Assembly: GCF_002585305.1 (NCBI RefSeq)
Contig: NZ_NUNF01000026.1
Location: forward strand, 1-64,000
Source: Bacillus sp. AFS037270
Lineage (GTDB): Bacteria > Bacillota > Bacilli > Bacillales_B > DSM-18226
Reading direction: 5' to 3'
Length of the DNA stretch: 64,000 nt
The notes beneath the pieces are model-generated. The model made no database searches. It was not told where the DNA came from and saw only the letters and a list, made by a program, of their open reading frames with translations. Positions within the stretch are counted from its first letter, which is position 1. Every line of letters begins with the position of its first letter. Position numbers and translations under genes: made by a program. Shown piece after piece: positions 1-64,000 of the stretch.

Positions 1-100
1 AAGCATAAGCCAATCCGGCCGAAAGGTTGCTTTTTAACCTTTTGAACGGATTGGGTTATGACCTCGAGGGGCTAGGTGCTGGAGCTGGACGTTTCTAAAC
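1..100. repeat. Interspersed hairpin-forming repeat, copy 1 (partial)
   Basis: The stretch has two complementary arms around CATAAGCCAATCCG and CGGATTGGGTTATG, then a GGCTAGGTGCTGGAGCTGGAC tail. The same layout recurs near 32254-32372, 35640-35715 and 58505-58615. It is cut by the window edge. It encodes nothing obvious and is an intergenic element of a kind common in Bacillaceae. Confidence 0.6.
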
Positions 101-147
101 CAGTAAAAGTTGTCCACAAGTAGTAAATTTATAATTCCCTATACCAC

Positions 148-182
148 AAAAAGCACCCCTGAACTTTCATTCAGGGGTGCTT
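148..182 (-). terminator. Rho-independent terminator of the nucleotidase gene
   Basis: Perfect inverted repeat AAGCACCCCTGA / TCAGGGGTGCTT, followed in the minus-strand direction by a T run. It lies about 10 bases past the stop codon at 193. Confidence 0.85.
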
Positions 183-192
183 CATTCATATA

Positions 193-3100
193 TTACTGGA
201 ATTTCGGATTGCTTTTTACTAACTTTACAGAAGTTGCTTTACTAGTATTTCCAGCTGCGTCTGTTGCTGTAAAGGTTAACACTGTATCATGTGTCTGAGC
301 CGATTTAAATGAGATGGTGAATACTCCATCTTGACCGGCTACAGCACTGCCTAGCAGTGTTTTTCCATTATAAACTTTTACGGTTGAACCTGCTTCCGCT
401 TTTCCAGCTACGCTCTTCGCTGGAGCTATGATTTGTCCAACTGCTGGCGCATCTGGAGCCGTAACATCTTTCACAACCACTTTTGTTTCAGTGCTTGTGT
501 TCCCTGCCACATCGGTTGCTGTAACGGTTACTTCAGTACCTGCTTTTAATGGTGAAATGCTTACTTGATACGTTCCATCGGAGTTTGCGGCCGCTGTACC
601 AATGACTTGACCATTAGCTTTTACTTCCACCTTTGCACCATCTTCTGTTTTTCCGGTAACTTTTGTAGATTGATCGGTTACTTCATCAACAACTGGTGCG
701 GCAGGTGCAACCTTATCAATTAAGATTCTGCCTTCAATTTGTGCAGAAATTGGCGCGGTAAAGGACTTAATATAGTTTACAAATGCATCAAGGTCAGATG
801 ACCATGTTGTACGGTTTGTACCCTGCTTAAGAACAACGAATCCATCACCGCCGTCTGCCATGAAGTTATTGACAGTTACAGAATAGACACCATTTGGATC
901 AATTTTTGATCCATCTGGCAGATAAATATCGATTACTTTTTGTCCTAGTGGTAAGTTATTGGACCAAGTGTATTTTAAACCAGAAATTTGCATGATCCGG
1001 TTTCGATCGGCTGCAAACTGTTGATTTAATAATGTTCTTACTTGCTCACCAGTGATATTCATTGTGACGATGTCGTTGCCAAATGGCTGGATCGCAAATA
1101 AATCGCCCCATGTGATTGGTCCTGCTTTTTTGATATCATCACGGATACCGCCAACATTCATGAAGGCAAAGTCAGTACCCGTTGTAGCTTTCATACCATC
1201 AGCAATTAGATTACCAAGCGCTGTTTCCCCTGAATCATTGGCAGTACGAGTAATTGCCGCCGCTGCTTCCCCTACTACTTGACTTGTAATTGGAGCAACA
1301 TCTGCCTGATATCGATCAAGCTCTGCTTTGATTTTTGCATCAAGATGGACTGCATCTTGGAACGTGGTCACAATTTCTGCCTTCTTCCCAACAATATCCT
1401 GTGTAACTGGGTCGATGGTTAAATCGACATCAGAGAATGCTGTTCCATAAGAATAAGATTGAACAAGCAGTTTTCCGTCAACTGTGGAGTTTAAGTATTT
1501 ATGGTCATGTGCTCCAAAAATAACATCCACTTCATCATCGACTGCCTTGGCAATATCGACTACTTTTCCTGTTGGGTTAGTACCATCTGTCGCTGAAGTA
1601 CCAGGATCATGTGCCAGAACGACAATCGATTTAATTCCTTGGGCTTTTAATTCAGCAGCATACTTGTTGATAGCTTCAGCTTCATCTGTAAATTTAACTC
1701 CGGCAACTCCACTTGGCGTTACGATGCTAGGTGTTTCCGTTGTTACCACACCGATAAAGCCAACTTTCACTCCGTCTACTTCCTTAACCACATATGGAGG
1801 CAAGATAAGCTCGTTTGTATCCTCCTTCACGACGTTTGCCGCTACATAAGGGAAGTCCGCTCCTTCAAACACACCATACTTCTCAACGGTTTTTGGATGG
1901 GCACCGCCGTTAATCAAGCGAAGCATCTCTGTTACGCCTTCGTCAAATTCGTGGTTACCAATGGTACCAACATCAAAGCCAAGTTCGTTTAGGATTCGGA
2001 TGGTTGGCTCATCTTGTAATAAGGCGGATACAGGACGGCTTGCACCAACTGCATCTCCTGCTTGCACCATTAAGGTGTTAGAAGGATTTGTTGCTTCTCT
2101 TTCCTTTAAGTAACCAGCTAGATATTCAATTCCGCCGGCAGGTTTTCCAGCTACAGTAGTTTTATAGTCTAGTTGTCCGTGTAAGTCGTTGATGCCTAGT
2201 AATTGAACGTGAACATCTTGATCTAGCGCGTATTGTTCAAAACCGGAGCCATCGGATAATGGACCTACATCTTTAATATTTGGAGTAGATGCTAAAACAT
2301 CTTTTGCAGCTTGTGACGATTTAAAGGTTAATGTCTTCGCTACTCCACCAACAGGAGCGATTTTCCAGTTATTATCTGCAACTGGATTTACAACCCCTTG
2401 TGCCTTAATATAATCCATTAAAATCTGACGGTTTTCTAAAGGCGAATCAACTACAATAGTTGCCTTTCCACCTTTCGTTCCTGGGAAGTTCCCGCCGCCG
2501 CTTGCACGATAGTTATTAGTCGCAACAATAAATTTTTGATTTGGATCAATCGCTGATCCATCCATATTGGTAAAATGAATAATACGGTGAGCATCTGGGT
2601 TAGAAACAACACCTGTCGTATAGTTATATCTTGCTGGTTGTGTAACATCGATTTGGTATTTAACTCCATCAATAACATCAAAATTGAATGGCTGGAATCC
2701 ATAATCGATTAATTCTTGTGCGTTGGCATTAGTAGGATCAATGGTGTTGAATTGTGACGCAGACATCTCTAACCATTCTTTCACTTCTGCGCCCGTTAAT
2801 TCGACGGCTTTTAATGTGTTGTTATACAAATAAAGGTCATTGGCACTCTTAATTGAAAGGTCGCCTTTTGAAATGTTTGTATAATCGGTTGCCCCTTGGC
2901 GGCCCGCTTTGAATGGTGCACCGGCAGAAATGATTGGTAAATCTTTAAGGTCTTTACGGTTCTTTTCAATCCAATTTTTCACATAATCTGTTTGTGCATT
3001 GTTTACAATTTGGATGGTTGGGTCGTCCATTACACGAGAGAAATAGCTGGACATGGGTGCACTTGTTTCACCAATTTTCCCACGTACATATTGAAGTGTT

Positions 3101-4239
3101 GCTTCGTGTTCATCACTAACGGCATCTACAATTTTAGTATCAACTGCAGTTGTAGCTGTTACTGGCATATCTACTGATTTTGAAGCAGCCTTATCGGCTG
3201 TCCATGTTCCATCCGCATTTTGAACTAATGCTAAGTCAAGAACACCTAAGTTATTACCCCAAAATCCTGCTTCTACTGCAGGTATACCGTTAATCGTACC
3301 TTTAGTAGTATCAAGGCCTGCTAAATCTGGATTTTCAAGTTTACTGCCTTGGTGAAACTCTTTACCTGCTGGAAATGCATAGTGGGCATGTCCGAATAAT
3401 AGCGCATCGATGCCGGCAACTTTACTTAGTGAAAATACGGCATTTTCGGCATCCTCTTGACCTTCATTTGTGACATCACAGCCGGAGTGGGCAATGGCTA
3501 TAATCACATCTGCACCTTTTGCCTTCATTTCTTTAACATATTTGTCTGCCGTTTTAACGATATCTTTGACAATAACCTTTCCTTGAAGGTTATCTTTATC
3601 CCATTGGAGAATTTGCGGCGGTGCAAAACCAACAATTCCTACATTAACCGTTTGTTCGACACCGTTTTTGTCTTTTATCTTTTTAGGAATGATTTGATAT
3701 GGAGTAAAATAATTTTGATCATTCGTTGGATCACTGTCATGATCATCTTTATAGATATTTGCGTTGACGATTGGATATGGAGCATGTGTTAAGGTTTTAT
3801 CTAGAAAATCTAAACCATAATTAAACTCATGGTTCCCAACGATCCCTCCATCATAGTTTAATAGCTCCATAGCTTTAAACATTGGATGGACCTCGTCATC
3901 TGATAGTGGATTAACCTTTGCAACATAATCTGCCATCGGATTTCCCTGGAGTAAGTCACCAGCATCAAATAACATCGAGTTATCTGCCGTTGCTCTTGCT
4001 TGCTGGATTAATGTGGCGGTCTTTGATAAACCGTAGTTAATGCCAATCGAGGTATCTTGGTAGTAGTCATAAGCCATTACAGCATCATGCAGGTCCGTTG
4101 TTTCCAAAATCCTTAGAGTGGCGGTATTAGCTGTCTCCGCTGCTTTTGCCTTGTAAGGTATTGACGGTGATACAATTGTGCTGAGTATTAAAGCTGTTGC
4201 GGCTAATTTACTATATCTACTAATATTCTTTTTTTTCAT
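193..4239 (-). CDS. Secreted bifunctional 2',3'-cyclic-nucleotide 2'-phosphodiesterase/3'-nucleotidase and 5'-nucleotidase (YfkN-like)
   Basis: Large exported phosphoesterase of 1348 aa that would strip phosphate from extracellular nucleotides. The N-terminus is lysine-rich, then hydrophobic with an AKA/AE-type signal cleavage site. Two metallophosphatase plus 5'-nucleotidase modules follow. The first has TTDLHD (about 47-52), GDLLQGNP, GNHEFNYG and GHAHY. The second begins near residue 690 with NDLHGQLD, AGDAVGAS, GNHEFDEG and GAHDHKY. Two Ig-like repeats (about 1160-1348) close the protein. Unlike B. subtilis YfkN it shows no LPXTG-type sorting signal: the end is a short charged tail. I chose ATG at 4239 because AGGTGA lies 8 bases upstream. 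A GTG four codons earlier (4251) is also open. It is a single-gene unit with its own terminator. Confidence 0.9.
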   Translation of the reverse strand: MKKKNISRYSKLAATALILSTIVSPSIPYKAKAAETANTATLRILETTDLHDAVMAYDYYQDTSIGINYGLSKTATLIQQARATADNSMLFDAGDLLQGNPMADYVAKVNPLSDDEVHPMFKAMELLNYDGGIVGNHEFNYGLDFLDKTLTHAPYPIVNANIYKDDHDSDPTNDQNYFTPYQIIPKKIKDKNGVEQTVNVGIVGFAPPQILQWDKDNLQGKVIVKDIVKTADKYVKEMKAKGADVIIAIAHSGCDVTNEGQEDAENAVFSLSKVAGIDALLFGHAHYAFPAGKEFHQGSKLENPDLAGLDTTKGTINGIPAVEAGFWGNNLGVLDLALVQNADGTWTADKAASKSVDMPVTATTAVDTKIVDAVSDEHEATLQYVRGKIGETSAPMSSYFSRVMDDPTIQIVNNAQTDYVKNWIEKNRKDLKDLPIISAGAPFKAGRQGATDYTNISKGDLSIKSANDLYLYNNTLKAVELTGAEVKEWLEMSASQFNTIDPTNANAQELIDYGFQPFNFDVIDGVKYQIDVTQPARYNYTTGVVSNPDAHRIIHFTNMDGSAIDPNQKFIVATNNYRASGGGNFPGTKGGKATIVVDSPLENRQILMDYIKAQGVVNPVADNNWKIAPVGGVAKTLTFKSSQAAKDVLASTPNIKDVGPLSDGSGFEQYALDQDVHVQLLGINDLHGQLDYKTTVAGKPAGGIEYLAGYLKEREATNPSNTLMVQAGDAVGASRPVSALLQDEPTIRILNELGFDVGTIGNHEFDEGVTEMLRLINGGAHPKTVEKYGVFEGADFPYVAANVVKEDTNELILPPYVVKEVDGVKVGFIGVVTTETPSIVTPSGVAGVKFTDEAEAINKYAAELKAQGIKSIVVLAHDPGTSATDGTNPTGKVVDIAKAVDDEVDVIFGAHDHKYLNSTVDGKLLVQSYSYGTAFSDVDLTIDPVTQDIVGKKAEIVTTFQDAVHLDAKIKAELDRYQADVAPITSQVVGEAAAAITRTANDSGETALGNLIADGMKATTGTDFAFMNVGGIRDDIKKAGPITWGDLFAIQPFGNDIVTMNITGEQVRTLLNQQFAADRNRIMQISGLKYTWSNNLPLGQKVIDIYLPDGSKIDPNGVYSVTVNNFMADGGDGFVVLKQGTNRTTWSSDLDAFVNYIKSFTAPISAQIEGRILIDKVAPAAPVVDEVTDQSTKVTGKTEDGAKVEVKANGQVIGTAAANSDGTYQVSISPLKAGTEVTVTATDVAGNTSTETKVVVKDVTAPDAPAVGQIIAPAKSVAGKAEAGSTVKVYNGKTLLGSAVAGQDGVFTISFKSAQTHDTVLTFTATDAAGNTSKATSVKLVKSNPKFQ

Positions 4240-4269
4240 TCGCCTCTTCACCTATCCCCTTTGATTAAA

Positions 4270-4548
4270 TTTTCTAGCTAAGACCTCCATTTTTTATCTT
4301 TCTATTAACCCTCTCCTTTTTAAGATTCAGAAAAATTTTGTCAATTGGCGCCCGTTCCATCAATGATCGAGGAAGTTCACATTTACTTTCCTGTTAGCCA
4401 AATATCGACAAACATTTTTAATAGAGTAATAACTACTAAACTACTTTGTCTGAATCCTATAACTATCCATACTCTATTATTATATCGTTCCGAATCACGA
4501 ACAAAAACGAGTCTTATTTCCTAATTTTTGTAAAATTAATTTGAACAA
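4270..4548. other. Intergenic region upstream of the nucleotidase gene
   Basis: No gene is seen. On the minus strand a TATAAT sits at 4479-4484, with a weak TTTTTG 17 bases upstream (4502-4507). A second TTGACA lies nearer the gene, around 4336-4341, with only a poor -10. Either could start transcription. The first would give a leader of about 240 bases with no recognised riboswitch. Confidence 0.35.
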
Positions 4549-4592
4549 TGTAAAAAAGCCTAATCAAATTCGACTAGACTTTTTTACATTTC
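4549..4592 (-). terminator. Terminator of the hprK-lgt-ppaX-yvoF operon
   Basis: Long inverted repeat AATGTAAAAAAGTCTA / TAGGCTTTTTTACATT (minus strand) overlapping the yvoF stop codon. The descending arm carries the T run. Confidence 0.75.
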
Positions 4593-5121
4593 TATATATA
4601 GGGTCCTCTGCCCAGCGTTTTTCCAGTTCTTCTTTCGTATAAATCACTCGCATCGGGTTTCCTCCGACGAAACATCCAGGCGGAACGTCCTTATGAACTA
4701 ATGTCCCAGCTGAGATGATCGCTCCATCCCCTATCGTTATACCAGGAAGAATCGTCGAATTGGCCCCGATCATGACTTCATTCCCAATTTCGACATTCCC
4801 AAGCCTATATTCTTTAATTAAATACTCATGGGCGAGAATGGTCGTATTATAGCCAATAACCGTATTGCGGCCGACACTAATTTTCTCGGGGAACATGACA
4901 TCGAGCATCACCATTAGAGCGAAGGAGGTTTGCTCCCCCACTTTAACCCCTAGAAATTTACGGTATAACCAGTTTTTCATACTCAAAAATGGTGTATATC
5001 TCGCCAGCTGAATGACAATAAAATTTCTAACAACCTTCCAAAATGGCACCGTCTTGTAGACGTGCCACAAAGAGTTCGCCCCCTCTACAGGATAGCGGGT
5101 CGTATTTCTCATCCTTCTCAC
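4564..5121 (-). CDS. Acyltransferase of the left-handed beta-helix (hexapeptide repeat) family, YvoF-like
   Basis: Protein of 185 aa. The C-terminal half carries isoleucine/valine-rich hexapeptide repeats (ISVGRNTVIG, VEIGNEVMIG, ITIGDGAIIS) ending in GGNPMRVI, the usual signature of the LacA/CysE-type O-acetyltransferase fold. The acceptor is not evident. The start overlaps the ppaX stop by four bases (ATGA), so it is translationally coupled as last gene of the hprK-lgt-ppaX operon. The position matches B. subtilis yvoF. The N-terminal 50 residues are basic and unlike the repeat part. The family is confident; the substrate is unknown. Confidence 0.85.
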   Translation of the reverse strand: MRRMRNTTRYPVEGANSLWHVYKTVPFWKVVRNFIVIQLARYTPFLSMKNWLYRKFLGVKVGEQTSFALMVMLDVMFPEKISVGRNTVIGYNTTILAHEYLIKEYRLGNVEIGNEVMIGANSTILPGITIGDGAIISAGTLVHKDVPPGCFVGGNPMRVIYTKEELEKRWAEDPIYRNVKKSSRI

Positions 5122-5768
5122 TCTCCGAGAATGGTTAATAAGTCAGTCATGTTCTCTAACATATAATCAGGTTCATAACTGGCTACGTAGTCACGGCCCT
5201 TAATCGACCAAGCCACACCGGCTGTTAACGTACCGGCATTTTTACCCGCCAAAATATCATGGTAATTATCGCCGACCATCATCGTTTCTGAAGGAGTTGA
5301 ATTCAACTGCTCCAAGGCGTTTAAAATCGGTTCTGGATCTGGCTTCGTCTTTTTCACATGTTCGTAAGCAACAATTATTTCAAAAAACTGCTCCAAATTC
5401 ATCAGACGTAAACCTTTAAGTGTTACGTCCAGACGCTTGGTTGTCACTACGGCTAGCTTATAACCGCGCTCCTTCAAGGTCTGAATCGTTTCTGTCACCC
5501 CTACAAACTCTTTCACTAGTTCATCATGCTTGGAGATATTGTACTCACGATAAGCCGCAATCATTTCCTCGACCTGTTCCGGTTCCGGGGTCATACCTCC
5601 AAATACCTCATGGAGTGTTGGGCCAAGGAAAGGAAGCACATCCTCGCGTTTATACTTGCTTGGAAAATATTTTTCAAGCGTGTTCAAGTAAGTCGAAATA
5701 ATTAATTCATTCGTATCGATTAAAGTCCCATCTAAATCAAAAAGTATGGTTGTGATTTTGTTGGTCAT
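5118..5768 (-). CDS. ppaX: Pyrophosphatase PpaX (HAD superfamily)
   Basis: Cytoplasmic HAD hydrolase of 216 aa that splits inorganic pyrophosphate to phosphate. In Bacillus this PPi comes from HPr-Ser46 dephosphorylation by HPrK/P, which fits its place in the hprK operon. Motif I is DLDGTLIDT (about 11-19), motif II the VVTT region, and motif III/IV the KTKPDPEP and GDNYHDI segments. Length is that of B. subtilis PpaX. An AAAGGA site precedes the ATG. The gene overlaps the acyltransferase gene downstream and lies 38 bases after lgt. Close HAD phosphatases such as phosphoglycolate phosphatase look similar; the operon decides the call. Confidence 0.93.
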   Translation of the reverse strand: MTNKITTILFDLDGTLIDTNELIISTYLNTLEKYFPSKYKREDVLPFLGPTLHEVFGGMTPEPEQVEEMIAAYREYNISKHDELVKEFVGVTETIQTLKERGYKLAVVTTKRLDVTLKGLRLMNLEQFFEIIVAYEHVKKTKPDPEPILNALEQLNSTPSETMMVGDNYHDILAGKNAGTLTAGVAWSIKGRDYVASYEPDYMLENMTDLLTILGE

Positions 5769-5806
5769 TGCTGAATTCCTTTCTCATTAGCCTAATGCCA
5801 GCTATT

Positions 5807-6622
5807 TTAATTCGTTTGATCTAAGTAATGCGCCTCGGTAGGATTTTTTGTGCGTCGATAAACCAAAATTCCTAAAGCTACTACAATCAACACAATCGAA
5901 ATGGTTTGCGCCATTCGAAGGCTTCCAAGCATCAAACTATCTGTTCTAAGTCCTTCGACGAAAAAGCGGCCGATCGAATACCAAATAACATAAGATAAAA
6001 ACAGTTCCCCGCGGCGGAAATTCACGCGGCGCAGCAGGATTAATAATAAAAAGCCGATGAAATCCCAAACTGATTCATATAAGAAGGTTGGGTGATAATA
6101 GGTCCCATTAATATACATTTGGTTGATGATAAAATCTGGTAAATGCAAGCCCTCAAGGAATGACCTTGTTACTTCGCCGCCATGAGCCTCCTGGTTCATA
6201 AAATTACCCCAGCGGCCAATCGCCTGTCCTAAAATGATGCTAGGAGCAGCAATGTCAGCAATCTTCCAGAAAGAAATCCCTCTTTTTCTGGCAAAAACGA
6301 TGGTGGTGATAACCGAACCAATTAGCGCTCCATGGATAGCAATCCCGCCATTCCAAATTTTCGGGATGTCTGCTGGATGACTGCTATAATAATCCCATTC
6401 AAATATCACATAGTAAATCCGCGCCGAAATGATCGCGATGGGGATGGCCCAAAGCATTAAATCGGCAAATGTATCCTTAGGTAATCCTCTTCGGTTGGCC
6501 TCTCTAATCGCCAGATACAAAGCAAGTGCCAATCCGGAGCCGATAATAATCCCATACCAATGCACCTGAATCGGGCCAAGTGAAAAAGCAATTGGGTTTA
6601 ATGGCTGTATGGTTTCGTTCAT
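5807..6622 (-). CDS. lgt: Prolipoprotein diacylglyceryl transferase
   Basis: Integral membrane enzyme of 271 aa with about seven membrane segments. It transfers diacylglycerol from phosphatidylglycerol to the lipobox cysteine of prolipoproteins. The motif HGALIG (about 96-101) and the Lgt signature [14 protein letters not shown] (about 136-149) are intact. [13 protein letters not shown] near the C-terminus is the conserved last loop. It starts 12 bases after hprK with GGGGAGA as ribosome site. The hprK-lgt-ppaX order is the one found in B. subtilis. The lipoprotein cytochrome CccB at 42.3 kb is a likely substrate. Confidence 0.95.
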
Positions 6623-6634
6623 CTCTTTCTCCCC

Positions 6635-7564
6635 TTACTCGTGATCTCCCTCTTCAATTACATCTGACAGGCGGTCGGTAAATTGCTGCGCCGCATTGAC
6701 GCCCATCCGTTTTAAACGGAAATTCATCGCAGCTACTTCAATAATAACAGCCAGGTTTCGTCCTGGACGGACTGGAACTGTTAGTTTTGGAATATCGGTA
6801 TCAATAATCCTCATTTTTTCCTCATCCAAGCCAAGGCGGTCATATTGCTTTTTTGCATCCCAAATTTCCAGATTCATAATGAGCGTAATCCGCTTATTGC
6901 TGCGGACCGCTCCTGCACCGAACAAGGTCATCACATTGATAATCCCCAAACCGCGGATTTCTAATAGATGTTCAATTAAGTCCGGTGAAGTCCCGACCAA
7001 TGTATCCTGGTCTTCCTGGCGAATTTCAACACAATCGTCGGCCACGAGCCGGTGCCCGCGCTTTACTAGTTCGAGCGCCGTTTCACTTTTACCAACGCCG
7101 CTTTTCCCTGTAATTAACACGCCAATCCCATAAACATCGACCAAAACACCATGAACAGCGGTTGTCGGCGCAAGCTTACTTTCTAAAAAGTTGGTTAAAC
7201 GGCTTGAGAAACGGGTCGTTACCATGTTTGTCTTTAACACAGGAACAGACTCTCGTTCGGATGCCTCAATTAACTCCTCAGGCACATCAATACCTCTTGT
7301 AACAATGATTGCCGGAGTCACATCTGTACAAAGTTGTTCCATTCGTGAGGCGCGGTCTTTCGGAGAAAGTTCTCTAAAAAAGGATAATTCGGTTTTCCCT
7401 AACAGCTGGATCCGTTCAGCCGGATAAAACTCGAAATAGCCGGCCATTTCAATCCCCGGACGCGATATATCACTCATGGTAATCGGGCGGTTAATCCCTT
7501 CTTCACCACTGATTAATTCGAGATTAAATTTTTCAAAGATATCTTTGGTACGTACTTTTGGCAA
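6635..7564 (-). CDS. hprK: HPr kinase/phosphorylase
   Basis: Bifunctional 309-aa enzyme that phosphorylates HPr on Ser46 and reverses the reaction, setting carbon catabolite repression through CcpA. Residues 153-160 form the Walker A GKSGVGKS. His138, Asp176 and Asp177 stand at the family's catalytic places. The HPrK signature [11 protein letters not shown] lies near 201-211. The N-terminal domain is the usual MurF-like one. Translation starts at TTG with GAGGAGG eight bases upstream. It is first gene of hprK-lgt-ppaX-yvoF. Confidence 0.96.
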
Positions 7565-7677
7565 GAAGATTTCCTCCTCAAACGGATGTATTTTTAAAAA
7601 AATTAGAATAAGAAGAATTCATATCTCCTATTTTAGCATTTTTTGAAAAAGAACCAAATGATAGTTGCGTAAAAAAG

Positions 7678-7713
7678 GAAAAAGGTGCAATCCCATTGGA
7701 AAGGAGTGCACCT
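7678..7713 (-). terminator. Terminator of the yvlA-yvlB-yvlD operon
   Basis: AAGGTGCA / TGCACCTT arms with additional inner pairing, followed on the minus strand by TTTTTCCTTTTTT, immediately past the yvlD stop codon. Confidence 0.75.
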
Positions 7714-7720
7714 TCTTAGG

Positions 7721-8086
7721 TTATTTCTTGGCCTTTCTTGATGGCTCAAACAGTGTTTTTTGAATGAGGACGTTAACGAGCGACATCAGTACGGCAAAGA
7801 ACAGGGCCATGCCAAAACCATTGATTTCAAAGGCTGTGCCCATCAAATAATCCGTTAGCTCAAGTGTAACGGCATTGATGACGAACAGGAAAAGTCCCAT
7901 GGTTAAGATTGTGACCGGTAAGGTAAATAAAATCAACAGCGGACGGACGAGTACATTTAAGATTGATAATAAAACGCTCGCTTCTAGTGCGGCCACGAAG
8001 CCGGTTAATTGAAAGCTTTCATGAAAATAACCGGCGAGTGCCATAAATAATACCGCATTTATCAAACAACCTAGCAGCCATCTCAT
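7721..8086 (-). CDS. yvlD: YvlD-like four-helix membrane protein (phage holin family / 4TM)
   Basis: Membrane protein of 121 aa with four predicted helices and a short basic tail (EPSRKAKK). The segment LNVLVRPLLILFTLPVTILTMG is the hallmark of the YvlD/mycobacterial 4TM family. The role is not established; in B. subtilis it is part of the SigW-controlled envelope-stress operon yvlABCD. Here it follows the YvlB-like gene by 13 bases and ends the operon. AGGAG precedes the ATG. Confidence 0.85.
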   Translation of the reverse strand: MRWLLGCLINAVLFMALAGYFHESFQLTGFVAALEASVLLSILNVLVRPLLILFTLPVTILTMGLFLFVINAVTLELTDYLMGTAFEINGFGMALFFAVLMSLVNVLIQKTLFEPSRKAKK

Positions 8087-8099
8087 TTAGGTAAATCTC

Positions 8100-9212
8100 C
8101 TACTTTTCTTCTTGTGATTGGTGGATCGTGATGGAACCTGTTTTTGTATCGGCATAAATGTGTGCCAGTTTTTCTGGGTGGTTAATGGATTGGAAGCGCA
8201 GTGATTTTTGGATCATTTCACTTTTCTCCTCCAGCACCTGAATGCCGACTAAGTTGACGTGAAATCCGCCAAGATTGGTTTTTAAATTCCCATTTACCGG
8301 CAGCCCCTCAGGGATATAGAGGTCGATTCCGCCCGCAGCCGTTTTGGCCTGAATCAATTCAGCTTGGCTTCCATGTAGATTTAAACTGATATTTCCTTTA
8401 AAGGACTCCATTTCAAGCTTTTTAAACTCACCGTCAAGTTGGATGGCGCCATTTATTGTTTCTGCTTCGACTTTATCAAATTGACTGCCTTTCAGCTTAA
8501 TTTTTCCATTCGCTGTTTCCAGTTCTGTATTCTTACCGGTGAAGCGGTCAAGGGCAATTTTTCCATTAGCCGTTTTTACACGCAGTTCATCTACATTTAT
8601 TTGTTCCCCTGTAACCGGACCATTAAACAATCTGACCCGTACCCGGTTATAAACGGCTTTCGGTACGTACACAATGGCTTCGACCTTCATCCATTTCTGC
8701 TGAGTACTAAAACGTAATTTCTCATGTTCCACGGTGAAAAGGACATCTCGTAAAAAGTTTTGCCGGGCCTGGTCCTGGTTTTCCACTCGGTATACCTTTG
8801 CCTGACACTCGACTCTGACGTCAGGCTGCTCCCATCCAACGAGCTTGATGGCTCCGTTAGCGACGTCAATGTCGATATCTTTTATAGTGGCGTCCCCTTG
8901 ATGGAATATATGGGAGATATCTACGGATTGGCCGAAGTTTAGATCTAGGTCTAAGTCTTTAATCTTTTTAAAAGCAAAATCAACAAATTCAAAGAATCTT
9001 TCCTTTGTAGATTGATATTTCGCTTGGAACGGCTCTTCTTTTTTTGCTTCCTCGAATTGGACAGTGGTGGACAGCTCATTGACAAGTTGCGCCTGTTTTT
9101 GCTCCATGGTTTGCTCTGTTTTTTCCAGTTCTTCTAGAAGCTTTAAGGCTTCATCAGCCTTTAGTTTCCCCTCCTCGACCATTTGTAAAATTCGTTTTCT
9201 TTCCTCTTTCAT
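8100..9212 (-). CDS. yvlB: DUF4097 family beta-strand repeat protein, YvlB-like
   Basis: Protein of 370 aa. The first 40 residues (KEERKRILQMVEEGKLKADE...) form the short helical SHOCT-like domain seen in YvlB, followed by a glutamine/glutamate linker. The rest is a DUF4097 beta-helix-like domain with repeated TANGKI / ETINGAI / FKGNISL turns (about 190-350). No signal peptide is seen. I placed the start at ATG 9212, with AGAGGTGG five to six bases upstream; the frame is open a further ten codons with no ribosome site. It lies between the YvlA-like and YvlD-like genes. Probable role: a modulator of the envelope stress response. Confidence 0.87.
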   Translation of the reverse strand: MKEERKRILQMVEEGKLKADEALKLLEELEKTEQTMEQKQAQLVNELSTTVQFEEAKKEEPFQAKYQSTKERFFEFVDFAFKKIKDLDLDLNFGQSVDISHIFHQGDATIKDIDIDVANGAIKLVGWEQPDVRVECQAKVYRVENQDQARQNFLRDVLFTVEHEKLRFSTQQKWMKVEAIVYVPKAVYNRVRVRLFNGPVTGEQINVDELRVKTANGKIALDRFTGKNTELETANGKIKLKGSQFDKVEAETINGAIQLDGEFKKLEMESFKGNISLNLHGSQAELIQAKTAAGGIDLYIPEGLPVNGNLKTNLGGFHVNLVGIQVLEEKSEMIQKSLRFQSINHPEKLAHIYADTKTGSITIHQSQEEK

Positions 9213-9248
9213 TTTTTCCACCTCTATGAATGAATTTGTCATTTCAGT

Positions 9249-9563
9249 TTATTCAGCTGTTAATACCTTTACGCCTTTGACAATGTTCCAGATGACCACT
9301 GCAAGCCAAAGTAAGCTCAGAGCGATGATACTTATAACGGTAAAAACAGGGATGGCGTCTTGTTGTGAAGTAAAATCATAGAATACCGCCAACACTAGGA
9401 GCGGTGTCAGAATTAATGGAATTAGGTGTGATAATAGTGATTTTTTGGCATGCCTTTTGGTTCCTTCGTCTCCCGTGGCTAAATAGACGGCTAAAGGAAA
9501 AATAAATCCGGCGAAAAAAATACTAAAGTAGCATAGACTTGATAAAACCTTTCGGGTTTCCAT
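9249..9563 (-). CDS. yvlA: Small DUF4870-type membrane protein, YvlA-like
   Basis: Membrane protein of 104 aa with three hydrophobic segments. The loop ATGDEGTKRHAKKSLLSHL between segments one and two is typical of DUF4870 proteins. It is the promoter-proximal gene of the yvl operon, with AGAGGTGA ahead of the ATG and a SigW-like promoter 25 bases upstream. The PspC-type gene yvlC found in the B. subtilis operon is absent here. No enzymatic function can be read from the sequence. Confidence 0.8.
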   Translation of the reverse strand: METRKVLSSLCYFSIFFAGFIFPLAVYLATGDEGTKRHAKKSLLSHLIPLILTPLLVLAVFYDFTSQQDAIPVFTVISIIALSLLWLAVVIWNIVKGVKVLTAE

Positions 9564-9587
9564 ACGTTTATCACCTCTATCTTTTAT

Positions 9588-9614
9588 TACGAGTTTAGTA
9601 TCGAAAAGGTTTCT
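9588..9614 (-). promoter_or_regulatory. Putative ECF sigma (SigW-type) promoter of the yvl operon
   Basis: Minus strand AGAAAC, 17 bases, CGTA. SigW promoters have TGAAAC, 16-17 bases, CGTA, and the B. subtilis yvl operon is a known SigW target. The site ends 25 bases before the first start codon. Confidence 0.7.
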
Positions 9615-9654
9615 TTTATAATTGTTATTTTTAAGCGCAGCTTGGGTGGGGGGC

Positions 9655-9905
9655 GGGGAGATTTTCCGCGGACTTTTGGATTGATTCCGTCTGATTTTTG
9701 GTTTTTTCCGCTTATTTTCGGATTAATTCCGCAACATATTGGATTAATTCCGTCTAATTCTGGATTTTTTCCGCCAACCTAGTTCCTGCTGGCTCGAAAC
9801 TCAATAATTGCTAATTTAATCCATCAACATTCTATTTTATTCGGCCAGTTTTCAGATTTATTCCACCAACTTCAAACTTTATTCCGCCTACTTTACTATT
9901 TTTCT
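9655..9905. repeat. TTCCG short-repeat array
   Basis: About nine degenerate units of roughly 20 bases, each with the core (A/T)TTCCGYC or TTTTCCGC (for example GATTCCGTC, TTTTCCGCTT, AATTCCGCAAC, TTTTCCGCC, TATTCCGCC). No open frame or promoter is seen. Arrays of the same type, on the same strand, lie at 37140-37290 and 63080-63445. Confidence 0.65.
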
Positions 9906-9914
9906 GCAAGACAC

Positions 9915-9965
9915 AAAAAAAAGAGCCGAAACCAGCCAGGTTTTAACCTGCTGATTTCAACTCTT
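9915..9965 (-). terminator. Terminator of uvrB-uvrA
   Basis: Minus strand AAGAGTTGAAATCAGCAGG pairs with CCTGGCTGGTTTCGGCTCTT, then a run of eight T. It starts two bases past the uvrA stop. Confidence 0.9.
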
Positions 9966-9966
9966 T

Positions 9967-12840
9967 CTATGCTTTAATAGCACTCTTCTCTTCAATTTGC
10001 TGTTTCATCCGCTCGCGGTCACGCGCTAGGATTGGTTTTAAATATTTTCCGGTATAAGATTCGGGAGTCTCTGCTACTTTTTCAGGAGTTCCCGTCGCGA
10101 CGATGGTGCCGCCCTTATCTCCACCCTCAGGACCGAGGTCGACAAGGTAATCGGCCGTCTTAATCACATCGAGATTATGCTCAATGACCAGAACAGTATC
10201 GCCATTTTCAACCAGACGCTGTAAGACAACAAGCAAACGGGAAATGTCGTCTACATGAAGCCCGGTCGTCGGCTCATCTAAGATATAGAACGTTTTACCA
10301 TTTGAACGGCGGTGCAGTTCTGAGGCAAGTTTAACACGCTGGGCCTCTCCGCCTGACAGGGTCGTTGCCGGCTGGCCAAGTTTAACATAGCCCAAACCTA
10401 CATCTAAAATGGTCTGCAGCTTACGGCTGATTTTTGGAATATTTTCGAAAAATTCAACTGCTGCCTCAACGGTCATATCGAGGATATCCGCAATATTTTT
10501 CCCTTTATATTTCACTTCCAATGTTTCACGGTTATAACGTTTGCCGTGGCATACTTCGCATGGAACATAAACATCAGGTAAAAAGTGCATTTCTATTTTA
10601 ATAATTCCGTCACCACGGCAGGCCTCACAGCGGCCGCCCTTAACATTAAAACTAAAGCGGCCTTTCTTATACCCGCGCACCTTCGCTTCATTCGTCGACG
10701 CAAACACATCACGAACATCATCGAACACACCCGTATACGTGGCTGGATTCGAGCGCGGCGTTCTGCCGATCGGGGATTGGTCAATATCAATTACCTTTTC
10801 TAAATGTTCCATTCCCTTTACCGACTTGTGGGCTCCAGGCTTGGTTTTCGCCTTATTCAGCTTTTGCGCCAATGATTTATGAAGGATCTCGTTAATAAGG
10901 GTACTTTTCCCGGACCCTGATACGCCAGTCACAGCAATAAACAAGCCAAGCGGAAACTTCACATTGACATTTTTTAAATTATTTTCAGATGCACCCTTGA
11001 TTTCGATATAGCGGCCATCCGGCTTACTACGCTCAAGCGGAAGGGGGATGAACTTTTTCCCGGACAGGTATTGACCTGTCAGTGAGTTTGGGTCGGCCAT
11101 TACTTCTGCAGGAGTTCCTGCGGAAACAATCTCACCGCCATGTATACCTGCGCCAGGGCCAATATCAATGAGATAATCAGCAGCAAGCATCGTGTCTTCA
11201 TCGTGCTCGACAACAATCAAGGTATTGCCGATATCACGCATGTTTTGCATCGTACCGATTAACCGGTCATTATCCCGCTGATGGAGACCAATGGACGGCT
11301 CATCCAAAATGTATAATACGCCGGTTAGGCGCGAGCCAATTTGTGTCGCCAGCCGGATCCGCTGTGCTTCACCGCCGGAGAGTGTCCCTGCGGTACGGCT
11401 TAGGGTCAAATAATCTAGACCAACATTAATTAAGAAACCTAGCCGTTCACTGATCTCACGGAAAATTAACGCAGCAATTTGCATTTCTTTATCCGAAAGC
11501 TTTAACTCTGAGAAAAATGCTTGAGCATCCTTAATCGATAGGTCTGTTACTTGAGAAATATGGGACCCGTTAATTAACACGGCCAACGATTCCCTTTTCA
11601 AACGGTAGCCTTTACAGGTTGGACATGGCTGCTGACCCATGTATTTTTCCATTTGTTCACGGATAAAGTCTGAGCTTGTCTCCTTATAGCGGCGCTCGAC
11701 ATTGCGCATAACACCTTCAAATTGGATATGTCCCTCACGAAGCTGTCCAAAATCATTTTCATAACGGAAATAAATTTTATCCTTGCCTGATCCATAGAGA
11801 ATTTTTTCCATTTGGTGTTCGGGGATGTCTTTAACAGGTACATCCAGATCGATTCCATAATGATCACAAACCGCCGCAAGCAGCTGCGGATAATATTGTG
11901 AGCTGGTTGGCTCCCACGGGGCAATCGCATGCTGTTTTAGTGTCAAATCCTTATTAGGTATGACTAAATCAAGATCCACTTCCAGTTTAGAGCCGAGTCC
12001 ATCACAGTCGGGGCAGGCCCCGAATGGACTGTTAAAGGAAAACATCCGAGGTTCTAATTCACCAATCGAGAATCCGCAAATGGGACAAGCATGGTTCTCA
12101 CTGAACAACAGCTCTTCCTCGCCGATTACATCGACGATGACGTTTCCTTCTCCTAGTTTTAAGGCCGACTCAAGAGAATCAGCAACACGGGCTGAAATGC
12201 CTTCCTTGACGACAATTCGGTCCACTACAACTTCTATAGAATGCTTCTTATTTTTGTCTAATTCGATTTCATCACCAAGATCAAGCATTTCTCCGTCGAC
12301 ACGAATCCGGACAAACCCTTGTTTTTTGATGTCCTCCAATACCTTTACATGGGCTCCTTTTCGTCCCGACACAACGGGTGCAAGGATTTGCATTTTGGTT
12401 CTCTCTGGATATTCGAGAATCCGGTCGACCATTTGCTCAATGGTTTGTGAGGAGATTTCAATATGATGATTCGGACAAGTGGGATGTCCGACTCTTGCAA
12501 AAAGTAATCGTAAATAATCATAGATTTCCGTTACCGTCCCTACTGTAGAACGCGGGTTTCGGCTTGTTGTTTTTTGATCAATCGAAATCGCCGGGGATAA
12601 TCCCTCGATCATATCTACATCCGGCTTATCCATCTGACCGAGAAATTGGCGGGCATAAGCAGACAGGGATTCCACATAACGGCGCTGCCCTTCAGCATAA
12701 ATCGTATCAAATGCGAGCGAGGACTTTCCTGAACCGGAAAGTCCCGTCAATACCACAAGCTTATCTCTCGGAATGGTGACATCTATATTTTTCAAATTGT
12801 GGGCGCGGGCGCCTTTCACAATTAGTTTTTCCATTGCCAT
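9967..12840 (-). CDS. uvrA: Excinuclease ABC subunit A
   Basis: DNA damage sensor of nucleotide excision repair, 957 aa, working with UvrB and UvrC. Two ABC ATPase halves are present: Walker [10 protein letters not shown] (about 33-41) and GVSGSGKST (about 640-648), with LSGGEAQR signatures in each half. Two zinc modules, CPIC...CPDC (about 253-280) and CEAC...CEVC (about 738-766), are intact. The start at 12840 lies seven bases after uvrB with GGAAGGA upstream, so both form one operon. Length is typical. Confidence 0.97.
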
Positions 12841-12847
12841 TTAACCG

Positions 12848-14827
12848 TCATCCTTCCGCTTTCAATTCCAATAATAAATCACGAAGCTCGGCAGCACGTT
12901 CGAAGTTGAGTGCCTTTGCTTCTTCCTTCATTTCTTTTTCCATTGTCATAATTAGTTTTTCTCGTTCCTTCTTACTCATCTTGCCGAAGGATGCTGCGCC
13001 TTTTTGCTCTTCTTGATCCTCAGCAGCTTGGGTCGCACGGATGACATCACGAATTTCCTTTTGAATCGTCTGCGGTGTAATGCCGTGTTTTTCATTGTAT
13101 TCTTCTTGGATGGCCCGGCGTCGCTTCGTTTCACTAATTGCCAGCTCCATCGAATTAGTGATTCTATCTGCATACATGATAACATGGCCATTGGCATTTC
13201 GGGCGGCCCGGCCGATCGTTTGAATTAACGACCGTTCCGAACGGAGGAAGCCTTCTTTGTCAGCATCGAGAATCGTGATAAGGGAAACCTCGGGAATATC
13301 GAGTCCTTCCCTGAGCAAATTGATCCCGATCAAAACGTCATATTTTCCTAGACGCAGTTCCCGAATAATTTCAATCCGCTCGAGTGTCTTGACTTCTGAA
13401 TGTAAATATTGAACCTTAATCCCAATTTCTTTCAGATAATCAGTTAAATCCTCTGACATTTTTTTCGTTAACGTCGTCACGAGGACACGTTCATTTTTCT
13501 TAACCCGTTCCTGTATTTCACCAATCAAATCATCAATCTGCCCTTCGATTGGACGGACTTCAATCGTTGGATCAAGTAACCCTGTCGGGCGAATAATTTG
13601 TTCAATCATCTCCGGTGTATGCTCGAGTTCATATGGACCTGGTGTGGCCGAGACAAAAATGGCATTGTGGACATGCTTATCAAATTCATCAAAGGTCAGC
13701 GGCCGGTTATCGAGTGCCGATGGAAGGCGGAAGCCGTGGTCGACCAGCACTTGTTTACGGGCCTTGTCACCATTAAACATACCCCTGATTTGCGGTAAGG
13801 TAACATGCGACTCATCAATGATGATCAGGAAATCTTCCGGAAAATAGTCGAGCAATGTATAGGGAGTTGAACCTGCCGGCCTTAGGGTCAGATGACGGGA
13901 GTAGTTTTCAATCCCTGAGCAAAAGCCCATTTCCCGCATCATTTCTAAATCATAGCGGGTACGCTGTTCAATCCGCTGGGCCTCGAGCAGTTTATCTTCT
14001 GCTCTTAATTCAGCAAGCCGTTCCTCGAGTTCTTTTTCAATATTCTCAATGGCTAGACGCATTTTTTCTTCACGTGTTACGAAGTGGGATGCCGGGAAAA
14101 TGGCGATATGCGAACGTTCGCCGATGATTTCACCTGTTAACGCATCGACTTCGCGAATGCGGTCAATTTCATCTCCGAAAAATTCGACACGGACACAATG
14201 TTCATCACGGGAGACTGGGAATATCTCAACGACATCCCCGCGGACACGGAAGGTTCCCTTTTTAAAATCGATATCATTTCGTTCATATTGGATATCCACT
14301 AAACGATGCAGGAGCTGATTCCGTTCAATTTCCATGCCTGTGCGAAGCGATAACACCATCTCGCGGTATTCTTCCGGCGAACCGAGACCATAGATACAGG
14401 ACACACTCGCAATGATGATGACATCTTTCCGTTCAAATAAGGATGAGGTCGCCGAGTGGCGCAGCTTGTCAATTTCATCGTTGATACTGGCATCTTTTTC
14501 AATGAAGGTATCGGTTTGCGGCACATAGGCTTCCGGCTGATAGTAATCATAGTAACTGACGAAGTATTCTACCGCATTATTTGGAAAAAAATCCTTAAAC
14601 TCACTATAGAGCTGTCCGGCTAATGTTTTGTTATGGGCGATTACAAGGGTTGGTTTGTTTATTTCTTTAATGACGTTCGAAACCGTAAAGGTCTTCCCTG
14701 TACCGGTCGCACCAAGTAGCGTTTGGTGGCGTTTATTATTTTTAATCCCTTCTACTAACTGGCGGATCGCTTCGGGCTGATCACCTTGGGGCGAGTACTT
14801 TGAAACTAATTCAAATTGATCTTTCAC
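12848..14827 (-). CDS. uvrB: Excinuclease ABC subunit B
   Basis: Helicase-like damage verification subunit, 659 aa. Walker A GATGTGKT lies at 39-46. The beta-hairpin that clamps DNA ([12 protein letters not shown], about 92-103) follows. DESH at about 340 is the Walker B motif. The C-terminal UVR motif that binds UvrC lies near 620-655. Translation starts at GTG with GGGAGGA eight bases upstream; an ATG overlapping it runs straight into TGA. It is first gene of uvrB-uvrA. A DinR/LexA-like box lies 138 bases upstream, matching SOS control known for B. subtilis uvrB. Confidence 0.97.
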
Positions 14828-14964
14828 ATTTCTTTCCTCCCGTAAAAAAAATCACTCTTAAGCTAAAAAACTGTTTATTGTCCGGGATGGTGCTAAAAAG
14901 TGTCTTCTCGTAAATTTCCTATTAACATTCTACCACAATCCACCAAAAACAAACCAATAATATG

Positions 14965-14978
14965 CGAACTAGTATTCG
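14965..14978. promoter_or_regulatory. DinR/LexA (SOS) box upstream of uvrB
   Basis: CGAAC-TAGT-ATTCG differs by one base from the Bacillus SOS consensus CGAAC-N4-GTTCG. It lies between csbA and uvrB, in the uvrB leader/promoter zone. Confidence 0.7.
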
Positions 14979-15004
14979 TTTTTTTGATTAAGTTTTTCAA
15001 TTAG

Positions 15005-15033
15005 AAAAAAGCCTGCCGTTAATCGACAGACTT
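15005..15033 (-). terminator. Terminator of csbA
   Basis: AAGTCTGTCG / CGGCAGGCTT stem (ten pairs with two G-T) and TTTTTT on the minus strand, about 18 bases past the csbA stop. Confidence 0.75.
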
Positions 15034-15050
15034 ACATTTGTGAATAGGTT

Positions 15051-15290
15051 CTAGCTATTTTTAACTGCCCGCGGTTTCATCCTGGCTGCCAGCCAGAAGC
15101 CGGCTGTAAGTGAAAAGGCATCAATAACAATCAGGTAAAAGGTGTCGGTATAGCCTTTGTAAACTGACCCAGCAATCAGTGCCACGGTTAAAACAAGGCC
15201 GATAACGCGATTGTAAGTGACCCGTGAAAAAAGCAAAACCAGTAATCCAGGCATAGTTAGTGCCGAAAATATCCTAATAATCTCAAACAT
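15051..15290 (-). CDS. csbA: CsbA family membrane protein
   Basis: Small membrane protein of 79 aa with three hydrophobic segments. It resembles B. subtilis CsbA in length, in the LLFSRVTYNR and VYKGYTDTF segments, and in its position next to uvrB. Function is unknown; B. subtilis csbA is a SigB stress gene. I see no clear SigB promoter here. The start was set at ATG 15290 with TGAGG seven bases upstream; a GTG two codons earlier overlaps the ribosome site. Confidence 0.85.
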   Translation of the reverse strand: MFEIIRIFSALTMPGLLVLLFSRVTYNRVIGLVLTVALIAGSVYKGYTDTFYLIVIDAFSLTAGFWLAARMKPRAVKNS

Positions 15291-15366
15291 GGGCACACCT
15301 CATTTATAAATCTCGTTAATTATTAATTCTAAAAACTAATCCATAAAATTGCAACTAAAATATTCC

Positions 15367-16818
15367 TTAAACCTTTGCCTTCTCAAAGCCAGCCGCTTCC
15401 TTTTGCTGTGATACTAGACTAACAATGATAAATCCTAACAGTGACAGAACAATCGGCATGACAACCGTATGCAGTCCAAAGGCATTCGGATAAAAACGAT
15501 CTAATAAAATATAAGAACCCATTCCAATAATCATTGATGTGATTGCTCCGTACTTATTGCCCTTACTCCAATACAAGCCTAAAATAACTGGCCAAATAAA
15601 CACAGATTCCAGTCCGCCAAAAGAAAATAGATTCAGCCATACAATTAAATCGGGAGGACTTAATGCGAGAATAATCACGATAATCCCAATAATGGCGGTT
15701 ACACTGAAGCTCACCTTTTTAATTTGTTTGTCCTCGGCATCCGGCTTGATGTAATTCAAATAGATATCCTTTACCAAAGCAGAGCTCACCAAGATCAGCA
15801 AAGCATCGACTGTTGACATAATCGCAGCCATTGGGGCTGCTAGTACAATTCCAGCAACAAACGGCGGCAAAACTTTCATTGATAACAATGGCATCACAGT
15901 ATCACCGATTTTTATCCCTGGGAGTACTGGTCTTGCAAACACGCCAATCAAGTGCATCCCGAGCATGATAAAGCCGACCACAACCGTCCCAATAATGATC
16001 GCATTGTGCATAGCTTTTGAATTTTTGTAAGACATCGCCCTGACTGTAATTTGCGGAAGGCCGACAACCCCAACGCCAACCAAAATCCAAAACGATGAAA
16101 CGTAGGCCGGGGTTAAATTGTGCTGTGCGCCAAACGGGCTGATGAGGTTTGGATTCTCCGCCGCTAAATCAGAGATGATGTTCGAAACCCCTCCGCCTGC
16201 TTTAATCGTTGCAATCAATAAAATCAACGTTCCTGCAAACATCACGACACCTTGAACCGTATCGGTGAGTGCAACCGCTCGGAAGCCGCCGACAATGACA
16301 AACACAAGAACAGAAAAGGCAAAAATCAGTAAGGCGGTTGAATAAGGCATGCCAGTCAGCGATTCTACTAGGCGCGCCCCGCCAATCCATTGCGCCGTCA
16401 TCGATGAAAAAAGGAAAATAATAATACTTGCCGCTGACAAGATCACAACCGTTTTACTTTTATACCGTTCCTTTAGAAAGTCGATTAAGGTGATCGCCTT
16501 ATACTGACGGGCCACGATGGCAAATTTTTTCCCGAGGACCATTAAGGTAAAATAACCGGTTACAAGCTGGGCCATGGCAAGTAGAACCCAGCCTAACCCT
16601 TGAGTATAGGCAATTCCAGGACCGCCGATAAAACTGCTGGCACTGCCGTAAGTGGCCACCATGGTCATGGCTAGGATGAACCCTCCCATTTGACGTTCCC
16701 CTAAGAAATACCCTTCTAAAAAAGATTCGGATTTGAGTACCAATTTGTTTGACCAAATTCCTACCGCAAAGATAATCAATAAGAAAATAATTAATGGTGT
16801 AATAACAGCCCAGTTCAC
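15367..16818 (-). CDS. panF: Sodium/pantothenate symporter PanF
   Basis: Sodium:solute symporter of 483 aa with about 13 membrane helices. The GERQMGGF and ATYGSASSFIGGPG segments (about 41-70) are typical of PanF within the SSS family. It would import pantothenate for coenzyme A synthesis using the sodium gradient. It overlaps by four bases the small YhdT-type gene upstream, the usual partner of panF. Other SSS substrates cannot be excluded, but the partner gene favours pantothenate. Confidence 0.87.
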   Translation of the reverse strand: MNWAVITPLIIFLLIIFAVGIWSNKLVLKSESFLEGYFLGERQMGGFILAMTMVATYGSASSFIGGPGIAYTQGLGWVLLAMAQLVTGYFTLMVLGKKFAIVARQYKAITLIDFLKERYKSKTVVILSAASIIIFLFSSMTAQWIGGARLVESLTGMPYSTALLIFAFSVLVFVIVGGFRAVALTDTVQGVVMFAGTLILLIATIKAGGGVSNIISDLAAENPNLISPFGAQHNLTPAYVSSFWILVGVGVVGLPQITVRAMSYKNSKAMHNAIIIGTVVVGFIMLGMHLIGVFARPVLPGIKIGDTVMPLLSMKVLPPFVAGIVLAAPMAAIMSTVDALLILVSSALVKDIYLNYIKPDAEDKQIKKVSFSVTAIIGIIVIILALSPPDLIVWLNLFSFGGLESVFIWPVILGLYWSKGNKYGAITSMIIGMGSYILLDRFYPNAFGLHTVVMPIVLSLLGFIIVSLVSQQKEAAGFEKAKV

Positions 16819-17096
16819 TTGTTCTCCTCCTCTACATCAAAGGGGATGTCTTGGAAGAGATATCTTACTGTGAAAATCACAAGGATAATCATAACAATGG
16901 AGCCGAGAATGCAGCTGTAAAAGAACCAGGCCGGCAGACCCAATACGTATGTATAGTCCTTGACATTAGCTGAGCCGAGTCCGTAGCCAAATCCATACCA
17001 AATGATAAAATTGATGATAACGAGAATAACGCCAATTAGTGCTTCTTTATGGGCAATTTTAAAACGCTTGTCCATTGAATCCACAGATTTCTTCAA
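16815..17096 (-). CDS. YhdT family small membrane protein (PanF partner)
   Basis: Protein of 93 aa with two membrane segments and the motif WYGFGYGLG...YTYVLGLPAWFFYSC that defines the YhdT/DUF997 family. It is regularly found directly ahead of panF, and here their reading frames overlap. Its role in the symporter is unproven. The likely start is TTG at 17096 with AGGGGTG six to seven bases upstream; an ATG at 17075 has no good ribosome site. An inverted repeat lies 35 bases upstream. Confidence 0.83.
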   Translation of the reverse strand: MKKSVDSMDKRFKIAHKEALIGVILVIINFIIWYGFGYGLGSANVKDYTYVLGLPAWFFYSCILGSIVMIILVIFTVRYLFQDIPFDVEEENK

Positions 17097-17130
17097 ACTT
17101 TTACACCCCTAGTATGTATGCATTTTTTAA

Positions 17131-17152
17131 TCTAACTTTTTACCAAGTTAGA
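17131..17152. promoter_or_regulatory. Inverted repeat upstream of yhdT-panF
   Basis: TCTAACT-8 bases-AGTTAGA, a perfect seven-base dyad 35 bases before the yhdT start. It could be an operator or an RNA hairpin. No known regulator is matched. Confidence 0.3.
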
Positions 17153-17311
17153 ACATTTTACCACAAATATGAAGAAAAACTTACTATCATACTTTTGAAA
17201 CTTGACCATTAATTTTTATAAGTTTTCATTTCGTTTAAAAAACTATATGGTTTACTATTTAATAGGAAAAATCTACTGTAATTTGAAAAATTAATCAGTA
17301 CTATTTTCTTA

Positions 17312-17340
17312 TTGATAAACACAACGAGATAAATGATAAT
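17312..17340 (+). promoter_or_regulatory. Sigma-A promoter of the DoxX gene
   Basis: TTGATA, 17 bases, GATAAT. The -10 element is inside the Fur box, which would block transcription when Fur is bound. Confidence 0.65.
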
Positions 17341-17352
17341 GATTATCAATAT
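17334..17352. promoter_or_regulatory. Fur box
   Basis: TGATAATGATTATCA (17334-17348) is a perfect 7-1-7 Fur inverted repeat. The extended 19-base match (17335-17353) to GATAATGATAATCATTATC has two mismatches. The core overlaps the -10 of the DoxX promoter. Confidence 0.85.
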
Positions 17353-17374
17353 CATTGACTCAGGGGGTTTTGTT

Positions 17375-17887
17375 ATGTTTATTCAATTTTTAAAGGAAAA
17401 CCGTTATGTCCCATTTCTACTTACTGTATTTCGACTCTATCTTGGATGGGAATGGTTAACTGCTGGCTGGGGGAAAATCTCCGGTGGGAAATTTGATGCA
17501 AGCGGCTTTATGGTTGGAGCAGTAAAAAATATGTCAGGTGATCACCCTTCTGTTCAACCTTGGTGGGGACATTTTTTAAATGAGTTTGCTATTCCATATG
17601 TTGATTTATTTAATGTAATGGTTCCATGGGGAGAGTTTTTAGTAGGGGCGGCATTAATTTTGGGGATTTTTACTTCATTTTCTGCTCTTATGGGACTTAC
17701 GATGAACTTTGCCTATATGTTGTCTGGCACAACTAGTACGAATCCTCAAATGGTTTTACTAGGAATGTTTATTCTGGTGGCAGGAACGAATGCTGGAAAA
17801 ATTGGAGTAGATCGTTGGGTTATTCCAATGCTGCAGAAATGGTTCTTTAAAAAAACTGGGAAAGAACAATTTCCGCAAAGCGCGTAA
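17375..17887 (+). CDS. DoxX family membrane protein, Fur-regulated
   Basis: Membrane protein of 170 aa with four or five hydrophobic segments. The opening FRLYLGWEWLTAGWGKISGG and PWGEFLVGAALILGIFT are typical of the DoxX/DoxD (quinone-linked thiosulfate oxidoreductase subunit-like) family. Real function is unknown. The start is ATG 17375 with CAGGGGG seven bases upstream; ATG codons further up fall inside the Fur box and promoter. It is a single gene, divergent from yhdT-panF. The Fur box on its promoter points to expression under iron shortage. The product may act in redox balance of the membrane. Confidence 0.8.
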   Translation: MFIQFLKENRYVPFLLTVFRLYLGWEWLTAGWGKISGGKFDASGFMVGAVKNMSGDHPSVQPWWGHFLNEFAIPYVDLFNVMVPWGEFLVGAALILGIFTSFSALMGLTMNFAYMLSGTTSTNPQMVLLGMFILVAGTNAGKIGVDRWVIPMLQKWFFKKTGKEQFPQSA

Positions 17888-17888
17888 T

Positions 17889-17926
17889 AAAAATCGCCCT
17901 TCTCATTTAAAGGAGGGCGATTTTAG
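17889..17926. terminator. Bidirectional terminator between the DoxX gene and czcD
   Basis: AAATCGCCCTTC / GGAGGGCGATTT stem with T run on the plus strand and A-rich 5' side, serving both converging genes. Confidence 0.85.
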
Positions 17927-17943
17927 TATAGTGAGTAATTTAC

Positions 17944-18873
17944 TTAATTACATGTCCCATGTGGACTTGGACATCCGTTAGCTTCTTTCTCAACCTGAAT
18001 GGTACTGTGTTCAATATGAAACTCATCATGAAGTATTTTTTGCGATTGTGACAGGATTTTATCATGCACGCCATCGTCAAAAATCGTCATATGACAGCTA
18101 AGAACAGGATATCCTGAAGTAATGGTCCAAATGTGCAGGTCATGAATCTCCTTAACGTTAGGGATCTTGCACAATGCCTTTTTCACTTGAGATATATCAA
18201 TCTGGGACGGGGCCCCTTCCATCAAGATATGAAAAGAATCTTTTGTTACCCGGTAACCACTGATGAGAATTAGTACAGCAACAATGATACTGGCAATCGG
18301 GTCGGCAATCCCCCAGCCTAAAAACATGATTAGCAGGGCGGCAACAATTGCTCCTACCGAACCGAGCATATCACCCAGTACGTGGAGGAAGGCGCTTTTG
18401 ACATTCAGGTTTTCTTCCTTGTCACCCTTCATCAAAATCCAAGCCGCAATGATATTGACTAATAATCCGGTCACAGAAATCATTAGCATCCCGGTACTCT
18501 GGACTTCCGGCGGATTGAAAAAGCGTTGAAAGGCCTCAAAAAAGATATAAATAGAGATAATCACAAGCGTTAAACCATTTAAGGCGGCAGCAATAATTTC
18601 AAACCGCTTATAGCCGTAGGTTTTTTCCTGTGAGACCTTTTTCTCACCAAGCTGTAAAGCGTAAAAGCTTAATCCAAGTGCAGCCGCATCGCTCAGCATA
18701 TGGCCTGCATCCGACAATAGTGCAAGGCTGTTTGTAACAATACCGCCAATCACTTCTACTATCATAAAGGCAGCTATTAAAAGGAAAGAACTTAATAGTG
18801 CTTTTTTATTACTTGTATGTGAATGTCCATGCGAGTGGCCGTGTGAATGGCCGTGATGGTGATGATGACCCAT
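17944..18873 (-). CDS. czcD: Cation diffusion facilitator (Zn/Cd/Co efflux), CzcD-type
   Basis: Efflux carrier of 309 aa that exchanges Zn2+ or similar ions for H+. The N-terminus is a histidine-rich metal-binding stretch (HHHHH, then GHSHGHSH repeats). Six membrane helices carry the family residues: SDAGHMLSDAAAL in helix II and HVLGDMLGS in helix V. The cytoplasmic C-terminal domain contains LHIWTITSGYPVLSCH. GGGGGGA precedes the ATG. It lies just downstream of cadA and cadC, so it may share their metal control. Confidence 0.92.
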   Translation of the reverse strand: MGHHHHHGHSHGHSHGHSHTSNKKALLSSFLLIAAFMIVEVIGGIVTNSLALLSDAGHMLSDAAALGLSFYALQLGEKKVSQEKTYGYKRFEIIAAALNGLTLVIISIYIFFEAFQRFFNPPEVQSTGMLMISVTGLLVNIIAAWILMKGDKEENLNVKSAFLHVLGDMLGSVGAIVAALLIMFLGWGIADPIASIIVAVLILISGYRVTKDSFHILMEGAPSQIDISQVKKALCKIPNVKEIHDLHIWTITSGYPVLSCHMTIFDDGVHDKILSQSQKILHDEFHIEHSTIQVEKEANGCPSPHGTCN

Positions 18874-18978
18874 GTTGATCCCCCCAGAGCTCTTAAAAGT
18901 TAAGTCGCTCTCTTCTCTTTCTAAAACGAAAATGTTCCGATTAAGGCTAGTCTTTTCAAATCTTTATTTTTCAATTCA

Positions 18979-21051
18979 TCATTCTTTATCTTTAACTCTT
19001 AATAATCGTAACCCGTTTAAGGTCACAAGCAATGTCACACCCATATCCGCAAAAATGGCGATCCACAAGGTCAGCCAGCCCGGAACGACTAAGAGGAGAG
19101 CAAGCAATTTGAAAACAATCGATAAAGTAATATTCTGCTTGATAATTTGCAGCGTTTTACGGCTTAATTTAATGGTGAAAGGAAGTTTCTTTAAATCGTC
19201 GTTCATCAAAGCAATGTCGGCAGTCTCGAGGGCAGTGTCGGTTCCTGCCCCGCCCATCGCAATTCCGACGGTAGCAGCAGCCAGTGCCGGTGCATCGTTC
19301 ACTCCGTCACCAACCATAGCAACCCTGCCGTACTGAGCTTTTAATTTTTTTATAAACGTTAATTTATCTTCCGGAAGCAGCTCTGATTCTACTTGATTAA
19401 CTCCCGTCTCACGGGCAATCGCTTCAGCTGTGATATGGTTATCTCCTGTAAGCAATATGGTTTGCTTAATGCCTAACTGCTGGAGTCGTTCAATGACAAG
19501 TCGGCTGCTGTCACGAACCTCATCAGCGACCGCAATCAAACCAAGTATCTCTTGATCATTTCCGGCAATCATAACGGTCTTTCCTTGTTCTTGCAGGTAA
19601 GAAACTTTTTCTAATACAGCTTCTGGCACTTCTTCAAATAACTTCACGTTGCCAACACGATATTCCGTTCCATCTACAACCCCTTTTATTCCTTTTCCTG
19701 TAATGGACAAGAAATCCTCTACCACATAATTCTGCGGAAGATGCGCTGCCTTTTTTATTATGGCAGAAGCAAGTGGGTGCTGTGATTTACTCTCAAGTGC
19801 CGCAACCACTCCTAGGAGCTTTTCATCATATGTGAAGTTCACGAAATCCGTCACTACTGGAACCCCTTTGGTTAGTGTTCCGGTTTTATCAAACGCAATA
19901 GCCTTCAATGCTCCTGCTTCTTCTAAAAAACTCCCGCCTTTGATGAGCACGCCATTTCGTGCTCCGTTGCCAATTGCGGTAACAATGGAAACAGGCGTTG
20001 AAATGACTAGTGCACAAGGACAGCCAACCACTAATACCGCGAGCCCCTGATAGATCCATTCCTGCCAGCCTGCACCAAAGAACAGGGGAGGAACAACGGC
20101 TACAAGTACGGCTACAAGGATAATAACTGGCGTATAGTACTTAGCGAAGCGGTCAACAAACTGTTGTGACGGGGCTTTTTCCGCCTGTGCTTCTTCAACT
20201 AAATGAATGATTTTCGCAATCGTTGTGTCATCCACCAGTTTCGTTACTTTTATTTTTAAAAAGCCTGCTTCATTGAGGGTACCGGCAAATACTTCATCCT
20301 CAACGCCTCTTTCAACCGGAACTGATTCACCTGTGATCGCAGCTTGATTGATCGTGGATGTTCCCTCTATAATTACCCCATCCATCGCTATCATTTGGCC
20401 GGGTTTCACCAGCATATGATCGCCAATTTCGATATCTTCCGCTTTTAAAAGAAGTTCTTTTCCGTTGCGGACGACAAGTGCTTCTGTAGGAGCATGTTCC
20501 ATCAGTGCACGAATCGAATTTCTGGCTTTATCCATGGAATAGCCCTCGAGGACCTCACTAATCGCGAAGAGGATGACAACTACTGCCCCTTCTCGCCATT
20601 CACCAATAATGGCGGCACCAATGATTGCAATCGTCATGAGCGTTTTCATGTCGAAATCAAAGCGTGTTAAGTTTGTTAAGCCTGTTTTAAACAGTGGATA
20701 TCCACCTATTAAAATAGCGGCGGCAAAAAGGATATTTTCCGAAAAAATATAGCCTGCAAGCAGGAATAATAGTGATAATCCTAAAAGAGAGTAGCGTTTC
20801 CAAAACGGCTCTGTTGGGATAACGGCTTGCTTTTCTTTTTCAGGGACAAGTGTTAATTTTTCAAAAGCACCTGCTTTATGCAGTTCTTCAAGGCTTGTGT
20901 TTCCATAGACTGTGAGCTTGGAAGCTCCGAAATTTACTTTGGCATCAACAACACCATCCAGGTGCTGTACGTTCTTTTCGAACTTGGCGGCGCAGCTTGT
21001 TCAGGAAAAGCCTTGAACACGATAGACTTGTTTCTCAGACGCTTCACTCAC
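18979..21051 (-). pseudogene. cadA: Cd/Zn/Pb-exporting P-type ATPase CadA with an in-frame TGA at codon 17
   Basis: The reading frame would give a 690-aa heavy-metal P1B ATPase, the usual CadA length. It starts at GTG 21051, seven to eight bases after a perfect AAGGAGGTG and overlapping the cadC stop. Codon 17 (21001-21003) is TGA. It stands where the first cysteine of the HMA domain's CXXC belongs: [20 protein letters not shown]. Everything after it is open and intact: GCPCALVIS metal site, DKTGTLTKG phosphorylation site, TGDN, and [10 protein letters not shown] hinge. A product starting at the internal ATG near 20649 would be 556 aa and would lack the HMA domain and first helices. Options are a recent nonsense mutation, a base-calling error, or recoding as selenocysteine (UXXC). 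Sequence alone cannot choose. Confidence 0.85.
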
Positions 21052-21412
21052 GGCCAGCCACCTCCTTCTGATGTGCAAAAGCAATATGGATTAATTGTTT
21101 GACGTGATCATCATCAAGGGAATAATAGGCAAGCTTTCCCTCTTTACGGTATTTTGCAAGGCCAAGGCCTTTTAGGTGACGCAGATGGTGGGAAGCTGTT
21201 GCAGTAGTCGCCCCGACAATATGGGCAACATCACAAACACATAGCTCTTCTTCAAGTGTTAAGGCATAAGCAATTTTCAAACGGGTTTCGTCTGATAAAG
21301 CTTTAAAAAGCTTGGTTACATCGACGATATTTCCGTTCGTGATCTGCTGTTTGACTCGGGTGGTTTTCTCGCTATCGATACAGGTAACTTCGCAAACATC
21401 CTGTTCTTTCAT
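21044..21412 (-). CDS. cadC: ArsR/SmtB-family metal sensor CadC
   Basis: Winged-helix repressor of 122 aa. The alpha-3 metal site ELCVCD (about 57-62) and the N-terminal pair Cys7/Cys11 (CEVTC) are exactly the cysteines that bind Cd/Pb/Zn in CadC-type sensors. The recognition helix is TTATASHHLRHLKGLGL. It is first gene of a cadC-cadA operon; its stop overlaps the cadA start. Two TTCAAA-N6-TTTGAA-type dyads in front of it are probable operators, so it should repress its own operon until metal binds. Confidence 0.93.
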   Translation of the reverse strand: MKEQDVCEVTCIDSEKTTRVKQQITNGNIVDVTKLFKALSDETRLKIAYALTLEEELCVCDVAHIVGATTATASHHLRHLKGLGLAKYRKEGKLAYYSLDDDHVKQLIHIAFAHQKEVAGRE

Positions 21413-21431
21413 TTCTAGTCACCTTCTTCAT

Positions 21432-21482
21432 TCAAATGATCGTTTGATTATATGATATTCAAATGAGTGTTTGAATGTCAAT
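21432..21482 (-). promoter_or_regulatory. cadC-cadA promoter with two CadC operators
   Basis: Minus strand TTGACA (21477-21482), 18 bases, TATCAT. Two inverted repeats flank and overlap it: ATTCAAA-N6-TTTGAAT (21457-21476) and TCAAA-N6-TTTGA (21432-21447). They resemble the cad operator (TCAAATAAATATTTGA type) bound by CadC/SmtB sensors. Confidence 0.75.
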
Positions 21483-21593
21483 GAAATTGTGTGTTAATTT
21501 TGGAGATATTAATAAAGTGGGTAGTTCGTTATTTATTAGAATAAAAAACGTTTTATTATAAGTCTGTGCTATTTATGACCTGTTCTGTCAAAC

Positions 21594-22780
21594 TTCGGAC
21601 TCCCTTCATGAATTTTTGACCTGGCTTGTCCGAACCTCGGGCTACTTCGGACTCACATCATGAATTTTTGACCTGGCCTGTCCGAACCTAAGGCCACTTC
21701 GGACTCGCTTCATGAATTTTTGACCTGGCTTGTCCGAACCTCGAACTACTTCGGACTCGCTTCATGAATTTCTGAGCTGGCCTGTCCGAACCTCGGGTCA
21801 CTTCGGACTCCCTTCATGAATTTTTGACCTGGCTTGTCCGAACCTCGAACTACTTCGGACTCATATCATGAATTTTTGAGCTGGCCTGTCCGAACCTAAG
21901 GCCACTTCGGACTCGCTTCATGAATTTTTGACCTGGCTTGTCCGAACCTCGAACTACTTCGGACTCACATCATGAATTTTTGAGCTGGCCTGTCCGAACC
22001 TCGGGCTTCTTCGGACTCGCTTCATGAATTTTTGAGCTGGCCTGTCCGAACCTGAGGCCACTTCGGACTCGCTTCATGAATTTTTGACCTGACCTGTCCG
22101 AACCTCGAACTACTTCGGACTCGCTTCATGAATTTTTGACCTGGCCTGTCCGAACCTCGAACTACTTCGGACTCGCTTCATGAATTTTTGAGCTGGCCTG
22201 TCCGAACCTCGAACTACTTCGGACTCCCTTCATGAATTTCTGAGCTGGCCTGTCCGAACCTGAGGCCACTTCGGACTCGCTTCATGAATTTTTAACCTGG
22301 CCTGTCCGAACCTCGAACTACTTCGGACTCGCTTCATGAATTTTTGACCTGGCCTGTCCGAACCTGAGGCTTCTTCGGACTCGCTCCATGAATTTTTGCC
22401 CTGGCCTGTCCGAACCTCGAACTACTTCGGACTCACCTCATGAATTTTTGAGCTGGCCTGTCCGAACCTCGAACTACTTCGGACTCGCTTCATGAATTTT
22501 TGAGCTGGCCTGTCCGAACCTCGGACTACTTCGGACTCCCTTCATGAATTTTTGACCTGGCTTGTCCGAACCTCGGACTACTTCGGACTCGCTTCATGAA
22601 TTTTTGAGCTGGCCTGTCCGAACCTCGAACTACTTCGGACTCACCTCATGAATTTTTGACCTGGCTTGTCCGAACCTCAGGCTACTTCGGACACGCTTCA
22701 TGAATTTTTAAACTGGCCTGTCCGAACCTCGGGCCACTTCGGACTCGCTTCATGAATTTTTAAACTGGCCTGTCCGAACT
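21594..22780. repeat. Tandem array of 23 units with an exact 52-bp period
   Basis: Units start at 21594 and every 52 bases to 22738; the last is truncated. Each begins TTCGGACTC, contains TTCATGAATTTTTGA (some units TCATGAA with a variant flank), and ends GGCCTGTCCGAACCT plus a variable segment. TTCGGAC and GTCCGAA are unchanged in all copies and are complementary, so each junction can fold as a seven-pair stem around an 11-base variable loop (CCTCGAACTAC, CCTAAGGCCAC, CCTGAGGCCAC, CCTCGGGCTAC). The period is not a multiple of three and no frame is open, so it is non-coding. It fills the space between the cadC promoter and the end of the ykoT-like gene. Bases 21483-21593 hold nothing recognised. 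Confidence 0.95.
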
Positions 22781-22817
22781 TTATGAGAATTAAGATTACA
22801 TATATACCCTTTTAACA

Positions 22818-22843
22818 CAAAAAAAGAACCCAATGGGTCCTTT
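22818..22843 (-). terminator. Terminator of the ykoT-like gene
   Basis: AAGGACCC-ATT-GGGTTCTT hairpin followed by TTTTTT on the minus strand. Confidence 0.85.
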
Positions 22844-22846
22844 TCA

Positions 22847-23836
22847 TTATTTAAAAACAGGCTCTTGTAGTTTTTCCTTAATCATATATGTGAAACGGTC
22901 CACTTCAATCGCATACCTTGGACGGCGCTTCACTTCACGATAAATTTTACCAATATATTCACCAATCATCCCGATTCCCATTAACTGCAGCCCACCAACA
23001 AACCAGATCGAAATCACTAACGATGTCCAGCCAGACTCTGTATGCCCTAAGAGCTCTTGAACAATCGCGTAGCTGCCAACCAAAGCACTAACGATTACAG
23101 CGAGAAAACCTAAAAAGGTAACAAAGCGAATCGGCGCTACACTGAAGGAAGTCATTCCATCAAAGGCGAAGGCCAGCATTTTTTTCAACGGGTATTTCGA
23201 TTCCCCGGCTAGCCTTTCTTTTCGGTCATAATAGACTTTTGCTGAAGTAAATCCGACTAAGGGAACCAGACCGCGCAAAAACAAATTGGTCTCCTTATAT
23301 TTCAACAGTTCATCTAATGCCCGTTTACTCATCAGCCGGAAATCGGCATGGTTGGGGATGAGTTTAATTCCTATCCGCTCCATGAAACGGTAAAAGAACA
23401 ATGCTGTGTTCCGCTTAAAGAAGGTATCTGTCTCGCGGCTATCCCTCACGCCATAAACAATATCGATCCCTTCCCAGTATTTCTCAACAAAGGTTTCAAT
23501 CACATTGATATCATCCTGAAGGTCGGCATCGATCGAGATTACGCAATCGGAGTATTGATTGGCAGTTTCGAGACCGGCAATGAGTGCGTTCTGATGACCA
23601 ACATTTCCGGCTAACTTCAGCCCGGTAACAAAGCTATTTTTCTCGCACTCGCTCTCAATCATATTCCAAGTTTGGTCCTTACTGCCATCATCAACAAATA
23701 ATAGTTTACTATTTTTTGAAACAAGCAATTCCTCGATTAAATGTTCCATTACTTTAGTCAATTGCAACATGGTTTCATTCAATACCGCTTCTTCGTTATA
23801 GCATGGAACCACGATGGTTAAAATCGGTTTATTCAT
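22847..23836 (-). CDS. Polyprenyl-phosphate glycosyltransferase, GT2 family (YkoT/GtrB-like)
   Basis: Membrane enzyme of 329 aa. The GT-A domain has VVPCYNEEAVL (about 8-18), the DDGSKD motif (about 50-55) and DADLQDD (about 101-107). Two C-terminal membrane helices (about 235-300) and the EYIGKIYREVKRRPRY tail are typical of undecaprenyl-phosphate sugar transferases. Such enzymes load a sugar onto a lipid carrier for transfer outside the cell. It follows the YkoS-like DUF6044 protein by 15 bases, and the pair resembles B. subtilis ykoS/ykoT. The sugar and final target (teichoic acid or other wall polymer) are unknown. Confidence 0.87.
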   Translation of the reverse strand: MNKPILTIVVPCYNEEAVLNETMLQLTKVMEHLIEELLVSKNSKLLFVDDGSKDQTWNMIESECEKNSFVTGLKLAGNVGHQNALIAGLETANQYSDCVISIDADLQDDINVIETFVEKYWEGIDIVYGVRDSRETDTFFKRNTALFFYRFMERIGIKLIPNHADFRLMSKRALDELLKYKETNLFLRGLVPLVGFTSAKVYYDRKERLAGESKYPLKKMLAFAFDGMTSFSVAPIRFVTFLGFLAVIVSALVGSYAIVQELLGHTESGWTSLVISIWFVGGLQLMGIGMIGEYIGKIYREVKRRPRYAIEVDRFTYMIKEKLQEPVFK

Positions 23837-23851
23837 CTGAAATTTCCTTCC

Positions 23852-25549
23852 TTACATGACTTGATAAAGGTAAATTTTCCAGGCTGAATCTTTTTGGTTA
23901 AAGGTCTTTTTCAGTTCTAGATGATTTTCTTTGGCATTTAAAATTGGTACAGCCGAAAAGATGTACCTACCGCCCATTTGTTTAAAAACGTTGGTATTCA
24001 GCTGCAAGTGATGAATCTTCACCTTCGAATCTTTTTTAAATTCATAGTGTTTCCCTAGTTCAGCGACAAACAGATAACACCTGCCTCCCCACTGATCAAA
24101 GTATTTCTTTAATGTCGGGCTTTTGTCCAGCTCTCCTGCAATAATTCTTCTAAACTCATGTTTGTAGGTTAACGGATAAAAATTATTGTACGTATCCAAC
24201 GTATAAAAGCCATTATACTGGGCGATGGCCGGGTGAATTCCGATACTTGCGACCCGGTAACTGCTCTTCGGTTTGCCAATATAATCAGCGATTTCTTTAA
24301 ACTGCTCAGTCGCATAAAACTGTTTAACGGATGGCTTCCCGGCGACACGATATACAATTTCATCGTTTGCACAGAATAAGACAATCAGTTGAACAATTAA
24401 GCATATTTTGACAAAAGACTTCCACCGCTTGCCTTTTTGCCACAAAATGAACGCCCCAACTGCAAACATCAAATAGATGACGAGCGGCCTTAGAAAATGG
24501 AACCGGGCAAAATTAAAGGTATTTAATAAAGAGAACCTCTCTTTAAGAGGCTGCCACCCTTTATAAAACCAAAAGGCATACCAAGTGGAAAGCAGAATAT
24601 TAAAGATAAATAGGTAGACATATCGTTTGTCTGCCTCGTTCCGATCCTTCTTTTTCCAAAGAAAACCGATAACAATGAAGGAAAGCGGCACGATTACCAA
24701 GGTATGAAGGGTTAACACATGGGTATGGCCAAGAAAATAATTCTTACCTATGAGTCGGATGGTATGCCAAAAACCCAGCTTCGAACTGACAAATTCATTT
24801 CGGCTTGTTGGCGCATCCGGAAATACCAATGAATCCACAAGACGGTACTCGATTAATAAGTAAATAACCGTCATTAATACAATACTGCTGAAGAACACCC
24901 CGTTTAGTTTCCGCTTGACGAGCAGATCTCTCATCCACTGGAGTCCCATCATAAATAAAAAGAAGAAAAATCCTAACACAAAGCTGGAATAGAGTGGCAA
25001 CAGAATCAGTGTTAGCCATTCTTTCCACGAATAGCGTCCCTCCCGGATATTCATAAACGCCCACAGCGCTAGCGGCATTCCCAGTGTACTCAACATCCCT
25101 GATGGCCAGAATGGAGTTAAGGCAAACGCAAGCGATACCCAGACACGGATTGGACGGGCCTCTTCTGCTTTCACAAAGTGCCGTTTTATCAAAAGATACA
25201 TTCCGAGAAAGGCAAACAGTCTTGTAATGATTTGACTTAGCGCGTAGGCGAGCATCGATGGAAAAAGGTGATGGAGCCACTGTATCCCGCTAAACTCTGT
25301 CCCAAATGCATTTCGCGGAAGGCCATTGATGACTTGCGGAATGACGGAATGAATACCGCCGAATAATTGGCCGCTATTCTTTAGTACTTTGTACCAAGCA
25401 ATATTCGAGTCCAAATTATCATGGACCCTAATATGTGCATTTTCCCCCAAGATAAATAGAGGGGACACATATACCATGATGAGACAGATTGCCAACATGA
25501 TAGATGTGTTTTCTGAATCTAGTTTTATTTTTCTGCAAAGCTTTCTCAT
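23852..25549 (-). CDS. Multispanning DUF6044-type membrane protein (YkoS-like), probable glycosyltransferase
   Basis: Protein of 565 aa with about twelve hydrophobic segments over the first 420 residues and an extracytoplasmic C-terminal part. The layout is that of YkoS/YfhO-type GT-C glycosyltransferases, which take a sugar from a lipid carrier made by a GtrB-like partner and place it on a wall polymer. Conserved charged residues in the first outside loop (VHDNLDSNIAWYK) could form the active site, by analogy only. The AGGAGG site is 16 bases upstream of the ATG, wider than normal. It is in one operon with the GT2 gene and the BcrC-like gene. Confidence 0.75.
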   Translation of the reverse strand: MRKLCRKIKLDSENTSIMLAICLIMVYVSPLFILGENAHIRVHDNLDSNIAWYKVLKNSGQLFGGIHSVIPQVINGLPRNAFGTEFSGIQWLHHLFPSMLAYALSQIITRLFAFLGMYLLIKRHFVKAEEARPIRVWVSLAFALTPFWPSGMLSTLGMPLALWAFMNIREGRYSWKEWLTLILLPLYSSFVLGFFFFLFMMGLQWMRDLLVKRKLNGVFFSSIVLMTVIYLLIEYRLVDSLVFPDAPTSRNEFVSSKLGFWHTIRLIGKNYFLGHTHVLTLHTLVIVPLSFIVIGFLWKKKDRNEADKRYVYLFIFNILLSTWYAFWFYKGWQPLKERFSLLNTFNFARFHFLRPLVIYLMFAVGAFILWQKGKRWKSFVKICLIVQLIVLFCANDEIVYRVAGKPSVKQFYATEQFKEIADYIGKPKSSYRVASIGIHPAIAQYNGFYTLDTYNNFYPLTYKHEFRRIIAGELDKSPTLKKYFDQWGGRCYLFVAELGKHYEFKKDSKVKIHHLQLNTNVFKQMGGRYIFSAVPILNAKENHLELKKTFNQKDSAWKIYLYQVM

Positions 25550-25576
25550 GGCTAAGAGAACATTTCCTCCTGATGC

Positions 25577-26179
25577 CTATCTCTTTCTAAGCAAATTAGT
25601 CTTTTTCAGGATAGTCCCTTCCACACTTTCATACACCCCAATGATTCTTTCTATAAATTGGTTCAGTTTATCTGATTGAGCAAATAGATAGTGTACTGCC
25701 AAGGCAACGCTAACCCCAATCAGCATTCCCGCAGTGACATCCAATGGATAATGGACGCCTGTCCATACGCGGGACACGGCGATCCCTGCGGCTAAAACCA
25801 GCCAGATCCAGCCATCCCGTTTGATCCAGATCCATATGGCTGTTGCGATCACAAATGCAGCTGTCGCATGGTCACTTGGAAACGAAGCATTTCTCGCATG
25901 GGGAATCAACCAGTTAACATGATGGGCCACAAAGGGACGGGCCCGATAATAAAAGTGACCGATCACCCCATTGAGACTAAGGGCGATACAGGCGGACAGG
26001 ATCGCCTCCACGATCATTTTTCGGTTATTAGCTTTTGGATAAAACCAATAAAAAATAATGGCTATAAAAAAGAGATATTGCGCTTTTTCTGCTAGAAAAA
26101 TCATCAATGGGTTTAAAAATCGGTCACTTACCGCCAGATGATTAATGATTTGAAAAGCTGAGTAATCTAAATGAGACAT
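25577..26179 (-). CDS. PAP2-family phosphatase, BcrC-like undecaprenyl-diphosphatase
   Basis: Membrane protein of 200 aa with five or six helices. The three lipid phosphatase motifs are present: RPF after the YRA segment (about 82-87), SFPSDHATAAF (about 100-110), and SRVWTGVHYPLD (about 145-156). It would recycle undecaprenyl pyrophosphate on the outer membrane face. The start was placed at ATG 26179, eight bases after AAGGAGG; the frame is open 33 codons further but overlaps the upstream gene. It lies between the UgtP-like and YkoS-like genes in one operon. Confidence 0.88.
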   Translation of the reverse strand: MSHLDYSAFQIINHLAVSDRFLNPLMIFLAEKAQYLFFIAIIFYWFYPKANNRKMIVEAILSACIALSLNGVIGHFYYRARPFVAHHVNWLIPHARNASFPSDHATAAFVIATAIWIWIKRDGWIWLVLAAGIAVSRVWTGVHYPLDVTAGMLIGVSVALAVHYLFAQSDKLNQFIERIIGVYESVEGTILKKTNLLRKR

Positions 26180-26195
26180 CCCATATCCTCCTTCC

Positions 26196-27377
26196 TTATT
26201 GTGCACCAGCACGTTGTAAAACGGCCGACGTCCGGATGACTTCCGATACTGCACTTTGCGGCTGCTGGTACAACACATCTAGAATTGCTTCAACAATGGC
26301 TTCCTGGCAATCGAGCTCGATCCCTTTTTGGTAGGAATCGATGGCTTGCTCCCATTCATTCATTTTTTTAGGGTCGTGCAGCACCGTTAATAATTGCTGT
26401 TCGATTGGTTGTTCCTGATCAATGACAAATACCAGCTTTTGTTCTTTTAAAAAGCGCATATTGACTTTTTCCTGTCCTGGGAGCATGGAATGAACAAAGG
26501 TAGGAAGCTTTTTGTGCAATGTTTCACTTACCGTCACACCGCCCGGCTTTGTCATGACCGCATCCACTTCTTCATAAAGGTCATTCATGGCTGACCTTGA
26601 AGAGAGGTATGGCACGGGCTTTATATGTTCGAGTTTCCAAGAGGAAATCTCTTCATACAATTTCTTATTTTTGCCGCATAATACGAGATAATCTAATTCA
26701 CTAGAATCTTTTATTTCCTCCAAAAGCTTTCGTATTCCGCCTAGCCCGCTATTTCCTCCGGCAATTAGTATTTTCGGCCGCCCGTTTAGGGGTTTATGAA
26801 CCTTGGAGACTTTAGTAATCTCTTCATGAACAGGAATACCGGTTACCATCATCTGGTGCTTGGGAATTTGAAACCTCTTGGATAGTGTTTCTTTTACCTG
26901 TTGGCTTGGAACGAAATGGGCGTCAATCCCCGTCTTGCCCCAAACGCTATTGACAAAAAAGTCGGTGTAAACATTGATAACGGGGGTACTGCATTTGCCT
27001 TTTTTCTTTAAAAGGCTGAGCAGATAGGACGGGAACCCGTGAGTACAAACAAGTAAATCCGGTTGTTCTTCTTGCAGCAATTGTTCCATTTTTTTCAAAA
27101 AGAGTGGCTGGTACCATTTAAAAGCCGGCCTTTTTGTATCTGGAATGTAGAAAAAATGGTTGTATGCGAGATTATAGGTTTCCGGTGCATAGCGAATCCA
27201 ATTTAGATAGCCGTTGGAAATCATTTTTTCGAGTGATTTATTGGTATAGCTTAGTAAATCTATTTTCTTAACCGTAAGATTGGGAGTATGATTTTTTAAT
27301 TTATCCATTAATGCCTCAGCAACTTGATGATGACCTGATGGCATTTGTAAGAGTGGTAAAAACAAGATTTTTTTCAT
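26196..27377 (-). CDS. UgtP/MGDG-synthase family glycosyltransferase (YkoN-like)
   Basis: Soluble or peripheral GT-B enzyme of 393 aa. The N-terminal MGDG-synthase domain begins LFLPLLQMPSGHHQVAEAL (about 5-23) and the UDP-sugar site lies at KPGGVTVSE (about 280-288). Family members add glucose or galactose to diacylglycerol or other lipids. It resembles B. subtilis YkoN more than the housekeeping UgtP in context: it heads an operon with BcrC-, YkoS- and YkoT-like genes. The acceptor lipid is unknown. Confidence 0.82.
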   Translation of the reverse strand: MKKILFLPLLQMPSGHHQVAEALMDKLKNHTPNLTVKKIDLLSYTNKSLEKMISNGYLNWIRYAPETYNLAYNHFFYIPDTKRPAFKWYQPLFLKKMEQLLQEEQPDLLVCTHGFPSYLLSLLKKKGKCSTPVINVYTDFFVNSVWGKTGIDAHFVPSQQVKETLSKRFQIPKHQMMVTGIPVHEEITKVSKVHKPLNGRPKILIAGGNSGLGGIRKLLEEIKDSSELDYLVLCGKNKKLYEEISSWKLEHIKPVPYLSSRSAMNDLYEEVDAVMTKPGGVTVSETLHKKLPTFVHSMLPGQEKVNMRFLKEQKLVFVIDQEQPIEQQLLTVLHDPKKMNEWEQAIDSYQKGIELDCQEAIVEAILDVLYQQPQSAVSEVIRTSAVLQRAGAQ

Positions 27378-27481
27378 TTTGTCCAGCTCCTTACTTTATG
27401 TCCTATTTACTGTACCACTCATTTTTGTAAAAGATGGGTTTTTAATAGATTTTTAATCAAGCCTTCAGTGATTTTTTAAGT

Positions 27482-27512
27482 AAAATGGCCCAGTTCAACT
27501 TGAACTGAGCCC
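27482..27512 (-). terminator. Terminator of the GH43 gene
   Basis: GGCTCAGTTCAA / TTGAACTGGGCC near-perfect palindrome followed by a short T stretch on the minus strand. Confidence 0.65.
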
Positions 27513-27517
27513 TATGC

Positions 27518-28465
27518 CTAATACTCTGATGGCAATTTTTTATAAGATTTCAATCTTTCATATTCTTCCATGGTAATCGTCAAGATGGTACCATGTTTAA
27601 AGCCATACGGGAACTTAAACGATTGATCCGAACGAATGAATCTTCCTTTTGACATTTTGTCTGCTATGAACGGAACATAACCTTGTTCTTCTGCAGAACA
27701 ACCATAAAAATCTAAGAATAAGCACCATCTGTCATCTTCTAATTTAACTGCAGTTGGAGCTTCATATTGTCCTTCTTGCAGTGACTCCATGCTTTTGTCA
27801 AATTCTTCAATCTTCTCAAATGGTCCATTAATATTCTCTGATTCCATAAGAATAATTCTAGAAGGATTCTTTTCACTCTTTAAGAATAAATAATACTTTC
27901 CCTCTTCCTCATACATTGCAGAATCAATGACGCCACTGTCTTCTTTCTGATACAAAACTTGCGCTTTTGTAAAATTCACAAAATCTGTTGTTCGCGAATA
28001 GTAAATTCCCTTTTCTCCATAGTTATTGATGCTATGGGATGAAGACCAGTGAATGACGTAATCATTATTTTTCTTATCATAAATAACATCCGGTGCCCAC
28101 AAACAGCCGAAGTTTTCATCTCCAAGTTTGATCATTCTCTGCTCTGACCAGTGAATCAAATCATCAGACTCCCAAAGAACCAGACTTTTGCTTCCGTTTC
28201 TGCTGATTTCACCCCATGAATGTTGATACTGATTCAGCATACCGTATGACAAACTTAAGTCTGTTGCTAAAATAACAAATTTACCTTCTTTGGTTCTAGT
28301 TATCGTAAAATCTCTAACGCCTTTATCACCATAATAACTCCATAAAACAGGATTTCCATCATTAACTTCTTCCCACCTAAAGCCATCCTTACTAACCCCG
28401 AAGTAAACCTGTTCCCCATCCGGTGTTCTCTTTTCCTTAAAGTGTACAAATAAATAAGCCTGCAT
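27518..28465 (-). CDS. Glycoside hydrolase family 43-type protein
   Basis: Protein of 315 aa without a signal peptide, so probably intracellular. Five-bladed propeller features of GH43/GH32 enzymes are seen: FGVSKDGFRWEEV near the start, GVRDFTI (about 49-55), CLWAPDVIYD (about 120-129), DSGVIDSAMY, and YEAPTAVK (about 232-239) with the likely acid residue. Family members cleave arabinosides or xylosides; no substrate can be assigned. The start is ATG 28465, ten bases after GGAGGG; a TTG six codons earlier overlaps that site. It is a single gene. Confidence 0.82.
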   Translation of the reverse strand: MQAYLFVHFKEKRTPDGEQVYFGVSKDGFRWEEVNDGNPVLWSYYGDKGVRDFTITRTKEGKFVILATDLSLSYGMLNQYQHSWGEISRNGSKSLVLWESDDLIHWSEQRMIKLGDENFGCLWAPDVIYDKKNNDYVIHWSSSHSINNYGEKGIYYSRTTDFVNFTKAQVLYQKEDSGVIDSAMYEEEGKYYLFLKSEKNPSRIILMESENINGPFEKIEEFDKSMESLQEGQYEAPTAVKLEDDRWCLFLDFYGCSAEEQGYVPFIADKMSKGRFIRSDQSFKFPYGFKHGTILTITMEEYERLKSYKKLPSEY

Positions 28466-28642
28466 TATTTTTAATCCCTCCAAAGATATCTTTTATAAAT
28501 ATCTTCCCAAACCTTTTTCTACTGCTGTCTCACCAATTATTACTTCATCACAATAAAATTCTTCATCAGAAACAACTCTCATTTTTTTAGTCACCATTAC
28601 TTTTACGACATACTTTACCTATTTCCTCCAAATTTAATAAAT

Positions 28643-28679
28643 AAAAAACCTGAGTCCATAATCTATCTAGGGCTCAGGC
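28643..28679 (-). terminator. Terminator of the two-component/deacetylase/DedA operon
   Basis: CCTGAGCCC / GGACTCAGG stem with TTTTTT on the minus strand, just after the DedA stop. Bases 28480-28642, between this and GH43, hold only a doubtful 34-codon frame (28493-28597). Confidence 0.8.
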
Positions 28680-28682
28680 TGT

Positions 28683-29297
28683 TTATTCTTTTATTTTTGA
28701 TATCTCTGACGTTAAACGGGCTCTTTTTCGTTTCCGTAACCATACGTAAGTCATAAATAAGAGAAACGAAGCGATTCCTACACATGGAATATACGCTGGA
28801 TTAATATAAAAGGCCTTTCCTGCAAAAAATCCTGCTGACATAACTGGGATCGTCCACAAAAGCGTGCCTGCTAGGGAGAGCAGTCCAAATTTCCGGAAAG
28901 GTATTTTGGTGATCCCGGCAAAATACGGGCTGATTTGCCTTAGTCCCGGCATGTAAAATCCAAATAGAATGGTTTTCTGGGCATTTTTCGAGTAGAAACC
29001 AACGGCTTTTTCCCAGCGTTCATCAGTAATCCCTACATACTTGCCAAACTTTTTAACAAATGGGTAGCCTAAATATTTCCCGCAGGCGTAGGCAGAAAGC
29101 ATACCGGTAAACACCCCAAGGATTGCCACCAGCAAACTTAATTCAAATGAAAGTTTATGCTCTCCACACAATATCCCAATTAAAAAGAGCAGAGATTCCT
29201 CCGGAGCAGGAATCCCGACGATGCCGAAAAATAAACAGATAAAGATCACGACGTAACCATATAAATTGAAATAATGTAGGATCGATTCTATAGTCAT
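28683..29297 (-). CDS. DedA family membrane protein
   Basis: Membrane protein of 204 aa with four or five hydrophobic segments. DedA marks are GIPAPEESLLFLIG (about 28-41) and the basic loop GFYMPGLRQISPYFAGI (about 112-128), the F/Y-x-R-P-like region. DedA proteins take part in membrane lipid flipping and envelope homeostasis; some flip undecaprenyl phosphate. It follows the deacetylase by one base and ends the operon started by the response regulator. Confidence 0.87.
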   Translation of the reverse strand: MTIESILHYFNLYGYVVIFICLFFGIVGIPAPEESLLFLIGILCGEHKLSFELSLLVAILGVFTGMLSAYACGKYLGYPFVKKFGKYVGITDERWEKAVGFYSKNAQKTILFGFYMPGLRQISPYFAGITKIPFRKFGLLSLAGTLLWTIPVMSAGFFAGKAFYINPAYIPCVGIASFLLFMTYVWLRKRKRARLTSEISKIKE

Positions 29298-29298
29298 A

Positions 29299-29994
29299 TT
29301 ATAATTCCTTTAATGTAATAAATTTCGTCCCGTTATCGATAGCTTCCTTTAAATAGATTTCTAGATTGTTAATCATATAGCCAGGTGCATCTTGATCAGC
29401 TCCCAGTGTTTCCCCGCAGTCATGAAGCAAAAGGATCGACCCCGGTTCTACCACTGTCCGCAACTCTTCCAACAGGCCGTCTTTGGCCTTCTCTCTTTTC
29501 CAATCTCCAAAAATATGCGACCACATGATCTTTTTGTAAGGTTTGCTAATTATCAAGCTAAAAAGGTTGAAATGACCCCATGGCGGCCGATAAAAAGCGA
29601 CCTTTTCATTTGTGCATTCCATAATAGCCCGTTCTGTTAAGGCTAGCTCTTTTTTAATGCGAAAAGGTGAGCAGATCCAGCTTGAGACATGATGAAAATG
29701 ATGAATCCCGATCGTATGTCCTTCCTCGTTCATCCGTTTTATGATCTCCGGATAGCGTTTTACCTTATTGCCCACCACAAAAAAAGTAGCTTTGACATGA
29801 TACTTTTTTAACAGGTCCAACAACTGTGGGGTATAAATGGGATTAGGGCCATCGTCAAAAGTAATCGCGATTTTCTCAGACTGAAGCCTTTTCTTGATAC
29901 CCCAACTATTTATACGAATCAGCACTGTTGGTAATATCGCATAAACTAGTATGAACAAGATCATTAACCCGATGCTTAGCCATAATATTTTCAT
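29299..29994 (-). CDS. Polysaccharide deacetylase (NodB domain), membrane-anchored
   Basis: Protein of 231 aa with an N-terminal membrane anchor (about 5-25) and an extracytoplasmic NodB domain. The metal and catalytic motifs are TFDDGPNP (about 45-52), IGIHHFHH (about 96-103) and YRPPWG. It would remove N-acetyl groups from a wall polysaccharide or peptidoglycan. The last two motifs keep the usual Asp-His-His metal triad. AAAGGAA precedes the ATG. It lies between the sensor kinase and DedA genes in one operon. Confidence 0.87.
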   Translation of the reverse strand: MKILWLSIGLMILFILVYAILPTVLIRINSWGIKKRLQSEKIAITFDDGPNPIYTPQLLDLLKKYHVKATFFVVGNKVKRYPEIIKRMNEEGHTIGIHHFHHVSSWICSPFRIKKELALTERAIMECTNEKVAFYRPPWGHFNLFSLIISKPYKKIMWSHIFGDWKREKAKDGLLEELRTVVEPGSILLLHDCGETLGADQDAPGYMINNLEIYLKEAIDNGTKFITLKEL

Positions 29995-30007
29995 TATTGT
30001 TCCTTTC

Positions 30008-31369
30008 TCAGCTTTTCGGTAAAAATAATTCTGCCTCTGTTCCTACACCTTCCGTACTGCTGATTTTAATTTCACCATGATGCTGTTTCATGATATTTTT
30101 CGCAATGGCAAGACCTAGGCCTGTTCCCCCAGTTTCACGGCTTCTAGCCTTGTCCACTCGGTAAAATCGTTCAAAGATATTTTTAATTTCATATTCCGGT
30201 ATGCCAATTCCGTAATCTTTAACCTTAATGATGGTATTATGTTCGTTCTCGTTCAGATACACATCAATTTTGTCTGTACTATATTTGATGGCATTATCAA
30301 TGATAATAATGATGGCTTGTTTTAGCTTTAACTCATCCGCTGACACCGTAATAGATGGATTTGCGAAGTAAAGATTAATTTCCCGCTTATAAGCACTTTT
30401 AAGCTGTTTGATGATGTTCTGACATAAAATAACTAAATCAATGGGCTTGGCATCCAAGTGATTCCCTGATTCTGTATCAGCTAGGTTCAGAAATCTTTCG
30501 GTCATTTTTTGAATCCTAGTGGCTTCTGAATGGATGGTTTCAATTGCTTCCAGCGCCTCGGTCTCATTACGGATTCCGCGTCTTAATAGATGGTCCGCGT
30601 AACTCTTGATCACTGTCAGCGGGGTTTTTAATTCATGGGAAGCGTCGGAAATAAATTGTCGTTGTTTTTCGAGATTTTCTTCTAATCTGCCAATCATCCG
30701 ATTGAAGGTTACCGCCATTTTTTGCAGTTCGTCTCGTGTATCATGCTGGATGACAATTTTTTTCGGAATGCCGCTCTGTTCGATGTCCTCCATCGTGTTA
30801 ATCATGTTAGAAATCGGCCTCATAATCAAATTGGACAGCCAACGGCCGCCAAGCATCGCTAATAAGGCTCCTAAAATGGTACTAGAGATTTGTATCGATA
30901 GTAATACATCCTTCGCCAATTCGAGTCCTGATAATTTCTCGCCTATCTCCAGTGTCCCCGTAATTTGACCGCTGGAATGGATCGGGACCCTGACCATTAA
31001 AATTTGCTCTTCATGATTTTTTTGCCTGATTGTCTTTCTTACCGCTTCTTTTTCATTAACAAATTTAGGCTTGATTTTTGCTGCCAATTCTTTATCATTG
31101 GTTACTTCATTAGTCATTTTTGAACCTGGTTGAACAATCCTAATAAAAGAATGCATGGTTAAATAAGGTGTTAACTGATCTTTTTTTAGGGCAGAAGATT
31201 TGTCCAGGTTCATCTCCTTTATCAGGGTATCTGCTTTTTGATAAAGCTCTTGATCTTCCATGTTCACGGTTATTTTCATAAATGAAAAAAAGACAACCGC
31301 ATTCACAGCCACTAATACACAGAGAATCCAAGCAGTTGTCATGATGTTTATTTTGGTTGTAATCTTCAT
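30008..31369 (-). CDS. Sensor histidine kinase (YkoH-like)
   Basis: Membrane kinase of 453 aa. There is a helix at about 12-32, an extracytoplasmic sensing region to about 160, a second helix (about 165-185) and a HAMP linker. The HisKA box is DASHELKTPLTV (phosphorylated His near 246), followed by an ATPase domain with GIGIPEYE and GTGLGLAI. It begins three bases after the response regulator gene. It probably senses envelope state and drives its own operon with the deacetylase and DedA genes. The signal is unknown. Confidence 0.9.
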   Translation of the reverse strand: MKITTKINIMTTAWILCVLVAVNAVVFFSFMKITVNMEDQELYQKADTLIKEMNLDKSSALKKDQLTPYLTMHSFIRIVQPGSKMTNEVTNDKELAAKIKPKFVNEKEAVRKTIRQKNHEEQILMVRVPIHSSGQITGTLEIGEKLSGLELAKDVLLSIQISSTILGALLAMLGGRWLSNLIMRPISNMINTMEDIEQSGIPKKIVIQHDTRDELQKMAVTFNRMIGRLEENLEKQRQFISDASHELKTPLTVIKSYADHLLRRGIRNETEALEAIETIHSEATRIQKMTERFLNLADTESGNHLDAKPIDLVILCQNIIKQLKSAYKREINLYFANPSITVSADELKLKQAIIIIIDNAIKYSTDKIDVYLNENEHNTIIKVKDYGIGIPEYEIKNIFERFYRVDKARSRETGGTGLGLAIAKNIMKQHHGEIKISSTEGVGTEAELFLPKS

Positions 31370-31372
31370 TGC

Positions 31373-32077
31373 TTAATTCTCCTTTATGGTATAGCCAATT
31401 CCCCTCACTGTTTGAATAATGGTTGGGCCTCTAAAGCCTTCTTCGATTTTCTTTCGTAAATGTCTGATAAACACATCGATGACATTTGTTTCTCCCTCAT
31501 ATTCATATCCCCAGACATGAAACAGGATATTTTCTCTAGTGACAATTTTATTTTTATTAATTAACAAATAAACGAGCAAATCAAATTCCTTCGGGGTTAG
31601 GGTAATCGATACGTCCCCTCTGGTCACTTCTCGTGTTTCTCGATTGACAGTTAGGTCTTCAAACGATAAAACCGATTCTTCCGGTTGAGATGCCTTCATA
31701 GCAATTGAATTTTGTCGGAGGGTGGAACGCACTCGCGCCAATAGTTCCTCCATTTCAAACGGCTTTGTTATATAGTCATTGGCCCCTTGGTCAAGACCTG
31801 TCACCTTGTCCATCGTCAGGTTTCGGGCTGTTAACAATATAATTGGAACGAGGTTGTTTTCTTTTCGAATCCTTCTTAACACCTCAATCCCATTCATTTC
31901 AGGAAGCATGACATCTAATAGGATTAAATCCGGTTTTTCGGTGAATGCCGCCTGTAAGCCTTCTTTCCCGTCATAGGCGACTACTACCTCGTAACCTTCA
32001 TATTCGAGTTCAATTTTTAAAATTTTGGCAATTTGTCGTTCATCCTCAACAACCAAAATTTGCTGCTGTTGCTGCAT
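31373..32077 (-). CDS. OmpR/PhoB-family response regulator (YkoG-like)
   Basis: Cytoplasmic regulator of 234 aa. The receiver domain (1-120) has the acidic pair EDE (11-13), phospho-acceptor Asp55 in LLDVMLPE, Thr in LLTARN and Lys in YITKPFE. The C-terminal winged helix (about 135-232) ends VRGIGYTIKEN. It heads an operon of regulator, kinase, polysaccharide deacetylase and DedA. The next genes downstream form the envelope glycosylation set, a likely regulon by neighbourhood. Confidence 0.93.
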   Translation of the reverse strand: MQQQQQILVVEDERQIAKILKIELEYEGYEVVVAYDGKEGLQAAFTEKPDLILLDVMLPEMNGIEVLRRIRKENNLVPIILLTARNLTMDKVTGLDQGANDYITKPFEMEELLARVRSTLRQNSIAMKASQPEESVLSFEDLTVNRETREVTRGDVSITLTPKEFDLLVYLLINKNKIVTRENILFHVWGYEYEGETNVIDVFIRHLRKKIEEGFRGPTIIQTVRGIGYTIKEN

Positions 32078-32182
32078 GTTTTGCCCCCCTTTTTTAGTAA
32101 GGTAGAGAAACTTTATTTACTATATCCTCTTCAATTTAGCACTATTTTTTATTATTTTACTTGATTTAATTAAATTTTAATC

Positions 32183-32465
32183 TAGAAAAGCGAAAGATCC
32201 CGTTTAGCGCACGACAGGACTGAGCGCTTTGACTGAGATAAAGGAAAACCGAAATGCGGAAGCGCCTTGGTTAGGGGCGACAGGCATAAGACAAGCCGGC
32301 GAGAAGGCTGCTCTTTAGCCTTTTTGACGGCTTGTCTTATGACCCCGAGCCCCTAGGCGCTGTAGCTAGACAACACGGAGCTCAAGTCGATTCGATGTTG
32401 ACTTATCGTAGGGAAAAGAGCGAAGTCCACTAGTCGCTGGGCTCTGAAGCTGGACAATTCTCAAA
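32183..32465. repeat. Composite interspersed repeat, copy 2
   Basis: The best-preserved copy runs about 32254-32372. It opens GCGGAAGCGCCTTG, has long hairpin arms GGCATAAGACAAGCCGGC / CGGCTTGTCTTATGACC, and closes CCCTAGGCGCTGTAGCTAGAC. Partial relatives flank it on both sides (GCGCACGACAGGACTGAGCG; GCTGGGCTCTGAAGCTGGAC). No gene is seen in the 436 bases between the regulator and ctaG. The first 80 bases should hold the two-component promoter, but none is clear. Confidence 0.65.
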
Positions 32466-32513
32466 GCTAATGTTTTTATATTTTGTCCTATCTCATAAAA
32501 AAAAGAACAGCCC

Positions 32514-33287
32514 TCAGCCATTCCCAGTCAAATCACGTTCTATTACTTTATTTTTCAACCGAGCCGTTAGGAGTAAAGCGAATTTATGCATGCCCATCAT
32601 CAGTATTCCGGCAATTATGAGATCAATCCTTGAGTTAAATGCTGACGGAAATATACCGAGTGAATTTAGCCCAGCAGGTGTAATGCATAGACTTGTCATC
32701 ATTTCGCTTAGGAGAGGATTGGTTACACTTCCAAAAAGTCCACTCAAAATGAGCTGGCCGCAGGCCGGCAGCAGTAAAATTCCACTTAAGAAGGCATATT
32801 GTTTATTCTGCTCCCTTACAATCGGGCGCCAAATCATGAAGGATAAAAGTAATAGCAGGAACAGATAACTATTGTGGATGAACGGATTTAAGGTTAGAAA
32901 CGTTAAAACAGCTTGAAGATGATAGAAGAAAAACATGATGGCAAAGGTAACTAATGCAGCAAATGGGGACAGACTTATTCCTTTAATAATCGGTGTGTGG
33001 GTTTCTGGAATACCTAGTAAAAAAAGTGGTGGGATGACAAAAAATAATATACTCATCTGGATCATATGCAAGCTGAATAATAAATGATTGAGTGTCGATA
33101 AGGGGCTGCCCATTGTGAGATAGAGTAAGAATAAAGAGGAGAAGAATAATAATGGCTGGGTAGGATGGACTTTGAGTTCTGAATGCGTACGCAATAGAGC
33201 CACATATAAAACACCCATACAAAAAAGACCTGCCATTAATGGGATGTTCCACACCAACTGACCTTCAATCAAAAAAACATCTAGCAT
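32514..33287 (-). CDS. CtaG-like cytochrome c oxidase assembly factor
   Basis: Membrane protein of 257 aa with seven hydrophobic segments, of the Caa3_CtaG family. Histidines in membrane segments (LNHLLFSLHMIQMSILF, about 85-101, and FFYHLQAV) are the likely copper or haem-related residues. Family members help assemble the CuA/CuB centres of caa3 oxidase. The start is ATG 33287 with GGGAGGA eight bases upstream; the frame is open 17 codons further without a ribosome site. It stands alone, away from cta oxidase genes, so it may be a second paralogue. Confidence 0.82.
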   Translation of the reverse strand: MLDVFLIEGQLVWNIPLMAGLFCMGVLYVALLRTHSELKVHPTQPLLFFSSLFLLYLTMGSPLSTLNHLLFSLHMIQMSILFFVIPPLFLLGIPETHTPIIKGISLSPFAALVTFAIMFFFYHLQAVLTFLTLNPFIHNSYLFLLLLLSFMIWRPIVREQNKQYAFLSGILLLPACGQLILSGLFGSVTNPLLSEMMTSLCITPAGLNSLGIFPSAFNSRIDLIIAGILMMGMHKFALLLTARLKNKVIERDLTGNG

Positions 33288-33442
33288 ATTTCTCTTCCTC
33301 CCTCTGAATAATCCTGATGGGCACATGGAGAAAGTCACCTTTTTACAACGCTTATCTGAACTATAGATTATATGATTTCTATCTCGAAATATTCCTTAAA
33401 ATACCAGGGGTTCTTCGTTAGAAATGGAAATGGAGATGGAAA

Positions 33443-33486
33443 TGTAAAACACCCCTTCCATTATTTAATATAGAAGGAGTGTTTGG
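33443..33486 (-). terminator. Terminator of the CmpB-like gene
   Basis: AAACACTCCTTC / GGAAGGGGTGTTT stem and T run on the minus strand. The neighbouring GGTGTCAGGCACC (33494-33506) is a short sequence that recurs at 34179-34191. Confidence 0.75.
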
Positions 33487-33499
33487 ATTGGAAACGGTG

Positions 33500-34072
33500 T
33501 CAGGCACCAACGATTTCCTGGAGGGTGTGTTTTCGGATCGCGAGGACGAGATCGGCAAGGAAGTAGAGTCCTACAGCTGACCAGATCCAGGCCCATAGAG
33601 GCTCTATGCTACCATATAGCGAAACCATTCCGGGGTGAATCCACTTTATACAAAGTAGTGATAAAAATCCCCAGCAGATGGAAAAAGGTAAACAAATATG
33701 ACCATGCAGCTGGAACGGTGTTTCTGAATAATCCCACCATTGTCTTTGAAATAATTTCTGCAGCAGTGTCCCGCTTGCATACTCAACAAGGGTGGGGATG
33801 ATAAAACATAGAAGGAGTACGTATACCCAATGGGAACCCTGTGGAATTAAGTAGACCAATAGCACAGGGGCGACCCCGTACATCGGTTTAAAGGGGCCAA
33901 ATAAAAAATTCTCCTTAAAAAATTCCCGTTTGATGACGTAGTTATAACTATTTTCGAGCAGCCAGCCAATGAATGAATAGAACGTGAAATAAAAAAGGAT
34001 GGCAGCGGCTCCTTCCATCGTAAGTACTTCTACAAGTTGAAGTTCCAAGCCTTTTAACCAACTATGAGTCAT
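33500..34072 (-). CDS. Membrane protein of the putative ABC-transporter permease CmpB family
   Basis: Protein of 190 aa with five hydrophobic segments. The segments FYSFIGWLLENSYNYV (about 32-47), NFLFGPFKPMYG and WDYSETPFQLHGHICLPFSICWG identify the ABC_trans_CmpB family, whose members mostly stand without ATPases and have no proven transport role. The start is ATG 34072, seven bases after AAAGGTGG; a GTG six codons earlier overlaps that site. No ABC partner gene is near, so the transporter label is doubtful. Confidence 0.75.
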   Translation of the reverse strand: MTHSWLKGLELQLVEVLTMEGAAAILFYFTFYSFIGWLLENSYNYVIKREFFKENFLFGPFKPMYGVAPVLLVYLIPQGSHWVYVLLLCFIIPTLVEYASGTLLQKLFQRQWWDYSETPFQLHGHICLPFSICWGFLSLLCIKWIHPGMVSLYGSIEPLWAWIWSAVGLYFLADLVLAIRKHTLQEIVGA

Positions 34073-34169
34073 GGCTAATCCACCTTTCACGGATAAGAAT
34101 TTCCCATTTTAGGATTAACCGTGAAGATGGTATTTATTCCAGCAAATTCCGATTTTAAACAGCCATATA

Positions 34170-34196
34170 GTATAAAAGGTGCCTGACACCTTTTAG
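34170..34196 (-). terminator. Terminator of the FMN reductase gene
   Basis: AAAAGGTG-5 bases-CACCTTTT hairpin followed by TTTTAT on the minus strand. Confidence 0.65.
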
Positions 34197-34235
34197 ATAT
34201 CAGACACCTTTATATTAGTTGCAATAGGGAGAAAC

Positions 34236-34781
34236 TTAATTTCTAATTGTTTTTAATGCTCCGCTCCATTTTACTACTTCGTCAAGCATTGCAGTTACAT
34301 TTGTAAGGTGTAGTTCAGCTGGTTTGAAGACACTGCCATTTTCGAAGTCAGTGAATAATGACAAAGTTGGGTGTGTACGAACGTCTGCCACTTTTAATTC
34401 ACCTAAGATGCCGCGTAAGTGTTCAGCCGCACGAGCACCGCCAGTTGATCCATAGCTTACGATACCAGCAGCTTTGTCATTCCAAGCTTCTCGTGCAAAA
34501 TCAAGAGCATTTTTCAAAGCGCCTGTGATGCTGTGGTTGTATTCTTGAACAACGAATACGAAACCATCTAAGCTAGCTAGTTTTTGATTCCATGCAGCAA
34601 TCCCTGGTTCAGTTCCGTCAGTAGTTCCTAAGAATGGTAAGTTGAAGTCTGCGATATCAACGATTTCGTAATTAGCATCGCCGCGTTTGTCAGCAATTCC
34701 TTTTACCCATTCTCCTACTTGTGGACTAACGCGTCCTTGACGTGTACTTCCTAAAATAATCCCGATATTTAATTTTGTCAT
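34236..34781 (-). CDS. NAD(P)H-dependent FMN reductase
   Basis: Cytoplasmic flavodoxin-like reductase of 181 aa. FMN-phosphate loop GSTRQGRVS (about 9-17), then PFLGTTDGTEPGI and the FVVQEYNHSITGALKNALD segment (about 76-94) typical of NADPH-dependent FMN/azo/quinone reductases. The start at 34781 has GAGGAGG eight bases upstream. A second in-frame ATG at 34832 also has a ribosome site (AAGGCGGTG) and would add a 17-residue amphipathic head, MGFLNRLFGN...; either may be used. Single gene. Confidence 0.87.
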   Translation of the reverse strand: MTKLNIGIILGSTRQGRVSPQVGEWVKGIADKRGDANYEIVDIADFNLPFLGTTDGTEPGIAAWNQKLASLDGFVFVVQEYNHSITGALKNALDFAREAWNDKAAGIVSYGSTGGARAAEHLRGILGELKVADVRTHPTLSLFTDFENGSVFKPAELHLTNVTAMLDEVVKWSGALKTIRN

Positions 34782-35120
34782 TTTATTTTCCTCCTCTGGT
34801 GTGTTACCAAATAATCGATTTAAAAAACCCATTGTTAGCACCGCCTTCTTGATGTTATATCTTAGATGTGAGTATCTCAAAGTTGTTTATTTTTAATTCG
34901 AGATAATCATATAACATTATTTTTATCAAGTCAACTTTTTTTTGAAGGTAATGTGATGGATTTTGTAGACTAATCATTATAATTGGCTTGATCGCCATAT
35001 TAAACATAGTTTACATATTGGAATTTATTCAGAGAATAATATATAAATGCGTGATTCAGTTCACTTAATTGTTAATGTTTTTCATTTATATTATAGATAG
35101 AGAACAAAAGGAGGGACATT

Positions 35121-35441
35121 ATGGACAAGCAATCGATTAAGACCTATCAGGAATTTAGTGAGGACAAATTTACAAAACGGGTTATTTATAATAATGACAG
35201 CAGTACTGCATTTGTCCTAAACTTCTTTCCCGGACAAAAACTGCCCGCACATAAACACCCTGGCGCGGAGGTCTATCTGCTTGTGGTGTCCGGAAGCGGC
35301 ACGATTATCATTGACGGGAAAGAAATAGGGGTAACAGAAAAAGATGTAATTCACACCAGTGATAATGAGGAACTTTCTTTTATCAATACTAGCAGCGAAC
35401 CTGTTAGTCTGTATGTAGTGTTAAATAAGCTTTCCAAATAA
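35121..35441 (+). CDS. Cupin domain protein
   Basis: Small beta-barrel protein of 106 aa. The metal-binding cupin motif 1 is PAHKHPGAEVYLLVVSGSG (about 38-56) with two His and one Glu; motif 2 is weak (HTSDNEELSFINTS). It is a stand-alone cupin of unknown ligand. AAGGAGGG precedes the ATG. A 48-codon coiled-coil gene follows 44 bases downstream on the same strand and may be co-transcribed. Confidence 0.8.
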   Translation: MDKQSIKTYQEFSEDKFTKRVIYNNDSSTAFVLNFFPGQKLPAHKHPGAEVYLLVVSGSGTIIIDGKEIGVTEKDVIHTSDNEELSFINTSSEPVSLYVVLNKLSK

Positions 35442-35485
35442 GAAAAGATTGAAATGAAAAAATCATTGGATTTAAGGAGGACATA

Positions 35486-35632
35486 ATGGATATCGAAAAA
35501 AGTGATCGTCTACGTTCAATGCTTCAAGAGGCATTGACACCTTTTATAGAGAAGATAGAAAGGTTAGAGGCAGAAATTCAGTCGTTAAAAGAGGAACAAA
35601 GTGAGCTTATAAAAATACTCAAAAATCAGTAA
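35486..35632 (+). CDS. 48-aa coiled-coil small protein
   Basis: Short open frame with a perfect AAGGAGG five bases before its ATG. The product is highly charged and predicted almost wholly helical: MDIEKSDRLRSMLQEAL..., then FIEKIERLEAEIQSLKEEQ with leucine/isoleucine heptads. It has no membrane segment. It lies directly after the cupin gene and before an interspersed repeat. No family is recognised. The ribosome site and heptad pattern support a real gene. Confidence 0.65.
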   Translation: MDIEKSDRLRSMLQEALTPFIEKIERLEAEIQSLKEEQSELIKILKNQ

Positions 35633-35639
35633 TCAGATT

Positions 35640-35715
35640 GCTTCGGGAAAGGGTAAGGCGCCCGCCTATCGGCTTGTGACCTCGAGCCGATGGCGCCTGG
35701 AGCTGGACAATTTTC
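35640..35715. repeat. Interspersed repeat, copy 3 (short form)
   Basis: GGCGCC...ATCGGCT / AGCCGAT...GGCGCC forms a strong hairpin (about 35658-35695), followed by TGGAGCTGGACAATTTTCGAA. It shares the closing sequence with the other copies and could act as a terminator for the cupin unit. Confidence 0.6.
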
Positions 35716-35747
35716 GAAGTCGAAATTTATAATTTCTTATCTTTCAA

Positions 35748-35786
35748 GAAAAAAACCTAAGAGGCACCAATTTGGTTCCTCTTAGG
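35748..35786 (-). terminator. Terminator of minJ
   Basis: CCTAAGAGGAACC / GGTGCCTCTTAGG stem and TTTTTTT on the minus strand. Confidence 0.88.
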
Positions 35787-35814
35787 TCATAGCCTACAAA
35801 CAAATAGATTTTAC

Positions 35815-37008
35815 TTAGCAAATCTTTTCATCATACTTCCTTTCATCCTGAACAAACAGGACGCCAAGCTCATGGTGGTCTCCCTCATAAAGAGCACGCT
35901 GCACAAAGCGGATTTCGCCTTTTGTGTCGAACACTTCGAGCTTACAGTGGGCGCGATTTTTTTGCAGTGCTTCATAAAAGGTTTGTTCGTCGCGGACCAC
36001 AACACCATTGGCCTTCGAGATAATTTCGCCGACCTGAAGTCCCATCTTACTCGCCGGTGATTCTGGAATAACCCCAATAATCATGACACCGTTATTCTTC
36101 TTGGAAAAATAAGACGTCATACTGTCATCTTTCAAATAAGCAAACAGTGCTAACAGTTCGCGGCCAATGACAGCCAGTGCGGCTACAACAATCGAAATCA
36201 ATGGATACCAATAGCCTACCACCGAAAGCAGTGAAATTAGCGCGCCAAGGATGATAACCCGGCGGCCGTGAAGCTGAATCGCCACCTTTGGAAGCATTCC
36301 TTTAATTTGCTGGTGGAAACCAATCGCAAAGGGAACAAAGATTAGTGAATACTCTTTCGTCCCCAAATGGAAAACAGGCCACCAATCAAAAGGTAGATGA
36401 AGGGCATTTCCGGGGATCAGCAAGAACAAGGGCACCATCCAAAGGCGTTTGACCTCATGGACCCCAACTACCTGTCCACGCTTACTTTTTGCCAGTTTAG
36501 GGGAAGAACCTTTACTGGCATTTTTAAAAATCAAGATACCTTCTGCCAGTAACAATAATCCGAGAATGACAACCATTGACGGATAGACATTATCACCAAT
36601 CGAAGAAAACGTCTGTGAAAAAAGCGGAACCGACCAGTTATTTTGTGCAATGATAATGATTGCGAAAAATGCAGCCCCAATTGTATACACCGGTGAGATC
36701 AGACGTATATTAGTTGTCAACGACCAAATTAGCGTGAAAACAGCAATAAGCAAAATGGCTGCAAATGGAACCGCGATTCCTGCTGCAATCGTCACGATCG
36801 ACAGCACAAGCCCAATCACCATTCCCAATGGAAATAACTGCCGAAGTTCAAAATAGGCGTCCTCCGCTCGAATATGAAAATTTTTCCGTTCACGTTTTAC
36901 CCTCATGACTCCTAATACACCTGCAAGGAAAACGAGATAGTATAAAACAGGATGAAGAAAGAACCTGCCTGTCCCTTTCAAAAGCTCCACAAGCCACGTT
37001 TCTACCAT
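35815..37008 (-). CDS. minJ: PDZ-domain membrane protein MinJ, division-site topology factor
   Basis: Protein of 397 aa, the same length as B. subtilis MinJ (YvjD), and in the same place next to ctpB. About seven hydrophobic segments occupy 10-290; a PDZ domain (about 305-385) follows with the ligand loop GVIPESPASKMGLQVGEIISK. In Bacillus it links the polar protein DivIVA to MinD/MinC so that division is blocked at poles. A ribosome site AGGTGG...AGGA lies before ATG. It has its own terminator. No missing part is evident. Confidence 0.88.
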   Translation of the reverse strand: MVETWLVELLKGTGRFFLHPVLYYLVFLAGVLGVMRVKRERKNFHIRAEDAYFELRQLFPLGMVIGLVLSIVTIAAGIAVPFAAILLIAVFTLIWSLTTNIRLISPVYTIGAAFFAIIIIAQNNWSVPLFSQTFSSIGDNVYPSMVVILGLLLLAEGILIFKNASKGSSPKLAKSKRGQVVGVHEVKRLWMVPLFLLIPGNALHLPFDWWPVFHLGTKEYSLIFVPFAIGFHQQIKGMLPKVAIQLHGRRVIILGALISLLSVVGYWYPLISIVVAALAVIGRELLALFAYLKDDSMTSYFSKKNNGVMIIGVIPESPASKMGLQVGEIISKANGVVVRDEQTFYEALQKNRAHCKLEVFDTKGEIRFVQRALYEGDHHELGVLFVQDERKYDEKIC

Positions 37009-37139
37009 GTCCTGCCACCTGCCTCTATTAAATTTCTAGATATATGAAATAAAAATCTCTTAAACTTTATTTTACCAAATTAATAACATAAAACAAATTG
37101 CTAGTTTTTAGAAAAAAAAAAATGAGTTAAAATATCCAT

Positions 37140-37290
37140 TCATTTTGGTTTCAGATTGGAGGATTCCGCCAACTTTTGTAGGAATTCGGCGAATTTCTGA
37201 AGTATTTCCGCGCAACCCGCCACTATTTCCGCGGAAATTCTGGATAATTCCGCCTAACTAGACAATATTCCCGCCAAACCAGCTCTGAAC
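37140..37290. repeat. TTCCG short-repeat array
   Basis: Six degenerate units (GATTCCGCCAAC, AATTCGGCGAA, TATTTCCGCGCAA, TATTTCCGCGGAA, AATTCCGCCTAAC, TATTCCCGCCAAA) between minJ and ctpB, on the same strand as the arrays at 9655-9905 and 63080-63445. The rest of the 333-base gap (37009-37140) is A/T-rich with no gene. Confidence 0.6.
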
Positions 37291-37304
37291 CACGATTCAC
37301 TTCC

Positions 37305-37333
37305 ATAAAAAAACAGAGGCTAAAAGCCCCTGT
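37305..37333 (-). terminator. Terminator of ctpB
   Basis: ACAGGGGCT / AGCCTCTGT stem with a loop of three and TTTTTTT on the minus strand. Confidence 0.88.
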
Positions 37334-37341
37334 CAGGTCGT

Positions 37342-38796
37342 TTAATTTGAAATTAACTTCAGTGCCATTTTCAGCTGCAAATCATTTTTCTCTTTTTTCA
37401 TTTCCTTCACAGCTGCTTCTTCCAGCTTAGCAGCTGTCTTTTCATCAATTTTCCCATTAGCCGGTAGATTATGTTCCTGCTGGAAGCCCTTCACCGCTAC
37501 CTTTGTTTCTTCGCTAAAATAACCATCTTTCCGGCCAGGCTCAAATCCCAATCCATCTAAGATTTCCTGAGCATTCTTCACCTGTTCATTGTTCATATCC
37601 TCCACCAGCGGTTTATCGACCTGAATGGGATGGGTATCAAAAATAGCCGGCTGCTGGATCGCAACATTCGGTTTGATCCCTTTCTTATGAATCCAGTTTC
37701 CATCCGGTGTCAGCCACTTAGCCAATGTCAGCTTAATATTGCTGCCATCTCCCATTGGGATCGCCTGCTGGACAGTACCTTTGCCAAATGTCGTTTCCCC
37801 AACAAGCTTATATCCGTCCGCCTCCTGGAGAGAACCTGCCAGTATTTCAGATGCAGATGCACTGCCTTTGTTAACAAGGACAAGGACTGGATAATCCTTT
37901 TTCTTTGAAAGGGTTGAGAAGAAACGTTGCCTTTCACCATTTCGCTGCTCTACTTGCACATATGGTTTATCCTTTGGAACGAACTCTTTTAAAATTTCTC
38001 CGACACTGTCTAACAAGCCGCCAGGGTTACCGCGCACATCAAGGATCAACCCTTTGATATTGTCATTCTCAAGCGCCTTTAAATCCTTCTTAAAATCGGC
38101 AGCGGTATCCTCTGAGAACGTGGTAATTTCAATATAGCCGATCTTTTTCCCATCCTGTTTCTTGATCGAAGAATGAACGGTCTCGAGTGGAATTTCGTCC
38201 CGCTTAACGTCAATCGTCAGTGGATCTTTAAGGCCTTTTCTGGCTATTTCTAATTCAACAGTGGTCCCTTTTTTCCCCCGAATTTTGAGAGTTGCTTTAC
38301 TTAAATCGAGACCTTCCACACTTTTTCCATTGACCTTTAAAATTTGGTCATTCGGCTTGATGCCTGCTTTTTCAGCCGGAGAATTTTTAAAAGGGGAGAC
38401 AATAACAATTTTACCGTCCACCATACCAACCTCGGCACCAATACCTTCAAAAGATGATTCTAATGTTTGCGTGAATTGCTTAGCGGTATCCTTGTCCATA
38501 TACACCGAATACGGGTCTTTTAATACGGACAGCATCCCTTGGATGGCTCCTTCAACTAATTGATCCCGATCCACTTTCTCCACGTAGCGGTTTAAAATGA
38601 GATCATAGGCCTGTTCTACCTTTACAAGATTGTCTGTATTTTCCTCGGCAGCGGCAGCCTGTTCTTTAGGGCTGACTGCTTGCTCCAATTTGGATGTGGC
38701 AGCTGTTTTATTAAAATAAGTCATTCCAGCATATGTGCCCCCTGCTCCTGTCAGCAGTGAACCCGTCATTAACAGGGCAATCCATCTACGATTCAT
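37342..38796 (-). CDS. ctpB: C-terminal processing serine protease, S41 family (CtpB)
   Basis: Exported protease of 484 aa with an N-terminal signal or anchor (about 7-28). A PDZ domain (about 105-185) contains SFEGIGAEVG and SPAEKAGIKPNDQI. The S41 core follows with catalytic Ser in KGSASASEIL (about 310) and Lys in TTFGKGTVQ (about 336). A peptidoglycan-binding domain (about 400-465) ends it. In B. subtilis CtpB (YvjB) cleaves SpoIVFA to activate pro-SigK processing in sporulation, so it hints at a spore former. GAGGAGGA precedes the ATG. Confidence 0.92.
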   Translation of the reverse strand: MNRRWIALLMTGSLLTGAGGTYAGMTYFNKTAATSKLEQAVSPKEQAAAAEENTDNLVKVEQAYDLILNRYVEKVDRDQLVEGAIQGMLSVLKDPYSVYMDKDTAKQFTQTLESSFEGIGAEVGMVDGKIVIVSPFKNSPAEKAGIKPNDQILKVNGKSVEGLDLSKATLKIRGKKGTTVELEIARKGLKDPLTIDVKRDEIPLETVHSSIKKQDGKKIGYIEITTFSEDTAADFKKDLKALENDNIKGLILDVRGNPGGLLDSVGEILKEFVPKDKPYVQVEQRNGERQRFFSTLSKKKDYPVLVLVNKGSASASEILAGSLQEADGYKLVGETTFGKGTVQQAIPMGDGSNIKLTLAKWLTPDGNWIHKKGIKPNVAIQQPAIFDTHPIQVDKPLVEDMNNEQVKNAQEILDGLGFEPGRKDGYFSEETKVAVKGFQQEHNLPANGKIDEKTAAKLEEAAVKEMKKEKNDLQLKMALKLISN

Positions 38797-39026
38797 CCCG
38801 AATCCTCCTCAAGTAAAAAAATGCCTGTCCTATCTATTTCTCAAAAATCCACCGAACTCCTGCCCGATTATTAACTTATATGTAAGGAAAGGACGAGTTA
38901 TGATTAAAAAGCGGGATGAGCCTTTAGTGTTAAACGTTATTGTTTATTTTGGGACATGTAGATTGGAGCGTAAGACGCCTGTGGGAGTACGGGGCTGGAG
39001 CGGAAATCAGCAGCCAACTTATAAAA
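38797..39026. other. Intergenic region between ctpB and the EnvC-type gene
   Basis: No convincing gene. A 54-codon plus-strand frame from 38899 follows AAGGA, but its second half runs through GATTGGAGCGTAAGACGCC...GGAGTACGGGGCTGGAGC (about 38960-39005), a trace of a GC-rich interspersed repeat, so I do not call it. The EnvC terminator lies beyond. Confidence 0.4.
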
Positions 39027-39062
39027 ACGAAAAAGGAAGAAACCAGTCGGTTCCTTCCTTTT
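39027..39062 (-). terminator. Terminator of the ftsE-ftsX-EnvC unit
   Basis: AAAAGGAAGGAACC / GGTTTCTTCCTTTT stem and T-rich tail on the minus strand, directly after the stop codon. Confidence 0.85.
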
Positions 39063-39066
39063 GATG

Positions 39067-40368
39067 TTATGGGAGCGGCACAATGCCGACAGGATTAATT
39101 GCAAAGCGCTTATCCTGTGTCCACGGACCTTTATGAAGTTCAAAGTGTAAATGCTGGCCATGAGATGCGCCAGTGTTACCCATGACGCCAATTTGCTGGC
39201 CTTTTTTCACGACTGCTCCACTGCCGACCATACGGGTGGTCATGTGGGCATAGACAGTGGTATAAACCTGTCCATTAATAGAGTGGGAGACAAAGATACA
39301 GTTTCCATATGTGCTAGATAAATAGGATCGAATGACGACACCATCAGCTGCGGCAACAATTGGCACTGCTGCACGATTGGCAATGTCTACACCGGCGTGT
39401 CTTTCACTGCCACGTACTCCAAAACCAGAGCTTAAATAACCGACAGCAGGCTGTGTCCAATAGCCGCTCGATACGCCAGGTGTCGCTCCTGAACTTACAT
39501 GGCTAGAACTACTGCTAGAACTTGTATTACTGCTGCTAGCCGCCTTGCGCTTTGCAGCTTCAGCCGCTTCTGCAGCTGCTCTCGCTTGTGCTTCCTGCTC
39601 CATCGAGATTGCTTTTTGAATAGCTGCCTGTTGAGCTGCAAGAAGGGCATCTTGCTCTTGTAAATCCATCACGCCTTCATGTGCTTCGTTTTCCTGCTCC
39701 TTTAGGCTTGCTAATAATTTATCTTTTTCCGCCTTTTGGGCACTTAATTGTTGATTCAGTGTTTGTAAATCCGACACCATTTTTTCCAAGCTGGCAAGAT
39801 TTGTTTTGACTTCATTTTGTTTTGTTTCTAATTCTTGTTTATCTGCCTCATGCTCTTTTAAGATGGCCTGGTCCGCCTGCATAATCGTCACGACAGCATT
39901 GGCACGATCAACAAAGTCACTAAAGTTTTCCGAACCCATTAAAACATCGATATAGTTAACCATACCGCCTGTTTCTTGATAGCTGCGGGCGCGGTCCTTC
40001 AACAAAACATTCCGTTTTTCAATCCGGTCTTTGATGACCTCCATTTGGCCTTGAAGTTTCATAATTTCAGCCTTCGTGCTTTCAAGCTTCGCTGTTTTTT
40101 CTTTAATCTTATTGGTTGAGTCGGTAATCGCGTAATCTATTCTTGTGATTTCACTTTTTACATCTGCCTGCTGATTCTGTAATTCACTAATCTGATTGTT
40201 TTTTTGATTAATAGTAGAATTTATACCGGAGCGTTGTTCCTGGATTTTGTTTTGTTCGCCTTTTAAGCTGGAGATTGATGCAGCTTCTGTTATAACAGAT
40301 GTTCCTCCAAAAATGGTTCCAAACCCAACCGTTGCCGTAACGGCAAGGCTCATTACTGTTTTCCTCAT
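39067..40368 (-). CDS. Murein hydrolase activator / M23 (LytM) peptidase, EnvC/PcsB-like
   Basis: Exported protein of 433 aa. A signal peptide (1-30, ending ITEA) precedes a long coiled coil (about 35-270), a Ser/Ala-rich linker, and a LytM domain (about 315-430). The zinc residues of an active M23 peptidase are there: ERHAGVDIA and HGQHLHFEL. Coiled-coil/LytM proteins of this kind are driven by FtsEX to open the wall at division or elongation; here it lies straight after ftsX. B. subtilis uses CwlO for this instead. The start is ATG 40368 with GGAGGAA upstream. Confidence 0.88.
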   Translation of the reverse strand: MRKTVMSLAVTATVGFGTIFGGTSVITEAASISSLKGEQNKIQEQRSGINSTINQKNNQISELQNQQADVKSEITRIDYAITDSTNKIKEKTAKLESTKAEIMKLQGQMEVIKDRIEKRNVLLKDRARSYQETGGMVNYIDVLMGSENFSDFVDRANAVVTIMQADQAILKEHEADKQELETKQNEVKTNLASLEKMVSDLQTLNQQLSAQKAEKDKLLASLKEQENEAHEGVMDLQEQDALLAAQQAAIQKAISMEQEAQARAAAEAAEAAKRKAASSSNTSSSSSSSHVSSGATPGVSSGYWTQPAVGYLSSGFGVRGSERHAGVDIANRAAVPIVAAADGVVIRSYLSSTYGNCIFVSHSINGQVYTTVYAHMTTRMVGSGAVVKKGQQIGVMGNTGASHGQHLHFELHKGPWTQDKRFAINPVGIVPLP

Positions 40369-40431
40369 CCAATTGTTCCTCCATCTCTCTTTACACAGGT
40401 AACTCGTTATCGACAATCTTTATTCATAACT

Positions 40432-40461
40432 GAAGGAAGGACAGAGCGTGCCGTCCTTCCT
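40432..40461. other. Hairpin between ftsX and the EnvC-type gene
   Basis: AAGGAAGGAC / GTCCTTCCTT ten-pair stem with a ten-base loop and no T run. It lies in the 99-base gap inside the presumed operon. It may be an RNA processing or attenuation hairpin. Confidence 0.4.
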
Positions 40462-40467
40462 TACAAA

Positions 40468-41361
40468 TTAAACTTTTAAAAACTTACGTACGGACATGAC
40501 ACTGCCCCAAACACCTATTAAGGCACCCATTAGAATTAATATGCCTGAAAGTTGATAGACAAATGGGTCAAATGGCAATACCTTAATAAAAGTCCCTTGA
40601 AGCTTAGGTCCTAAATAATCATAGGCACGATAGTAGGCAATCGAAATCAGTACAATCGGTAAAATGGAACCAACAATTCCGAGCCATAGACCTTCTAGGA
40701 AGAACGGCCAGCGTATAAAGGTATTCGTTGCTCCTACTAATCTCATAATCTTAATTTCTCTTCGTCTCGCAATAATCGTAATCTTAATCGTATTCGAGAT
40801 TAAGAAAATAGCCGTAAAGAATAAGCCAATGACAAGAACTATCCCAACATTTCGAGCCGCATTGATAAACTTAAATAATTTTTCAACCTTGCCCTGACCG
40901 TATTTAACCTTTGCGACAAAGTTGTCTTTTTCAATCTGCTTCGCCACTTTCATCGTATCAGCAGGGTCTTTCGTCTTGACGATAAAGACATCATTTAGCG
41001 GATTATCTTGTTCAAAAAGCTTAAACGCTTTTCCGTCCTCACCAAGATTTTTTACTAGATTATCTAATTCCTTTGTTTTCGGCGAGAATTCGATACTTTT
41101 TACTTCTGGGATACTAGCAATCTCATTTTTTAACGTTTGCTGATTTTGTTGATTAGCAGCCACATCGATATGAACACGGATTTCTACATCCTCTTCAATC
41201 GTTTGGGCCACTCGGTTAAGATTCATCATAATGGCGTAAAAGACACCGACTAGGATTAGTGTAACGGTAACGGCACCAATGGATGCAAAAGTCATCCAGC
41301 CGTTTCTCTTAATGCTTTTTAAACTCTCACGGGCGTGACGGCCAATTGTTCTAATTTTCAT
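40468..41361 (-). CDS. ftsX: Cell division ABC transporter permease-like protein FtsX
   Basis: Membrane subunit of FtsEX, 297 aa. One helix near the N-terminus (about 22-45), an extracytoplasmic loop (about 46-165) and three further helices give the four-span FtsX layout. FtsX passes the ATPase signal of FtsE to a wall hydrolase outside, presumably the EnvC-type protein encoded next. ATG 41361 overlaps the end of ftsE by 11 bases, with AGAGGTGA upstream; the frame is open further but inside ftsE. Confidence 0.94.
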   Translation of the reverse strand: MKIRTIGRHARESLKSIKRNGWMTFASIGAVTVTLILVGVFYAIMMNLNRVAQTIEEDVEIRVHIDVAANQQNQQTLKNEIASIPEVKSIEFSPKTKELDNLVKNLGEDGKAFKLFEQDNPLNDVFIVKTKDPADTMKVAKQIEKDNFVAKVKYGQGKVEKLFKFINAARNVGIVLVIGLFFTAIFLISNTIKITIIARRREIKIMRLVGATNTFIRWPFFLEGLWLGIVGSILPIVLISIAYYRAYDYLGPKLQGTFIKVLPFDPFVYQLSGILILMGALIGVWGSVMSVRKFLKV

Positions 41362-42037
41362 AACCGTAGTCACCTCTTTGCTCATCGCGAACAATCTTGC
41401 CGCCTTCAATAGCAATAACGCGATGTTTTAATGTATTTACGATCTCTCTGTTATGAGTTGCCATCACAACAGTTGTTCCTCGATTATTGATTTCTTCAAA
41501 AATCTTCATGATTTCCCATGATGTTTCCGGGTCAAGGTTACCAGTTGGCTCGTCCGCAATAACAACTTTTGGAGAGTTCACAATCGAGCGGGCAATTGAA
41601 ACACGCTGTTGTTCACCACCGGACAGCTCTGTTGGCAGCATTTTAATTTTATGCTTTAAACCAACAAGGTCGAGTACTTCCATTACTCGCTTGCGGATAA
41701 ATTTTGGCTGGGCCTCAATTACCTCAAGTGCAAATGCCACATTTTCATACACCGTTAGGGATGGAAGGAGTTTGAAGTCCTGGAAAACGACGCCTAAATT
41801 CCGTCTAAACAGTGGCACTTTTTTCATTTTTAATTTGGCAAGGTTAACGCCATTCATCGTGATCGTTCCTGTAGATGGTACTTCTTCACGATACATCATT
41901 TTAATGAAGGTCGACTTACCGGCACCACTTGGACCAACAACGTAGACAAATTCGCCTTGATTAATTTTGACATCTATACCATTTATAGCTGTTACACCAT
42001 TCGGATACTTCTTATATACATCTTGTAATTCGATCAT
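41351..42037 (-). CDS. ftsE: Cell division ATP-binding protein FtsE
   Basis: ABC ATPase of 228 aa. Walker A GPSGAGKST (about 36-44), signature LSGGEQQRVSIARS (about 138-151), Walker B VVIADEPTGNLD and the switch His in ATHNREIV are intact. With FtsX it controls peptidoglycan hydrolysis at the membrane. It is the first gene of ftsE-ftsX-EnvC. Length and sequence fit Bacillus FtsE well. Confidence 0.96.
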   Translation of the reverse strand: MIELQDVYKKYPNGVTAINGIDVKINQGEFVYVVGPSGAGKSTFIKMMYREEVPSTGTITMNGVNLAKLKMKKVPLFRRNLGVVFQDFKLLPSLTVYENVAFALEVIEAQPKFIRKRVMEVLDLVGLKHKIKMLPTELSGGEQQRVSIARSIVNSPKVVIADEPTGNLDPETSWEIMKIFEEINNRGTTVVMATHNREIVNTLKHRVIAIEGGKIVRDEQRGDYGYEN

Positions 42038-42268
42038 TTATTATCACCTATATTGGAAGTTAGTTCGAATAAAATTCGACAATAATCTTCGTATTTTTTA
42101 CACAATGGACCAAAATAACAAACAATATGTGCATAATCTCGCATGTTTTTATTATAACATCATAATTCGCTAAAAAAAGTGGTAATTGTATTACAGTTTC
42201 TTTTCAATCAAAAAACAAAACTTGACAAAATTTTCACTATTCTCAACTTATTCATCTAAATTTGCAAA

Positions 42269-42303
42269 TAAAAAACGCCCTGTTTATCGTAACAGAACGT
42301 TTT
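42269..42303 (-). terminator. Terminator of cccB
   Basis: AACGTTCTGTT / AACAGGGCGTT stem followed by TTTTTT on the minus strand. Confidence 0.8.
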
Positions 42304-42313
42304 CGTATATTCC

Positions 42314-42661
42314 TTATTTTTTCGCTGCAAGCCATGTTGCCATGGTTTCAGCATCATCGCCGGTTACCACTTTTGCCGGCATTCCGCCTGATTTACCGTT
42401 TTTAAGTATGTCTAGAATTTCATCTTTTGAATACTTTGAGCCAACCTTCGTTAAGTTTGGTCCCATCGCACCCTTCATATCGCCGCCGTGACAGCTAGAG
42501 CACTTTTGATCGTAGATCTTTTGGGCATCACCTGCATTTGAGGTTTCCGTTGTACCGCCGCCATTATCTTTTGACGTATCCTTGTTGTCACCGCCGCCAC
42601 AAGCTGCAAGTCCCATCACAAGAGAGGTTCCAAGTAATAGGGTTAACAATTTCTTCATCAT
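42314..42661 (-). CDS. cccB: Cytochrome c551, lipoprotein (CccB-like)
   Basis: Small electron carrier of 115 aa. The signal peptide ends in the lipobox LAAC, so the mature protein is a lipid-anchored cytochrome at the outer membrane face. A Gly/Asp/Asn/Thr linker follows, then the single CSSCHGG haem site (about 56-62). Met in GGMPAK gives the sixth ligand. In Bacillus it feeds electrons to oxidases. AAGGGGG lies seven bases before ATG 42661; a GTG just upstream and a second ATG just downstream are possible too. The position next to the YitT gene and prfB is as in B. subtilis. Confidence 0.9.
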
Positions 42662-42714
42662 CACATTACCCCCTTTTAAGTAAATGTTTCCATCAATGTA
42701 CTATTATACCAATC

Positions 42715-43581
42715 CTATGCGCGTTTGAAACCTTCACCAAGCACCTCGGCAGCGTCCATAACAATCACGAATGCAGATGGGTCAAGGGTTTTGACCAAAT
42801 GTTTCAATTTTGTGAACTCCGTTTGATCTACCACGCACATGAGCACTGGCCGTTCATGGTCTGTAAAACCACCATATGCTGATAGTTTTGTCACTCCACG
42901 GTCAATTTTATTCAGGATTCCCTCACGAACTTCATCTTGGTTATTCGTAATGATCATAGCCATTTTTGAACCGTTAAATCCTACCTGAACAAGGTCGATC
43001 GTTTTACTTGTTACAAATAGGGCAATTAACGCATACAATCCTTTTTCAATATCAAAGACAGCCGCAGCTGTAAGAACAATCAACCCATCGATCATGACAA
43101 CGCATCTGCCAAGGGTAAAACCGGTATATTTATTGATGATTTGAGCAGCTACATCGGTGCCGCCAGTGGAGCCATTTCCTCGGAAAACAATTCCAAGCCC
43201 AAGTCCTACGCCTATTCCTCCAAATAATGCTCCAAGAAGGGCATCATGTGTCCAAGGTTCAAGATGTTTCGTCAGAAAAACAACAAATGGAAGAAAGATG
43301 GTTCCGGCAAGAGTTTTCACACCGAATTGTTTTCCTAAAAAGGAAACACCAGCAATAAATAACGGAATATTAAAGGCCCATTGAACATAGGCTGGTTCCC
43401 ATCCAAATACGCCCTTTAAAATGGTACTAATTCCGCTTACTCCACCTGAAGCGACTTGGTTTGGGAGCAAAAACACATTAAAGGTTATGGCGATGATTGC
43501 CGCTCCTATTAACACGAGAATATATTCAAACGCCACTCTCAGTTTCGGATAGGTTTGTGTTAGGTTGTTAAATACGTTCAT
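42715..43581 (-). CDS. YitT family membrane protein (YvjA-like)
   Basis: Membrane protein of 288 aa with five or six helices in the first 180 residues (GVSGISTIL and GSTGGTDVAAQI are typical) and a C-terminal cytoplasmic DUF2179 domain (about 215-285). The function of the family is not settled. GAGGAGA precedes the ATG. It lies between cccB and prfB, as yvjA does in B. subtilis. Confidence 0.85.
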   Translation of the reverse strand: MNVFNNLTQTYPKLRVAFEYILVLIGAAIIAITFNVFLLPNQVASGGVSGISTILKGVFGWEPAYVQWAFNIPLFIAGVSFLGKQFGVKTLAGTIFLPFVVFLTKHLEPWTHDALLGALFGGIGVGLGLGIVFRGNGSTGGTDVAAQIINKYTGFTLGRCVVMIDGLIVLTAAAVFDIEKGLYALIALFVTSKTIDLVQVGFNGSKMAMIITNNQDEVREGILNKIDRGVTKLSAYGGFTDHERPVLMCVVDQTEFTKLKHLVKTLDPSAFVIVMDAAEVLGEGFKRA

Positions 43582-43858
43582 ACCCAGATTCTCCTCTATT
43601 TTCTATCTAAATCTGAAAGTGAGTATAGCATTTCATAAATATTGGTGTAAATGGCATTAAGTTAACGTGGTAAAGTGGTAATAAAGTGAAACTCCCTGAG
43701 GTGAATTTCATTAGCTAATTGTAGCTTTTGCCTTTATTTGTGTTTTCATGAGAGGTATTAATTCAATATTCATTTTGAGCATAGTTCCTGGAGATTCCCC
43801 AGCTTACTTTACTGGCGCATGGCGGCCAGTTTCTGGCGGATACCAACTATTTACCGGC
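43582..43858. other. Gap between prfB and the yitT-type gene
   Basis: Apart from the prfB terminator at its edge, I see no gene, no repeat and no clear promoter. It must hold the promoter of the YitT/cccB genes. A 61-codon plus-strand frame starting at 43748 has no ribosome site and runs through the terminator, so it is not called. Confidence 0.4.
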
Positions 43859-43896
43859 AAAAAAGCCTTTGCTGAGCAAATCGGCAAAGGCTTTTT
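43859..43896. terminator. Terminator of prfB
   Basis: AAAAAGCCTTTGC / GCAAAGGCTTTTT perfect arms with T runs on both strands, just past the prfB stop. Confidence 0.9.
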
Positions 43897-43901
43897 CATG
43901 A

Positions 43902-45003
43902 TTATGAAATTCGTGAACGCAAATAAGCATTAATGAATTGATCTAAATCTCCGTCCATAACCCCCTGCACATTTCCACTTTCCGTATTCGTCCGATGGTC
44001 TTTTACCATGGAATAAGGATGGAAGACATAGGAACGGATTTGGCTTCCCCAGCCAATTTCCTTCTGTTCGCCGCGGATTTCCAAAAGTTCTTGCTCCTGA
44101 CGCTCAATTTCCCGTTGATACAGCTTCGCTTTTAACATTTTCATCGCCGACTCACGGTTTTTAATCTGTGAACGTTCCGATTGGCAGGTAACGACAACTC
44201 CTGTTGGAAGGTGGGTAATCCGGACCGCCGAATCTGTTGTGTTGATATGCTGTCCACCTGCACCCGTTGCACGGTACGTATCAATTTTTAAATCCTCCGT
44301 ACGGACTTCGACCTGAATTTCTTCATTAAATTCAGGCATGACTTCACAGGAAACAAACGAGGTATGACGTCGCCCTGAAGCGTCAAATGGCGAAATCCGA
44401 ACAAGCCGGTGAACCCCTTTTTCTGCTTTCAAATAGCCATAAGCATTATGGCCTTTAATCGACAATGTGACACTCTTGATCCCTGCTTCATCACCGGGGA
44501 GATAGTCAAGTGTTTCCACTTTAAAGCCCTTCTTTTCCGCCCAGCGGGTATACATCCGCAGCAGCATCGAGCCCCAGTCCTGTGATTCCGTCCCGCCGGC
44601 ACCAGGATGCAGCTCAAGAATGGCATTATTTTTATCATATTCCTCACTTAAAAGGAGCTGAAGTTCAAACTGATTTAAACGGCTTGTTAATTGTTCCAGC
44701 TCTTCTTCGAGCTCTGCCCTTAATTCCTCATCATTTTCTTCTTTGACAAGTTCGTAGGTTAGTTCGAGATTCTCATAGGAGTCATTTAACTCCATGAACT
44801 CGTTCACTTGATCCTTTAAAGCATTTGCCTCGCTGATAACGGTTTGCGCCTTTTCCTGATTATTCCAAAAATCAGGATGAAGCATTTCATCATCTAGCTC
44901 GGCAATTCTGGCTTCTTTATTTTCAAGGTCAAAGAGACCCCCTAAAGTCCGCTAATGTCTTAGCTGTTTTCTCAAGCTCATTCCGAATTTCTGCTAATTC
45001 CAT
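43902..45003 (-). CDS. prfB: Peptide chain release factor 2 (programmed +1 frameshift)
   Basis: Release factor reading UGA and UAA, 366 aa after frameshifting. Translation starts at ATG 45003 with GAGGTGA upstream, runs 24 codons ([16 protein letters not shown]...), and meets TGA at 44929-44931. The slip site is the classical AGGGGGTCTCTTTGAC: an internal Shine-Dalgarno-like AGGGGG followed by CTT TGA C. A +1 shift skips base 44931 and continues with GAC in the main frame. The GGQ motif lies in [10 protein letters not shown] and the stop-reading loop in the SPFD segment. Low RF2 therefore raises RF2 synthesis. Length equals B. subtilis PrfB. Confidence 0.96.
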
Positions 45004-45301
45004 TTTCTTCACCTCTATAAAAATTAATCCGTTATGTTGTTTAAATTAGTCAGTCCCTATCCATTATAGCGTGTTAACCTAAATAAATTCAAAATTTGGC
45101 CATTCATCCCTATTATTTTTCATAAATCACTCCATTACAAATCATAAAATTCCATTAAATATCCTTAGTATTTATATATTTCATTGTGTCAAAGATGGTA
45201 CTATTAAATAGGAACAATCCGGATTTTAACTAGAAACTCATACATAAATAAATAACTAACTACAGTACGGGAGCCAATTTATTGAGAAGGAGCAAAGGCG
45301 A
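45004..45301. other. Divergent promoter region between prfB and the SEC-C/TPR gene
   Basis: A/T-rich, without gene or repeat. A weak plus-strand TTTCAT-17-TATTAA is around 45180-45208. No clear prfB promoter is seen. Confidence 0.3.
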
Positions 45302-47236
45302 ATGGAGAAAATAAATCGTAATGAACCTTGTCCTTGCGGGAGTGGAAAAAAGTATAAAAAGTGCTGCGGAGCGAATGACGCTATTTCCATCACTGAGGTG
45401 CTTGTCAATGAAATAGAGGAACTGCAAAAACAGTTCCTCCATTTTGCTTACTATCACTTTGGTCATGAAATGGCTGAGGATTTTGAACTGCTTGAAGAGA
45501 TGCTAGACATCGAAACAGACCAAGAACGGGAATTCTATGAAATGATTCATTCCGTATGGTTTTCCTTGTTTGAAGAGTTGGATGATGGGGAAACAATTAT
45601 AGAAAAATTCATTCGTGCCGAAGCTGGAAAAATGAAACGTCCTAAATTAAGACATATTTTACAAACATGGACGGATGCAAGAACCATCGCCGGGAAAGTT
45701 TTGTCTGTCGACAATAACACGCTGACAATTGAAGACGGCTTCACATCGGAACAACTTGAGACCATTAATTTAACAGACTTCATTCAAGTAAAAGAAGGCT
45801 CGTTTTTTACGGGGATTCTGCTCCCATTTGAACATCAATATGTATTTTTCCCGGCACCATTAGAACTAGAGGGGCTCAAACCAGAGCTTGCTATTTCCTA
45901 CATCGAGGATTGCAGTTTTGAGGAAGAGTACGACACACCTCAAGAGTATATGACAAATCTTTTTATGTTGGTGCTAAGCGAGCTGCCAATGGTTGGCGGT
46001 TTAGTGGAAGTCGACCAAATGGATTGGCCCGCTCCTATTTACAAGGAAGTAGCAGATCTTTTTAAGGACAAGCTGCAAATGCAGCTGCCGCCACAAGTCT
46101 TAGATACAGGCTTGATTCTTTGGCATCATTTTTGTCAAAAAAAACAAAAGCGAATCCAAAATCCAAATATATATGTAGCCGCGCTTCATTATTTATTGGC
46201 AATGGTTGCTCCAATAGAACAATTTACTCAAAAGGATCTAGCTAAACAATATGGAGTTTCCGCCGGAAGTATTTCCTCGGTTGTATCTGATTTAGAATTC
46301 GAATTAGCAGAGGAAATGGCTGAGTTAATCGGAATCCTCTATGGGGAAGATGATACAATTGAGACACCTCTCGTTCAAATAGCACCTGTGATAGAATTCC
46401 CTGCAAATAAAGCGGCTCAAGATGCGAAGAAAACGGATAGCACCTCTACTGTTAAGACACTCCCAAGTGCTGCAGATAAGCACACGAAGAAAACCAACGT
46501 GCGAAAAGTATCAAGGCGTGATGAGGAACATGCACGCAACTTGATTTATGACGCCTTCCAAACTGATGGTAAGCAGCGGTATAAATTGGCAGAAGAAGCG
46601 TTAAAGCTGAATCCGAATTGTGTTGACGCCTACGTGATTCTTGCCGAAAAAACTAAGAGCTTAGAGGAAGCGATATTATTATATGAAAAAGGAATTCAAG
46701 CCGGCGAGCGAGACCTAGGTAAGAACTTTTTCAAGGAGAACAAGGGTTATTTTTGGGGATTGCTCGAAACAAGACCATTCATGCGGGCAAAACTTCATTA
46801 TGCCGAGGCCCTTTCGGTTCAGGGTAAAGTAGCAGAGGCAGCCCGGCAATACGAAGAATTGCTTGAATTAAACCCAATGGACAACCAGGGTGTCCGTTTC
46901 TCCTTATTTGTTGCTTATATGGATTTGGGTGAGTTTAAAAAGGCTCATGGTATTCTTAAAGAATATGAAGAAACGACTGCTCAGAACCTATATAACCGGC
47001 TATTATTGGAATTATGTGAGCATGGTTTTACAGCTAATGCCGAGATGCTCTTGAAAGGTGCTAAAAAGGAAAACAAGTTTGTGATTCCTTATTTAACCGG
47101 CAAAAAACGATTGCCTGCCTACCCTCCTGATTTTTATGGTGTTGGGGATGAAAACGAAGCGATTGTTTATGCGGATATGCATTTGCATTTGTGGAAGAAA
47201 GTTGATGGGTTGGAGAAGTGGTTGAAGGGGAAATAA
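45302..47236 (+). CDS. SEC-C zinc-motif and TPR protein of unknown function
   Basis: Cytoplasmic protein of 644 aa, one of the few plus-strand genes here. It starts with a SEC-C motif, [16 protein letters not shown] (8-23), the same zinc-binding tail that ends SecA further right. The centre (about 30-370) is acidic and helical with a helix-turn-helix-like part ([23 protein letters not shown]). The C-terminal part (about 430-600) carries TPR-like helix pairs. SEC-C modules bind SecB-like partners or ribosome-linked factors. A chaperone or stress scaffold role is possible but unproven. AAGGAG precedes ATG. Confidence 0.75.
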
Positions 47237-47267
47237 AAAACGAGAGGGAAAACCCTCTCGTTTTTTT
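47235..47267. terminator. Bidirectional terminator between the SEC-C/TPR gene and the octahaem cytochrome gene
   Basis: AAAAAACGAGAGGG / CCCTCTCGTTTTTT with a loop of four, T runs on both strands, overlapping both stop-codon regions. Confidence 0.92.
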
Positions 47268-49008
47268 ATGGAGCTATTACTTCTGACGCTCCCGTCGTTG
47301 GTTTACCTTCATCGACTGGTGTTGAACTAGTATCCGTCTGCTGTGAACTAGTATCAACTGATGCTGAGCCGGAATCAGTCGTTGTTGTACCAGAACCAGA
47401 AGTTGTTGTACCAGAACTGGACGATGGTGTATCACCAGTATCTGTTTGTGAATTGGTACTTGCCGTCGGTTCAATCGCTGTTGAAGAATCTGGTGTACTT
47501 GATTCTGCTGTTCCAGTCGTTGTACTAGATGGAGTTGCTGCTACAGGATCGGATAATGGGACAGACTTTGGTCCATGGGCAGCACTTAGTATTCGGTCTT
47601 GATTTAAACCACCTGTTCCGTGACACACTGAGCAGGCTGCTGTCTGACTAGGATGATTCTCTGGACTAGGTAACTTCGCTGTTACACCGTATAAAGAGGT
47701 AGAACCATTATGGCATTTCATACAAAATTGTTTTTCTGTATTTACATCCCAATCTTTTATATCACCCGTGAATGTAAATCCACCTGTTGGATTGTCGTGA
47801 CCAAATGTACTTTTCAAGAGAAATGAATTATTCGAACCATGTGTCTCATGACATTCAGCACAAGGCAAGAAACCTTGTAATTTACTGCCGTCTTGTGCTG
47901 TAATCGAATGCTGTGTTGTTACCCCATCAGTATAGTATTTTTTTATATCGGTATGACAAGAGAGACATAACGAATAATCATCCATGCTGCCGCTTGCAGT
48001 TAATGATTTTTTATACTGGAGGAACTCATAATAACCGTTCAAAAAGGTTTTCGTGTCAAAGATACTCTTAGTTGTACTAGATAACGTATCCAGCACAGTA
48101 TATTCTTCATGACAATTTATACAAGAGGTTTCTATACTATCTACTTTCAAAGTAGTTAATCCTCTTTTATTAAGGTCTTCTGTTTTGTGATTATATACAT
48201 AATGGTCTTTCAATAGATTAGGATTATCTTTACTCCAATCCAGGTGTGGGTTATGACAAGTGGTACAGGAAGCTTGTTGGGTTTTGTCCACTCCAGCCGT
48301 ATGGTGATTTTTACTATCACGATTATCAATTGCCGGTGCATTGATGGTTCCATCGTGACATGCCATACAATAGTTCTGCGTGGCATCGTCACTTGGTTTT
48401 ACTTCAAGGGTATCTGTTGACCCTTTATGGGTACTGTGACAAGTCGAACACATATTAGTATTTAAGGTGTAATGACCGTGCGGATTGGAACTTGTTTGAT
48501 GAGAATCATCGTCAAAATCCTCCCATTCAGTATTTGTCCTCGTGGTAAATTTGAATGATTTTTTATTTATTTTATTTATTGCTGGGTCACCTATTGAGCT
48601 AGGATCAATGCTTGCAATAAAGGATTGGTTTAGCTTAAAGTCATCATCTGGGTCAAAGGTGATACTATAAGCAAACATACCCGGAATTTCAAGGTTATTT
48701 AATGTTGTTGTCCCTGTAATTTCTGTATTACCCTGCATCACTTTAATAGCTTTATCCTTATCTATTTGGAGAATAGGATTTTGATCCACAATAGTAAATT
48801 TTATCTTAGCATTTTTAGGGATATTGGTTAAATCCTCGCCATATTGTACCGTATTATCTGGGAATACAATCCCTGTTTCAGATATATCATCTGCAAAGAC
48901 CACATTACTCAGAGAGATGAATGCGCAGCCTATCAATAAAAATAATAAAATCAATAAACCATTAGCAGATACCTTTTTATACCTTGTGATAGGATTCATT
49001 CGTTTCAT
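47266..49008 (-). CDS. Exported octahaem c-type cytochrome
   Basis: Protein of 580 aa with a Sec signal peptide (hydrophobic about 14-36, cleavage near VFA/DD). An Ig-like domain (about 40-155) comes first. Then there are eight CXXCH haem sites between about 185 and 480: CSTCH, CMACH, CTTCH, CINCH, CLSCH, CAECH, CMKCH, CSVCH. Extra His residues suit bis-His ligation. The last 90 residues are a Ser/Thr/Gly/Asp-rich tail that could span or stick to the wall; no LPXTG motif is present. A strong terminator (49176-49215) separates it from the hexahaem gene upstream, so it probably has its own promoter. Its partner or acceptor is unknown. Confidence 0.9.
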   Translation of the reverse strand: MKRMNPITRYKKVSANGLLILLFLLIGCAFISLSNVVFADDISETGIVFPDNTVQYGEDLTNIPKNAKIKFTIVDQNPILQIDKDKAIKVMQGNTEITGTTTLNNLEIPGMFAYSITFDPDDDFKLNQSFIASIDPSSIGDPAINKINKKSFKFTTRTNTEWEDFDDDSHQTSSNPHGHYTLNTNMCSTCHSTHKGSTDTLEVKPSDDATQNYCMACHDGTINAPAIDNRDSKNHHTAGVDKTQQASCTTCHNPHLDWSKDNPNLLKDHYVYNHKTEDLNKRGLTTLKVDSIETSCINCHEEYTVLDTLSSTTKSIFDTKTFLNGYYEFLQYKKSLTASGSMDDYSLCLSCHTDIKKYYTDGVTTQHSITAQDGSKLQGFLPCAECHETHGSNNSFLLKSTFGHDNPTGGFTFTGDIKDWDVNTEKQFCMKCHNGSTSLYGVTAKLPSPENHPSQTAACSVCHGTGGLNQDRILSAAHGPKSVPLSDPVAATPSSTTTGTAESSTPDSSTAIEPTASTNSQTDTGDTPSSSSGTTTSGSGTTTTDSGSASVDTSSQQTDTSSTPVDEGKPTTGASEVIAP

Positions 49009-49175
49009 CTCTTTTTCTGTTAATTTAGTTATGTTGGATATGTTACTTCAATTATCAATAATGTTTATAAGTCAATTATAGCAATGATGACGCGGCTATT
49101 TGGGGCGGAAATAGAGCAATTTTTTGACAAATTTCCGACAAGAGAGGATAATAGAAGGATTATGGTAAAATCCAT

Positions 49176-49215
49176 AAAAACAAGGTAACAATATTACTAT
49201 TGCTACCTTGTTTTT
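49176..49215 (-). terminator. Terminator of the main cytochrome operon
   Basis: AAAAACAAGGTA-G-CAATA / ATATTG-T-TACCTTGTTTTT, very long stem with a three-base loop and T run, between the hexahaem gene and the octahaem gene. The rest of 49009-49272 holds no gene. Confidence 0.9.
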
Positions 49216-49272
49216 GGGGTATATCACTTTTCTTTCGGTCATCAAATATTGGCAGATATTTGGTGACTTTTT

Positions 49273-51069
49273 TTAGTAGTTAGTTCCTCTTGCTGCACCA
49301 GGTTGACCAGAAACAGGTCTTTCCTTGTTGTTAGGGTTACCTAAGAATTGTTCACCTTGACCATGACATGCATAACATACTGACATACCAGTATAACGTT
49401 TTAATGCAGATGATGGGTTAGGATCTTTTAAGTAATCAAGTGCAGTAGTAGGAGTCATTCCTGCTGCTACTTTTTCAAAGTAGTTTTGATCATTTGCATC
49501 ACTCATTAATTGAGCTTCTGAACCGTGCGCGAAGTGACAGCGTACACAAGTTAAATTGTCTGCTCCTGTTTTATGACGGTGAGCTGTTGTATAAACTCCA
49601 GTGTCATTCGTACGTGTTGTAGATAGATAGTCTGTGTGACAAGCAGAGCAATATTTGCTCATTTGTAGACCACTGTCTACAACATAGTTTGCATTTGCAG
49701 TATCAAATAAAGAAGCGATGTCATCTGTCGTTTCAACATCAACACCGATGGCGATTTGAGCAGTTGAAACGGTATCTACTGCTGCACCAGATGCAAAACC
49801 ATCTTTCCAAACAACGGTTAATGTGTTTGTAATGTCAGATCCAGCTGCATCTTTAAAGAATGTATCCGCATTACTAAATGGAGCACCCACGTGGCCTTTA
49901 TCTCTTAACCAAAGAGAATAGTCAGCAACATATTTACTTCCATCCCATCTGTAAGTTTGGATAACTTTGTCACCAGCAGCTAATTTAGCACGAGAATATA
50001 AGTAGCCGTATTTAGTTTTATCAGTAGAGATATCACTGGCAGCAAGAGTTTTCTTTACTAAGATGTAAGGTGTGCTGAATTCAGTTGGAACTGTTGCATT
50101 AATGGTTAGGTTTTTGAACAATTTACCATTTTGAGTATCTTTAGTTGCTGTAGAATAAGCTACTTGTGCCCAGCCCATTGGGTCTAAGTTCAAGTTATTC
50201 TCACTTGAAGTACCAGAACCGTGAGCAGCGTGGCAGCTTGCACAATCAAATTCTGCCCCCCAAGTACTTGCACCTACAGATCCTTTTGTTGTATCAGGAT
50301 TGCTGTTTCCACCTGGTGCAGCACTTACTTGTAAAGAGCCGTCTGCATCATGAAGGGAACCATTGTGTCCTGCAGTTTGAACGTTGAATGTTCCTGAAAT
50401 ACTCTTAGCGTTTTCTTCTGAAACTGGAGCAAATGAGTTATATGCACCTGTTGTACCGTCATGACATGCAGAACATGTGCTGTAAGTACCGTCCTTGAAT
50501 AATAAGTATTCGCCGTCAGCAGCTGTGTGTGTTTGGTGACAGCTTGCACAAGAGTTAGTGTTGTTAGTATAGAAACCGTGAACTTTTTGACCAGTTCTTT
50601 GTTTTCTAGTATTGTTGTAACCAGTTTGGTTAGCGTTTTGAAGTCCAGATCCGTCTACGTCTACATGAGTATCCGGAACTTGATACATTCCTGTATTGTG
50701 TGAATCCGTTACTAACCCAGTAGATTTAGAAAGTGGAGTTGATCCCCATCTAGCATAAAGTTCTACTGTATAAACAGTTCCTGGAGTAACAACTGAGGCA
50801 GGAATAGTTACACTAGCCTTAAGAGTTGTAGCATCTACATGAATATCTTCATATTTTTTTACAACTGTATCTCCTAATTTTAGTGCCAAATCGTAACTTG
50901 AATCCTTTGTTTCTCCATTCGCCGTATTAGCATTAAATGGAACCACTAAATCTAAACCAGATTGATAAGGTTTTAATCCATATGGATCCTTCGCGAATGC
51001 AGCAGTGCTAAGGATTCCCACTAAAAAGATTGCAAGAATTAGTGAGAAACTCATTTTAATCTTACTCAT
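49273..51069 (-). CDS. Exported hexahaem c-type cytochrome, no anchor
   Basis: Protein of 598 aa with a clean signal peptide (cleavage near AFA/KD at 26). An N-terminal beta-rich domain (about 27-135) is followed by six haem sites: CASCH, CSACH, CASCH, then a 190-residue insert, then CSACH, CVRCH, CYACH. The segments CASCHQTH, CASCHAAHGSG and CVRCHFAHGSE are of the doubled-CXXCH type. More than ten extra His could serve as distal ligands. It lacks any C-terminal membrane segment, SLH or sorting signal, so it should be released or polymerise outside. It is last gene of the operon after the NHL gene, behind a 108-base leader with a STAB-SD-like site. GGGAGG precedes ATG. Confidence 0.92.
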   Translation of the reverse strand: MSKIKMSFSLILAIFLVGILSTAAFAKDPYGLKPYQSGLDLVVPFNANTANGETKDSSYDLALKLGDTVVKKYEDIHVDATTLKASVTIPASVVTPGTVYTVELYARWGSTPLSKSTGLVTDSHNTGMYQVPDTHVDVDGSGLQNANQTGYNNTRKQRTGQKVHGFYTNNTNSCASCHQTHTAADGEYLLFKDGTYSTCSACHDGTTGAYNSFAPVSEENAKSISGTFNVQTAGHNGSLHDADGSLQVSAAPGGNSNPDTTKGSVGASTWGAEFDCASCHAAHGSGTSSENNLNLDPMGWAQVAYSTATKDTQNGKLFKNLTINATVPTEFSTPYILVKKTLAASDISTDKTKYGYLYSRAKLAAGDKVIQTYRWDGSKYVADYSLWLRDKGHVGAPFSNADTFFKDAAGSDITNTLTVVWKDGFASGAAVDTVSTAQIAIGVDVETTDDIASLFDTANANYVVDSGLQMSKYCSACHTDYLSTTRTNDTGVYTTAHRHKTGADNLTCVRCHFAHGSEAQLMSDANDQNYFEKVAAGMTPTTALDYLKDPNPSSALKRYTGMSVCYACHGQGEQFLGNPNNKERPVSGQPGAARGTNY

Positions 51070-51151
51070 CCCAAAAAACCTCCCATTTTTAAATCTCTTT
51101 TTTTCTCTCTCTATTTTTTTATAAAAATCTCTGGATTGTTCTTCTAGGGCA

Positions 51152-51161
51152 TCACCTCCTT
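51152..51161 (-). promoter_or_regulatory. Perfect Shine-Dalgarno without a gene (STAB-SD-like mRNA stabiliser)
   Basis: AAGGAGGTGA, a ten-base match to the 16S 3' end, 82 bases ahead of the hexahaem start. The only frame behind it is ATG CCC TAG. Bacillus cry3A carries such an idle Shine-Dalgarno (STAB-SD) that protects the processed mRNA 5' end. Here it would raise hexahaem cytochrome output over its operon partners. Confidence 0.5.
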
Positions 51162-51177
51162 AAATGTTAACTAAATA

Positions 51178-52155
51178 TTAATAGTAAAGGCCGACCCTTT
51201 GGTTAACCGTATCGGTTACAAAAACTTCACCTTTATCGTCTACAAATAATCCGTTTGGCAGATAGAATTGTTCTTTATCTGCTCCCATTGCGCCAAACTG
51301 ATAAACTTGTTTCCCATTCTTATCGAACCCATAAACATTGTGAGTCATGTTATCCACCATTAGCAGTGTCCCATCACCCAGAACACCAACGCCACGTGGA
51401 TTTACAAATTTAGACTCACCCTTACCATCTGTAGAGCCATTAATAATCCTAGTGAATTTACCATCTTTATTAAAAATAACCAGACGTTGATTTCCAGTGT
51501 CAGCCACAATAATATCTTGGTTATCATCAATGGTTACAGCATTTGGTGCATTTAAAGGATCATCTTTGCTAGAAGCTGTTGTAAGTTCAAGCAATTTTTT
51601 TCCTTCTAGGCTATAAACCATAACTTTATTTTGTTGAATATCGGTTATATATAACTTTTTGTTATAAATTCTCAGCCCGCCAGGAGACTTAGTGAACTCT
51701 GTACTTTTATTTTCATCAGTGAAGTATTTAATGAATTTACCTTTTGCTGTAAAAATAGAGATTTTACCATTGTAAAGGTCAGCTACGTAAACATTTCCGT
51801 CCTTATCCCCGGTAATGCCATATGGGAATTGGAATTCTCCTTCTCCAGTCCCTTGTTTACCAAATTTAAAGACAGGTGTTCCAGATGTATCAAACACTTG
51901 AATCTGCTTGTGATTGGTATCGGACACATAAACAAATTCACCGATTTTTGTAACGTCCATTGGTTTGCTAAGCGGTGTTTCCATGTCTCCCTGTAAATAG
52001 TAATTTAATGTTGGAGGCCCGCCCTTAACAGTACTTGCCACCTTAACAGCGTCATCCTGAAGATTGAAAAAGTAGATGACAGCAAATAACACAGCAGTAA
52101 GACCAACGATGGTGCCCATCCATATATACATGGTTTTCTTCTTCAAGGAATCCAT
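51178..52155 (-). CDS. Membrane-anchored NHL-repeat beta-propeller protein
   Basis: Protein of 325 aa. An N-terminal anchor helix (about 10-31) leads into a six-bladed NHL propeller (about 60-325) on the outside. Repeated blades read FQFPYGITGDKDGNVYVADLYNG, LNAPNAVTIDDNQDIIVADTGN, FVNPRGVGVLGDG and FYLPNGLFVDDKGEVFVTDTVN. No haem motif is present. Propellers of this type accompany extracellular multihaem cytochrome genes in other bacteria and may help fold, assemble or dock them. It starts nine bases after the TPR gene in the cytochrome operon. Confidence 0.87.
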   Translation of the reverse strand: MDSLKKKTMYIWMGTIVGLTAVLFAVIYFFNLQDDAVKVASTVKGGPPTLNYYLQGDMETPLSKPMDVTKIGEFVYVSDTNHKQIQVFDTSGTPVFKFGKQGTGEGEFQFPYGITGDKDGNVYVADLYNGKISIFTAKGKFIKYFTDENKSTEFTKSPGGLRIYNKKLYITDIQQNKVMVYSLEGKKLLELTTASSKDDPLNAPNAVTIDDNQDIIVADTGNQRLVIFNKDGKFTRIINGSTDGKGESKFVNPRGVGVLGDGTLLMVDNMTHNVYGFDKNGKQVYQFGAMGADKEQFYLPNGLFVDDKGEVFVTDTVNQRVGLYY

Positions 52156-52164
52156 CTCCTGTTC

Positions 52165-52854
52165 TTATTTGTTTTTCGAATTTAATTTGTCCAAGGCCTG
52201 CAATGCAGGTTTATAGGTTGGATCAAAGGAAAGTGACTCCTTGAACAGCTGCTCTGCTTCTTTTTTCTTTCCTTGAGCTACTGCTACTAATCCAGCTTCA
52301 TAAATAACATCGGTATTACCATTTTTTAATCGGTACGCTTCCTGTAATGCTTCTGTTGCTTTATCATACATTTTTAATTTTCTATAGCTCCGGCCTTTTA
52401 ACAATTGTCCTTTATAGTCCCTTGGTGAGATCTTCACTGCTTTAATAGCCATTTGCAGTGCATCATCATAACGTTTTTCTTTGTCATAGACGATGCTCAT
52501 ATTGAGATAAGCATCATAATAGTTTTTATCTAAGCTTTTCGCAGTTGTGTATTCTTTAATTGCCGCACTATCATCACCTTTTAAGAAATAGGTGTAGCCA
52601 AGCTGTACTCTTAGTTTTGGATCATTCGGTTTTTCATTTACTTGTTCTTTGTAATAAGTTAATTGTTTATCAAGCTGGTCAGCTTGTTTGTTCCAAAGGT
52701 ATTTATCGCTAATATAGTAACCAGCAGATAAGCAGATAGCTAAGGTGACCGCTAGGATAATCAACGATTGCCACCAAGTAAATTTATCCTTCTTCATTTT
52801 TTTTACTTTTTCTCTTGAAGGTTCTTGGGCATTAGGTTGAACGACACTTTCCAT
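52165..52854 (-). CDS. Membrane-anchored TPR protein
   Basis: Protein of 229 aa with one N-terminal membrane helix (about 29-48) and four or five TPR units (about 70-225), e.g. AIKEYTTAKSLDKNYYDAYLNMS and ATEALQEAYRLKNGNTDVIYEAG. TPR proteins with this layout resemble the apocytochrome-holding part of CcmH/NrfG, so a role in handling the apocytochromes of this locus is plausible, not shown. GGAGGG precedes the ATG. It lies 30 bases after the dodecahaem gene and nine bases ahead of the NHL gene. Confidence 0.85.
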   Translation of the reverse strand: MESVVQPNAQEPSREKVKKMKKDKFTWWQSLIILAVTLAICLSAGYYISDKYLWNKQADQLDKQLTYYKEQVNEKPNDPKLRVQLGYTYFLKGDDSAAIKEYTTAKSLDKNYYDAYLNMSIVYDKEKRYDDALQMAIKAVKISPRDYKGQLLKGRSYRKLKMYDKATEALQEAYRLKNGNTDVIYEAGLVAVAQGKKKEAEQLFKESLSFDPTYKPALQALDKLNSKNK

Positions 52855-52884
52855 GTTAGCCCTCCTAATCTAGTAAAATTGCAA

Positions 52885-54045
52885 TTATTGTTTATGACAT
52901 GCTGTACACTTTGGTTTGTAGTGACAGGTATAACACATGTCTACTGGCTTTTGCGTAGCTGATAACGGAATTGGATGCCCTTGTTTATAATTCTTTTCGG
53001 CATGACTGGCAGGATGACAGCTGCTGCATGTAACATTGCTAGTTTGATTGAATCCTGTTTTTTGATAATCATGACACGTTAAACATTTTTGCTTGTTCGT
53101 TTCCGCCAATGGACCGTGTAAATTTACAAATCCTTTGACATGGCTTGCTGGTCTTGTATTATGGCAATCCTTACAGAATGTATTTTCTCTTGCATATTCC
53201 TCTGCTGAAATCGACTTAGTAGTAATCGATCCTGTAGATAAAAATTGTTGAGTTGGCGATACACTCTGCAGACCTTGTATCACTTCATCCGACATATATT
53301 GATGACAGCTATTACATTTTTCTATGTCTTTCTTGGCTGCTTTTCCATGTTCTCCTGCTTTAAATGATGCTTGTTTATGAGATTTAGGATACATTTCGCT
53401 CGAATGGCATGTCTTACATTCAGTTGATACTTCCCTTGCTTCATGGCACTCTATACAAGTTTCCATTTTTGGACTTGTAAACTTTATATCACTCATCATC
53501 GATTTTCCAAGTGACGTATCCCATTTATCATAATCTGATTTAAACGTTACATTTCGTTCGGAAATTTTCCCGTGTGCTACACCGCTGTGACACTGTGTAC
53601 ATTTAATATCTTTTGCAAGGTGTTTATCATGTGGAATGATTAAATCGCCTGTTGATGTTACTTGACGTTTGCTCATATCATGACACTGTTCACATGCAGA
53701 ATTAGGTATCTCTTTAGGCATTTGTATTGGTGCTGTATAGGCATTTGTTTCTTTTTCAAAAATCTTTGTTATGCCTTCTTCCTTATCTTTTGCTATATTT
53801 TTGGCCCCCGGCTGTACGTGACAGCTAACACATTCAACCTCACTATGCGAAGAAGCTTTCCAGGTATAGTATTCAGGCTTCATCTCATGACAGGATGAAC
53901 AAAAGGATGAACTCGAAGATGCTTCTAGCCCAAATGCACCTAAGGCGAAAAACAGGGCTAGAAACAACACAATAAGAGTCATTATTTTTATTAACTTGTA
54001 GCGATTACGCGGAGGGGCCGATCGCGTTTCTTTTTCCTCTTCCAT
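52885..54045 (-). CDS. NapC/NirT-type membrane cytochrome with twelve haem sites
   Basis: Protein of 386 aa. A membrane helix (about 20-42) is followed by FCSSCHEMKPEY and ECVSCHVQPG, the opening of NapC/NirT/NrfH menaquinol dehydrogenases. In total twelve CXXCH sites are seen: CSSCH, CVSCH, CEQCH, CTQCH, CIECH, CKTCH, CNSCH, CKDCH, CLTCH, CSSCH, CYTCH, CTACH. NapC proteins normally carry four, so an eight-haem extension follows the quinol-oxidising part. It is a paralogue of the decahaem gene 28 bases upstream: TSTGDLIIPHDKH and NTRPASH match its VTASGDLKVNHKGH and TDRPASH. Likely task: take electrons from menaquinol and carry them outward. Confidence 0.92.
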   Translation of the reverse strand: MEEEKETRSAPPRNRYKLIKIMTLIVLFLALFFALGAFGLEASSSSSFCSSCHEMKPEYYTWKASSHSEVECVSCHVQPGAKNIAKDKEEGITKIFEKETNAYTAPIQMPKEIPNSACEQCHDMSKRQVTSTGDLIIPHDKHLAKDIKCTQCHSGVAHGKISERNVTFKSDYDKWDTSLGKSMMSDIKFTSPKMETCIECHEAREVSTECKTCHSSEMYPKSHKQASFKAGEHGKAAKKDIEKCNSCHQYMSDEVIQGLQSVSPTQQFLSTGSITTKSISAEEYARENTFCKDCHNTRPASHVKGFVNLHGPLAETNKQKCLTCHDYQKTGFNQTSNVTCSSCHPASHAEKNYKQGHPIPLSATQKPVDMCYTCHYKPKCTACHKQ

Positions 54046-54073
54046 AAAAGCGTCCCTCCAGATTGAGATTTAA

Positions 54074-55471
54074 CTAGTTTTTCACAGCGGATTTAAAGCC
54101 AGTTCTATGACAGTATTGGCAATAAACATCTGTTGGTGCTTTTGGAGTCGTTGAACCTTCAACTGGTTTTTGATTATCATGGCAGACAAAGCATCCGGCT
54201 TTTTGATCAGCGGTTTTTGCTTTAGCAGAGTGGGCCGTTAACCATTGATCACTATTTCCATGACTAGCAGGACGATCCGTGTGACACGCACTGCAGAATT
54301 TGTTTGTTCTTGCCTGTTCTTTTGCAAGATTTGCGTTTGGTGTGTACTTTACTTTTTGATTTCCCATCTTAAGAAGTGAAATAATGTCCTCTTTTGGAAT
54401 TTCTCTAACCCATTTTGAATCCTGATGACAATTCATACATGTATCTAGCTTTTGTACAGCCGTAGTTCCGTGACTATTATTCCAATCTAGATTTTTATGA
54501 GTTTTTGGAACTTCTGTCTGCTTGTGGCAGGTTGTACATTCCATTGAAAGCTTAACATCTTTCTTTTCCTTACCAATTGCTTGCAAAATAATAGATTGTG
54601 TTTTTTCATCATGGGCGGTTGCAACAGTTTCAGATGTTGTACTCTCGTTTGTAGTTTCTGTCTTTACAGCAGCTTTTTCTTCACTTGCAGAAGCAGTTTT
54701 CGTTTCCTCCAGTGTTTTCGCTGCTTCCTCCGGATTAGGCGGAACGCTGTAAGCTGGATCTTTCCATGGCTTTTCGCCATTATTTACTTTGTCATGACAG
54801 TCAATACATGTTCCCATATTAGGTCTCAAATATTTTTCTTCCATTAATTTTTCAGCGCTTTCCTTTGTCCATTCACCGCGAACTTCTTCTGTATTGATAC
54901 CGCGCGTGGCCATTTTCGCGTGAACGACACCTGCGTGACAAGTAACACATGGAATGCCTTCTTCGATATGTCCTTTATGGTTCACCTTTAAGTCACCTGA
55001 CGCTGTAACAAGGCGGTTTTTAGAGTGACATTGTAAGCAGTTTTGGTTTGACACTGCTTCTTCTTCTGTTTGAACAATCTGTTCTGGTACTCCTGTAACG
55101 TGGTAGTAAACTTCTTTCAATGACTTCATTTTGTGTGTCAGCATATTAACCGTACCCGGTTTAATGTGACACTGGACACATGAAATTTGATTGTGGGCGC
55201 TAGCTGTATAAGAAGAATACTCTGGCTGCATTTCATGACAGCTTGAACAAAATGACGGTGAATTGGTAAAGGAAAGCACCCCATATCCTCCGCCAAAAAT
55301 AACAATACAACCAACTAATGAAACGAATAATAACTTCCATCTATTAACTGGGTTCTTCCAGTCAATGGCTCTGAACTTTTGCCAGAGTTTACGTATTGGG
55401 CCCGTCTTTTTTCTTTTTTCTCTAGATTCGGGATCTGTTTCTCTATTTTTCTTTTTCCCCCAAATGGCCAC
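54074..55471 (-). CDS. NapC/NirT-type membrane cytochrome with ten haem sites
   Basis: Protein of 465 aa and first gene of the cytochrome operon. A long basic N-terminus faces the cytoplasm; a helix at about 46-68 anchors it. FCSSCHEMQPEY and SCVQCHIKPG are the NapC-type quinol-site haems; CLQCH, CVTCH, CIDCH, CTTCH, CMNCH, CSACH, CFVCH and CQYCH follow. A charged low-complexity linker (about 225-285, rich in Glu, Thr, Ala, Ser) separates haems 5 and 6 and may reach through the wall. It shares architecture and motifs with the dodecahaem paralogue. With that protein it could form the membrane exit for electrons. Confidence 0.92.
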   Translation of the reverse strand: MAIWGKKKNRETDPESREKRKKTGPIRKLWQKFRAIDWKNPVNRWKLLFVSLVGCIVIFGGGYGVLSFTNSPSFCSSCHEMQPEYSSYTASAHNQISCVQCHIKPGTVNMLTHKMKSLKEVYYHVTGVPEQIVQTEEEAVSNQNCLQCHSKNRLVTASGDLKVNHKGHIEEGIPCVTCHAGVVHAKMATRGINTEEVRGEWTKESAEKLMEEKYLRPNMGTCIDCHDKVNNGEKPWKDPAYSVPPNPEEAAKTLEETKTASASEEKAAVKTETTNESTTSETVATAHDEKTQSIILQAIGKEKKDVKLSMECTTCHKQTEVPKTHKNLDWNNSHGTTAVQKLDTCMNCHQDSKWVREIPKEDIISLLKMGNQKVKYTPNANLAKEQARTNKFCSACHTDRPASHGNSDQWLTAHSAKAKTADQKAGCFVCHDNQKPVEGSTTPKAPTDVYCQYCHRTGFKSAVKN

Positions 55472-55475
55472 TTAA

Positions 55476-55887
55476 CTCACCCTTCCCATTTCGGACTTTT
55501 TATCTATTTATTTTCCATATTAACCTCTCTAAAGGTAGTATCTAACATTGCAAGAGTATATTCCAATGTACAATTTGTGAATATTTTTTCATACTTTCAG
55601 AGGTTAAGTTTATACCTAAAAACAACATAAAAATGTTGTTATCACAAGGTTTTATTAATACTATCGTTGTGGTGTTAAACAATAAAAATAGGTATTTTTA
55701 TACATTTATAACCCTATTTATGCAAGATGCATTCAGAGCTAGGTATATTTCCTTTTCCTTTCACCTAAAAGCCATCAGTCTGTCAAAATTGACAGAAAAT
55801 CGAATCATTAGCACCGCTTTATTAGTAGTTCAATGACAGATAATATATAATAGTAGAATCACCATTTTTACACTGTTTTTAACATTG
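55476..55887. other. Divergent control region between the cytochrome operon and secA
   Basis: No gene is seen in this A/T-rich stretch. For the cytochrome operon a weak minus-strand TTCACA...TATACT pair lies around 55550-55577. An 8-2-8 inverted repeat is at 55779-55796. The secA promoter is at the right edge. Confidence 0.4.
55779..55796. promoter_or_regulatory. Inverted repeat, candidate operator
   Basis: TCTGTCAA-AA-TTGACAGA, perfect eight-base arms, between two divergent units. The right arm recurs as ATGACAGA at 55834-55841. The overlapping AATTGACAGAAAATC (55787-55801) matches the CodY box at 12 of 15 places. No regulator is assigned. Confidence 0.45.
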
Positions 55888-55916
55888 TTGTCACTGTAAT
55901 GAGTAAATGGTAAGAT
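55888..55916 (+). promoter_or_regulatory. Sigma-A promoter of secA
   Basis: TTGTCA, exactly 17 bases, TAAGAT, 77 bases before the secA start. Confidence 0.5.
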
Positions 55917-55992
55917 GAAAAGGAAAATTATCGAACATTTTGACATGATTTTTTTTGTGAATTAGTCTCAGATAAAGGAGCGTTCATCAGGT

Positions 55993-58503
55993 ATGGGGAT
56001 TTTAAATAAAGTATTTGATTTGAACAAACGCGAACTAAAACGGTTAGACAAGCTGGCTGCCAAGATTGACGAGCTTGCAACCGAAACAGAAAGATTAACA
56101 GATGATCAGCTTCGCGAAAAAACAGAAGAATTTAAAGCGCGCTATCAAAAAGGCGAAACACTTGATGATTTGCTTGTAGAAGCATTTGCGGTTGTCCGTG
56201 AAGGCGCCCGCCGTGTACTTGGCTTATATCCATACCACGTTCAGTTAATGGGTGGTATTTCTCTACATGAAGGTAACATTTCCGAGATGAAGACTGGTGA
56301 AGGTAAAACCTTAACAGCGACCATGCCGGTTTACTTAAATGCCATTTCTGGCAAGGGTGTTCACGTTGTTACTGTCAACGAATACTTGGCTAGCCGTGAC
56401 GCCACGGAAATGGGCCAGTTATACGAATTTTTAGGGCTTACTGTTGGCTTAAACCTTAACAGTATGGATAGTGAAGAAAAGCAGGCTGCCTATGCTGCTG
56501 ATATTACCTATGGGACCAACAACGAATTTGGCTTTGACTATCTTCGTGACAATATGGTCCTTTATAAAGAGCAAAAAGTTCAGCGCCCGCTTTTTTATGC
56601 GGTCATTGACGAAGTTGACTCCATCCTAATTGACGAAGCCCGTACACCTTTGATTATCTCAGGTTCAGCACAAAAATCAGCTGTACTCTATATCCAAGCC
56701 AATGCTTTTGTAAGAATGCTAACAAAAGATGTGGATTACACCTATGATGAGAAAACGAAGGGCGTTATGCTCACAGAAGAAGGGATTAGTAAATCGGAAA
56801 AAGCGTTTGGTATTGAAAACCTCTTTGATATGGCGCATGTTACCTTAAACCATCATATTAATCAGGCATTAAAAGCGAATGTCAGCATGCACCTTGATGT
56901 GGACTATGTCGTGCAAGACGGCGAAATTGTCATTGTTGACCAATTTACTGGCCGTTTGATGAAAGGGCGCCGCTATAGCGAAGGCCTGCATCAGGCGATT
57001 GAAGCAAAAGAGGGCCTTGAAGTTCAAAATGAAAGCATGACAATGGCAACAATTACGTTCCAAAACTACTTCCGTATGTATGAAAAATTAGCTGGTATGA
57101 CCGGTACAGCGAAAACGGAAGAAGAAGAATTCCGTAACATCTATAATATGAATGTTATTGTGATCCCAACGAACCGGCCAATCGCCCGTGATGACCGTGC
57201 CGATTTAATTTACGCTACTATGGACGGCAAATTCCGTGCAGTTGTCGAGGATATTGCAGAGCGCCATCAAAAAGGACAACCTGTCTTGGTTGGTACAGTG
57301 GCAATTGAAACATCAGAATTGATTTCCAACTATTTATCAAAGAAACGGATTCCGCATAATGTCTTGAATGCGAAAAACCATGAACGTGAAGCGGAAATCA
57401 TCGCTGAAGCAGGTCATAAAGGCGCTGTTACGATTGCAACCAACATGGCCGGCCGTGGTACGGATATTAAGCTTGGTGAAGGTGTCATCGAACTAGGCGG
57501 TCTTGCTGTAATTGGTACAGAGCGTCACGAAAGCCGGCGGATTGATAACCAGCTCCGTGGACGTTCTGGGCGTCAAGGGGACCCTGGTATTACCCAGTTC
57601 TACTTATCAATGGAAGACGAATTGATGCGCCGCTTTGGCTCTGACAATATGAAAGCCATGATGCAAAGACTTGGTATGGATGATAGCCAGCCAATTCAAA
57701 GTAAAATGGTCTCCCGTGCTGTTGAATCTGCGCAAAAACGGGTTGAGGGGAACAACTTCGATGCCCGTAAACAGCTTTTACAATATGACGATGTTCTTCG
57801 TCAGCAGCGTGAGATTATTTACTCACAGCGCGATGAAGTATTAGAATCTGAAGACCTGCGCGAGATCGTTCAGAAGATGATTCTCAATTCGATTCAGCGT
57901 AATGTGGAGGTCCATGCCCCTCGCCATGAGGATGAGGAAGACTGGGATCTTCAAGCGATTATCGAATATGTGCAGGCCACACTTCTTCATGAAGGTGATA
58001 TTACGGTAGATGACCTAAAAGGCAAAGAGCCGGAAGAGATGGTTGAAACAATTTTTGCAAAAGTCAGGGAGCGCTATGAGGAAAAAGAACAGATTCTGTT
58101 CCCTGAACAAATGCGTGAATTTGAGAAGGTTGTCACACTAAGAGCGGTTGACTCTAAGTGGACGGACCATATCGATGCGATGGATCAGCTTCGTCAAGGA
58201 ATTCATTTGCGTGCATACGGACAAATTGATCCGCTTCGTGAATACCAGCATGAAGGTTTCGCGATGTTTGAAGCGATGATTCAATCGATTGAAGATGAAA
58301 CGGCGATGTATATCATGAAGGCAGAAATTCGCAATAACCTGGAGCGTCAAGAGGTTGCTAAAGGTCAAGCGGTGAATCCGAAGGAAGACGGCGAACCTGT
58401 GAAGCAGAAGCCAAAAGTGAAGCAGCTTGATGTCGGACGTAATGCCCCATGTATCTGCGGCAGCGGTAAGAAGTATAAGAACTGCTGTGGTGCGGGGAAA
58501 TAA
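55993..58503 (+). CDS. secA: Preprotein translocase ATPase SecA
   Basis: Motor of the Sec export pathway, 836 aa, about the normal Bacillus length. Walker A TGEGKT (about 102-107), [15 protein letters not shown], and helicase motif [17 protein letters not shown] are intact. The C-terminal tail carries the zinc motif [13 protein letters not shown] for SecB-like partners. AAAGGAG lies 13 bases before the ATG, wider than usual. All exported proteins of the window, including the secreted cytochromes, depend on it. In B. subtilis prfB follows secA directly; here 10 kb separate them. Confidence 0.97.
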
Positions 58504-58504
58504 T

Positions 58505-58615
58505 AAGAAAAGCGGAAGCGCCTTGAACAGGGGCGCAAGGCTACAGACGAGCCTTCTTGACGGATTGGCTTATGATCCTGAGAGCCTAGGCGCTGCAGCT
58601 GGACACTCCTCAAAG
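58505..58615. repeat. Interspersed repeat, copy 4
   Basis: AGAAAAGCGGAAGCGCCTTG ... GGATTGGCTTATGATCC ... CCTAGGCGCTGCAGCTGGAC, starting right after the secA stop. It shares both ends with the copy at 32254-32372. Confidence 0.7.
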
Positions 58616-58643
58616 ATTTTTATAATTGTTTATTTTTATTAGA

Positions 58644-58670
58644 GGCCAGCAATATGGTGCTGGCCTTTTT
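58644..58670 (+). terminator. Terminator of secA
   Basis: GGCCAGCA-6 bases-TGCTGGCC, then TTTTT. It is 140 bases past the stop because the repeat element lies between. Confidence 0.9.
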
Positions 58671-58711
58671 GTTTTCTGCTACACCATCAATCCCCAACCT
58701 TTTTCAGAATT

Positions 58712-58819
58712 TTATCCACAAATTTGCGTAAATATCATTAACTCCTGTGGTTAATGTGTATAACTATTCAGAATTTTGTGGATAAATATAAACAAAAAGA
58801 GTTATCCACATGGGGATAA
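58712..58819. promoter_or_regulatory. DnaA-box cluster
   Basis: Three exact TTATCCACA boxes (58712-58720 plus, 58777-58785 minus, 58802-58810 plus) and three one-mismatch boxes (58746-58754, 58755-58763, 58811-58819). The last two form a hairpin, AGAGTTATCC / GGATAACTCT (58799-58822), with T5 on the minus strand. Confidence 0.75.
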
Positions 58820-58884
58820 CTCTTTAGTTCTTTCGCAAATATCATAAGCATCAAGATTTAGTTTACTCGAGGATTTACTATAAT

Positions 58885-58920
58885 AAAAAAACTGCCCCAG
58901 TCACCTGGAGCAGTTTTTTT
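58885..58920. terminator. Terminator of hpf
   Basis: AAAAAACTGCTCCAG / CTGGGGCAGTTTTTT with T runs on both strands. Confidence 0.9.
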
Positions 58921-58922
58921 GA

Positions 58923-59471
58923 TTATTGCGCCTCAATTAAGCCGTAGCGGCCATCTCTACGCTTGTAAACAACATTCGTACGGTTAGTATCAGAATTAGT
59001 GAAGACATAGAAGCTGTGGCCAAGCATGTTCATTTGCAGGATCGCTTCTTCACTGTCCATTGGTTTCAAATCAAAACGCTTCGTACGGACTAATTCAAGA
59101 TCTTCTTCATCATAATCGTGAGTTTCAGGGCTTTCAGGCGCTGCAAAAGTGAAAGATGGCTCCCCTTTTTCACGGAATTTACGGTTTACTTTTGTTTTGT
59201 GTTTGCGGATTTGACGCTCAAGCTTGTCAGTGATTAAATCAATCGCCGCGTACATATCAACGTTTGTTTCTTCAGCACGTAATACTAATTGCTGCAGTGG
59301 AATAGTGACTTCTACTTTTGAAGATTTATCTTGATTGAATCTTAGATTCACGTTTACCTTTGCATTAGGTGCTTCAGTAAAATATCGCTCCAATTTGGAG
59401 ATTTTCTTTTCAACATACTCTCTAATTGCTGGAGTAACCTCAATGTTTTCGCCACGTACGTTGTATTTCAT
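58923..59471 (-). CDS. hpf: Long-form hibernation promoting factor
   Basis: Ribosome-binding protein of 182 aa (YvyD-like). The N-terminal domain (1-105) has the HPF fold with KISKLERYF and the basic segment KLERQIRKHKTKVNRKF. A linker leads to the C-terminal dimerising domain (about 127-182: RTKRFDLKPMDSEEAILQMNMLGHSFYVF). It joins 70S ribosomes to inactive 100S dimers in stationary phase and stress. AAAGGAGG lies ahead of ATG. SigB- and SigH-type promoters overlap upstream, as in B. subtilis yvyD. Confidence 0.95.
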   Translation of the reverse strand: MKYNVRGENIEVTPAIREYVEKKISKLERYFTEAPNAKVNVNLRFNQDKSSKVEVTIPLQQLVLRAEETNVDMYAAIDLITDKLERQIRKHKTKVNRKFREKGEPSFTFAAPESPETHDYDEEDLELVRTKRFDLKPMDSEEAILQMNMLGHSFYVFTNSDTNRTNVVYKRRDGRYGLIEAQ

Positions 59472-59505
59472 GTGGAATCCTCCTTTTGTTAAGGCTATGT
59501 AAATA

Positions 59506-59535
59506 CAATTCTATTTTACCCTATGAGATTCCTGC
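59506..59535 (-). promoter_or_regulatory. Putative SigH promoter of hpf
   Basis: Minus strand GCAGGAATC, 12 bases, ATAGAATTG, near the SigH pattern RNAGGAWWW-N11-12-RNNGAATWW. Confidence 0.55.
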
Positions 59536-59541
59536 TAAAAC
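59516..59541 (-). promoter_or_regulatory. Putative SigB promoter of hpf
   Basis: Minus strand GTTTTA, 14 bases, GGGTAA, one base off in each half from GTTTAA-N12-15-GGGTAT. It overlaps the SigH site. Confidence 0.6.
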
Positions 59542-59759
59542 ATGACAATAATTTTGTCGAATTTTTGACAAAAACAATAGGGAAATAGTGACAAAGGTGG
59601 ATACACCCATTGACTTTATTGTGTTATTTTCACTAAAATGAATGGTTATTCATATATTTATCTTATTATCTTCAGAGACAATTTACCACTAAAACGCTTA
59701 GGAATAGGTTACAATGATGTGAACAATGAGGATGCTGATCTTAACAGAGTGGGGGAACT

Positions 59760-60476
59760 TTACCTTGCGATGGTGAAGGATTGGATGCTTGCTGCCCCCG
59801 CCTGTTTTAAAAGTTTCGCTGCATGTCTCAATGTCGAGCCAGTTGTGTAAATATCATCGATCAACAAGATCCTTTTCCCCTCTATTTCACAGTCAGAATC
59901 CACCTTAAATACTTGAGGAATATGGATTCGCTCTGCTCTTGATTTTTTCGATTGTTTTTCAGAATGGATTCGCGTAAGGAGTCCAGCTGACGGGAAGACG
60001 GCAAGGGTTATGATGGCAGTTGCCTGGTTAAAGCCGCGTTCATATAGGCGCTCTTCGCTTAAAGGAATCGGAACCAATAAATCCGGATCGATTTTTGGGA
60101 TTTCTTTTTTAAAAAGTTCTGCAAAAATCCTTGCTAATACATAATCACCTCGGAATTTATAGGTGGCAATTAGTTCTTTTAAAAAATCATTATAGAGATA
60201 GAGAGAGTGATTTCTTTCAAGAAAACCCTGCCAGTCGGGGTCCTCCTCCCAGCGCGTGCAATCATGGCACAAATCCCCATCACGGAATTGTTCATTTAAG
60301 TGGTGGAATGGACGACTGCAGATGCGGCAGGTTTCCCCTTTTATTTCTTCCAGTTTTTCTTCACAAGTTGGACAAAGGAGTTGTTCTTTTTCTTTAGAGA
60401 AAAGTGCAATCCATCCAATGTTCGGAGCTATAACATTGTGGCAATAGAGACAACGGTCTTGCTGAAAGATAGTCAT
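59760..60476 (-). CDS. comFC: ComFC-like phosphoribosyltransferase-fold competence protein
   Basis: Protein of 238 aa. Its N-terminus binds zinc through CLYCHN, CPTCEE, CRICSRPF and CHDC (9-76). The PRTase domain ends with the PRPP loop ILLIDDIYTTGST (about 204-216). ComFC acts with ComFA in taking up single-stranded DNA during transformation. Its start overlaps comFA by four bases. There is no comFB between them, unlike B. subtilis, and the flagellar genes that follow comFC there are missing. Confidence 0.92.
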   Translation of the reverse strand: MTIFQQDRCLYCHNVIAPNIGWIALFSKEKEQLLCPTCEEKLEEIKGETCRICSRPFHHLNEQFRDGDLCHDCTRWEEDPDWQGFLERNHSLYLYNDFLKELIATYKFRGDYVLARIFAELFKKEIPKIDPDLLVPIPLSEERLYERGFNQATAIITLAVFPSAGLLTRIHSEKQSKKSRAERIHIPQVFKVDSDCEIEGKRILLIDDIYTTGSTLRHAAKLLKQAGAASIQSFTIAR

Positions 60477-61975
60477 TTGGCTGCCCCTTGTTTATCAAGT
60501 AAACCTTTTTTTAGTCCTTCTAGGTTCATGGCGACAATCTGCCTTCTTGCCTTTAGCATATCTTCGGTTTTTCCATAATGAAAAAAGGTGACGATACCCG
60601 TGGGATGATCCTTGCTCCGACCTGCCCGGCCGGCAATTTGGACGAGTGCACTTTCAGTAAAAATAGTGTCCTCCGCTCCTACTACGGCTACGTCGATATT
60701 TGGAAAAGTAACACCCCGCTCAAGAATGGTGGTGGTAAGAAGCATAGGAATTTCTTTGTTCCGCATTTTTTGTACCTTGCTTTTTCGGTCAGGATCTTCG
60801 GCATGAACGGCCTCAATCTCGGGATGAATTTGCCGCAAGATTGTCAGCGCTTTTTCCATCATCGGGATATGAGGGAAAAAGACTAATGTCTGTTTGTCGT
60901 CTTGGATTCGGGTTTTTATCCAACGTATTACATTTGCGGGAAGGTTCCCTTTTTTAAGCTGTTTTTGCCAGTTGCCACACCAACTGAATTCTGGGACAGG
61001 GAGCGGTTTGCGGTGGAATCGGGCCGGAATGGTGGTAAATGCCCTTTTACCGGTTCGGCATTCTCTTTGCCAATTGGAATTAGGGGTAGCAGTTAGGTAA
61101 ATCATGGCGGATGCTGGTTTTCGGGCCTGAACGGCAGCGTACTGGAGCGATTCTTCCACTGTATACGGAAAGGCGTCAACTTCATCTAATATGATAGCAT
61201 CGAAGGCTTGGTAAAAACGGAGGAGCTGATGGGTGGTAGTGATGGTTAGGGAGGCAAAAAGGTGGCGGTCCTCACTCCCGCCGTATAGGGAGGCAATGGG
61301 GATATCGGGAAAAGCCGCTTTTAATCTTGGTGTTAGTTCTAAGACGACATCCGTTCTTGGGGTGGCAATGCAGATTCTTTTTTTGGCCAAGAGTGCGGAT
61401 TCGATTCCAGCAAATAGGACTTCGGTTTTCCCCGCCCCGCACACGGCCCAGACAAGGTGCTCTTCGTTTTGGCGGATGGCCTCGACAACATGGTTGGATG
61501 CCACTTTTTGACCCTCAGATAGAGTCCCTTGCCAGGCCATGATTTGGGCTGGGTTTTGAATTTCAGGTGCTGGGCTGTTCCAGCCAATGAGCGGTGTGCA
61601 TTCGCTGATTCTGCCCATCATAAGACAGCTGCGGCAATAAAGGCAGGTCTCCCCGCATCTAGCGCATGGGTATGCGGCGAACCACTGCGGGTCCTTATTG
61701 CCACAGCGGGCACAGATGAATTGCTTGCCGTTTTTTTCGATTCCTTTTCGGTATGTAAGATAGCCATATTGATAATGTTCTTGAATGTCAGTGAGTGGGA
61801 ATGGGAGATCATCGAGAAGGAGCTGCTTGCCGGTAAGGCGCTGTTGAAGTTCTGGGTTGTAGGTGAATGCGGGGTTAAGCGGTGGATTCGGAATAGTTGG
61901 GATTTGTGAGATTGGCAGGGAATCTTCTTTTGTTTTGCTTGGAATGATTAGGTTATCTTTTTGGATAAAACGCAT
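60473..61975 (-). CDS. comFA: ComFA, DEAD-box DNA helicase of competence
   Basis: Helicase of 500 aa that drives DNA import through the ComEC pore. A zinc domain CARC...CARC...CLYCRSC (about 92-125) precedes the helicase core. Walker A is VCGAGKTEVL (about 180), the DEVD motif is ILDEVDAF, SAT-like LTATP, and the last motif QIAGRAGRSKDHP. The start is set at ATG 61975 with AAGGTGA ten bases upstream; the frame is open 27 codons further but overlaps the NERD gene. It forms an operon with comFC. Confidence 0.93.
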   Translation of the reverse strand: MRFIQKDNLIIPSKTKEDSLPISQIPTIPNPPLNPAFTYNPELQQRLTGKQLLLDDLPFPLTDIQEHYQYGYLTYRKGIEKNGKQFICARCGNKDPQWFAAYPCARCGETCLYCRSCLMMGRISECTPLIGWNSPAPEIQNPAQIMAWQGTLSEGQKVASNHVVEAIRQNEEHLVWAVCGAGKTEVLFAGIESALLAKKRICIATPRTDVVLELTPRLKAAFPDIPIASLYGGSEDRHLFASLTITTTHQLLRFYQAFDAIILDEVDAFPYTVEESLQYAAVQARKPASAMIYLTATPNSNWQRECRTGKRAFTTIPARFHRKPLPVPEFSWCGNWQKQLKKGNLPANVIRWIKTRIQDDKQTLVFFPHIPMMEKALTILRQIHPEIEAVHAEDPDRKSKVQKMRNKEIPMLLTTTILERGVTFPNIDVAVVGAEDTIFTESALVQIAGRAGRSKDHPTGIVTFFHYGKTEDMLKARRQIVAMNLEGLKKGLLDKQGAAK

Positions 61976-61983
61976 GGGGATGG

Positions 61984-63013
61984 TCACCTTCTTTGGATTT
62001 GATTTTGTTTTAGGAGTTGCTCTTCTAGGATTAGGTAGCTTTGGCTGCCAAGCCATTGATGGTACAAACGGTTTTTGGTATGTCCGGTTGTGGGCAGATT
62101 AAGGGATATTAGTACTTTTCGTGTGATGTCCGATGTCGGGAGATGAAGAATCGTCTGGCATTCATGGTTTGTGATGGTTGGTTTAATCAAGAGAAAGTAG
62201 TCCTTGATTGCTTCGATATGGCCAGTTTTGAAGGGCTGGCTGCATTTTAGGCAAATCCAGTTTCCTCTTTGATAGTCCATGGGGACGTGGTTACACGATG
62301 GACACTGGACTCCATAGTGAAGGTCTGTTTCGGTCAGGTCGTACTCTTTTAAGATATCTATTGGTTTTGGGTTATGTTTGCTTAACAGGAAATGAGCTAT
62401 TTCATGCAATTTTTCGGGTTGGATTTTTACCTGTTTGTATCGCTTTTCGCAGTCCTCAATTTTATTAAACAGGTCTCTTCCTTTAGAAATTCTTGTTGTG
62501 TCTGTATTTGTACCGGTGGTTTTTAATATGGTCTTGTTAGTGCTTTTGAAAAAAATAAGGTAATCAATCGGCAGGAAATGGAGTTTATGTTGGATTAGCC
62601 ATCTTGTTAAAAGGGATTGGAGTCTGCGGCATTGGGTTCGCGGGTCCTCGAAGGATTCTTCTGTTCCGTCAAGGTTGTTACGGATGAGCTGGTTAAAGAC
62701 ATGATCAAAGCACAAGGTTCCAATGATGTTTTTGGCTTCGATGATTAGGATGTGGGTTTGGGAGATTAGTAGAGTGTCGATTTGGAAGTAGATGTCGCCC
62801 GAGTTTGAGTTGAAGATCGTGGAGGATTAGGTATTTTTCTTGTGGCAGTTCCTTTACATAGTTTGCTAAGGCCTGTTCGCCCCAATAGCCTGCCCATCTT
62901 TTGGCTAGGTCTTTTTCTAGGATAGGATACTTTGGGTGGCTGCGGTTTAAGTATTTTTTTAAGATCTCGCTCAAGATGAGTCTCTGGGGAAGAGTTAGTT
63001 CTTTTATTGCCAA
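61984..63013 (-). pseudogene. NERD-domain nuclease-related protein, frameshifted
   Basis: Two frames together make one NERD protein of about 343 aa. The first part (63013 to about 62806, TTG start with AAGGAG upstream) has RWAGYWGEQALANYV...ILHDLQL. The NERD core NSGDIYFQIDTLLISQTHILIIEAKNIIG (printed here only as fact of position, about 62714-62803) lies in the next frame. The frames join at an AAA run (62803-62805, minus strand CTCAAACTC); removing one A restores reading. The second part continues to a zinc ribbon CPSC...CLKC and stops nine bases before comFA. It may be a decayed gene or a single-base error. Confidence 0.8.
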
Positions 63014-63079
63014 GATATATCACTCCTTTTTTTCTATAATTCTACATAAAATACAATTTTCCTACATGATTGATGAAAT

Positions 63080-63445
63080 ATTTTTGAGGATTTTTTGAGG
63101 ATTCTGTCTGATTTTGAAACTATTCCGCCGATATTTCAATTATTTCCGCCGACTTACTTTTCAGTTACCTTTTTAAAATCCCAACCAAGGCTCCGTTTCC
63201 GCCATTTTAGGCCAGAATTCCGCCGGATTTCTCTTTTATTCCGTCGACTTTCTAATTTATTCCGCGCACTTCTCTCTTTTTTCCGCCAATATTCCCATTA
63301 TTTCCGCCGACTTACTTTTCAGTTACCTTTTTAAAATCCTAATCATAGCTCCGTTTCCGCCGTTTTAGGCCGGAATTCCGCCGACTTTTTCATTTATTCC
63401 GCGCACTTCTCTCTTTTTTCCGCCGATATTCCCATTATTTCCGCC
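63080..63445. repeat. TTCCGCC repeat array with an internal 158-bp duplication
   Basis: About 15 units of TATTCCGCC, TTTTCCGCC, ATTTCCGCCGACTT type. A larger unit starting GACTTACTTTTCAG at 63151 recurs 158 bases later at 63309 with few changes. Except for this array, the 543-base gap between the NERD gene and degV holds only the degV terminator. Confidence 0.75.
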
Positions 63446-63508
63446 AACAAAGTTTTCTAAGATACCTTTATTTAAAATATCTAACTATCTAAAATTCTGC
63501 TAAACACG

Positions 63509-63541
63509 AAAAAGCCATCCCGGCCCAAAAGCCGGAATGGC
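63509..63541 (-). terminator. Terminator of degV
   Basis: GCCATTCCGGC / GCCGGGATGGC stem with six-base loop, then TTTTT on the minus strand. Confidence 0.9.
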
Positions 63542-63556
63542 AGCAAAACTAAAATT

Positions 63557-64000
63557 CTATTTTTTCATCCAGCCAAGCCCCATCGCACCCTCACCAAGAT
63601 GGGTACCAATAACCGCACCAAAATAACCGATCATGAACTCAACATTGGGATACAATGCACCCAACTCCTGGCGCCACTCCTCTGCCTCCGCCTCGCGATT
63701 CGCATGAATAATGACAGCCCGGTATTCCCCACCGCCTGAGACCACTTCACCAAGTAAATCCACAATCCGTTTCAGAGCCTTCTTCCGAGTGCGGATTTTC
63801 TCAAACGGAACAATGACCTTATCTTCAAACCGCAGCAGCGGCTTCACCTGTAATAGGCTGCCAATAAAGGCTTGAGCGCTCGACAGCCGCCCGCCCCTCT
63901 GAAGATTAGACAAATCATCAACCATAAAATAAGCATCGGCATTTTCCTTTAACTCTTCCAAACGATTCATAATCACCTCAGCGGACTCCCCACGGCCTGC
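63557..64000 (-). CDS. DegV family fatty-acid-binding protein (5' end outside the window)
   Basis: The last 147 codons of a DegV protein; the frame stays open to the window edge (AGRGESAEVIMNRLEEL...), so the start is missing. Marks of the second DegV domain are YFMVDDLSNLQRGGRLSSAQAFIG and QVKPLLRFED, and the end GAVIGTHLGEGAMGLGW. DegV/FakB proteins hold a fatty acid for phosphorylation by FakA. Its place beside comFA agrees with B. subtilis degV. Confidence 0.9.
   Translation of the reverse strand, partial: AGRGESAEVIMNRLEELKENADAYFMVDDLSNLQRGGRLSSAQAFIGSLLQVKPLLRFEDKVIVPFEKIRTRKKALKRIVDLLGEVVSGGGEYRAVIIHANREAEAEEWRQELGALYPNVEFMIGYFGAVIGTHLGEGAMGLGWMKK

Follow-up and report, generated by a model that had tools for sequence, protein, structure and literature searches.

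The window, the whole stretch of DNA analysed here, comprises 64,000 nt of contig NZ_NUNF01000026.1 of Bacillus sp. AFS037270 (assembly GCF_002585305.1). At positions 47266-55471 it contains a locus of six genes, named A, B, T, N, C and D, which are all located on the minus strand (Table 1). Gene content and haem counts are supported directly by the sequence: a motif count confirmed that the four cytochromes reported in the preliminary description have 10 (A), 12 (B), 6 (C) and 8 (D) CXXCH motifs, 36 in sum, and gave zero for T and N. In the six reading frames of the remainder of the window, CXXCH occurs at most once in any stop-to-stop stretch, and the clustering of the motif at the locus is therefore not a matter of chance. 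The motif CXXCK was found in none of the four cytochromes. Pfam matches and coordinates also confirmed that a TPR protein (T) and an NHL protein (N) are encoded among the cytochromes. Inspection of the sequences by eye gave A, B, T and N each an N-terminal membrane anchor, and C and D each a signal peptide, a reading that agrees with the two membrane-anchored and two exported cytochromes described earlier.

Table 1. Genes and other features of the cytochrome locus and its flanks (positions in the window).
Feature	Positions	Strand	Description
secA	55993..58503	+	flank adjoining A
A	54074..55471	-	membrane-anchored decahaem NapC/NirT-type cytochrome, 465 aa, GTG start
B	52885..54045	-	membrane-anchored dodecahaem NapC/NirT-type cytochrome, 386 aa
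T	52165..52854	-	membrane-anchored TPR protein, 229 aa
N	51178..52155	-	membrane-anchored NHL beta-propeller, 325 aa
C	49273..51069	-	exported hexahaem cytochrome, 598 aa, distant OmcS homologue
Terminator-like hairpin 3' of C	49176..49215	-	18 pairs
D	47266..49008	-	exported octahaem cytochrome, 580 aa
SEC-C motif/TPR protein	45302..47236	+	flank downstream of D

The intergenic distances calculated from the coordinates are 28 (A-B), 30 (B-T), 9 (T-N) and 108 bases (N-C), and A-B-T-N-C look like a single five-gene unit, which is compatible with the earlier statement that five genes form one operon. C and D are separated by 264 bases that hold the terminator-like hairpin, a type of site found 14 times in the region versus 6.4 times in shuffled sequences. 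No minus-strand promoter-like site was listed in the interval between the hairpin and D. Given the gap and the hairpin, D probably has a transcript of its own.

A and B both contain the NapC/NirT N-terminal domain PF03264 (91.7 and 56.7 bits, respectively; cut-off 24.1), and a profile of A matches the quinol dehydrogenase NrfH (2j7a) with an E-value of 5.3e-14. With the NrfH model TIGR03153 they score 68.4 and 68.7 bits, below the equivalog cut-off of 134.2, and both also remain under the cut-off of the NapC model. NrfH has four haems. A and B thus share the N-terminal anchor and the first haems with the NrfH/NapC quinol dehydrogenases, but differ from them in having 10 and 12 haems and in these sub-cut-off scores. 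From its sequence, A would be the quinol-side point of electron entry.

Membership of the NapC/NirT family and the scores with NrfH models would also fit a soluble reductase outside the membrane, acting on nitrite, hydroxylamine or tetrathionate, with A and B as its quinol dehydrogenase. The failure of A and B to reach the NrfH equivalog cut-off argues against this. The draft genomes of four relatives (G001-G004) were searched for NrfA. N. vireti (G003) encodes NrfA on another contig, beside a separate NapC/NirT gene, and G004 gave a sub-cut-off match. No NrfA match was found in G001 or in G002, the genome of the nearest cassette relative (L003), and the only NapC/NirT matches in these two are A and B at the cytochrome locus. 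Service to a nitrite reductase, which the preliminary description had set against electron export, is weakened by this result from two of the four draft genomes. Moreover, in octahaem reductases of the HAO/OTR type the catalytic haem is bound by CXXCK or has an open site; besides the lack of CXXCK in all four cytochromes, eight non-motif His are each found in 90% or more of the 45 D rows, and D was rejected as a candidate for this type. With eight His for the eight haems of D and six distal His for the six haems of C, no open site is evident, and we consider a soluble reductase improbable.

C has an FnIII-like domain (residues 28-124) followed by a hexahaem core whose third and fourth haems are separated by an insert. 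When a profile of C was compared with the PDB, the top match was OmcS (E=1e-5; 27.9 bits), the nanowire cytochrome of Geobacter sulfurreducens (6ef8/6nef). None of 2000 shuffles of OmcS that kept the CXXCH motifs reached the score of real OmcS, the maximum being 3.6 bits. Profile-profile comparison of the OmcS family (45 rows) with two C alignments gave probabilities of 99.2% and 99.0% and scores of 152 and 145, the confident part of the alignment being confined to haems 1-3; the corresponding scores were 71 for D and 51 for both B and A, and 60 shuffles of the non-motif columns of the OmcS alignment scored at most 70 against 152 for the unshuffled alignment. Among 374 multihaem ORFs, the OmcS profile reached E<1e-3 in 23 of the 113 assigned to the C class, 90 of which miss this threshold, and in 0/83 of the A, 0/96 of the B, 1/69 of the D and 0/13 of the other ORFs.

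The pattern of histidines points in the same direction. In both the C and the OmcS family, six and only six non-motif His are invariant; each interval holds one of them, and three of the six are at the +3 position after haems 1, 3 and 5. In C the candidate distal ligands are His 164, 181, 240, 283, 499 and 515, and all of these, with the +3 His after haem 1 among them, are invariant in 76/76 rows. In three MAFFT modes, 10 of the 12 ligand columns of C and OmcS coincide; the remaining two lie in the same interval, 3 and 40-64 columns apart. A regular expression for the order of His and haems, which was composed after inspecting both families, matches 45/45 OmcS rows, 75/76 C rows and 0/20000 C shuffles, and this ligand pattern also matches both six-haem ORFs classed with D. 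These sequence comparisons make C a remote relative of OmcS, with homology that goes beyond the haem motifs; it has six c-type haems with six candidate distal His in OmcS order. OmcS residue 16 is the donor of the intersubunit His ligand, and the candidate neighbour-ligating residue of C is the invariant His181. Of the ligands described for OmcS, 11 come from the protein's own chain and one from its neighbour (PMC6584659).

C resembles OmcS in its six CXXCH motifs, the six His in the same order, three of them at +3 of haems 1, 3 and 5, an APGG-like motif before haem 3 and its export. Unlike OmcS, C of the window carries an FnIII-like domain at its N-terminus, and a long insert separates its haems 3 and 4; its sequence is remote, its gene adjoins those of NapC-type membrane cytochromes in a Gram-positive bacterium, and its filament is a proposal based on sequence. 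An alternative is a non-polymeric relay in the wall, in which C and D would be monomeric extracellular shuttles or reductases as proposed for Thermincola or Carboxydothermus, and the kinship with OmcS would reflect shared haem packing only. Consistent with such a relay are the FnIII-like domain, the long forms of C with the insert, and the next PDB match of the C profile, a chain of an Mtr complex (6r2q_A, labelled cystathionine beta-synthase; E=5.4e-5; 25.5 bits), which matches almost as well as OmcS and whose best single stretch outscores every OmcS stretch. OmcS is also absent from the matches of both predicted C models: that of the window C matches only via the FnIII-like domain, and that of a short C is poor (mean pLDDT 62). 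The hexahaem core is poorly modelled in predicted C structures. Against the relay stand the invariance of all six distal His and the presence of at least two C-class ORFs in 17/65 loci, which recalls the OmcS-like paralogues OmcT and OscC of the Geobacter osc operon as described in PMC13194489. On balance, a wall relay of monomers is a possible but rather unlikely alternative to polymeric C.

A search for relatives, proposed earlier, recovered 72 related loci, mostly from Neobacillus or Bacillus sp. The order A-B-T-N-C is kept in 65 of them, and of the seven others, five are shorter than 14 kb; secA adjoins A in 68/72. The preliminary description had placed the locus outside the standard Bacillus repertoire; far from being peculiar to a single Bacillaceae chromosome, it is common in this lineage. 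B-T-N was found again in distant Bacillota, the phylum of a Desulfosporosinus, where N is followed by a six-haem C with an OmcS-like His pattern in 15 of 20 wide loci, and by a different cytochrome in 4 of 20.

Clusters of Dethiobacter alkaliphilus, another Gram-positive bacterium, likewise combine a CymA-like quinol oxidase, a secreted multihaem cytochrome, NHL and TPR proteins, and have been interpreted as serving extracellular electron transfer (EET; PMC10376724). In gene architecture alone, the locus has the composition of such a cluster. In its account of this closest published cluster type, the Dethiobacter paper names no filament, in line with a monomeric relay, and the words "OmcS" and "nanowire" do not occur in its text. 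For wires, the comparison is with Geobacter, where OscD is beta-propeller-like. The osc operon resembles the locus in that it combines an OmcS-type cytochrome with OmcS-like paralogues and helper genes, and OscD is reported to act in nanowire morphology (PMC13194489). It differs in that the prolyl isomerase OscH is encoded beside the cytochrome; no such domain is among the Pfam/NCBIfam matches of the six proteins studied here. The osc proteins also include the channel-like OscE-G. The role of OmcS itself is disputed: PMC13194489, a 2026 paper, refers to work in which OmcS proved dispensable for anodes or Fe(III) oxide.

Comparison of the related loci also revealed discordance between cassette and host. 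The divergence of A tracks that of secA (rho 0.83), whereas the divergence of T, N, C and D does not (rho 0.01-0.07); T in turn tracks N (rho 0.89). Unlike cassettes are present in 30 of the 39 pairs whose secA genes are at least 96% identical. In four close pairs inspected, DNA similarity stops within B, and it resumes at the SEC-C/TPR flank when the window is compared with L005 or L001, and L022 with L042. Since A follows secA and the other genes do not, and close pairs have unlike cassettes, B-T-N-C-D behaves as a cassette that is swapped from species to species at a constant position in the chromosome, with B as its first gene. It is conceivable, though we regard it as doubtful, that spore-forming soil bacilli make OmcS-family wires out of a constant A and exchangeable B-T-N-C-D with deep trans-species alleles, much like a surface-antigen or capsule locus, whose diversity would be maintained because the exposed wire is attacked by phages or other enemies, or because it determines partner or acceptor specificity.

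Taken as a whole, we favour, with a probability of roughly 0.6, a reading in which quinol electrons pass via A and B to an OmcS-type surface conduit of polymeric C, with T and N as helpers and D as a relay. A and B would oxidise menaquinol in the membrane at their NapC-type N-terminal domains, and their 10 and 12 haems would lead the electrons across the cell wall to C, the secreted hexahaem cytochrome of OmcS ancestry. Most likely, C would form a haem wire by head-to-tail polymerisation, in which a histidine of the neighbouring subunit would complete one haem of C. The membrane-anchored T and N would most likely be dedicated assembly or anchoring factors for C. D is a larger relative of C, its haem 1-3 region being homologous to that of C, and has a Ser/Thr-rich C-terminal tail; it would most likely form a second exported relay or the tip. 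The preliminary description had proposed a possible electron export conduit, with metals, humics or partners as putative acceptors; a quinol-fed outward conduit is still the best reading, and is strengthened by the kinship of C with OmcS and the published EET interpretation of the similar Dethiobacter cluster. Alternatively, the 36 haems might serve as a capacitor or a sink for oxidants in the wall under fluctuating oxygen, with no long-range export. Bis-His haems are suitable for this, and the named relatives are mainly soil bacilli regarded as aerobic or facultative. However, the layout from quinol to exported cytochromes and the OmcS kinship suit export better, and the variable cassette would suit a surface-exposed structure; storage or redox protection therefore seems quite improbable.

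The OmcS homology, the B-T-N core in distant Bacillota and the exchange of cassettes between species go beyond what had been described for this DNA. Work on cytochrome nanowires has dealt mainly with Geobacter and two archaea (PMC12307469). In open-licence literature we found nothing on Neobacillus with a multiheme cytochrome, nor on multiheme cytochromes and EET in Bacillaceae as Gram-positive bacteria, and the text of the N. bataviensis genome paper (PMC3475470) contains neither "multiheme" nor "NHL". In anoxic paddy soil, a 2026 study reported a correlation between Neobacillus and Fe(II) and ascribed it to hydrolysis (PMC13150079); the locus offers an alternative explanation. If the favoured reading is true, an OmcS-family protein together with its feeding cytochromes and two conserved helpers, widespread among culturable bacilli, would provide a tractable Gram-positive system, in which the minimum needed for export and assembly of a wire would become testable. 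The frequent swapping of cassettes between sister species suggests diversifying pressure on extracellular electron-transfer structures, a question that could be asked by population genomics.

The locus consists of six minus-strand genes flanked by a gene for a SEC-C/TPR protein and by secA, encoding two membrane-anchored NapC/NirT-type multihaem cytochromes (A and B), a TPR protein (T), an NHL protein (N) and two exported cytochromes (C and D). The preliminary description of a 36-haem locus with TPR and NHL proteins was correct: motif counts gave 10, 12, 6 and 8 CXXCH for A, B, C and D, respectively, and no CXXCK in these four proteins, and elsewhere in the window no six-frame stretch contains more than one CXXCH. 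The intergenic spacing from A through C is 9-108 bases. Because an 18-pair hairpin with a T-rich tail is located 3' of C, D is probably transcribed separately. By eye, a one-CXXCH cytochrome c551-like lipoprotein gene was also seen near prfB; its product is probably the ordinary Bacillus c-type cytochrome.

Features of the window locus, and second A-like proteins in related loci (prefixed with the locus handle)
Feature	Position	Strand	Remark
A	54074-55471	minus	10 CXXCH
B	52885-54045	minus	12 CXXCH
T	52165-52854	minus	TPR
N	51178-52155	minus	NHL
Hairpin	49215-49176		18 pairs, T-rich tail, 3' of C
C	49273-51069	minus	6 CXXCH
D	47266-49008	minus	8 CXXCH
c551-like lipoprotein gene	42314-42664		one CXXCH
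Second A-like protein	L015:4183-5514	minus	
Second A-like protein	L019:5410-6741	minus	
Second A-like protein	L064:5422-6747	minus	
Second A-like protein	L050:18456-19781	minus	

Among the matches listed (the best 120 of 289 for A and of 616 for C), nearly all named homologues belong to Neobacillus, Mesobacillus, Bacillus sp. and their kin, and one C fragment carries a Bacteroidia MAG label. A profile scan of 84,980 species' genomes, using an alignment of 24 A proteins, identified 136 places; the top 80 were retained and correspond to 72 loci. In these 72, the order A-B-T-N-C is kept in 65, D is also there in 62, and secA adjoins A in 68. Five of the seven loci without this order are shorter than 14 kb (L055, L058, L062, L065 and L070); L066 has a solitary A, and L071 has B in two copies. 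Haem numbers are very constant across loci: for ORFs of more than 250 aa with coverage of at least 40%, they were 10 for A (73/76), 12 for B (67/68), 6 for C (70/73), and 8 (33/62) or 7 (26/62) for D. The B profile matched 115 of 193 genomes (E<=1e-3) in the GTDB family to which the nearest cassette relative (locus L003) belongs; this number includes weak matches of about E=1e-10 that are probably shorter NrfH-like proteins. Some relatives have a second decahaem A-like protein (46-49% identity to A), encoded either close to secA on the opposite strand or past D. Three or four C-class genes stand in a tandem row in L026, L033, L041, L060 and L063, echoing the OmcS-like paralogues of the Geobacter osc operon.

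A B-like protein (E<=1e-30) is encoded by 31 of 398 genomes in the phylum to which a Desulfosporosinus MAG belongs. T and N follow B immediately in 19 of 20 such distant loci, that of the MAG included; in the 20th, L090 (wider stretch L109), one cytochrome gene intervenes between B and T-N. Wider stretches were then considered for the 19 loci L074-L092 and for a second locus in genome G252, 20 in all. After N, 15 of them encode a C-class protein that has six haems and ligands in the OmcS-type order, four encode a different cytochrome, and one (L097) has none before the contig end. Judged by this recurrence, B-T-N is an ancient unit that in most cases includes C. It is preceded by A and followed by D in the Neobacillus loci; A-like and D-like proteins are also found in some distant loci. 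L102, L105, L106 and L107 encode C-class proteins (843-896 aa, 11-12 haems) each of which may have arisen by tandem fusion of two hexahaem units.

Pairwise identities were compared for the 62 loci with all seven genes, window included, using the first C copy. A tracks secA in identity (Spearman 0.83), B does so weakly (0.22), and T, N, C and D are uncorrelated with secA (0.07, 0.06, 0.01 and 0.06). Within the B-T-N-C-D cassette, the coefficients are 0.89 (T-N), 0.70 (B-N), 0.58 (N-C) and 0.42 (C-D). Out of 300 permutations, none matched the real value for secA-A or secA-B, 34 did for secA-N and 125 for secA-C. In 39 pairs, secA identity reaches 96% or more; N is below 65% in 30 of these and at least 85% in six. 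For L015 and L019, identities are 99% (secA), 97% (A), 56% (B), 47% (T), 52% (N), 45% (C) and 33% (D). Compared with L005 and L039, the window has 98% identity in secA but just 39 and 38% in C; compared with L003, these values are 96% and 94%, with 79% in A. Between L022 and L042, DNA similarity of 88% stops inside B; T and N have 65%, none was found across C and D, and similarity resumes, at 89%, in the SEC-C gene. When three secA groups were imposed as clades, the N tree rejected all of them, the A tree one and the secA tree none. Cassettes fall into types: a C of at least 500 aa is paired with an eight-haem D in 31/37 loci, and a short C with a seven-haem D in 24/29, these 66 loci including five without a scored D. 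The cassette has almost certainly been exchanged; this is most simply explained by homologous exchange via the flanks, which are constant. A familiar analogue of such a swapped cassette is the capsule locus. The many substitutions in the osc operon of Geobacter strain KN400 and its long-term derivative, described in passages of a 2026 paper (PMC13194489), may be a parallel.

A C profile of 76 proteins, a diverse selection from 120 listed proteins and 89 ORFs of the loci, had as its top PDB match OmcS, the hexahaem subunit of Geobacter nanowires (E=1e-5, 27.9 bits, summed over three weak stretches). An Mtr-complex chain came close behind (E=5.4e-5, 25.5 bits), its best single stretch being stronger than that of OmcS, and therefore the PDB search alone fails to single out OmcS. 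From 2000 OmcS shuffles with CXXCH fixed, the C profile reported two (best 3.6 bits); in the D profile control, 26 of 2000 CXXCH-keeping shuffles equalled or exceeded the score of OmcS itself, and the A and B profiles did not report OmcS. An OmcS-family alignment (45 rows, from the best 120 of 4060 relatives) scored 152 and 145 against two C alignments in profile-profile comparison (probability 99.2% and 99.0%), spanning haems 1-3 in order. It scored 71 against D and 51 against both B and A. Since 60 shuffles of its non-motif columns scored at most 70 against C, D, B and A fall within or close to the range expected by chance, and C lies outside it; C itself scored 48 against A and 49 against B. 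Among 374 ORFs with at least four motifs (L001-L072 and L093-L112), the OmcS profile matched at E<1e-3 23/113 C-class ORFs, 0/83 A, 0/96 B, 0/13 others and 1/69 D, a six-haem protein of L072. The link to OmcS thus rests on the C family, most single C proteins being below threshold, and C is very probably homologous to OmcS. Partial text of a published paper (PMC7399161) describes a Coriobacteriales genome encoding an OmcS homologue (28% identity); kin of OmcS are therefore not wholly new to Gram-positives. Residues 28-124 of the window C form an FnIII-like domain N-terminal to the haem core; in short C forms of relatives, haem 1 is near residue 60-75, leaving no space for it. By profile-profile alignment D is kin to C (haems 1-3, probability 99.8%), and given this homologous region D may be a paralogue of C that has been enlarged.

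In the OmcS structure, as given in sections of its publication (PMC6584659), His provides all 12 haem ligands; a chain supplies 11 of its own, and a neighbour donates the remaining one, at haem 5. The C family has exactly six invariant non-CXXCH His in 76 rows (164, 181, 240, 283, 499 and 515 in window numbering), and the OmcS family likewise has exactly six (45 rows); in both, one precedes haem 1 and one lies in each later interval, with a +3 His after haems 1, 3 and 5 and none after 2, 4 and 6. In merged alignments (three MAFFT modes), 10/12 ligand columns coincide; the His before haem 1 are three columns apart, and those after haem 4 are 40-64 columns apart, yet in the identical interval. 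A regular expression for this ligand order matched 45/45 OmcS rows, 75/76 C rows, 103/104 six-haem C-class ORFs, both six-haem D-classed ORFs and 0/2 others; as it was composed with both families already in view, it describes the order and does not test it. We take the neighbour-donated ligand of OmcS to be the +3 His that follows haem 1 (residue 16), in which case its counterpart in C is His181. From this counterpart, the strongest hint available, we infer that C might polymerise, at about even odds.

A and B have a NapC/NirT N-terminal domain above cut-off, and score below the cut-offs of the NrfH and NapC models; NrfH, a menaquinol dehydrogenase, can be aligned to the A profile, and the alignment includes CHxM after haem 1. 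In the genomes of two relatives (G001 and G002), NrfA was not found and the only NapC/NirT matches are A and B; in N. vireti, NrfA is on another contig, adjoining a further NapC/NirT gene. D lacks CXXCK and has eight non-motif His, each conserved in 90% or more of its 45 rows, so C and D do not look catalytic. The order from quinol through the wall to exported bis-His cytochromes fits electron export, to which we assign a probability of roughly 65%. The Dethiobacter cluster, of the same type as the window locus, is interpreted as EET by its authors in portions of their paper (PMC10376724), where NHL and TPR proteins are said possibly to aid cytochrome assembly or orientation. A study of anoxic paddy soil (PMC13150079) found that the abundance of Neobacillus correlated with the accumulation of Fe(II), which its authors explain by hydrolysis. 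The locus is real and conserved in spore-forming soil bacilli, and, as far as its sequences indicate, it probably encodes an extracellular electron conduit, with an OmcS-family cytochrome in an exchangeable cassette.
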